From contig NZ_JAIWQW010000007.1 in the NCBI RefSeq assembly GCF_026122815.1, forward strand, positions 1 to 36,140: DNA of 36,140 bases, in the 5' to 3' direction. Origin of the DNA: Buchnera aphidicola (Pemphigus obesinymphae). GTDB lineage: Bacteria; Pseudomonadota; Gammaproteobacteria; Enterobacterales; Enterobacteriaceae. Below the pieces are notes generated by a model. The model saw only the letters and a list, made by a program, of their open reading frames with translations, was not told where the DNA came from and ran no database searches. Shown in pieces: positions 1 to 36,140 of the stretch (its first letter is position 1; the number at the start of each line of letters is the position of its first letter). The position numbers and the translations under genes are program-made.

Positions 1-212
1 TTATTTTTGTTCCATTAGTAGCATTTAATAAAAAAGGGTATCGTTTAGGTATGGGAGGAGGATTTTATGATTTTATTTTAAAAGATTGGCAAAAAAATAA
101 TTTTCTTCCAATAGGTTTAGCTTATAATTTTCAGTTTGTATCTTATTTTCCTATTTTTCCTTGGGATATTCCTCTTCCGGTAATTATTACTCCTACAATA
201 TTATGGAAATAA
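1..212 (+). CDS. ygfA: 5-formyltetrahydrofolate cyclo-ligase, C-terminal part (5' end outside window)
   Basis: Only the last 69 codons or so are present, read from base 3 to the TAA at 210-212. The visible protein contains the family signature [14 protein letters not shown], the nucleotide/substrate-binding motif of 5-formyl-THF cyclo-ligase (MTHFS), followed by a short C-terminal strand region ending in PTILWK. The enzyme converts 5-formyl-THF to 5,10-methenyl-THF with ATP, recycling folate. The second residue of the GYGGGFYDR-type motif is Met rather than the usual Tyr, a mild substitution. The gene is open at the left edge, so length and start cannot be judged. It is followed by a long spacer with no further gene on this strand until rluD. 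Confidence 0.85.
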
Positions 213-1059
213 AAATAAAAATGATTTATTAGTTATTTTAATTTTTAAAGATTATATATACAAATATATTTATAATTTTTTCTGAAATTAACAATGCTTT
301 ATTTTAAATATTTTAATAAATCTATGTCGTTTTAATGGTTTTTAAAATTTAATAGCAATATATTTGCCATGTTATATTGAGATTTGTTAGAAATTTAATA
401 TAAAAACGTAAAATTTATATATTTTAAAAATAAATAAAATAATTTTTTAATTAATTTTATTAATGTTTATTAGTTGAAATTTAAATTACTTATATATAGT
501 TTTTTCTTGAAACAAATTGATTAATCACATATGGTATATATCGTATATGTTTAAAAGTATATGTTTACGGTGTTAATATTAATTTTAAATAGTTTATCAA
601 TCATTAAATTTTAATTCAATTAATTTTTTCATAAAAATAGATTAATAATCATTAATTTTTTATCATTTGATCGAAAATATATTTAAAATATTTTTTTTAC
701 TAAAATTTTGTATATATTGGGATATTTGTTAGAAATAGAATTCAAAGTATAAATAATCATAATAATGTTTCGTGTATCATATTTATATTTTTTATATCAT
801 CGGATATATATTTTAATGTTATTTAAAATAATATTTTTAGCAATACAAGAAATTTATTTAACCTATTGATTAATATTTTTTAGAAGAAGTGACATTACAT
901 GTAGGTATTTTGGTATTTTAATATCATATAATTTTATTAATGCTAAACATTTTTATTTTACTTGATTTTTAAGTTTTTTTATCTTTTTGTTAAATAATAA
1001 TTTAAAAATGATTGATTATTACAATGCTTAATTATTCAAAGAAATTAAGGTTAAGATTA
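213..1059. other. gene-free AT-rich spacer between ygfA and gshA
   Basis: About 850 bases of nearly pure A/T without any open frame of meaningful length or recognisable protein motif. It lies between the converging ends of ygfA(+) and gshA(-), so it must hold both 3' ends, but I found no convincing GC-bearing terminator hairpin. A short imperfect direct repeat (core TTTGTTAGAAAT) occurs near 383-394 and 725-736. It most likely represents eroded former genes, but none can be identified. Confidence 0.6.
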
Positions 1060-2625
1060 TTAATATGAATTATATTTTTTTAAGTATTCGTTAAAATTTA
1101 ATTTTTCTTTTTTTTCAATTTTTTTTTGTTTTTGATGAGAAAAAATAGATTCCTTAAACAAGATTTCATCATTTAAAATTGTCATTTTTTCTTTAATAAA
1201 TTCTTTTTTATATTTTTTTGCTAAATTTAAACCTGTTTTTTTTATTCCATTTTTTAATATTTCCGATAATATTTTACTAGAATATGTTAATTCTGGATAT
1301 TTAAAATTCATTTCAAATTCTTTACAAATTTTTTTATAATATTTATTATTGGAATTTTGATCTAAATGTTCCGCTATTTTATATAAATTTTTAAATATTT
1401 TTGAACTTATGTTAATGAGAGTTTCTTTTTCATATTTATTGTTAATATTTATTTTTTGATTTGGTTTTCTTCCTTCTAGGGAAATTATTTTCCAATTTTC
1501 GTTGTAGAATTCTAATTCTGAATAATTCATTTTAGGTGCATCTGCTAATACACACCAAATGAGAAATAAATCTAGAAATAATATTTGTTTTTTATCGATT
1601 CCTATAGGTGAGAATGGATTTAGATCAAGTGATCTTATTTCAAGATATCTTATACCTCTTTTTTCTAGAGCATCGGATAAAAATTCGTTATTTTTTATTT
1701 TTTGTTTTGGTCTGATTTGTGTATAAAATTCATTTTCCATTTGTAGTAGGTGAGTGTTTATTTGTTTTAAATTTCCTAAATTATCTTTTAATCCTATATT
1801 TTTGAATTTTTCTGAAATAGTTTTAGTAGCATTCCTTAAAGAATTTGTATATTGATGTAAACAATTAAAATTTATTTTTAATTTTTTTTCAGAGTCATTT
1901 TGGTATCCTATTGAACTAAGTCTTAAAGAGGTGGACCATGGTAAATATAACAAACCATTTTTGCTTTTTTTAAATTTAATATCAGAGTTTTTATTTTTTA
2001 TAGAAGAAGGACATACTGCAGGAGAAGCACCAAATAAATAAGGAATAATCCAACCAAATTTGTGATAATTTCGTATTAATTTTAAATATTCAGAAGAAAT
2101 GATATCTTTTTCATTTTTTACATTTTTTATCTTTCTCCATTTCTTCCAGAAATTGATGGGTAATGAAAAATTATAATGAACACCTGAAATTATATTCATA
2201 AAATCCCCATATCGATTTTTTAAACCTGTTCTATAAAGTGTTTTTATTTTTCCTATATTAGATTTTCCATATTGAGCTACTTTTACGGAATTATTAGGGT
2301 GTATAAAATACGGTAAGCTAAAAGGCCATAGCAATTCGTTTTTAATTTGTTTACTGGTAAATTTATGAAGGTCTTTTAAAAAAGATAATGAATAATTTAA
2401 GTTGTTACTTTTAGGTGTTACGAATTCCAATAATATTTCAGCAAAATCAGTAGTAATCCACTTATGAGTGAGAGCAGATCCTATAGAATAAGGGTGATCT
2501 GTTTTTGGCATATTTCCATTTTCGTTTATTCGTAAAGTTTCTCGTTCAATTCCTCTAGAAATATTTTTGAATATGTTTGGATTATGTTTTAACCAATCAA
2601 TAGCATCAGAAATATCAGGTATCAA
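1060..2625 (-). CDS. gshA: glutamate-cysteine ligase
   Basis: Catalyses ATP-dependent joining of L-glutamate and L-cysteine to gamma-glutamylcysteine, the first step of glutathione synthesis, in the cytosol. The 521-residue product matches the proteobacterial type (E. coli about 518 aa) along its full length. It starts MIPDIS, then has ERETLR near residue 27, the block SALTHKWITTDFAE near 50-63, SGVHYNFSLP near 145, GWIIPYLFGASPA near 190, and EIRSLDLNPFSPIG near 330. The start is TTG (2625-2623), preceded by a strong AAGGAGA five bases upstream; E. coli gshA is also described as starting at TTG. It is the last gene of the minus-strand alaS-csrA-tRNA-gshA run, which keeps the E. coli order. 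Retention implies a need for thiol redox buffering in the symbiont. Confidence 0.97.
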   Translation of the reverse strand: MIPDISDAIDWLKHNPNIFKNISRGIERETLRINENGNMPKTDHPYSIGSALTHKWITTDFAEILLEFVTPKSNNLNYSLSFLKDLHKFTSKQIKNELLWPFSLPYFIHPNNSVKVAQYGKSNIGKIKTLYRTGLKNRYGDFMNIISGVHYNFSLPINFWKKWRKIKNVKNEKDIISSEYLKLIRNYHKFGWIIPYLFGASPAVCPSSIKNKNSDIKFKKSKNGLLYLPWSTSLRLSSIGYQNDSEKKLKINFNCLHQYTNSLRNATKTISEKFKNIGLKDNLGNLKQINTHLLQMENEFYTQIRPKQKIKNNEFLSDALEKRGIRYLEIRSLDLNPFSPIGIDKKQILFLDLFLIWCVLADAPKMNYSELEFYNENWKIISLEGRKPNQKININNKYEKETLINISSKIFKNLYKIAEHLDQNSNNKYYKKICKEFEMNFKYPELTYSSKILSEILKNGIKKTGLNLAKKYKKEFIKEKMTILNDEILFKESIFSHQKQKKIEKKEKLNFNEYLKKYNSY

Positions 2626-2630
2626 TTTTA

Positions 2631-2637
2631 TCTCCTT
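2631..2637 (-). promoter_or_regulatory. Shine-Dalgarno site of gshA
   Basis: The minus strand reads AAGGAGA five bases before the TTG start at 2625. It is one of the strongest ribosome binding sites in the window and fixes the non-ATG start. Confidence 0.8.
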
Positions 2638-2766
2638 GTATTAAATATGTTTAAGATTATATTTTTGAGAAAAATATAAAAATTTTTTAAAAATTAAGAA
2701 TAAAACGGAAAGGATATATTTTTGTTAAATTTTGGTAAAAAATGTAATTGTTTTTATTATCGGTTT

Positions 2767-2840
2767 TGCATCCGGAAGGATTTGAACCTTCGGCCTCTCG
2801 GTTCGTAGCCGAGTGCTCTATCCAACTGAGCTACGGATGC
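2767..2840 (-). tRNA. tRNA-Arg(ACG)
   Basis: The minus strand folds as a complete cloverleaf. The acceptor arm GCATCCG (2840-2834) pairs with CGGATGC (2774-2768) and A follows as discriminator. The anticodon stem CTCGG/CCGAG encloses loop CTACGAA, giving anticodon ACG (read as ICG after deamination). The T loop is TTCAAAT. It closely resembles E. coli argVYZQ tRNAs and occupies the same place, between the serine tRNA and gshA. The bases after the discriminator are AAA, so CCA is not encoded and must be added after transcription. E. coli has four tandem copies here; this genome keeps one. Confidence 0.97.
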
Positions 2841-2851
2841 AAATATTTTTT

Positions 2852-2937
2852 TGGTGAGAGAGGGATTCGAACCCTCGATGCAGTATTTACATACTCCCTT
2901 AGCAGGGGAGCGCCTTCAACCACTCGGCCATCTCACC
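2852..2937 (-). tRNA. tRNA-Ser(GCU)
   Basis: On the minus strand the acceptor GGTGAGA pairs with TCTCACC. The anticodon stem CTCCC/GGGAG holds loop CTGCTAA (anticodon GCU), a long class II variable arm follows, and the T stem is GAGGG/CCCTC with loop TTCGAAT. It matches E. coli serV in sequence and in position between csrA and the arginine tRNA. The discriminator is A rather than the G usual in bacterial tRNA-Ser, and the 3' CCA is not encoded (A run follows). It is separated from tRNA-Arg by about 11 bases and probably co-transcribed with it. Confidence 0.96.
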
Positions 2938-3136
2938 TTGCTTTATTTTTATAATTTTAAATTAGTTTTAGTCATTATAAAATAAAACTATTTAATTAAT
3001 GATAGAAAAAATTTTATTTTATAATTATAACAAATAAATATTTTTTAGCAAAAATATTTATTTGTTATCTATGTAAAATTGAAAAATTTTTGAATTTTAT
3101 AAAGATAAAGAATATGCTTAATGATTTTAAAACATG

Positions 3137-3168
3137 GTGTATCTTGCTGAAATTTTAGCAAGATACAC
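3137..3168 (-). terminator. hairpin downstream of csrA
   Basis: A perfect 12-bp inverted repeat (arms 3137-3148 and 3157-3168, GTGTATCTTGCT and its complement) with an 8-base loop lies 11 bases past the csrA stop. On the minus strand it is followed by a weak T-rich stretch (CATGTTTT), so it may terminate csrA or protect the 3' end of its mRNA. Confidence 0.6.
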
Positions 3169-3179
3169 TATTAATTGTA

Positions 3180-3365
3180 TTAATAATCTGATTTTTTATT
3201 TTTTTCTGCCTGAATACGTTGATAAATTTCTTCACGATGTACTGAAACTTCTTTTGGTGCATTTATTCCAATTCGAACTTGATTCCCTTTAACTCCTAGC
3301 ACTGTTACAGTGACTTCATCGCCGATAATGAGTGTTTCTCCAACTCGACGAGTTAGAATAAGCAT
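3180..3365 (-). CDS. csrA: carbon storage regulator CsrA (RNA-binding)
   Basis: The 61-residue protein is nearly identical to E. coli Csr[18 protein letters not shown] at the N terminus, the core [22 protein letters not shown], and a slightly altered tail. It is a homodimeric RNA-binding protein that recognises ANGGA sequences around ribosome binding sites and represses or stabilises mRNAs. The RNA-contacting residues Arg44-type (in VHREE) and Leu4/Arg6 (in LILTRR) are kept. The start is ATG with AAGGAGC upstream, itself an ANGGA match, as expected for autoregulation. It lies between alaS and tRNA-Ser as in E. coli and is followed by a 12-bp hairpin. Such strong conservation in a genome with few regulators implies real selection. 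Confidence 0.98.
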
Positions 3366-3457
3366 TCTTTGCTCCTTGAACGATTAAGACAAGCTATCTT
3401 ATTTGATTCTTGTTTTATATTATATAATACGGGGTTAAATACATATCGTAAAGCTAT

Positions 3458-3476
3458 GTTGATATAAAATATCAAC
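3458..3476 (-). terminator. small hairpin between alaS and csrA
   Basis: GTTGATAT and ATATCAAC form a perfect 8-bp stem with a 3-base loop, about 17 bases past the alaS stop. There is no T tract after it on the minus strand, so it may be a weak terminator or mRNA 3' stabiliser rather than an efficient stop. Confidence 0.4.
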
Positions 3477-3493
3477 GGCATGTATCTATAATA

Positions 3494-6124
3494 TTATATT
3501 ATTGAATAAATCCATGATTTAATTTCTTTTAATGTTTTTGGTAATTTTTGAATATAAACACTTCCTCCTTCAGCAATATCTGATTTACCGCCTCCTTTTC
3601 CATCTATTTTTTTTAATATTATGCTAATAAGCTTATCAGCTTGTATTAATTTATGTAAATTGTTAGTGACACCTACAATCAGATTTACTTTATTATCGAC
3701 AAGATTTGCTAAAATTATTATTGCTTGTTTAAATTTGTTTTTCAATATATCCATTATATTTCGAAGTGTTTCAAGATCTTGATCTTGTAATGTATTTATC
3801 AATAATGTTATATTTTTTATTTTAATTTTATTTTTACTTAATTTTTCTATTATATTGGCGACATTTTTTTCTTTTAATTTAGAAATATTTTTTTCTAATT
3901 TTTTTTGTTTTACGATAATTTTTTCAAAAGTTTTTTTTAAATTATTTGGATTAGTGTTTAAAATGGAACAAATTTCATGTACATTTTTTTCTTGAGAATG
4001 TATTAAATGTAATGCATTTTTACCAGTTTTTGCTTCGATACGGTATGTATTAGATGCTATTTTACGTACAGATGTAATTTTAAAAAAACCAATATCTCCA
4101 GTTCTGTTAGTATGAGTTCCTTTGCATAGTTCGTTGGAATAATGATCAATAGAAATAACTCTTACATGTTTTTCATATTTTTTGTGCGATAAGAAAATTA
4201 TATTTTTTTCTTTTACATCTGTGAAATTTATTGTTTTTGTTTTTATAAGAATGTTTTTGGAAATATATTTATTTATTAATTCTTCTATTTCTTGAATTGT
4301 TTTTAATGGAATAGAGATATTATGAAAGAAATCGAATCTAATCCAATCAGGAGTTACTAAAGAACCATTTTGGTAAATATGATCACCTAATATTTTATGC
4401 AAAGCTGAATTAAGTAAATGTGTAGCTGAATGATTTTTTTGGATATTGGAACGGTATTGCTCATTAATTTCAGAAAACACTTTTTGTTCTACATGTAAAA
4501 TTCCATGTTCAACTATACCAAAGTGAAGAATCATATTCCCATTTTTTTTTGTATTTTCTACTTTAAAGGTTCCTTCATTGTTGTAAATAATTCCAATATC
4601 TCCTATTTGTCCTCCTGATTCTGGATAAAAAGGTGTTTTATTAAGTAGAATAATTCCTTTTTCTCCTGATGATATAAATTGTTGCGTTATTTCATTTTTA
4701 ATGATGTTTTTTATAACAGATTCTGTTTTGTATGTGTTATATCCCATAAATATAGATATATTTTCTACATTATGCATCATAATATAATTTTGATTAAATG
4801 TTTTCTTTTCTCTAGATCTATTTTTTTGTTTTTCCATATGTTTTTTAAAACTTAAAAGATCTACATGAATATTATGTTCACGACAAATTTCTTCTGTTAA
4901 ATCGACAGGAAAACCAAATGTATCATATAAATAAAATGTTACTTCACCATCAAGAGTATGGTTAATTGTGGTTTTAATTTTTGAATGAAGAAGTTTTAAA
5001 CCATGATTAAGAGTAGAACGAAATTGCATTTCTTCTTTTTTTAATATATTTTCAATATATTCTTTTTTATTTAAAAGATATATGTTATTAATGTTCATTG
5101 ATTTATTGACGCTAGATACTAATTTATAAAAAAATATGGTTTTTATTCCTAATAAATATCCATGTCTTATAGCTCGTCGAATAATACGTCGTAATACATA
5201 TCCTCTGTTTTCATTAGAAGGTAAAATGTTTTCTACTATCATAAAATATGATGCGCGAATATGGTCTGCAATAACATATAAAGATTGATTTTTTAAATCA
5301 GCAGTATTACTTATTTTAGCTATGTCTTTTATTAATATTTGGAATATATCAATTTCATAATTAGAAGAAACATTTTGTATAACAGCAGAAATACGTTCTA
5401 ATCCCATTCCAGTATCTACCGATGGATTAGGTAATTTTACAAGTGAACCATCATTAATGCGATTAAATTGCATAAAAACAATATTCCATATTTCAATGTA
5501 ATCATTTATTTTTTCCTCAAGATTTTTAATTTTTTTATTGAATGTATTATTTTTAAGATTATAAAATATTTCGGTACAAGGACCACATGGACCTGTATCT
5601 CCCATTTGCCAGAAATTATCTGAAATATCGGAATTTTTTGTTTTATTACCGACAAGTATAATACGATCAGGAGGAATACCTATTATATTTGCCCAAATAT
5701 CGTATGTTTCTTCATCTTTTTTATAAACGGTTATTAAAAAATTTTCTTTCGGTAATGAAAACCATTTTTTAGATGTTAATAATTCCCAAGAGTACAGAAT
5801 AGCTTTTTTTTTAAAGTAACCACCAAAACTAAAATTACCCAACATCTCGAAAAAAGTATGATGATGAGTACTGTATCCTACATTTTCTAAATCATTATGT
5901 TTTCCTCCGGTTCTAAGACAAGATTGAGCAGTAGCAATTTTAGAATATCGATTAGATTTATCTTGTCCTAAAAAAATATTTTTAAATTGATTCATTCCTG
6001 CATTAGTAAATAAAATTGATGTATCGTTTTTAGGTATTAAAGAACTACCTTGCATTATTTTGTGTTTTTTTTTGTGAAAAAATTTTAGAAATTGATTACG
6101 TATTTCTATGGTTTTTTTGTTCAT
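3494..6124 (-). CDS. alaS: alanyl-tRNA synthetase
   Basis: Charges tRNA-Ala with alanine and proofreads Ser/Gly. The 876-residue product has the full bacterial architecture. The class II catalytic core lies at about 1-270 (LFTNAGMNQFK, HHTFFEMLGNFSFG, GDTGPCGPCTEIFY, VDTGMGLERI). The tRNA-recognition helices follow (NRGYVLRRIIRRAIRHG). The editing domain carries HSATHLLNS and, at about 665, CKGTH. The C-terminal C-Ala domain includes GKGGGKSDIAEGGS. Zn-binding His and Cys positions of the editing site are kept, but the usual CGGTH reads CKGTH, which might change editing. It starts at ATG 6124 with only a weak upstream purine stretch. It is upstream of csrA as in E. coli; recA and recX, which precede alaS there, are not present. 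Confidence 0.98.
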   Translation of the reverse strand: MNKKTIEIRNQFLKFFHKKKHKIMQGSSLIPKNDTSILFTNAGMNQFKNIFLGQDKSNRYSKIATAQSCLRTGGKHNDLENVGYSTHHHTFFEMLGNFSFGGYFKKKAILYSWELLTSKKWFSLPKENFLITVYKKDEETYDIWANIIGIPPDRIILVGNKTKNSDISDNFWQMGDTGPCGPCTEIFYNLKNNTFNKKIKNLEEKINDYIEIWNIVFMQFNRINDGSLVKLPNPSVDTGMGLERISAVIQNVSSNYEIDIFQILIKDIAKISNTADLKNQSLYVIADHIRASYFMIVENILPSNENRGYVLRRIIRRAIRHGYLLGIKTIFFYKLVSSVNKSMNINNIYLLNKKEYIENILKKEEMQFRSTLNHGLKLLHSKIKTTINHTLDGEVTFYLYDTFGFPVDLTEEICREHNIHVDLLSFKKHMEKQKNRSREKKTFNQNYIMMHNVENISIFMGYNTYKTESVIKNIIKNEITQQFISSGEKGIILLNKTPFYPESGGQIGDIGIIYNNEGTFKVENTKKNGNMILHFGIVEHGILHVEQKVFSEINEQYRSNIQKNHSATHLLNSALHKILGDHIYQNGSLVTPDWIRFDFFHNISIPLKTIQEIEELINKYISKNILIKTKTINFTDVKEKNIIFLSHKKYEKHVRVISIDHYSNELCKGTHTNRTGDIGFFKITSVRKIASNTYRIEAKTGKNALHLIHSQEKNVHEICSILNTNPNNLKKTFEKIIVKQKKLEKNISKLKEKNVANIIEKLSKNKIKIKNITLLINTLQDQDLETLRNIMDILKNKFKQAIIILANLVDNKVNLIVGVTNNLHKLIQADKLISIILKKIDGKGGGKSDIAEGGSVYIQKLPKTLKEIKSWIYSII

Positions 6125-6521
6125 AAGATTCGGTGTAGTTTAGATATTTAATATTTTTACTAGTTTATAGAAATTTTAAATTATTAATAACATTATGATT
6201 TAAAATTATTTTTTTTGCTAAAAATATTAATATCGATTATTAATTTATGAAATAGAAAATTAGTTAGATATTAGATTAAACATTTATTTTTTAACATTTG
6301 TTAACTTTTAAATTGTAAATGACAATTATTTTTATTTTTTATATTTCATATATCATAATTAATTATAGATTATAAGTATAAGGCATTTATTTTAAGTATA
6401 TTCGTTCTGTGTAGAGTCAAAATGTATTATTAAATGATAAATTTTTTATGTTAAGCGAATAAATAAATTTTTTATTGAATAAAATATTTTTTGTCAGGTT
6501 GAAATATATTCAAGGTCATTT
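6125..6521. other. divergent spacer alaS / rluD
   Basis: About 400 AT-rich bases between the divergent alaS and rluD starts. It must contain promoters for both, but in such A/T-rich sequence TATAAT-like boxes occur everywhere and none stands out. No open frame or RNA structure of note. In E. coli recA/recX lie upstream of alaS; no trace is recognisable. Confidence 0.5.
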
Positions 6522-7469
6522 ATGATTAAAAAAGAAAGAATATCACTAAGGATACCGGAACATTGTGGAATAAATACACGTTTAGATCAAATTTTAGCAA
6601 AGATTTTTCATCAATATTCACGAACTATGTTTAAAAAATGGATATTAAATAAACAAGTGAGTATCAATGGAAATATAATAGAAAAACCTAATACTTTTGT
6701 TAATTCAGGAGATATTATAATAATTAATATAATTTCTGAAAAGAAATACAGTTTCGCCGAAAATATTTTTTTAAATATTGTATATGAAGATGATGATATA
6801 TTAGTCATTAATAAACCGATTAATTTTGTTGTTCATCCTGGTGCTGGAAATATTAACGGAACTGTTTTGAATGCTTTATTATATAAAGATGATCTTTTCT
6901 ATAAAATACCTCGAGCAGGAATTGTCCATAGATTAGATAAAAATACAACTGGTTTAATGTTGATTGCAAAAAACGTTACTTCTTATAAAAATTTAATAGA
7001 AAGTTTAAAAAACAGAGAAATTGTTCGTGAATACGAAGCCGTAGTTGTTGGAAATATAATTTCAGGCGGAACAATAGAACAACCGATTGGTCGTCATATG
7101 AAATATAGAACTAAAATGTGTGTGAGTTCCATTGGTAAGAAAGCCATAACACATTTTCGTATTGTTGAACGTTTTAAATATCATACCCATTTAAAAATCA
7201 ATTTAGAAACCGGAAGAACACATCAAATTCGTGTACATATGCTGCATCTTAGATATCCTGTTTTAGGAGATTCTGTTTATCGCGGTACATGCATTACACC
7301 TAAAGGTATGTCCACAATGCTTCTTAAAAAAATAAGTTATTTTTCTAGACCGGCATTACATGCTAGTAAATTAAAATTTATCCATCCTAAAACTAATAAG
7401 TTAATGGAATTTAACATAGTTCTTCCAAACGATATGCAAAAATTGATTAATATTTTAAAAAAAAATTAA
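6522..7469 (+). CDS. rluD: 23S rRNA pseudouridine synthase D
   Basis: Forms pseudouridines in helix 69 of 23S rRNA (positions 1911, 1915 and 1917 in E. coli), needed for normal 50S assembly and function. The 315-residue product (E. coli about 326) has an N-terminal S4-like RNA-binding region (about 18-75), then the RluA-family catalytic domain with IVHRLDKNTTGLM. The catalytic Asp falls at residue 139, the same number as in E. coli. GRTHQIRVHM near 230-239 and the C-terminal ALHASKLKFIHP block are also present. ATG start with a modest AAGG upstream. Paralogues RluA/RluC share the fold, but the S4 domain, start and Asp position fit RluD best. Confidence 0.93.
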   Translation: MIKKERISLRIPEHCGINTRLDQILAKIFHQYSRTMFKKWILNKQVSINGNIIEKPNTFVNSGDIIIINIISEKKYSFAENIFLNIVYEDDDILVINKPINFVVHPGAGNINGTVLNALLYKDDLFYKIPRAGIVHRLDKNTTGLMLIAKNVTSYKNLIESLKNREIVREYEAVVVGNIISGGTIEQPIGRHMKYRTKMCVSSIGKKAITHFRIVERFKYHTHLKINLETGRTHQIRVHMLHLRYPVLGDSVYRGTCITPKGMSTMLLKKISYFSRPALHASKLKFIHPKTNKLMEFNIVLPNDMQKLINILKKN

Positions 7470-7634
7470 CAATATTGAAATAATTCAATAATAAATAATT
7501 TTTTTTTATTTAACATAATTATTATATCACATTTATTAATTTAATATCAGATAAATATAAATGTTAAACAGTAATTTTAAAATATTTTTATTGATTTAAA
7601 ATTAATTTAAGTTAACCAAAGAGATAATTATACT

Positions 7635-7931
7635 ATGTTTGAACAACCTATACTTGCTGATTTATTAACGGTTTCTATAATCAATTCAAATAATCAAGTT
7701 GTTAAAAAACCTTTACGAACGTCAGTAAAACAAGCTTTAAAGAATTATTTTTTACAATTTCATAATAAAGATGTAACTAATTTGTATGAATTAGTTTTAG
7801 CTGAAATAGAAAAACCGTTATTAGATATAGTGATGCAGTATACACGAGGAAACCAAACTAGAGCAGCATCAATAATGGGAATCAACAGAGGTACATTACG
7901 CAAAAAATTAAAAAAATACGGTATGAATTAG
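7635..7931 (+). CDS. fis: nucleoid-associated protein Fis
   Basis: A 98-residue homodimeric DNA-bending protein, exactly the length of E. coli Fis. The N-terminal beta-hairpin arm and dimer helices are conserved ([15 protein letters not shown]), and the C-terminal helix-turn-helix is almost unchanged ([18 protein letters not shown], then [12 protein letters not shown]). Fis shapes the chromosome and stimulates rRNA/tRNA promoters. In E. coli it follows dusB in an operon; here dusB is absent and only 165 empty bases separate fis from rluD, so fis probably has its own promoter. The start is ATG, with only a purine-rich AAGAGATAA about ten bases before it. Its conservation in a genome nearly devoid of transcription factors is notable. 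Confidence 0.98.
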
Positions 7932-7941
7932 AATATACATA

Positions 7942-7972
7942 TTGCACTTTCTAAAAGGAAGAGAGAGTGCAA
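7942..7972. terminator. shared hairpin between convergent fis and aroQ
   Basis: TTGCACTTTCT (7942-7952) pairs with AGAGAGTGCAA (7962-7972) with one G-T wobble and a 9-base loop. It sits 10 bases after the fis stop and 22 bases beyond the aroQ stop, so it can serve both convergent transcripts, though neither side has a strong T tract. Confidence 0.6.
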
Positions 7973-7994
7973 AGAAAATATCATAGTTTATTTT

Positions 7995-8459
7995 TTAATG
8001 TTTTTTTAAAAGTCTATTTTTTATTTTTTTGACAGCACTTTTTAAAGACCAAAAATAACCATCTAATCCAAATCCACAAATGACTCCATCAGAAATATCG
8101 GAAAACCATGAAGTAGCTCTAAATTGTTCTCTTGCATAAATATTAGAAATATGAACTTCAATAAAAGGTATATTTACAGATAAAAGAGCGTCACGTAAAG
8201 ATATACTGGTGTGTGTGAACGATGCAGGATTAATAATAATATAATCGATATTATCTTTTGCTTGATGAATACGTTCTACTAAAATATGTTCAGCATTAGA
8301 TTGCAAATGATGTAATTTTACGTTTAATTTTTCAGCTTTTTGATTTAATTGTGTTAGTAATTCCGATAATTTTTTTTCTCCATAAACTTTGGGTTCCCGG
8401 ATCCCTAATAAATTGAGATTTGGTCCATTTAGTAATAAAATATTTAATTTATTATTCAT
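7995..8459 (-). CDS. aroQ: 3-dehydroquinate dehydratase, type II
   Basis: Dehydrates 3-dehydroquinate to 3-dehydroshikimate, the third step of the shikimate pathway feeding chorismate and then Phe via pheA. The 154-residue protein is a typical dodecameric type II enzyme: [13 protein letters not shown] near 7-19, the flexible lid with Arg21 and catalytic Tyr26 (REPKVYG), substrate-binding NPASFTH near 77-83, and [11 protein letters not shown] with catalytic His103 and Arg114 beyond. E. coli K-12 uses the unrelated type I AroD, so the type II enzyme is a distinguishing trait. ATG start; upstream AGAAGAAAA is only a weak ribosome site. It converges on fis and diverges from tldD. Confidence 0.97.
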
Positions 8460-8833
8460 AATAATGTTTTCTTCTGAAGATTAATTTTTAATAAAATTTA
8501 TTTTTATATTCGTAAGTTTATCATATTAATATACATTTATGAAAAATAAATAATAAATATGTATATATATATCAATATATTATTTTTATAGACAGTGTTT
8601 TTTGAAAGAGAATAAAATAATATCTATATATTTTATTTTATAAAAATAGTAAATTGGTTTTTATATTTTATAAATATACACAACTCTATTTACTCAAAAA
8701 AGATACATATATAAAATTTGTGTCTTAATATTTAGAAAGAATTATAATATATATTACGAAAATGTCACGTAAATAATGTGTTTTTAATGAATGTAATTAT
8801 TGAATAATTATTAATTATAATAAGTAGGTCATA
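8460..8833. other. divergent spacer aroQ / tldD
   Basis: About 375 AT-rich bases between divergent gene starts; promoters for both genes must lie here, but none can be picked with confidence. No open frame, RNA gene or strong hairpin seen. Confidence 0.5.
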
Positions 8834-10282
8834 ATGATACTTGATTTAGTTACAGAAAAATTATTATTATTAAATAATCTTAATAAACAAGATATTTATT
8901 CGGTTTTAAGCGATTTATCTAAAAAAAATATTGATTATGCAGATTTATATTTTCAGTCTGTTCTTCATGAATCATGGATATTAGAAGATAAAATCATTAA
9001 AGAAGGTATTTATGATATTGATCAAGGAATTGGGGTGAGAGTAATTTCTGGGAAAACTACTGGTTTTTCTTACACTAATCAAATTACATTAAAAGAATTA
9101 AAAAACAGTGTAATTTTAGTTAAGGATTTTGCTAAGAACCATTCTAGTAAAAAGATAAAGACTATATCTAAATTAAAAAATAAATTGTTATATGATTTTA
9201 AAAATCCATTGGATAGCTTTTCTGATCAAGAAAAGATAGAAATGTTATATTTTATAGATAAAACAGCTCGCAATTTAGACCAAAGAGTTATTAAAGTTAA
9301 TTCTGTATTAAACGGTCAGTATGAACAAATGTTAATTGCGGGAACTGATGGAATTTTAGAAGCAGATATTCGGCCTTTAGTTCATATTTCTATTACTGTG
9401 ATAGTAGAAGAAAAAGGGAAAAGAGAACGAGGTACTAGTGGAGGGGGGATTCGTAAAGGTTATAATCATTTTTTAAAACAACATTCTTCTGGTGTTGTTT
9501 ATCTTGAATATTTAGTTAGAGAAGCAATAAGGATAGCTTTATTAAATTTATTTGCAAAAGAAGCTCCTTCAGGTAGCTTTCCTGTAGTGCTTGGGCCAGG
9601 TTGGCCAGGAGTATTGTTACATGAAGCTGTAGGTCACGGATTAGAAGGTGATTTTAACTATAAAGGAACATCTGTGTTTGCAGGTAAGATTGGAGAAAAA
9701 GTTACATCTGAGTTATGTACAATTGTCGATAACGGAATGATACAGTATAGAAGAGGTTCTTTAAATATAGATGATGAAGGTATTCCTGGTCAGTATAACA
9801 TTTTAATTGAGAAAGGAATTCTAAAAGGGTATATGCAAGATAAGTTGCATGCCAATTTCATGGGGGTAAAACCAACTGGAAATGGAAGAAGAGAATCTTA
9901 TGCTCATTTACCGATGCCAAGAATGACCAATACTTATATGTTACCAGGTAAATCTGAACCACATGATATTATCAGCAGTGTAAAATACGGGATATTTGCT
10001 TCAAATTTTGGAGGAGGACAAGTAGATATTACTTCTGGTAAATTTGTTTTTTTTACTTCTGAAGCATATTTAATAGAAAAAGGGAAAATAACTAAACCAA
10101 TAAAAAAAGTAATGTTAATAGGATCAGGATTAGATAGTATGAACAAAATTTCTATGGTAGGGAATGATTTATCTATGGACAAAGGGCTTGGTATTTGTGT
10201 AAAAGATGGTCAAAGCGTACCTGTAGGTGTTGGTCAACCTACTATAAAATTAGATAGTTTAACAGTAGGTGGTACTAATTAA
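8834..10282 (+). CDS. tldD: metalloprotease TldD
   Basis: TldD is the catalytic partner of PmbA/TldE in a zinc peptidase that, in E. coli, matures microcin B17 and degrades unfolded CcdA. The 482-residue product (E. coli 481) is full length. The Zn site HEAVGH is at 263-268 within [16 protein letters not shown] Gly-rich [10 protein letters not shown] lies near 201-210, and the C-terminal block [19 protein letters not shown] includes the conserved Cys. Start ATG with a weak TAGG upstream. It stands alone between aroQ and the convergent rplS operon, and a hairpin with a T run follows. No substrate is obvious in a symbiont without microcins, so its retained role is unknown. Its partner PmbA is not in this window. 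Confidence 0.96.
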
Positions 10283-10349
10283 ATAATGTTATTTTTATTT
10301 TTTAAAATGAAAAGCAACGTTTATTGATCATTTATTTAGAATAGAAATT

Positions 10350-10390
10350 ATGCAGTCCAATATTCATATGTGACTGCATGATATTTTTTA
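10350..10390 (+). terminator. terminator of tldD
   Basis: ATGCAGTC (10350-10357) and GACTGCAT (10372-10379) form an 8-bp stem with a 14-base loop, followed on the plus strand by GATATTTTTTATTT. The hairpin may also act on the convergent rplS transcript, but the T run favours tldD. Confidence 0.65.
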
Positions 10391-10410
10391 TTTGACGGTA
10401 CATAAATTAG

Positions 10411-10755
10411 TTAATTTAATTTTTCTTTAATTCGTGCTGATTTACCTTTTCTATATCTTAAATAGTATAATTTAGATTTTCTTACGTCTCCTCGTCTTTT
10501 AACTAATATTTTATCTATTAAAGGAGAATATATTTGAAATACTCGTTCTATTCCTTCTCCATTAGAAATTTTTCTTATTGTTACTGAAGAGTGTAAATTT
10601 CTATTTCGGATGGCAATTACTACCCCTTCGAAAGATTGAATTCTTTTTTTAGAACTTTCTACAACCCAAACTTGTATTTCTAAAGTATCTCCAGGACGGA
10701 AAAAAGGTATATTTTTTTTCATTTGTTCTGTTTCAATTTTTTTTATAATATTCAT
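10411..10755 (-). CDS. rplS: 50S ribosomal protein L19
   Basis: The 114-residue L19 (E. coli 115) sits at the 30S-50S interface. Recognisable blocks are [46 protein letters not shown], and [19 protein letters not shown]. It is the last gene of rpsP-rimM-trmD-rplS, starting only seven bases after the trmD stop. Its ribosome site AAAGGAA lies inside the end of trmD, so translation is probably coupled. Confidence 0.98.
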
Positions 10756-10762
10756 TAATTAG

Positions 10763-11569
10763 TTATTCCTTTAAATTAATTTTTATTTTTCGTTCTTTCC
10801 AATCTTTTTTAAATTCGTGTAATAATATTTTCTGTTCTTTAGATAAATCTATAATTTTTAAAAGATCTGGTCTTTTTAACCAAGTAACACCCAAAGATTG
10901 TTTTAATTTCCATCTTTTTATTTTAGCATGATGACCAGACAATAATATTTTAGGAACATGCATTCCGTTAATAACGTTTGGTCTGGTATATTGAGGACAA
11001 TCTAATAATCCATTATAAAAAGAATCTTCTTGAATGTATTTTTTTTTACCTATTAAATCTGGAATTAATCTAGACAAAGTATCTATAAATATCATAGCTG
11101 GAAGTTCTCCACCACTGATTATATAATCTCCAATAGACCACTCTTCATCAATTGAACTAAGAATTAATCTTTCATCTATACCTTTGTATCTTCCACATAT
11201 TAAAATAAAACTAGATATTTTAGATAGCTTTTCAACAGATTTTTGATTTAATTTTTTCCCTTGAGGAGAAAGATAAATAATTTTAGCATTGTTTTTTATT
11301 TTCTTTTTTGCATATTCAATAGCTGTAAGCAAAGGTTTAACTTTCATTAACATACCTGATCCTCCCCCATAAGGACGATCATCTATTGTATGATGTTGAT
11401 CAGACGTGTAGTCACGAGGATTCCATATTGTAATTTTGATAATGTTTTTTTTAATTGCTTTGCTAATAATTCCATAATTTTTAATTATATTAAACATTTC
11501 TGGGAAAATACTAACTATATTAAATTCTATTAAAGTTTTATATGGTTGATTTAATAATTTTTTATTCAA
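10763..11569 (-). CDS. trmD: tRNA (guanine37-N1)-methyltransferase
   Basis: Methylates G37 next to the anticodon of tRNAs reading CNN codons, preventing +1 frameshifts; an essential SPOUT (trefoil-knot) enzyme. Motifs: SIFPEMF near 20, DDRPYGGGSGMLMKV, IYLSPQGKKLNQ, LICGRYKGIDERL, SIGDYIISGGELPAM (the AdoMet knot), and GLLDCPQYTRP with the catalytic Asp region. The predicted 268 residues include about 13 extra N-terminal residues compared with E. coli (255). The start used is TTG at 11569, overlapping the rimM stop by eight bases. No ATG, GTG or TTG occurs between it and the conserved core, so the extension is probably real, unless an ATA/ATT start is used. Confidence 0.95.
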   Translation of the reverse strand: MNKKLLNQPYKTLIEFNIVSIFPEMFNIIKNYGIISKAIKKNIIKITIWNPRDYTSDQHHTIDDRPYGGGSGMLMKVKPLLTAIEYAKKKIKNNAKIIYLSPQGKKLNQKSVEKLSKISSFILICGRYKGIDERLILSSIDEEWSIGDYIISGGELPAMIFIDTLSRLIPDLIGKKKYIQEDSFYNGLLDCPQYTRPNVINGMHVPKILLSGHHAKIKRWKLKQSLGVTWLKRPDLLKIIDLSKEQKILLHEFKKDWKERKIKINLKE

Positions 11570-12113
11570 ATATAGGATTCCAATGTACCGTTATAGTTTT
11601 GTTGACAATATCGATATTTTTTATGACTTCATTTTCTATAAAGGGTATTAGTATTTCTTTTTTTTTCTTATTTCCCCTATAATTTTTTATTACTAATATA
11701 TCATTTGATCTAGTTTGTAAAAAATTATCTATTTTACCTAAATAATTTCCGGTATCAGATATAATTTTAAAATCAATTAAATCATTCCAATAGTATTCAT
11801 TTTCTTTTAATATTGGAAGTGTTTTTTTTTCTATTATAATATGACAGTGAGTTAATAGTTGTGCTTCATTTCTATTTTTTATGTTCTTTATTTTTATTAA
11901 AAAAAAATCTTTATTGTTTTTCTTATATTCTAAATGTAAAATGATCCATTGATTTTCTTTTACAGTAAACCAGGGACAGTATTTAAAGATATCGTTTTTA
12001 TTTTCGGTAAAAGAAAATAATTTAACCATCCCTAAAATACCGTGAGCTGATCCTATTTTACCTATTATGCAGGGATCGTTGGGTTTATTGCATTTTTTAT
12101 ATATATTAAACAT
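11562..12113 (-). CDS. rimM: 16S rRNA processing / 30S maturation factor RimM
   Basis: Binds S19 and helps mature the 30S head. The 183-residue product (E. coli 182) has the N-terminal RimM beta-barrel (IGKIGSAHGILGMVKLFSF near 17-35, PWFTV) and the C-terminal PRC barrel (YYWNDLIDFKI near 106, NDILVIKN near 137, LIPFIENEVIK). It overlaps rpsP by eight bases at its start (ATGTTTAA) and trmD by eight bases at its end, implying translational coupling through the operon. Sequence is divergent and Lys/Asn-rich but no motif is lost. Confidence 0.96.
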   Translation of the reverse strand: MFNIYKKCNKPNDPCIIGKIGSAHGILGMVKLFSFTENKNDIFKYCPWFTVKENQWIILHLEYKKNNKDFFLIKIKNIKNRNEAQLLTHCHIIIEKKTLPILKENEYYWNDLIDFKIISDTGNYLGKIDNFLQTRSNDILVIKNYRGNKKKKEILIPFIENEVIKNIDIVNKTITVHWNPIFE

Positions 12114-12366
12114 TTGATACCGGTAATTTTTTACTTTTTTTGATTAAATAATTGGTTCTTTTAGAAACAGCTGCTCCTTGACTAGTCCAATATTGTATTT
12201 TTTCCATATTAATATATATTTTTTTGTCTTTAGAAGAAGCAATAGGATTAAAAAATCCAATTTTTTCAATAAATCGTCCATTTCTTGGGAAACGGCTATC
12301 GGAGACAACAATTTGGTAAAAAGGACGTTTTTTTGAGCCATGACGAGCCAAACGTATTTTTAACAT
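12106..12366 (-). CDS. rpsP: 30S ribosomal protein S16
   Basis: An 86-residue S16 (E. coli 82) with the highly conserved start MLKIRLARHGSKKRPFYQI, then VVSDSRFPRNGRFIEKIGFF. It is the first gene of rpsP-rimM-trmD-rplS. The ATG has AGAGG six bases upstream. A 122-base spacer separates it from ffh, which reads the same way, so the operon may have its own promoter or be read through from ffh. Confidence 0.98.
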   Translation of the reverse strand: MLKIRLARHGSKKRPFYQIVVSDSRFPRNGRFIEKIGFFNPIASSKDKKIYINMEKIQYWTSQGAAVSKRTNYLIKKSKKLPVSNV

Positions 12367-12488
12367 ATAAACCTCTTTTTTATAAAATAGTATGTGATTT
12401 ACATCTGTGTATTTTTATTTTATTAAATGTTTTTATCTAAATTGAAATTACATGATCAAGATATTAATTAATTAATTTAACTATTTTA

Positions 12489-13847
12489 CTAGTTAAACAT
12501 GTTTTTGGGAATAATATTTTTAATTTGACTAATTACTTTTTTTACATTCCATGTCTTTATTTTTGTCATTATTTTCTTTAGATCGTTAAATTGTTTAAGT
12601 AATTTATTAATGTCTTGTATATTTACACCAGATCCTGAAGCAATACGACGTTTTTGTGATCCTTTGATAATTTCTGGTGTTTTTCTTTCTTTTTTCGTCA
12701 TTGAATTAATAATTGCTTCGAATTTAACTAAAATTTTATCGTTGATAAAAGATTGTATATGATTTAATTGTACTTGATTTTTAGGTAATTTTTCAATTAA
12801 ATTTGAAACGCCTCCCATGTTTTGCATTTGTTTAATGTGTATTAAAAAATCATTTAAATCAAATTTATTTTTATTTTTAAGTTTATTTTTTAATTTTTCA
12901 GATTTTCTTTTTTTCGTATATGCTTCAACATTTTCTATAAGAGATAATATATCTCCCATACCAAGGATACGAGATGCAATTCTATCTGGATAAAATGGTT
13001 CTATAGAATTTAATTTTTCTCCTGTTCCTATAAATTTAACTGGTTTTCCGGTAATAAATCGTATAGACAATGCTACTCCTCCTCTGGTATCACTATCCAT
13101 TTTAGTTAAAATGATACCCGATATAGGCACAATATTATTAAATACTGGTAGTATATTCATACTGTCTTGGCCTGTCATAGCATCAATAACGAGTAATGTT
13201 TCTATTGGTTTTATATTATCATGCATTTCTTTGATTTCATTCATCATTTTTTTTTCAACATGAAGTCTACCTGCTGTATCGATAAGTAATATATCATAAA
13301 ATTTTATTTTAGCGTATTCCAATGCTTTATTAGCAATTTCTATAGGTTTTTGATTAGAATTTGACGGGAAAACATCGATATTGACTTCTGAAGATAAAAC
13401 CTCTAATTGTTTGATAGCTGCAGGTCGATAAATATCTGTGGAAACCATTAATATTTTTTTTCTTTTTGTTTCTTTTAACAATTTTGCTAATTTTACTAAA
13501 TTAGTGGTTTTTCCAGATCCTTGCATCCCTACTATTAATAACACCGCAGGTGGGGATACATTAAGATTTAAAGTATTATTTTGTTCTCCCATAATTAATA
13601 TTAGTTCTTTTTTAACAATTTTTATAAATGTTTGTCCTGGAGTTAAAGTATTATTAATTTTATTTCCCAATGATTTTTTTTTCACATGATGTATAAATTG
13701 TTTTATTACAGGTAAAGCAACATCTGCTTCTAACAAAGCAATTCTTACTTCACGTAATGTTACAGAAATGTTATTTTCTGTTAATCTTCCTTTGTTAGCA
13801 ATTTTATTCAAAGTTTCTGATATACGTTTAGTTAGATGATCAAACAT
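12489..13847 (-). CDS. ffh: signal recognition particle protein Ffh
   Basis: SRP54 homologue that binds 4.5S RNA and signal sequences of nascent membrane proteins and docks with FtsY. The 452-residue protein (E. coli 453) has the N domain (1-90, ALLEADVALPV), the G domain with P-loop GMQGSGKTT at 107-115, DTAGRLH, TKMDSDTRGG and the GTGEK loop, then the Met-rich M domain from about 300 (HIKQMQNMGGVSNLIEKLP) with the RNA-binding RRIASGSG near 400. ATG start with GAGA upstream. Upstream of the rpsP operon on the same strand, as in E. coli. Confidence 0.98.
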   Translation of the reverse strand: MFDHLTKRISETLNKIANKGRLTENNISVTLREVRIALLEADVALPVIKQFIHHVKKKSLGNKINNTLTPGQTFIKIVKKELILIMGEQNNTLNLNVSPPAVLLIVGMQGSGKTTNLVKLAKLLKETKRKKILMVSTDIYRPAAIKQLEVLSSEVNIDVFPSNSNQKPIEIANKALEYAKIKFYDILLIDTAGRLHVEKKMMNEIKEMHDNIKPIETLLVIDAMTGQDSMNILPVFNNIVPISGIILTKMDSDTRGGVALSIRFITGKPVKFIGTGEKLNSIEPFYPDRIASRILGMGDILSLIENVEAYTKKRKSEKLKNKLKNKNKFDLNDFLIHIKQMQNMGGVSNLIEKLPKNQVQLNHIQSFINDKILVKFEAIINSMTKKERKTPEIIKGSQKRRIASGSGVNIQDINKLLKQFNDLKKIMTKIKTWNVKKVISQIKNIIPKNMFN

Positions 13848-14179
13848 AATTTTTCTCTATCATTAAGTAACAATAAAAGATCAATTTTTATAATATAAAA
13901 TGAAATATAAAAATTAAATTATATATATTTAACAATGGAATCTATACAATTATATTGTTAAAATAAAAATAATAATTTCAATTATTATTTTTTGTATATC
14001 TTTAAGTAGTAATCTTTTTAATTAGATATAGAAATTATGAACATTTCTATATTGAAGAATGTTAAAATATATAAAATTTCAAAAATGAAGAAAACAATAA
14101 TTTGTATAAAAAAATAATAAATTAATTTTTAATTTATTGAAAATTTTATTTCAGTGATATTTTTATATTTTATCGATAA
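13848..14179. other. gene-free spacer ffh / pheA
   Basis: Over 300 AT-rich bases between the ffh start and the pheA 3' hairpin. Contains an A/T inverted repeat near 14115-14140 but no open frame or recognisable RNA. The ffh promoter must be here or transcription reads through from pheA. Confidence 0.45.
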
Positions 14180-14221
14180 TATAACTCTATTGCAATCATG
14201 TCATTTTAATATAGAGTTATA
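14180..14221 (-). terminator. hairpin downstream of pheA
   Basis: TATAACTCTAT (14180-14190) and its perfect complement at 14211-14221 form an 11-bp stem with a 20-base loop, eight bases past the pheA stop. No clear T tract follows on the minus strand, so it is a weak terminator or 3' stabiliser. Confidence 0.5.
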
Positions 14222-14229
14222 TCATTATA

Positions 14230-15372
14230 TTATATGTTGATATTTGAGGATATGTTTTGGTAATACCCTAATATTTTTAAAGATTTAGTTATATTATGTA
14301 ATTTAGTTAGTATATTAGCCGTAAGAGATGATTTTTTTTTCATTAAAATATCCATATAAAATGTCTCTTCCCAAGGATGATCATATATAGGTCTAGATTC
14401 TAATTTTGTCATAATTAAATTATGTTCTTCTAATATTGATAATATTTCTAGTAGGGATTTTGTTTTTTTTTCAAATGTAAATAACAATGTGGTTTTTATT
14501 GGTTTTTCTTCTAATATATTTATTGGATTATTACCTAATATTAAAAAACGAGTTATATTATTTTTTTGATTAGATATATTTTTTAATAAAACTTGTAATT
14601 TATGATATTTTCCTCCAATTTCGCTTCCTAAAGCGGCAATATTTTTTTTTCTTATTTTAGCTACATGTTGTATAGCATCAGCTGAACTTAATGTATGTCT
14701 TATTTTCCAATCAGGAAATTTTTTTATAAATTTACTACATTGTTGAAAAGGTTGTGTATGACTGTAAATTTTTTTTATATTTTCTAAATTAGTGTTAGGT
14801 ATTGCTAATAAACAATGATTAATAGGGATGTAAGTTTCTCCAACAATAAATAGATTAGTATTTTTTAATAGATCATAAACTTCATTAATAGAACCTGAAG
14901 AAGTATTTTCTATGGGTAATATAGCAAAATTAGATTTTTTATTTTCTACAGATTCAACAACTTCTGTAAAAGAAGAACATGTTTTTTCTTTTATTTTTTT
15001 ATATTTTTTTTTACAGTTCATGACTGCAATATGGGAATAAGAGCCTTTAGGTCCAAGAAAAGAAAATATACTGGGGGAAAAATTATTTTTTTTTTCTAGT
15101 ATTTTTGTTTGGGTTGATACTGAATATTCTATTATAAGTTTAAATATATTTTTTACAAAATCGATGTTAAGATTTAATTTTTCTCCTAAATCAGTTACTT
15201 GTTTTAATAGTAATTTTTCACGTGTTACATCTCGAATGGGTTGGGAAGTGTGTTTTTTTTCTATTGCTATTTTTTTAATTATCGATTGTCTTTTGGCAAA
15301 AGTTTTTATTAATTTTTGATCAATTAAATTAATTTTATTACGTAAATAAAGTAAGTGATTTTCATAAATCAT
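14230..15372 (-). CDS. pheA: bifunctional chorismate mutase / prephenate dehydratase
   Basis: Converts chorismate to prephenate and then phenylpyruvate, the committed branch to phenylalanine, a nutrient aphids need. The 380 residues (E. coli 386) hold three domains. Chorismate mutase (1-90) keeps the E. coli active-site residues Arg11, Arg28, Lys39, Asp48, Arg51, Glu52, Ser84 and Gln88. Prephenate dehydratase (about 103-280) has FLGPKGSYSH, PIENTSSGSINEVYD and the catalytic TRF at 274-276. The ACT regulatory domain (about 290-380) keeps ESRP at 325-328, but the GALV phenylalanine-binding motif of E. coli reads KSLL at 305-308. A run of ten A spans the linker codons. The ATG aligns exactly with the E. 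coli start. No pheL leader peptide or attenuator is visible upstream. tyrA and aroF, neighbours in E. coli, are missing. Confidence 0.98.
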   Translation of the reverse strand: MIYENHLLYLRNKINLIDQKLIKTFAKRQSIIKKIAIEKKHTSQPIRDVTREKLLLKQVTDLGEKLNLNIDFVKNIFKLIIEYSVSTQTKILEKKNNFSPSIFSFLGPKGSYSHIAVMNCKKKYKKIKEKTCSSFTEVVESVENKKSNFAILPIENTSSGSINEVYDLLKNTNLFIVGETYIPINHCLLAIPNTNLENIKKIYSHTQPFQQCSKFIKKFPDWKIRHTLSSADAIQHVAKIRKKNIAALGSEIGGKYHKLQVLLKNISNQKNNITRFLILGNNPINILEEKPIKTTLLFTFEKKTKSLLEILSILEEHNLIMTKLESRPIYDHPWEETFYMDILMKKKSSLTANILTKLHNITKSLKILGYYQNISSNINI

Positions 15373-15948
15373 AATTGGCTACTTATTGAATATTTAATAA
15401 ATTTGATTTCAGAAGAATAGGTTTTAAGTAATAGTTTATATTTTTTATTAAAAATTTTTAAAAAAGAAAGTTCTTATATATTTATATATATAAATATATT
15501 TAAAAGAATTTTTGTAAAGATTTTAAATATTTATTTACTAAATAAAAAAAATAAATCATTATTATACGAAATATAAAATTTTAATTTTAAATTATTTTTA
15601 ATAAAAATAAATTTTGTATTAACATAATACATAGATATAAGATTGTTTTATTTTATTATAAATGCTATTATTTTAAATGAATAATATTATATAAGATAAT
15701 TAAAATTATTTTATTTTTATAAAAATAAAATAATTCATAAATTTTATTTAATAATATTAAAGTAATGAATTAATTTTGTCAAATATAAAGTATTTTGTTT
15801 TTTATTTAACATAATAGACAAATGTTATCTAATTTATAATTTTTTAGTATTTTTATATTTAATTATATGTAATGCATTTTTTCTAACATTATTTTAATTA
15901 TTATAGATTATTGTAGAAAATTATTTTTATTTTTAGGTGGTTTTTTAG
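15373..15948. other. divergent spacer pheA / rplM with A/T palindromes
   Basis: About 575 bases between the divergent pheA and rplM starts, with no open frame. It holds two perfect A/T palindromes: 24 bases at 15476-15499 and 32 bases at 15704-15735. Promoters for both genes must lie here. I looked on the minus strand for a Phe-rich leader peptide like pheL and found none. Confidence 0.55.
15704..15735. repeat. 32-base perfect A/T palindrome
   Basis: Bases 15704-15719 are the exact reverse complement of 15720-15735, with no spacer. It lies in the middle of the pheA/rplM divergent region, about 210 bases before rplM. It could extrude as a cruciform or bind a dimeric protein, but in DNA this A/T-rich it may also be drift. 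Confidence 0.6.
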
Positions 15949-16377
15949 ATGAAAACTTTTTCAGCTAAATCAAGTGATGTAAAAAAAAATTGGTATATGA
16001 TAGATGCTACAGGAAAAATATTAGGCAGATTAGCAACTGAATTGTCTCGTTATTTACGAGGAAAACATAAGGTAGAATATACGCCACATGTTGATGTCGG
16101 TGATTATTTAATAGTTTTAAATGCAAAAAATATTTTAGTTTCTGGAAGAAAAGAAAATAATAAAATTTATTATCATCATACAGGCTATATTGGAGGGATT
16201 AAAAGTTTTTCTTTTAGAGAAATGATACAAAAATCTCCAGAATGTGTTATTGAAAGAGCCGTAAAAGGAATGCTTCCAAAAGGGCCGTTAGGTCGTATGA
16301 TGTTTAAAAAGTTAAAAGTTTATGCTGGTAATAATCATAATCATGCAGCACAAAATCCACAGTTTTTAAATATTTAA
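15949..16377 (+). CDS. rplM: 50S ribosomal protein L13
   Basis: A 142-residue L13, the same length as in E. coli: [56 protein letters not shown], and [18 protein letters not shown]. It binds 23S rRNA early in 50S assembly. The ATG follows AGGTGG by about ten bases. It forms the conserved rplM-rpsI operon with the gene 17 bases downstream. Confidence 0.99.
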
Positions 16378-16394
16378 ATTAGGTTTATATAATA

Positions 16395-16787
16395 ATGACA
16401 GTAATTCAAGGTTACGGGACAGGTCGTAGGAAAAGATCTTCTGCTCGAGTTTTTATGAAGTTTGGTATTGGTAAAATATTTATTAACAAGTGTCAGTTAG
16501 AAGATTATTTTAGTAGAGAAACAGCGTGTATGATAGTACGCCAACCTTTAGAATTAGTAGATATGGTTTCTAAATTTGACTTTTATATTACTGTAAAAGG
16601 AGGAGGAATTTCTGGGCAAGCTGGTGCGGTGCGTCATGGTATTACTCGAGCTTTAATTAAATATAATTCATTGTTTAAAATTGATTTAAAAAAAGCTGGA
16701 TTTGTTACACGTGATTCTCGTCAAGTAGAACGCAAAAAAGTAGGTTTTCGTAAATCAAGAAAACGTCCACAGTTTTCTAAACGTTAA
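16395..16787 (+). CDS. rpsI: 30S ribosomal protein S9
   Basis: A 130-residue S9 (E. coli 130) with [14 protein letters not shown] at the N terminus, [20 protein letters not shown] in the core, and the basic tail [12 protein letters not shown], whose final Arg contacts the P-site tRNA anticodon. Second gene of rplM-rpsI, starting 17 bases after the rplM stop, and followed by a good intrinsic terminator. Confidence 0.99.
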
Positions 16788-16810
16788 TAAGAAATCATTG
16801 ATTTTTATAA

Positions 16811-16845
16811 GGAATCCGGAACAGAATTTTACCGGGTTTCTTTTT
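16811..16845 (+). terminator. intrinsic terminator of rplM-rpsI
   Basis: GGAATCCGG (16811-16819) pairs with CCGGGTTTC (16832-16840), nine pairs including two G-T wobbles, followed at once by TTTTT. It is one of the few classical GC-bearing terminators in the window and separates rpsI from the convergent obgE. Confidence 0.85.
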
Positions 16846-16884
16846 AATAAAAATTTTGTATAGGTTTGATAAGTTTATTTATAT

Positions 16885-17913
<1,029 letters not shown>

Positions 17914-18035
17914 TTAAACTTTTTTCTAAAAAATAATTTTTTCTATTTTGAAAGAAATGCTTTAATTATAAACTGAATAAATAAAAAATATTTTACGAAT
18001 CTTTAATACAGTATTTTCATTATTATTTTTCTAAG

Positions 18036-18072
18036 AAAGTAAAAAGATCTCTTAATTTTACAGGAGATCTTT
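18036..18072 (-). terminator. intrinsic terminator of rplU-rpmA
   Basis: AAAGATCTC (18043-18051) and GAGATCTTT (18064-18072) form a perfect 9-bp stem with a 12-base loop. Read on the minus strand the hairpin is followed by TTACTTTC, directly after the stem's own T's. It lies about 30 bases past the rpmA stop. Confidence 0.75.
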
Positions 18073-18100
18073 GAATTTAAAAGTAACTTTTTATTATTTT

Positions 18101-18355
18101 TTATTTTATAATACTAACGTATTTTCTTTTTTTTATGCCTTTTATTTCAAATTTTATTCTTCCAGTTTCAGTTGCAAATAAAGTATGATCTTTTCCACAG
18201 CCCACATTGGTGCCTGGGTGAAATTTAGTTCCTCGTTGTTTGACGATAATACTGCCAGAAGATATTTTTTCTCCTCCAAAACGTTTTATTCCTAAACGTT
18301 TTGCATTAGAATCGCGACCATTTCGAGTTGAACCACCTGCTTTTTTATGTGCCAT
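18101..18355 (-). CDS. rpmA: 50S ribosomal protein L27
   Basis: An 84-residue L27 (E. coli 85): [40 protein letters not shown], and [16 protein letters not shown]. Its N terminus reaches the peptidyl-transferase centre. The ATG shares one base with the rplU stop codon, indicating tight translational coupling. A terminator follows. Confidence 0.99.
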
Positions 18356-18684
18356 TAATTAAATTCCTCTGTATTAGTGATGATTTTTGTGATTTTAACA
18401 TCAGTAAATAGTTGTCTGTGACCTTGTGTTTTTTTATAATGTTTTCTTCTATTAAATTTTAAAATTTTTATTTTTTTATGTTTCCCATGATTTTCGATAT
18501 AAGCTTGAATCAAGGATTGTGACAAAATAGGGTTACCTATTTTAATATTTTTTTTATCTGAAATCATCAATATTTCTTTAAATTCTATTGTTTTTCCTAT
18601 TTTTAAATTTATTTTTTCTAATCTGATAATTTGTCCTTCTTTTACTCGGTGTTGTTTCCCACCATTTAACAAAACTGCATACAT
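18355..18684 (-). CDS. rplU: 50S ribosomal protein L21
   Basis: L21 of 109 residues when started at ATG 18684, giving [14 protein letters not shown], which aligns with E. coli MYAVFQSGGKQHRV. A TTG four codons upstream (18696) is in frame, but its GGAG overlap is the ribosome binding site for the ATG. Conserved parts are the [17 protein letters not shown] start and [20 protein letters not shown] near the C terminus. Overlaps rpmA by one base. The C-terminal tail is about six residues longer than in E. coli. Confidence 0.97.
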
Positions 18685-18690
18685 AAATGA

Positions 18691-18694
18691 CTCC
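18691..18694 (-). promoter_or_regulatory. Shine-Dalgarno site of rplU
   Basis: GGAG on the minus strand, six bases before ATG 18684. It decides this start over the in-frame TTG at 18696, which lies upstream of the site. Confidence 0.75.
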
Positions 18695-18696
18695 AA

Positions 18697-19499
18697 TAGT
18701 TGATTATTTAATATGGTTGTTAATGTTAATTTAAATAATTTTAAAAATTAAATATCCATCTTAATCGATAACTATTAATTTATTTTTAAAAAAAATTTTA
18801 TAGGATATGTTGATACATTTTTATTTTAGATTAAAAAATATATTTTATTCTTAACAGAATCTTGTTCTAGCATATTTTTTTAGAATTTATAATTTTTATT
18901 ATATACAATAAATAGTATTAAAATAGTACTTTTTGATTATATTGATAATGAATGTTAAATTTATGAGAATAAGAAAGGAAAATTACTTTCATTGATTTTA
19001 AAAAATTTTCTTTTTATAAAAAATTGTTTCTTTTATTTAAATTAGAAATGAGATACATATTAATTTTAAGAAAAATTTTTATCCATATTTTTATTACATT
19101 GAACAATGTAAATGCAATGTTTATATTTTTATTATTTTAGAATGTGAAACATTTAGATATTAATGTATTTTTATTATTTTTTAATAGTGAATTAAAAATG
19201 TTTTTTTTTACACTTTTAAAGTGTTTTTTAAATTTTTTAAAATGGTAAGTGATTTGTCGGATAATAATAAAATTAAAAATGTAAAATATAAAATTTTATT
19301 TTTTTGAAAGAAAGAATTAATTATTTTAATTTTTATATTTTAATTGAATTACATATTAATATTTTTATTATTATAAAAATATCTAATTATTTTTTTAAAA
19401 CAATCAATTTAAACTTTTTTTTGAATATATAATGTATTATTTTTTAATAAGATTCTTAAAATGACTTTTTTGGATATATATATTAATCATTTAATATTT
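18697..19499. other. gene-free spacer rplU / ibaG, position of E. coli ispB-sfsB-murA
   Basis: About 800 bases of A/T-rich sequence without open frames. In E. coli this interval carries ispB, sfsB and murA. I looked for MurA (SGAKNA, RASIWALGP, GGCAIGARP types) and polyprenyl synthase DDxxD motifs and recognised none. Small hairpins occur at 19094-19111 and 19210-19224, the latter with T's after it on the plus strand. The region looks like an eroded gene remnant. Confidence 0.55.
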
Positions 19500-19754
19500 T
19501 TACGGATTATAAATATGTTTTTTTTTATTCCATTCTTTAGGAGAATAAGATTTTATAGTTATGGCATGAATTTTTTTTTCTATAATGTCTGACATTAAAG
19601 ATGTATAAATAGATTGTTGTCTTTTTACTTCACTCATTCCTGTAAATATTTCTCCAACAGCAATAATTTTTATATGATTGCTATCTCCTGTTACATATAT
19701 TTCTTGTAATGCCAATGAATTCATTAGTAATTTCTTTATTTTTTTATTTTGCAT
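19500..19754 (-). CDS. ibaG: BolA-family protein IbaG
   Basis: An 84-residue BolA/IbaG protein (E. coli YrbA/IbaG 84-89). Conserved parts are LMNSLALQEIYVTGD, then HIKIIAVGEIFTGMSEVKRQQSIY in two pieces, and the signature KIHAITIKSYSPKEW, containing the His that in this family helps bind a [2Fe-2S] cluster shared with monothiol glutaredoxin Grx4. The GEIFTGMS loop and absence of the longer BolA N terminus favour IbaG over BolA. In E. coli it precedes murA on the same strand; here the downstream 800 bases are empty. ATG start with a poor ribosome site. Confidence 0.9.
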   Translation of the reverse strand: MQNKKIKKLLMNSLALQEIYVTGDSNHIKIIAVGEIFTGMSEVKRQQSIYTSLMSDIIEKKIHAITIKSYSPKEWNKKKHIYNP

Positions 19755-20180
19755 GGTTATTTTAAATTTAATGTAACGTTTTTTTTTAAAAATAATTTTT
19801 ATATTGTTCGATATATAGAATTAAATAGAATGTTATTTGAGTAATGAAATACTAAAAATATATAATAAATATTACTATATAACATATTTTTTGATCTATA
19901 TTAATAAAAATTATTGTTTATTTTTGTTAATTAATTTTGTTGTATAGTTATAAAGTATCGTTAAAATAGATTTATATCTTAACATAAAAGTCATAATTTA
20001 TAAAACATATTTTTTATATGCACGGTGTTATCTATGAATATTCATTCATATATTTTTACTTGTTTAGAATATTTTTAAAAGTAATTGCATATTTCGCCAA
20101 TTTTAGTATTTTTAATTTTATTTGCTTTTCTATAATATATAAAAAAATAAAATAATAATATTATTATTCAGAGGTTTGAT
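19755..20180. other. divergent spacer ibaG / greA
   Basis: About 425 AT-rich bases between the divergent starts; promoters for both genes are expected but not resolvable. No open frame, RNA or strong hairpin seen. Confidence 0.45.
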
Positions 20181-20660
20181 ATGAAAAGTAAGATTCCAAT
20201 GACTTTAAGTGGTATAAAAAAATTACGCAAAGAATTACAAGAATTAAAAGAAATTACACGACCTCGTATTATTTCTGATATCTCTGATGCTAGATCTTAT
20301 GGTGATTTAAAAGAAAATGCAGAATATCATGCAGCTAGAGAAGAACAAGGATTCTGTGAAGGAAGGATAAAAGAAATTGAATCTAAACTTGCTAACGCCG
20401 AAATTATTGATATAACTAAGGTACCTCATAATGGCACGGTAATTTTTGGTGTTACTGTAACAGTGATGAACATGCATACTAAAAAAAAATCTACTTACGG
20501 TATTGTAGGTAATGATGAAGCTAATTTTAAAAAAAAATTAATTTCTATTGATTCTCCTATGGCCCGTGGATTGCTTGGTAAAAAAGAAAGAGACATAGCT
20601 GTGATAAAAACACCAGGTGGGAAAATACAATATGAGATATTAAAGATAGATTATGTTTAA
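20181..20660 (+). CDS. greA: transcription elongation factor GreA
   Basis: Stimulates the RNA cleavage activity of backtracked RNA polymerase. The 159 residues (E. coli 158) comprise the N-terminal coiled coil (about 1-75), with [19 protein letters not shown] and the tip sequence [20 protein letters not shown] holding the acidic Asp/Glu pair that enters the polymerase channel. A C-terminal FKBP-like domain (80-159) follows, with FGVTVTV and [17 protein letters not shown] with GAGG eight bases upstream. Two runs of nine A lie inside the gene but the frame is intact. Confidence 0.98.
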
Positions 20661-20894
20661 TATCTATGAACTAAAAATATTTAACATAATGACCAAAACT
20701 AATATTAAAAATAATATGTAAATACTTAATAGATTTTATATAAATAAAAATTTTTATTAAAAATATCATAAAAAAATTATTTTTTAATAATTAGTAGGAA
20801 CTAATGGGACTTTTATGTATAAAAATTTAAAAATATATCAATATTAATGATTTGATTATTTTGCGTATCAAGTTTATATGTTTTTATTGAATTT

Positions 20895-21539
20895 TTGTGT
20901 TTTAGGATATATTTTTATGATAAAAAAAAAATAATAAATTCTAACAGATGGTTGAAAAGGCATTTTTGTGATAAATATGTGAAATTAGCTTATAAAAAAG
21001 GATTTCGATCAAGAGCAAAATTTAAGTTAGCAGAATTAAACAACTCTGATAAAATCTTTAAAATAGGTATGAATGTGATTGATTTAGGATCATCTCCTGG
21101 TAGTTGGTCAGAATATGCTGTTTCTAAAATAGGAAAAAAAGGTAAAATTGTAGCTTGTGATATACTACCGATGCTTCCTGTTAAAAATGTACTCTTTATT
21201 CAAGGTGATATCAGAGAGAAAATTATATTTGATAAATTATTACATTGTGCAAAATTGATACCGATTAATGTAGTGATGTCCGATATGGCTCCTAATATGA
21301 GTGGGTATTCTTGTATTGATATTCCTAAGTCTATTTTTTTATGTAATTTAGCTCTCAAAGTATCTAGAATAACTTTAGTACAAGGAGGAACATTATTATT
21401 AAAATTATTTCAAGGAGAAGGATTTGATACATTTTTAAAAAAAATCTATGATTTGTTTTCATTAGTCAAAATTCGTAAACCATATTCTTCTCTAACTAGT
21501 TCTAGAGAGGTCTTTATTGTAGCAGCTAAGAAAAAATAA
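20895..21539 (+). CDS. rlmE: 23S rRNA 2'-O-ribose methyltransferase RlmE (FtsJ/RrmJ)
   Basis: Methylates the 2'-O of U2552 in the 23S rRNA A loop, needed for final 50S maturation. The protein shows RWLKRHFCDKYVKLAYKKG, GFRSRAKFKL, AdoMet motif I VIDLGSSPGSWSE, ACDILPM, the catalytic region VMSDMAPNMSG, LLLKLFQGEGFD (catalytic Lys) and KPYSSLTSSREVFIVA, so the enzyme core is intact. The start is doubtful. The continuous frame begins at TTG 20895, which has no ribosome site. A good AGGA and an ATG at 20917 lie downstream, but this ATG is one base out of frame across a run of ten A and meets a stop after five codons. With eleven A it would give a start MIKKKIINSNRWL, very like E. coli. Slippage, a sequencing error or use of the TTG are the options. 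Confidence 0.9.
   Translation: MCFRIYFYDKKKIINSNRWLKRHFCDKYVKLAYKKGFRSRAKFKLAELNNSDKIFKIGMNVIDLGSSPGSWSEYAVSKIGKKGKIVACDILPMLPVKNVLFIQGDIREKIIFDKLLHCAKLIPINVVMSDMAPNMSGYSCIDIPKSIFLCNLALKVSRITLVQGGTLLLKLFQGEGFDTFLKKIYDLFSLVKIRKPYSSLTSSREVFIVAAKKK
20904..20907 (+). promoter_or_regulatory. Shine-Dalgarno site of rlmE pointing to the out-of-frame ATG
   Basis: AGGA nine bases before ATG 20917. It lies inside the reading frame of the TTG-started version, nine bases downstream of that codon, so it cannot serve the TTG at 20895. This supports ATG 20917 as the true initiation site. Confidence 0.6.
20922..20931 (+). other. A10 homopolymer at the rlmE start (candidate slippage site)
   Basis: Ten consecutive A directly after ATG ATA-type codons. 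One added A would join the ATG 20917 frame to the conserved RlmE frame. Poly(A) tracts that break genes and are rescued by RNA polymerase slippage have been described in Buchnera, so this is a candidate site. Confidence 0.6.
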
Positions 21540-21589
21540 TAATATCTTATGCTGTTTTTTAATATTATTGTAATAATGAGGTTAATACC

Positions 21590-23434
21590 TTGAGTGACAT
21601 GGTTAAAAATCTGATTCTTTGGTTAGTTATTGCAGTTGTATTCATGTCTATATTTCAAAGTTTTAATTCTGATGATGGGAACATTCGTAGAATAGATTAT
21701 TCAACTTTTTTATCAGAAGTTAATCAAGATCAAGTCCGAGAGGTACATATAAATGGGCATGAAATTAATGTTATCAAAAAAAATAATAACAAATATAAAA
21801 CATATCTTCCAATTAACGATGCTAGATTACTAGATAATCTATTGGTAAAGAATGTCAAAGTAGTAGGAGAAGCACCTGAAGAGACAAGTTTGATTACTTC
21901 TATTTTTATATCATGGTTTCCGATGTTTTTATTAATAGGTGTTTGGATTTTTTTTATGCGTCAAATGCATATTGGTGGTGGAAAAGGTGCTATGTCATTC
22001 GGTAAAAGTAAAGCTCGTATGTTATCTAAAGATGAGATTAAGATTACTTTTTCTGATGTAGCTGGTTGCGATGAAGCTAAGGAAGAAGTCAGTGAATTGG
22101 TTGAATATTTAAGAGAACCTAGTCGTTTTCAAAAACTAGGTGGTAAAATTCCAAAAGGAATTTTAATGGTTGGCCCCCCAGGAACAGGTAAAACGTTACT
22201 TGCAAAAGCTATAGCAGGAGAAGCTAAAGTTCCTTTTTTTACTATTTCTGGTTCTGATTTTGTGGAAATGTTTGTCGGAGTAGGGGCGTCGAGAGTACGT
22301 GATATGTTTGAACATTCTAGAAAATCTGCTCCGTGTATAATATTTATTGATGAAATTGATGCTGTAGGTCGTCAAAGAGGTACAGGTGTTGGAGGTGGAC
22401 ATGATGAAAGAGAACAAACATTAAATCAAATGTTAGTAGAAATGGATGGTTTTGAAGGCAATGAGGGTATTATTTTAATTGCCGCTACAAATCGTCCTGA
22501 TGTTTTAGATCCTGCTTTATTGCGGCCTGGTCGTTTTGATAGACAAATAGTAGTAGCTTTACCTGACGTTCGAGGAAGAAATCAGATCCTTAAAGTTCAC
22601 ATGCGTAAAATTCCTTTAGATAAAGACGTTAATGCAATGATTATTGCACGTAGTACTCCTGGATTTTCTGGTGCAGATTTAGCTAATTTGGTTAATGAAG
22701 CAGCTCTTTTTGCTGCTAGGATTAATCGTCAAACTGTATCTATGTCAGAATTTGAAAAAGCTAAAGATAAAATTATTATGGGTTCTGAGCGTCGATCATT
22801 AGTAATGACTGATGCACAAAAACAGGCTACTGCTTATCATGAATCTGGACATGTTATTGTAGGAAGATTAGTTCCTGAACATGATCCTGCACATAAGGTA
22901 ACAATAATTCCAAGAGGTAGAGCATTAGGAGTAACATTTTTTTTACCAGAAAGCGATACCATTACTATTAGTCGTCAAAAGTTGGAAAGTCAAATATCTA
23001 CTTTATATGGAGGACGATTAGCTGAAGAAATTATTTATGGTGAAAAAAACGTATCTACAGGTGCATTTAACGATATAAAAATTGCAACTACTTTGGCAAG
23101 AAATATGGTAACTCAATGGGGTTTTTCAGATAAATTAGGACCGTTATTATATGCTGAAGAAGAGGATGAGATATTTTTAGGTCGTTCAGTCGCTAAAGCT
23201 AAACATATGTCAGATGAAACTGCTAGAATAATAGATAAAGAAGTAAAGTTATTAATAGAATTAAATTATCAAAGAGCAAGAAATATTTTAAATGATAATA
23301 TGGATATATTACATGCCATGAAAGATGCGTTAATGAAATATGAAACAATTGATGCATCGCAAATTGATGATTTAATGGCCAGGAAAAAAGTTCGTAAACC
23401 TGTAGATTGGGTAGAAAATTCTTCTTCTAATTAA
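21590..23434 (+). CDS. ftsH: ATP-dependent zinc metalloprotease FtsH
   Basis: Membrane-anchored AAA+ protease that degrades misassembled membrane proteins and short-lived regulators. The 614 residues contain TM1 at about 5-25 ([15 protein letters not shown]), a periplasmic loop, and TM2 at about 105-123 ([15 protein letters not shown]). Walker A GPPGTGKT is at 195-202, Walker B FIDEID near 250, the second-region-of-homology arginines in RPGRFDRQ, and the Zn site HESGH starts at 417, with the third-ligand Asp in GAFNDIK. E. coli has about 30 more residues of disordered tail. Start taken as TTG 21590, eight bases after GAGG; ATG 21599 is the alternative, as debated for E. coli. Follows rlmE as in E. 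coli. Confidence 0.98.
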
Positions 23435-24993
23435 ATTAATATTTAATATAGTTATTTTAAAATTTAAAATATATTTAATGTAATTTTATTTTTCATAATA
23501 AATTGTTTAGATATAACTAGAATATTTTTTAATCTATAAATTTTAAATAATGTTTTTAGATGAAAAATTTGGTTAAATGTTAATTTAATCATTTATGACA
23601 TCATTGTTTTCAAAGTATCATAAATTTTAGATATTTTAAAAGATGTAATTTAAAATAGATATGTGTTTAATTGATATTCTAAATTTTTAAATCTAGTTCG
23701 ATTTAAATGTAAAAATCATTATTTTTGTTAAAAAATGTGCAACTATCTCTTTACTTTATAGGAGATAGTTGATTTTTAAAAATAAATACGTTTATTCATA
23801 TAATAAATATTACTTTTCTTTTAATCGTTATTAAAAATGAAAATTTTATGTTTATAAATATATTGTATTTTTATTGAAATTATTTTTTTTGTATAAAAAT
23901 TAATTTATTTTTTAAAAAAAAGCATTTATTTTTGTTAAAAATAAAACTAAAAGTAAAATTATTATTTTTTTATATACATTCAATTAAATAAATTAATAAT
24001 AGTTATTATCATAGATAAAACAAAAGATTAAGTATATTATACATAATATTATATTATGTGTTAAGATAGATTAATAAAACACATAATTTTATTTAATAAA
24101 ATAAAAATATATTTTCATTTTTTTTCTATTGAAACAAAAAGGATAGAAAAAGGTGTTATTGTTCTTATTTCTTTAGTGGATTTAAATACATTGGTATTTT
24201 TTATCACATTTATAAAATTTTTTAAAAAATTATAATTTTATTCTTAATAAAAATTAAATTTTTAATCAATTCAAAAATTACATAAATTTCTAAAGGTTTA
24301 ATTTTTTATTTACGAATAATGTTTTAAAAAATCAAAATTTTATAAAACTTTGATTATCTTATTACTTATTTTATAAATATAAAAATTTTTATAAAATTGT
24401 AATTACAAGTTTTTTTCTAGTCAATGAATTTATAAATATTTTTATTTTTAAAATAAATGCTATAATAGTAAATCTATAAGACATTAGATTTGATTATTTA
24501 TAGTCAGAAATAAATTATTTTAGAAATATAGGATATATAAAAATCATATTTTTATGATTTATATCAAAATTTTTTATGAAAAGGTGCACACATTTTATTC
24601 ATAAATAGAAAATTACAATACACGATACATTGTTATGTTTTAAAATTTCATTTGCATTAAAAATTACAGAGTAATAGAAAGATTTTTTATAAAAAATTAA
24701 TATTAAAAACTTCATTATTTAAAATGATAAAATAGCAATAAAATTAGAAAAATTTTATTTTAAATATATTTAATAAAATAGTTAGATTTATATTTTTTGA
24801 TATTTTTTAATTATTTAGTATATTTATTTTTTATAAAACATTAAATATATATATAATATATATAAATATTATATAAATATCAGAAAATAATAATTATACA
24901 AAATAATAAATAATTTATTTTGATTATTATTTAATTTAAATGTAAATTAAAAGCAACTATTTTATTTAACACTTTAAAAGTGATAAAATTGAT
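23435..24993. other. long gene-free spacer ftsH / secG, position of E. coli folP-glmM
   Basis: About 1.6 kb of A/T-rich sequence without a credible gene, the longest empty stretch in the window. E. coli has folP and glmM here. I looked for GlmM landmarks (GTDGIRG, SASHNP, DGDGDR) and dihydropteroate synthase motifs and saw none. The only strong structure is the hairpin at 23740-23771. A slightly less A/T-rich patch near 24139-24185 gives no recognisable protein. Confidence 0.6.
23740..23778 (+). terminator. intrinsic terminator about 300 bases after ftsH
   Basis: CAACTATCTC (23740-23749) and GAGATAGTTG (23762-23771) form a perfect 10-bp stem with a 12-base loop, followed by ATTTTT. It is on the plus strand and probably ends the rlmE-ftsH transcript, though the 300-base distance from ftsH suggests it may once have followed another gene. 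Confidence 0.7.
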
Positions 24994-25030
24994 TTATATT
25001 GGATATACATAATATGTATATCCAATATAA
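24994..25030. repeat. 17-bp perfect inverted repeat upstream of secG
   Basis: Arms 24994-25010 and 25014-25030 are exact reverse complements (core GGATATACAT / ATGTATATCC) around a 3-base loop. The last six bases are shared with a second, longer palindrome that follows immediately. Together they could fold as two competing hairpins just before secG. Confidence 0.75.
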
Positions 25031-25077
25031 TATTATTTAATAAATATATTTTATATATTTATTAAATAATATTATAT
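25025..25077. repeat. 25-bp perfect A/T inverted repeat upstream of secG
   Basis: Arms 25025-25049 and 25053-25077 are perfect complements around a 3-base loop and made only of A and T. It overlaps the preceding 17-bp inverted repeat by six bases and ends 42 bases before the secG start. The length of perfect pairing is unusual even for A/T-rich sequence. Confidence 0.75.
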
Positions 25078-25119
25078 AAAAAATTTTATGGCGGTAATGA
25101 CAATAGGAACATATTTGTT

Positions 25120-25386
25120 ATGTATCATTTTTTTTTAATTTTATTAATGTTTGTATCAACTATTTTAATTTTTTTAATTATGATGCAACAAGGTGAGAAC
25201 ATAGATTCATCTTGTTCTATTGGTGGTTCTGAAAAATTATTTACTCATGCTAATCGTAACAAATTAATGACTTATATTACTATTTTTTTTGCAATTCTTT
25301 TTTTTATTTTTATTTTAGCTTTATCAAATGTTAACGTTAATCATGATAAAAAAATAAATTTCAGTAGTATATTAGATGATCAATGA
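25120..25386 (+). CDS. secG: preprotein translocase subunit SecG
   Basis: Small membrane component of the SecYEG translocon. The 88 residues have two transmembrane helices (about 3-21 and 50-69) joined by the conserved loop IMMQQGENIDSS, equivalent to IMLQQGKGADMG in E. coli, then GGSEKLFTHANRNKLMT before helix 2. The polar tail is about 20 residues shorter than in E. coli (110). ATG 25120 aligns with the E. coli start; AGGAAC lies 12 bases upstream. It precedes tRNA-Leu(GAG) as in E. coli secG-leuU. Confidence 0.93.
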   Translation: MYHFFLILLMFVSTILIFLIMMQQGENIDSSCSIGGSEKLFTHANRNKLMTYITIFFAILFFIFILALSNVNVNHDKKINFSSILDDQ

Positions 25387-25481
25387 TTTTTATCATAAAA
25401 GGAATTGATCTATAAAATTAAATTAGAGTTATATTGGCATATAATATTTTATTAACTGTAAATGTAGTTAGTAAAAATTAA

Positions 25482-25570
25482 ACCGAGGTGGTGGAACTGG
25501 TAGACACGCTACTTTGAGGTAGTAGTATCTTATTCTAAAAGATATGCGGGTTCAAATCCCGTCCTCGGTA
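25482..25570 (+). tRNA. tRNA-Leu(GAG)
   Basis: Cloverleaf with acceptor ACCGAGG (25482-25488) pairing with CCTCGGT (25563-25569) and discriminator A at 25570. The anticodon stem CTACT/AGTAG encloses loop TTGAGGT, anticodon GAG. A long variable arm (ATCTT/AAGAT) marks the class II type, and the T loop is TTCAAAT. It matches E. coli leuU and lies in the same place after secG. The next bases are CGA, so CCA is not encoded. The first pair is A-U where E. coli has G-U. Confidence 0.97.
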
Positions 25571-25578
25571 CGATTTTT

Positions 25579-25616
25579 AATTAATTAATGTTATATATAT
25601 ATAACATTAATTAATT
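25579..25616 (+). terminator. A/T hairpin after tRNA-Leu
   Basis: Bases 25579-25616 form a perfect palindrome (arms of 17 pairs around a 4-base loop, central GTTATAT/ATATAAC) nine bases beyond the tRNA end, followed by TTTATTATTTT. Likely a 3'-processing or termination structure of secG-tRNA-Leu. Confidence 0.55.
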
Positions 25617-25686
25617 TTTATTATTTTAAAATAAATTTTATATAGCAATTTATTTTTTTCTATTAACGATATAGTCAAGTACCATT

Positions 25687-25709
25687 CCCCCGATTATTCG
25701 GGGGTTTTT
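25687..25709 (+). terminator. strong intrinsic terminator after tRNA-Leu
   Basis: CCCCCGA (25687-25693) and TCGGGGG (25698-25704) form a 7-bp stem with TTAT loop, followed by TTTTTGTT. It is the most GC-rich non-coding element in the window and a textbook Rho-independent terminator, separating secG-tRNA-Leu from nusA. Confidence 0.92.
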
Positions 25710-25922
25710 GTTATTTAAAAACATTTAAACTTTATTTTGTCATTTTCTATATTTAAATAATAAAGTAATTTATTCTTTATAAATACCTTAAATTTATATT
25801 TAAAATTATGTTTATAAAGATTATTTTTTGTAAAAAATTTTTGTTAAGACGTTTTTATATAGATTAAACATTTTTTAAAAAATTGAAAAAATAAATTTAT
25901 TTTCATTTTTTTGTTTAAAATT

Positions 25923-25926
25923 GAGG
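25923..25926 (+). promoter_or_regulatory. Shine-Dalgarno site of nusA
   Basis: GAGG nine bases before GTG 25936. It supports the GTG start over the in-frame TTG at 25921, which precedes the site itself. Confidence 0.7.
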
Positions 25927-25935
25927 CCAATCAAG

Positions 25936-27423
25936 GTGAGTAAAGAAATTTTAGCTGTTGTTGAATCAGTTTCAAATGAGAAATCTCTCCCACGTGAAAA
26001 AATATTTGAAGCTTTAGAATGTGCATTAGCCACAGCTACGAAGAAGAAACATGATCAAGAAATTGATATAAGAGTAAAAATTAATCGTAAAAATGGAGAT
26101 TTTTATACGTTTCGACGTTGGATGGTTGTATCTCAAGTTACTCAACCGACAAAAGAAATTACATTAGAAGCAGCTCGTTTGGAAAATAATTCCATACAAT
26201 TGAATGATTATATTGAAGATTTAATACAATCAGTCACTTTTGATAGAATTACTACTCAAACAGCAAAACAAGTTATTGTTCAAAAAGTAAGAGAAGCTGA
26301 ACGAGCTATGGTAGTTGAACAATTTAAAGAATATAAAGGTGATATTATTACTGGTATTGTAAAAAAAATAAATAGAGATAATATTATTTTAGATTTAGAA
26401 AATAATGCTGAAGCATTAATTATGAAAGAAGATATGTTACCAAGAGATAATTTTAGATTAGGTGATCGTGTAAGAGGATTATTATATGCGATTTATCCTG
26501 AATCTCGAGGAGCTCAATTGTTTATGAGTAGATCTAAACCGGAAATGCTTATTGAGTTGTTTCGTATTGAAGTGCCTGAGATTGGAGAAGAGATAATTGA
26601 AATTAAAGCCGCTGCTCGTGATCCAGGATCAAGAGCTAAAATTGCAGTAAAAACAAATGATAAACGTATAGATCCTGTAGGAGCTTGTGTCGGTATGAGG
26701 GGAGCACGAGTACAAGCGGTATCCAGTGAATTATGTGGTGAAAGAATTGATGTGGTTTTATGGGATAGTAATCCAGCACAATTTGTAATTAATGCAATGT
26801 CTCCAGCTGATGTATCTTCTATTATTATGGATGAAGATCATCATACTATGGATGTTTCTGTAGAATCTGCTAATTTAGCACAAGCGATTGGTAGAAATGG
26901 TCAAAATGTTAAGTTAGCTTCTCAGTTAAGCGGATGGGAATTAAATGTGATGACTGTTGACGATTTACGGTTAAAATATAAAGAAGAATCGCATTTAATT
27001 AAACGTATATTGAGTAATAGTTTGAATATTGATGACAATATCATAAATACATTAATTAAAACAGGTTTTTCTTCTTTAGAAGAAATAGCTTATGTGCCTT
27101 TTAATGAATTATTATCTGTTTCTGGTATTGATAAAAATGTACTTCATCAAATCAGAGAGGACGCTAAAAATGCTTTAAAAATACAAGAATTAGAAAAGAA
27201 AGAAAAATTTAAAAAAATGAATATTAAAAAAGAATTATTAAATTTAAATGGAATGAGTCGAGATTTAGCCATTAAATTATCAGATATAAATATTTATTCT
27301 TTAGAAGAACTAGCTAATCAAGGAATTGATGATCTTAGTGACATTGAAGGTTTAGACAGTGATAAAGCAGGTAAATTAATTATGGCAGCTCGCGATGTTT
27401 GTTGGTTCGGTAGTAAGACTTAA
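25936..27423 (+). CDS. nusA: transcription termination/antitermination factor NusA
   Basis: Binds RNA polymerase and modulates pausing, termination and antitermination. Started at GTG 25936 the protein is 495 residues, exactly the E. coli length, beginning (M)SKEILAVVE against E. coli [10 protein letters not shown]; a TTG five codons upstream is unlikely. Domains: N-terminal polymerase-binding part (1-130, [14 protein letters not shown]), S1 domain (about 135-200), KH1 and KH2 (200-345, [48 protein letters not shown]), then two acidic repeats (about 360-495) ending in [11 protein letters not shown]. It heads nusA-infB-rbfA-truB-rpsO-pnp. E. coli rimP (and tRNA metY), normally first, are missing. 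Confidence 0.97.
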
Positions 27424-27440
27424 TAATAGGGAAAAATGGA

Positions 27441-30074
27441 ATGGCAGATGTAAATTTAAAATTGTTATCAAAAGAATTGAATATTTCAGTAAAAAAAATA
27501 ATTGATACTTTTTATAAGCTAGGTATATTAAAAAATGTTTGTGATGTGATAACTCCACAAGAGAAAACAGTATTATTAAGATTTTTATGTGAAAAAAAGG
27601 ATATTTTTCAAGAATCATTAACTTTACAAAGGAAAATTCGTAGTTTTTTAAATGTTTCTAGTATTGGAGGAAAAAATAAATTGGTAAAAATTGAAATAAG
27701 GAAAAATCATACTTATTTTAAAAATAATGTTGGAAAAGACAGATCTCTGAATGATAAAACAAATCTTAATTATATTGAAAAAGAAAAGGAGTTTTTAGTT
27801 ATTAAAAGTAAAAAAAAATCTTTAATTCATATTAATCAAAAAAGTAAAAAAGAACTAATTAATAAAAAAAATCATGAAGAAATTAATAACACAGGTGGTA
27901 ATAAGTTGAACGATAAATTAATTTCTTCTAAAAGAAATAAAAAAAATAATCGCGACTATAAAGTGAAAAATATAAAAAAAAATACAGATAGACGTAATAT
28001 TTCTATAGAAGAAAAAAAAATATTTAAAGATATACTAAATAATAAAATAGATAAAGAAGAAATAAAAAAAGATTATCATCTGACTACGTTTTTACGTGCC
28101 CGTCAAGCAGAAGATGAAAATGATCGAGCAATTGAAGGTAACCGTCGCATCAGAAATAAAAAAATTAGAAATAACCGTTATAGAAAAAATAATAAAAACT
28201 TAGAGTTTAAAAAAGATCGGGAAGGAATAAAATCAGTGATGCACGTTGGGAAAAATAGTAAATTAAAGAGTAAAGGAAGCATACTACAACAATTTTTTAA
28301 GAAGCCGCTGCAAAACATTAATAGAGATATTATAATAGGTGATGAATTAACTGTATCTGAATTAGCTAATAAAATGGCAGTGAAAAGTTCTGAAGTAATA
28401 AAGAAAATGATGCAGTTAGGTTTAATGATGACGATCAATCAAATTGTAGATCAAGAAACTGCCCAATTAGTAGCTGAAGAAATGGGTCATAAAGTGACTT
28501 TATATCGCGATAATGCGTTAGAAGAATTGTTAATGCAAAATAGAAAAATAAACAGTAATGCAATAAAATTAAGACCTCCTGTAGTTACTATTATGGGGCA
28601 TGTTGATCATGGGAAAACGTCGTTACTCGATTACATTAGATCAACTAATATTATTTCTAAAGAAGCAGGTGGTATTACTCAACATATAGGCGCTTATTGC
28701 GTAAAAACAAAAAATGGTATTATTACTTTTTTAGATACACCTGGACACGCTGCTTTTACTTCGATGAGAGCAAGAGGAGCACAAATTACCGATATAGTTG
28801 TTTTGGTAGTTGCTGCTGATGACGGAGTAATGCCTCAATCTATAGAATCTATTCAGCACGCAAATGCTGCTAAGGTTCCTATTATCGTTGCTATTAATAA
28901 AATTGACAAAGTAGAAGGTTCTCTGGATCCGTTAAAGAAAGAATTAATAAAACATTCTATTATTCCTGAAGAATGGGGTGGAGAGAATATATTTATTCCA
29001 GTATCAGCCAAATCGGGATATGGTATTAGTAATTTGCTTGACGCTATTCTATTGCAATCAGAGATATTAGATTTGAAATCTTTTTTTAGTGGGATGGCCA
29101 GTGGGGTTGTAATTGAGTCTTTTCTTGATAGAGGTCGCGGTCCTGTTGCTACTGTTTTGGTGCGTGAAGGTATATTAAAAAAAGGAGATATTCTACTATG
29201 TGGTTGTTCATATGGTAAAGTTCGAGCAATGAAAAGTGAAATTAATAATAGTATAACAGAAGCAGGTCCTTCTATTCCTGTACAAATATTAGGTTTATCT
29301 AAGATACCTGATATAGGTGATATTTTCACGGTAGTTAACGATGAAAAAAAAGCCCGAGAAGTTGCTTTTTATAGACAAGGTAAATTCCGTGAAGTGAAAT
29401 TAGCTAAGAAGAAAAAGATTAAATTAGAAAACGTATTTGATCATATTAAATCGGGGGAAAATTCCGCATTAAATATTGTTTTAAAGTCTGATGTTCAAGG
29501 ATCTTTAGAAGCGATTTCTGAATCTTTAATAAAATTATCTAATGATGAAGTTAAAATTAACATAGTCGGATCAGGAGTGGGAGGAATTACAGAGACAGAT
29601 GTTTCTTTAGCAATAGCATCAAACGCTATTATTCTTGGATTTAATGTTAGAGCAGATTCTTCGGCTAAACGTATGATTATATTGGAAAATATAGATATAC
29701 GTTATTATTCAATAATATATAAATTAATTGATGAAGTTAAAACAGCTATGTCAGGTATGTTATCTCCTGAATATAAACAGGAAATTATTGGGTTAGCTGT
29801 AGTAAGAAATATATTTAAATCTCCAAAATTTTCATCTATTGCTGGTTGTATGGTAACCGAAGGTATTATAAAAAGAAATCACCCTGTACGTATATTAAGA
29901 AATAATATAGTAATATACGAGGGAGAATTAGAATCGTTACGTCGTTTTAAAGAAGATGTAAATGAAATTAGAAATGCCATGGAATGTGGTATTGGTATAA
30001 AGAATTATAATGATATTCGGATAGGAGATATAATAGAAGTATTTGAGGTTAAAGAATGTCAGAGAAGTATTTAA
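27441..30074 (+). CDS. infB: translation initiation factor IF-2
   Basis: GTPase that brings fMet-tRNA to the 30S subunit and promotes subunit joining. The 877 residues (E. coli 890) start with the N1 domain ([14 protein letters not shown]), followed by a long, poorly conserved Lys/Asn-rich linker (about 60-270) that replaces the charged Glu/Ala repeats of E. coli. The conserved N2-end block is [17 protein letters not shown] and [20 protein letters not shown]. The G domain has GHVDHGKT at 386-393, [24 protein letters not shown] and SAKSGYG. C1/C2 domains follow ([10 protein letters not shown]-like [24 protein letters not shown]-type [13 protein letters not shown]). ATG start 17 bases after nusA. 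A run of nine A in the linker is in frame. Confidence 0.98.
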
Positions 30075-30131
30075 ATTACTACTGTTAAATGTACGCATTT
30101 ATTTCAAAAAAGATTATTTAGAGAACATATT

Positions 30132-30491
30132 ATGTTACAAGAAGTTAGCCGTTCTTCTAGAGTGGCTCAAGAATTAAAAAAAATATTGTCGTTTATTATC
30201 CAATATTCATTAAGAGATCCTCGTTTAAATACAATGATAACGGTATCTGAGGTTTGTTTATCTCCTGATTGTAAATATGCTAAAGTTTTTGTTACTTTTT
30301 TAAATGGTAAAAAAAAAATTATTATCACAGAAATTATTGAAATTTTAAATAATGCCACTGGTTTTATTAGAAAATTATTATGTAAGAAAATAAAATTACG
30401 TATAATACCAAAATTATTTTTCATTTACGATGATTCATTCGCTAATGGTATCAAAATATCTAATATTCTTTCTAGTGTAATTAATAAATAA
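30132..30491 (+). CDS. rbfA: ribosome-binding factor A
   Basis: Assembly factor that binds the 5' helix of 16S rRNA in immature 30S subunits, important in cold. The 119 residues (E. coli 133) show the KH-like fold: SRSSRVAQELKKILSFII, RDPRLNTMITVSEVCLSPD and CKYAKVFVTFL, with the C-terminal LRIIPKLFFIYDDS. The tail is shorter than in E. coli, as in many reduced genomes. An A10 run (30309-30318) codes for Lys residues in frame. ATG with GAGAA upstream; lies between infB and truB as usual. Confidence 0.95.
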   Translation: MLQEVSRSSRVAQELKKILSFIIQYSLRDPRLNTMITVSEVCLSPDCKYAKVFVTFLNGKKKIIITEIIEILNNATGFIRKLLCKKIKLRIIPKLFFIYDDSFANGIKISNILSSVINK

Positions 30492-30533
30492 AAAAAATAT
30501 TTTAATATTATTGATCATAATAAAGGGGAATAA

Positions 30534-31454
30534 ATGTTTTTTCCCGAATTTAATTGTAAGAATGGAGTATTATTGGTAGATAAACCTTCTGGTTTGTCTT
30601 CTAATAATGTTTTACAGAAAATAAAAAAGTTGTTTAGTATTAAGAAAGCTGGTCATACAGGATCTTTAGATCCTCTTGCTACAGGAATGTTACCAATTTG
30701 TTTTGGAGAAGCTACTAAATTTGCACAATATTCGATTAATTCTGATAAATGTTACAGAGTAATCGCTAAATTAGGTGAATCGACTACAACATTTGATTCT
30801 GATGGTAGAATAACAAAAACTCGTTCAATTATTTTTACTGATAATGAATTTGAAAGAGCGTTAAACCGTTTTAAAGGGAAAATAAAACAATTACCTCCTT
30901 TATATTCTGCTATAAAATATAAAGGAATACCATCATATAAATATGCAAGAAAAGGAATTTATATACCTCGTATCGACCGAATAGTTATGGTATATCAATT
31001 AAAATGTATTAATAGAAGTAAAAATTTTTTTGAATTAGAAATAAAATGTTCTAAAGGTACGTATATTCGTACCATAATTGATGATTTAGGAGAAGTGTTA
31101 GGTTGTGGTGCACATGTAACGTTATTGCGTCGTTTGCAAGTTGGATGTTATCCAGTTAGCAAAATGATTGCGTTTAACACATTGTATTCATTAACAAAAA
31201 AAAATAACTTAATTTTAAAGAAAAATATATCCGATTTTTTAATGCCTGTTGATTCTCCTATTGCTTCATTCCCGAAGATTTCTATTTCTGGTGAAGTTGC
31301 GGTTTTTTTTAAAAAAGGGCAAGAAATTCAATATTTTCATAATTATAAAAATCAATTAGTACGGGTAATGGAAGAAAAAAAATTTATTGGATTAGGCAAA
31401 AGTTATAATCATAGTTGTGTAAAACCAATAAGATTATTATCTAATATTAAATAA
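30534..31454 (+). CDS. truB: tRNA pseudouridine(55) synthase
   Basis: Makes the universal pseudouridine 55 in the T loop of tRNAs. The 306 residues (E. coli 314) contain GVLLVDKPSGLSSN near 11-24, the catalytic motif GHTGSLDPLATGMLP with Asp46, YRVIAKLGESTTTFDSDG, QLPPLYSAIKYKG, and KCSKGTYIRTIIDDLGE. The C-terminal PUA-like region is present but divergent. ATG with a strong GGGG seven bases upstream. Third RNA-modification/assembly gene of the nusA operon. Confidence 0.97.
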   Translation: MFFPEFNCKNGVLLVDKPSGLSSNNVLQKIKKLFSIKKAGHTGSLDPLATGMLPICFGEATKFAQYSINSDKCYRVIAKLGESTTTFDSDGRITKTRSIIFTDNEFERALNRFKGKIKQLPPLYSAIKYKGIPSYKYARKGIYIPRIDRIVMVYQLKCINRSKNFFELEIKCSKGTYIRTIIDDLGEVLGCGAHVTLLRRLQVGCYPVSKMIAFNTLYSLTKKNNLILKKNISDFLMPVDSPIASFPKISISGEVAVFFKKGQEIQYFHNYKNQLVRVMEEKKFIGLGKSYNHSCVKPIRLLSNIK

Positions 31455-31521
31455 CGTATTGATATTAATTAGAGTAATGTAAAATAAATTAAGAGGTTAT
31501 AAGTCATTTACTTTAAGATAT

Positions 31522-31525
31522 GGAG
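31522..31525 (+). promoter_or_regulatory. Shine-Dalgarno site of rpsO
   Basis: GGAG six bases before ATG 31532. The in-frame ATG at 31520 overlaps this site, so the downstream ATG is the start. Confidence 0.7.
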
Positions 31526-31531
31526 CATAAA

Positions 31532-31801
31532 ATGTCGTTTTCTGAAACAGAAAAGAAAAAAATATTTCAAAAATATGGATTCAATAATAAAGATAGTGGA
31601 AGATCTGAAGTGCAAGTGGCATTGTTAACTTCTCAAATAAATAGTTTACAAAATCATTTTTTAATACATAAAAAAGATCATTCTGGGCGACGCGGTTTAT
31701 TGAAAATGGTTTCTAAACGTAGAAAGTTGTTAAATTACTTAAAAAGAACGGATCTAATTCGTTATAATGATATTCTTGAATCTTTACAACTTCGTCGTTA
31801 A
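31532..31801 (+). CDS. rpsO: 30S ribosomal protein S15
   Basis: Started at ATG 31532 the protein is 89 residues, the E. coli length, and begins [16 protein letters not shown] against E. coli MSLSTEATAKIVSEFG. Conserved parts are [19 protein letters not shown] and [20 protein letters not shown], which bind the three-way junction of 16S rRNA. An ATG four codons upstream is inside the ribosome site region and is rejected. E. coli rpsO autoregulates through a leader pseudoknot; I could not confirm one here. A terminator-like hairpin separates it from pnp, as in E. coli. Confidence 0.98.
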
Positions 31802-31878
31802 AAGTTAAATATTTCTAATATTGACCAACTAGTTTTATGCAATCAAAAATATAATATTTTTAAGGATACATCATCTTT

Positions 31879-31901
31879 AAAAGGGCTAATTCAGCCCTTT
31901 T
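31879..31901 (+). terminator. hairpin between rpsO and pnp
   Basis: AAAAGGGCT (31879-31887) and AGCCCTTTT (31893-31901) form a perfect 9-bp stem with a 5-base loop; the T's of the right arm supply the U tract. It corresponds in place to the rpsO terminator of E. coli, which allows partial readthrough into pnp. Confidence 0.85.
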
Positions 31902-31995
31902 GCTGATATAATAAATTATGAAAATATATGTCTATATCAATTTAAAATTTAATCATATCTATTAGGTTGAATTGGTTATTAAAAAATTATATATT

Positions 31996-32000
31996 AAGGA
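31996..32000 (+). promoter_or_regulatory. Shine-Dalgarno site of pnp
   Basis: AAGGA seven bases before TTG 32008. It selects this TTG over the in-frame TTG at 31972, which lies upstream of the site. Confidence 0.75.
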
Positions 32001-32007
32001 TGTTATT

Positions 32008-34089
32008 TTGCTAAACCCTATTGTTCGTAAATTTCAGTATGGTCGGCATACTGTTACTTTAGAAACTGGTATGATGGCACGACAAGCAACTGCTGCTGTA
32101 ATGGTTAGTATGGACGACACTGCTGTATTTGTTACTATTGTAGGTGAAAAAATATCAAAAATAGGACAAAATTTTTTCCCTTTAACTGTTAACTATCAGG
32201 AAAGAACTTATGCTGCAGGTAGAATTCCAGGAGGATTTTTCCGTAGAGAAGGTCGTCCTAGTGAAAATGAAATATTAATAGCAAGATTAATAGATCGTCC
32301 TATTCGTCCTTTGTTTCCTAAGATGTTCTTTAATGAAATTCAAATAATAGCGACTGTAGTTTCTGTTAATCCTCAAGTACATCCAGATATAGTCTCGATT
32401 ATTGGGGCATCAGCGGCGTTAAGTTTATCTGGTATTCCTTTTAGCGGTCCTATTGGTGCAGCTAGAGTAGGATATATTAATAATAAATATGTTTTAAATC
32501 CTACTGTAGATGAATTAAAATCGAGTTGTTTAGATTTAATTGTTTCGGGCACAGAAAATGCTGTCTTGATGGTAGAAGCAGAAGCTAATATATTAAATGA
32601 AGATAAAATTCTCAATGCTATTTTATTTGCACATAAACATCAAAAAGTGGTAATTGAAAATATTCGTGCTTTCTCAGATGAACATGGAAAATCTTCGTGG
32701 ATTTTAAATACGTTATCAATCAGTGATCATTTGAAGTTTCGTGTGTTAGAATTATGCAAAGATGAAATTAGTAATGCTTATAAAATTATTGAAAAGAAAG
32801 AAAGATTCGAGCAGCTTAAATTAATTAAAGATAGTATAATAGAACGTTTAGTTGATGAAAATATTGTTTCAGATACATGTGAAATTGAATATATTCTTTA
32901 TGACATCGAAAGAAACATTGTACGTGATCGCATTTTAAACGGCAAAGTACGTATTGATGGACGAGAAAACGATATGATTCGTGCTTTAGATGTACGAACT
33001 GGTATTTTACCTCGAACACATGGTTCTGCTCTATTTACAAGAGGTGAAACACAAGTGTTAGTTTCTACAACTTTAGGAACATCTCGAGATGCTCAAAATT
33101 TAGATGATTTATTGGGTGACAAAACAGATAATTTTCTTTTCCATTATAATTTTCCTCCTTATTCTGTAGGTGAAATTGGTATTATTGGATCACCAAAAAG
33201 ACGTGAGATAGGTCATGGCAGATTGGCAAAACGTAGTATATTAGCAGTTATGCCTAAAATAGAAGATTTCCCTTATACTATAAGAATAGTATCTGAAGTT
33301 ACTGAGTCTAACGGATCGTCTTCTATGGCTTCAGTTTGTGGAGCATCCTTAGCTTTAATGGATGCAGGTGTTCCTATAACTTCTGCTATTGCTGGTATCG
33401 CAATGGGATTAGTGAAGGAAGGTGATAAATATGTCATATTATCTGATATATTAGGAGATGAAGATCATCTTGGTGATATGGATTTTAAAGTAGCAGGAAC
33501 GAAAGAAGGTATTACTGCTTTGCAGATGGATATTAAAATTGAAGGGATTACAAGTAATATAATGAGATTAGCATTATATCAAGCTAAAAGAGCCCGTTTA
33601 CATATTTTGAATGTTATGGGTAAAGCATTAAAAAATCCTCGTACCGACATTTCTGAATTTGCTCCACGGATACATACAATAAAAATTAATCCGGAGAAAA
33701 TAAAAGATGTTATAGGGAAAGGAGGATCTGTTATTCGTATGTTAACTGAAGAAACAGGAACAACTATTGAAATTGAAGATGATGGGACGGTAAAAATTTC
33801 CGCAACTATTAAAGAAAAAGCTAATAATGCTATACGAAGGATTGAAGAAATTACTGCTGAAATTGAAGTAGGTAAAATTTATATTGGAAAAGTAACGCGG
33901 ATAGTTGATTTTGGCGCTTTTGTTTCTATTGGAATAGGGAAAGAGGGATTGGTTCATATTTCACAAATAGCTGAAAAAAGAGTGGAAAAAGTAACTAATT
34001 ATCTTAAAATAGATCAAATAGTATCTGTTAAAGTACTAGAAGTAGATAGACAAGGACGATTACGTCTTAGTATTAAAGCTGCAGAGTAA
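32008..34089 (+). CDS. pnp: polynucleotide phosphorylase
   Basis: 3'-5' phosphorolytic exoribonuclease, trimeric, and a core member of the RNA degradosome. Started at TTG 32008 it has 693 residues and begins (M)[20 protein letters not shown], aligning exactly with E. coli. Two RNase PH-like domains are present: the first about 1-215 with [10 protein letters not shown], the second about 310-545 with [24 protein letters not shown] and the catalytic Asp region [19 protein letters not shown] domain ([15 protein letters not shown], about 555-600) and an S1 domain ([19 protein letters not shown], about 620-690) follow. The short disordered tail of E. coli (711) is missing. The upstream TTG at 31972 adds 12 unconserved residues and is rejected. 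Confidence 0.98.
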
Positions 34090-34130
34090 TTATATTACCG
34101 ATGATAACAGTAGATAATTTTATTCAAAAA

Positions 34131-34166
34131 ATTTTATATAAATTTTTTATATATAAAATAGTTTTT
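34131..34166 (+). terminator. probable terminator of pnp
   Basis: Arms 34131-34140 and 34150-34159 form a 10-bp A/T stem with a 9-base loop, followed by AGTTTTTT, about 40 bases past the pnp stop. A second hairpin of 13 perfect pairs with loop TGG follows at 34170-34198. Confidence 0.5.
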
Positions 34167-34169
34167 TAA

Positions 34170-34198
34170 AAATATTTTTATTTGGAATAAAAATATTT
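34170..34198. repeat. 13-bp perfect inverted repeat after pnp
   Basis: Arms 34170-34182 and 34186-34198 are perfect complements around the loop TGG. All stem pairs are A-T. It may block 3' exonucleases on the pnp transcript or be a second terminator. Confidence 0.55.
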
Positions 34199-34449
34199 AA
34201 TATAACTTTAATTATAAATATTATATTTGATATATTTTTTTTGTTAAATAATTTTTTATATTATATGTATTTGTTATCATATTTCTTTTATAATCGTAGA
34301 TATTTTTATTTAAATTATTTTTTATAATATAGAAAATAAATTTCTATTTTTATTATTTCATTTTATACAGTGTACACTTTTAAACAAAATAAATTTTTAT
34401 AAAAAATTGTATTAACTGGTATCTTTAACTTAAGAGGTACATGTACTGC
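34199..34449. other. spacer upstream of deaD, position of E. coli nlpI
   Basis: Together with the hairpins after pnp this makes a 360-base spacer without an open frame. E. coli has nlpI between pnp and deaD; no trace is recognisable. It probably contains the deaD promoter and leader. A GTACATGTAC palindrome overlaps the start region at 34437-34446. Confidence 0.45.
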
Positions 34450-36140
34450 ATGACTCACACTGAAAATACATTTTTTGCTCTTGGTTTAAATTCTCAACTT
34501 ATTCAAGCACTAAATGAAATGGGATATATCAAACCTTCTCCTATTCAATTAGCTTGTATTCCTCATTTATTATTAGGTAAAGATGTATTGGGTATGGCAC
34601 AAACTGGTAGTGGGAAAACAGCTGCTTTTTCATTGCCTTTATTGAATAATATTAAATTATCTTTAACAGCACCACAAATTTTAGTTTTAGCTCCGACTAG
34701 AGAATTAGCTGTACAAGTAGCTGATGCTTTTTCAAGTTTTTCAAAATATATATCCGGTATAAAAGTTTTAGCATTATATGGTGGACAGAGATATGAATTG
34801 CAGTTAAGAGCACTTCGTCAAGGACCCCAAATTGTTGTTGGAACACCAGGTCGTTTATTAGATCATTTAAAAAGAGGAACTTTAAATCTTTCTAATTTAC
34901 ATAGTTTAGTATTGGATGAAGCTGACGAAATGTTAAGAATGGGTTTCATAGAAGATGTAGAAACTATTATGGCTGAAATTCCAGCAAATCATCAAACAGC
35001 ATTGTTTTCTGCTACAATGCCTGATGTTATTCGTCGAATTTCACGTAGATTTATGAAAGAACCTAAAGAAGTACGAATTCAATCTAATGTTTCTACTCGT
35101 CCTGATATTAAACAAAGTTATTGGATGGTATATGGTCGTAAAACTGATGCTTTGATACGTTTTTTAGAAGTAGAAGATTTTTCGGCTACTATTATTTTTG
35201 TAAGAACTAAAAATGCAACTTTGGAAGTTTCTGAAGCGTTAGAAAGGAATGGTTATAACAGCGCAGCATTAAATGGAGATATGAATCAATCTTTACGTGA
35301 ACAGACATTGGCAAGATTGAAAAATGGACGGTTAGATATTTTAATAGCTACAGATGTTGCAGCTCGTGGCTTGGATGTAGATCGTATTAGTTTCGTTATA
35401 AATTACGATATTCCTATGGATTCTGAATCATATGTTCATAGAATTGGTCGTACGGGAAGAGCTGGGAGAACTGGAAGAGCTTTATTGTTTGTTGAAAGCA
35501 GAGAACGTCGTTTATTAAGAAATATAGAACGTACGATGAAATTAAGTATTACAGAAGTAAATTTACCAACAACTGAATTATTAAGTCAACGTCGTCTTGA
35601 AAAATTTTCTAAAAAAGTAGAAGAACAATTAGAAAGTAAAGATTTAAATGATTATCGTGAGTTATTATATAAAATACAACCAGAAAGTGAATTAGATATA
35701 AATAATTTAGCAGCAGCTTTGTTAAAAATAGCTCAAGGAGAAAGATCTTTAATTGTTAAACCTGATTCTATAATACGAAAAAATGAAAATTTTAATTCTT
35801 ATGAAGATCGTCGGTATGATAATGTCAGAATTAATAAAATTCGTCGTGATCGTCGGGTAAATAATAAAAATATTGATTTGTATAGGATTGATGTTGGTCG
35901 TGATGATGGTGTAGAAGTTCGACATATAGTTGGCGCTATCGCTAATGAAGGGAATATTAGTAGTCGTCAAATTGGTAACATAAAATTATTTGCTTCTTAT
36001 TCTACGATTGAATTACCTTGTGGTATGTCTAAAGATTTATTACAACGTTTAATTCGGACTCGTATTCTTAATAAACAAATCAATTTAAAGTTATTAAATC
36101 GTGATCATCACAATTTTTTAAATAGAAAAACTATACGTGT
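34450..36140 (+). CDS. deaD: ATP-dependent RNA helicase DeaD (3' end outside window)
   Basis: DEAD-box helicase acting in 50S assembly and mRNA decay, especially in cold. The 563 visible codons are open to the window edge. The start [13 protein letters not shown] at ATG 34450 aligns residue for residue with E. coli MAEFETTFADLGL; an in-frame ATG at 34441 is closer to AGAGG (34433-34437) and cannot be excluded. Motifs: Q motif (GYIKPSPIQ), AQTGSGKT 50-57, PTRELA, GTPGR, DEAD 156-159, SAT, the helicase C domain with [11 protein letters not shown] and [11 protein letters not shown], then a dimerisation region and the RNA-binding DbpA-like domain ([20 protein letters not shown], near 480-500). 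The Arg/Asp-rich linker before it is much shorter than in E. coli. Confidence 0.97.

Follow-up and report, generated by a model that had tools for sequence, protein, structure and literature searches.

The phenylalanine-sensing motif of PheA is altered in Buchnera aphidicola (Pemphigus obesinymphae)

The pheA gene and its phenylalanine site

The stretch of DNA analyzed here, 36,140 nucleotides in full and called the window below, carries an intact pheA gene on the reverse strand. The gene and its domains are as follows.

14230..15372, reverse strand: pheA, bifunctional chorismate mutase/prephenate dehydratase (P-protein), intact open reading frame of 380 aa
15109..15345, reverse strand: chorismate mutase (CM) domain, residues 10-88 (PF01817, 63.3 bits; fold match to 1ecm, Z 12.4)
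14527..15063, reverse strand: prephenate dehydratase (PDT) catalytic domain, residues 104-282 (PF00800, 210.3 and 208.5 bits)
14257..14505, reverse strand: C-terminal ACT domain of PheA (secondary structure, Pfam ACT score and 2qmx match)

The protein is a bifunctional PheA of the ordinary kind for a Buchnera-type endosymbiont, with its catalytic domains kept. Both of them score over the Pfam cut-offs, which are 27 bits for PF01817 (AroQ-type chorismate mutase) and 25.2 for PF00800 (here 208.5 bits). The best NCBIfam match, NF007910, reaches 414.9 bits over residues 1-372, below its cut-off of 577, and marks the protein as divergent yet full-length. For the Pfam ACT family, which has a cut-off of 27 bits, the window protein scores 16.3 bits and E. 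coli PheA 13.8, so that neither reaches it. An AlphaFold2 monomer model (mean pLDDT 81.7, pTM 0.65) matches structure 2qmx over residues 100-376 (Z 28.4, 267 residues, rmsd 2.6), and in this model the ACT fold appears to be retained.

E. coli PheA (b2599) is 44% identical to the window protein over residues 1-371 and shares with it the CM-PDT-ACT domain order, the ESRP motif and the tryptophan of WEE. The two genes differ in their neighbourhood, and the two proteins differ in the first half of the phenylalanine site, where E. coli has TGQQA and GALV while the window has FEKKT and KSLL:

14461..14475, reverse strand: FEKKT loop, residues 300-304, replacing E. coli T304-G-Q-Q-A308 (alignment)
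14449..14460, reverse strand: KSLL, residues 305-308, replacing E. coli G309-A-L-V (ungapped alignment), with the Lys codon AAA at 14458-14460
14389..14400, reverse strand: ESRP, residues 325-328, the intact second half of the site (alignment)
14371..14373, reverse strand: W334, retained, equivalent to E. coli W338 (alignment)

The first-pass annotation had read KSLL as the counterpart of GALV, and the alignment places it without gaps on G309-A310-L311-V312. It had also described ESRP as intact, which is correct, but the interval 14395-14470 that it gave for the site cuts ESRP short.

Two of the replacements inside the motif have parallels elsewhere. GSLV stands at this position in four of the 46 loci of our second comparison set (described below), and GSLF in the phenylalanine-inhibited enzyme of C. 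tepidum. Judged from these alignments, A to S and V to L are ordinary variation, and Gly to Lys is the sole radical change in the motif. Still, the idea that one substitution is the whole story was rejected, since the TGQQA loop has also been rewritten; its QQ to KK change is common to all three unbroken pheA genes of the window's genus. The C. tepidum enzyme (2QMX, L-Phe inhibited; the matched chain of 283 residues holds PDT and ACT only) has a PDT-ACT fold like that of the window protein and the same S-L at motif positions two and three, but it keeps the Gly. The Gly is not absolute, because the Brucella PDT 6vh5, whose title names a complex with phenylalanine (bound at this site or another), has Ala there (A-A-L-Y).

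In E. coli pheA, mutations at about codons 304-310 lead to feedback resistance. PMC12822336, on E. coli engineering, lists pheA(G309C) and T326P as feedback-resistant alleles, in agreement with what the first-pass annotation had said about the Gly of GALV. For phenylalanine hydroxylase (PAH), whose ACT domain is related, PMC3828330 describes GAL and IESRP as taking part in Phe binding, and it cites 2QMX as a Phe-bound PDT.

E. coli pheA is preceded by a pheL-type leader, and none was found upstream of pheA in the window. Rfam gave no match up to E 1 in 13800-16400, whereas its Phe_leader model, used as a positive control, scored 132.3 bits upstream of E. coli pheA. No terminator-like site was present in 15300-15960. 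An open reading frame at 15531-15632 (reverse strand, 33 aa) has a leader-like end, DLFFLFSK. It was rejected as an attenuator because G002, an 86%-identical genome, has it only in broken form, because the different Phe-containing frame upstream in G003 (32 aa) could not be matched to it, and because no terminator was found. The rejection carries a reservation, as a comparable Phe run arose in 2.75% of 2000 mononucleotide shuffles and is not plainly due to chance. One possible promoter was noted by consensus match:

15754..15782, reverse strand: possible pheA promoter, TTGACA-17-TAATAT, about 380-410 bases upstream of the start

G002 and G003 share its TTGACA. Promoter-like sites number seven in the region, compared with an average of 11 in shuffled sequence.

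The site in large-genome relatives and in the symbiont group

A family search found a match in 340 of 392 genomes, and 69 small genomes were given follow-up searches. The resulting alignment comprised 86 sequences, E. coli included. GALV and ESRP occur together in E. coli and in 27 of 27 large-genome rows, which were taken from among the best-scoring of the 340 matching genomes and are no random draw. By that standard the Lys of the window goes beyond background variation. In the second set, drawn largely from Providencia, Photorhabdus and Xenorhabdus, 42 of 46 loci have G[AS]L plus any fourth residue together with ESRP; the other four (one piece of 216 aa and three non-enteric hits of 259-287 aa) were too short for the motif window, which started at residue 285.

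The gene order rplM (divergent)/pheA/ffh is common to 49 loci from 44 genomes, a group that we take to be the Buchnera group. The first-pass annotation had proposed to align the motif across Buchnera strains, and in this group the Gly of GALV is kept in only one of 39 countable rows (G003) and ESRP in four (the window, G002, G003 and G021). The 39 rows are the 44 genomes without G335, G129, G001, G384 and G329; by its alignment G384 has neither motif, and the match of G329 stops at residue 274. Two small g7 genomes, a few other weak matches and the fragmented pheA of three further g127 genomes were left out. In a further 16 rows, taken from genomes of at most 1.4 Mb, the Gly is kept in eight and ESRP in seven.

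How far does the erosion extend beyond the motif? Over 38 symbiont rows (the 39 less G264), mean retention of the columns invariant in 28 large-genome sequences is 0.31 for ACT, 0.57 for PDT and 0.53 for CM. Within ACT, the Phe-site columns are retained at 0.19 versus 0.36 for the others (one-sided Mann-Whitney p 0.035), and leaving out the window's genus gives 0.16 versus 0.34 (p 0.027); the column set (304-312, 328-332, 338) was chosen after seeing the data. The column-by-column alignment is uncertain where ACT domains are strongly degraded. Some C-terminal ACT columns persist, G373 in 38 of 38 rows and Y375 in 37 of 38. In the sister genera decay affects the ACT domain throughout.

The number of losses depends on the model. 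Under Dollo parsimony, over 80 root placements outside the genus, there were 3-15 losses of the Gly and 4-14 of ESRP. These counts assume no regain, whereas Gly is one base away from GAA and could be regained. Simple parsimony with regain allowed needs one change for Gly and two for ESRP. Both loss counts label all 44 genomes, with G001, G335, G129, G384 and G329 set as lacking (gene in pieces, no ACT, or absent from the alignment), and both use a tree from a 'quick' method with 12 of 41 inner branches open.

One member of the group has gone further. G335, of a sister genus, agrees with the window in gene order, CM and PDT, but its PheA (L144:1556-2440) has only 294 aa and no ACT domain, and no ACT remnant was detected in the 305 bases preceding ffh. 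No other observation argues as strongly that the group can do without phenylalanine sensing. None of the papers examined on Buchnera and ACT domains, PMC1173090 and PMC11980547 among them, describes a PheA that has lost its ACT domain, although such a loss may well have been published elsewhere.

Separately, in genus g89 a stand-alone prephenate dehydratase of 226-230 aa lies on second contigs of 5.0-6.8 kb in all four genomes read:

L142:2806-3492, stand-alone prephenate dehydratase
L143:4544-5224, stand-alone prephenate dehydratase
L148:2905-3597, stand-alone prephenate dehydratase
L149:2828-3517, stand-alone prephenate dehydratase

A Pfam scan of two of the four found PDT only, with no CM and no ACT. 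The gene adjoins a RepA-like frame and an outer-membrane-like frame of 923-1001 aa, and the second contig of G340 also carries a pectinase-like frame, all three named by inspection. The arrangement resembles that of reed-beetle symbionts, where the plasmid gene is called a bifunctional CM/PDT (PMC7289800). Of the 80 records matched in a plasmid search, the 20 listed include no Buchnera pheA, and two scans of genome contigs (one of 151 stretches, none of them confirmed, and the one behind the 46 loci) yielded no Buchnera.

Codon series and selection in the window's genus

The window's genus is represented by four genomes: that of the window (G000), G001, G002 and G003. A neighbour-gene tree of Ffh, RplM and RpsI, made by the 'quick' method with starred support, resolves them as (G001,(G003,(window,G002))). 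The codon equivalent to Gly309 is GGA in G003, GAA in G002 and AAA in the window. The series GGA-GAA-AAA amounts to two G-to-A steps, in the direction of AT mutational pressure.

Across this genus, identity to E. coli is 0.49-0.50 in ACT and 0.47-0.49 in PDT, so that by this measure ACT has diverged no further than PDT. The window keeps 0.59 of the invariant columns in ACT versus 0.72 in PDT, and G003 keeps 0.57 versus 0.73. The Lys form thus came without further general decay, because the ACT value of the window is close to that of the Gly-bearing G003. Between the window and G003 identity is 0.60 in ACT and 0.76 in PDT. Values of dN/dS, based on small numbers and AT-rich codons, are 0.39 (ACT), 0.21 (PDT) and 0.37 (CM) for the window against G002, and 0.38, 0.36 and 0.33 for the window against G003; for ACT they span 0.36-0.39 across the genus comparisons. 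The ACT domain of this genus is still under purifying selection, and therefore full loss of sensing cannot be assumed. Taken together with the identity values, dN/dS describes a still-constrained ACT domain with a damaged pocket and not a ruined domain. Since the QQ to KK change is also present in the Gly-bearing G003, even that enzyme may not be fully Phe-sensitive.

In G001 pheA (L145:1809-2943) falls into three frames, and the shifts lie close to stretches rich in A; they may reflect an error of sequencing, a frameshift that is tolerated, or true decay.

Possible roles of relaxed constraint and selection

Nutritional symbionts must make more of an amino acid than they need themselves. The question at stake is then: Were their allosteric brakes selected away, or did these decay because they were unneeded? 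A desensitised Buchnera PheA was already proposed by Jimenez, Gonzalez-Candelas and Silva (2000, J Bacteriol 182:2967), as cited in PMC2649895, PMC5054487 and PMC11980547, and the first-pass annotation had mentioned such a proposal. The core idea is therefore known. What is added here is its comparative extension, a graded natural series that makes desensitisation testable.

The pattern of residues suggests that the window PheA is probably desensitised, at least in part. The replacement of Gly by Lys at the start of helix alpha-1, together with the rewritten loop before it, would amount to a damaged Phe site. The Lys side chain and the lost glycine geometry may lower the affinity for Phe at the ACT dimer interface, and Phe would then no longer hold prephenate dehydratase inhibited at physiological levels. 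Inhibition in vivo would be reduced accordingly, and with no attenuator detected upstream the PheA step may be near-unregulated inside the symbiont. We consider it fairly probable that relaxed constraint and drift towards AT have weakened or abolished phenylalanine inhibition, with overproduction as a tolerated or useful consequence. The most likely route would have been relaxed end-product control combined with the AT-biased mutations GGA to GAA to AAA.

Adaptive desensitisation, in which Lys was selected since an unregulated PheA raises the phenylalanine supply of the host, would rest on much of the same evidence. The aphid host needs phenylalanine, the site has been lost nearly throughout the symbiont group, and the Dollo counts would make this loss repeated, as selection for overproduction would also do. 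However, simple parsimony reduces these losses to one or two changes, K, E and G coexist within one genus along an AT-ward codon path, and the decay of the whole ACT domain in the sister genera is what relaxed constraint (neutral decay) predicts. The dN/dS of ACT also stays below 1, although its amino acids change faster than those of PDT. Relaxed constraint combined with AT-biased drift appears to account for the comparative pattern better than one adaptive replacement would, and we regard the adaptive account as unlikely. Of the suggestion in the first-pass annotation that the change suits overproduction for the host, weakened sensing thus stands as the most likely consequence, whereas overproduction as an adaptation would be the less likely part. 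Feedback loss would also not be general in Buchnera, because the allosteric (feedback) site of its anthranilate synthase is reported as conserved in the relevant passage of PMC5054487.

That last observation is among those that speak against desensitisation, along with the intact ESRP and W334, the purifying selection on ACT and the Ala of Brucella 6vh5. Those on PheA and PDT could mean that the enzyme is still normally Phe-sensitive, with Lys tolerated and ESRP, the Trp and the ACT dimer sufficient, and the predicted retention of the ACT fold agrees with this. We find such full sensitivity quite improbable, given that every large-genome row keeps the Gly, that G309C in E. coli is used for feedback resistance (same passage of PMC12822336), and that a long charged side chain would be more drastic than Ala or Cys. 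An artefact, with Lys arising from an assembly or base error, would draw on the 9-A run at 14463-14471, two bases from the K305 codon, and on the fragmented assembly of the window (146 contigs, contamination 8.55). Yet the reading frame remains open, the codon differs by substitution with no base inserted or deleted, and Gly is missing from the sister genome G002 as well, which makes an error of this kind extremely unlikely.

More tentatively, one may ask whether the whole group records a stepwise dismantling of the PheA allosteric module, from Gly to Glu and Lys, through erosion of the site, to the loss of ACT in G335, with end-product control of phenylalanine moved outside the symbiont. We see this as possible but somewhat doubtful. 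If true, feedback strength would vary in natural doses among living strains, and a series from Gly-bearing to ACT-less PheA in one gene neighbourhood would allow the question of selection or decay to be tested with few enzymes. A weaker variant is that the pocket of the Lys and Glu forms now responds to a different effector.

The coding sequence of pheA has seven runs of at least eight A, up to 10, within 14332-15260. This is the joint highest number among 20 window frames checked, shared with a frame at 27441-30074 of more than twice the length. Slippage on such runs was considered as a source of ACT-less PheA, since frames slipped after the 9-A run (residue 301) would end at 307 or 317 aa. 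It was rejected because the seven runs span pheA, and slippage would not be specific to the ACT boundary.

The assembly G000 has 680,759 bases, more than the 600,000 listed for each of the other three genomes of the genus; from its size and contamination, it may therefore hold foreign contigs. Its leuA region (L095, G000:C137) matches 34 plasmid records, all in the 60-80% identity band, and 32 of them are from Buchnera. The host is probably none of the aphids behind the named Buchnera leucine plasmids, to which this region is at most 77.0% identical among the 20 of 34 records listed, from a collection that may omit near records.
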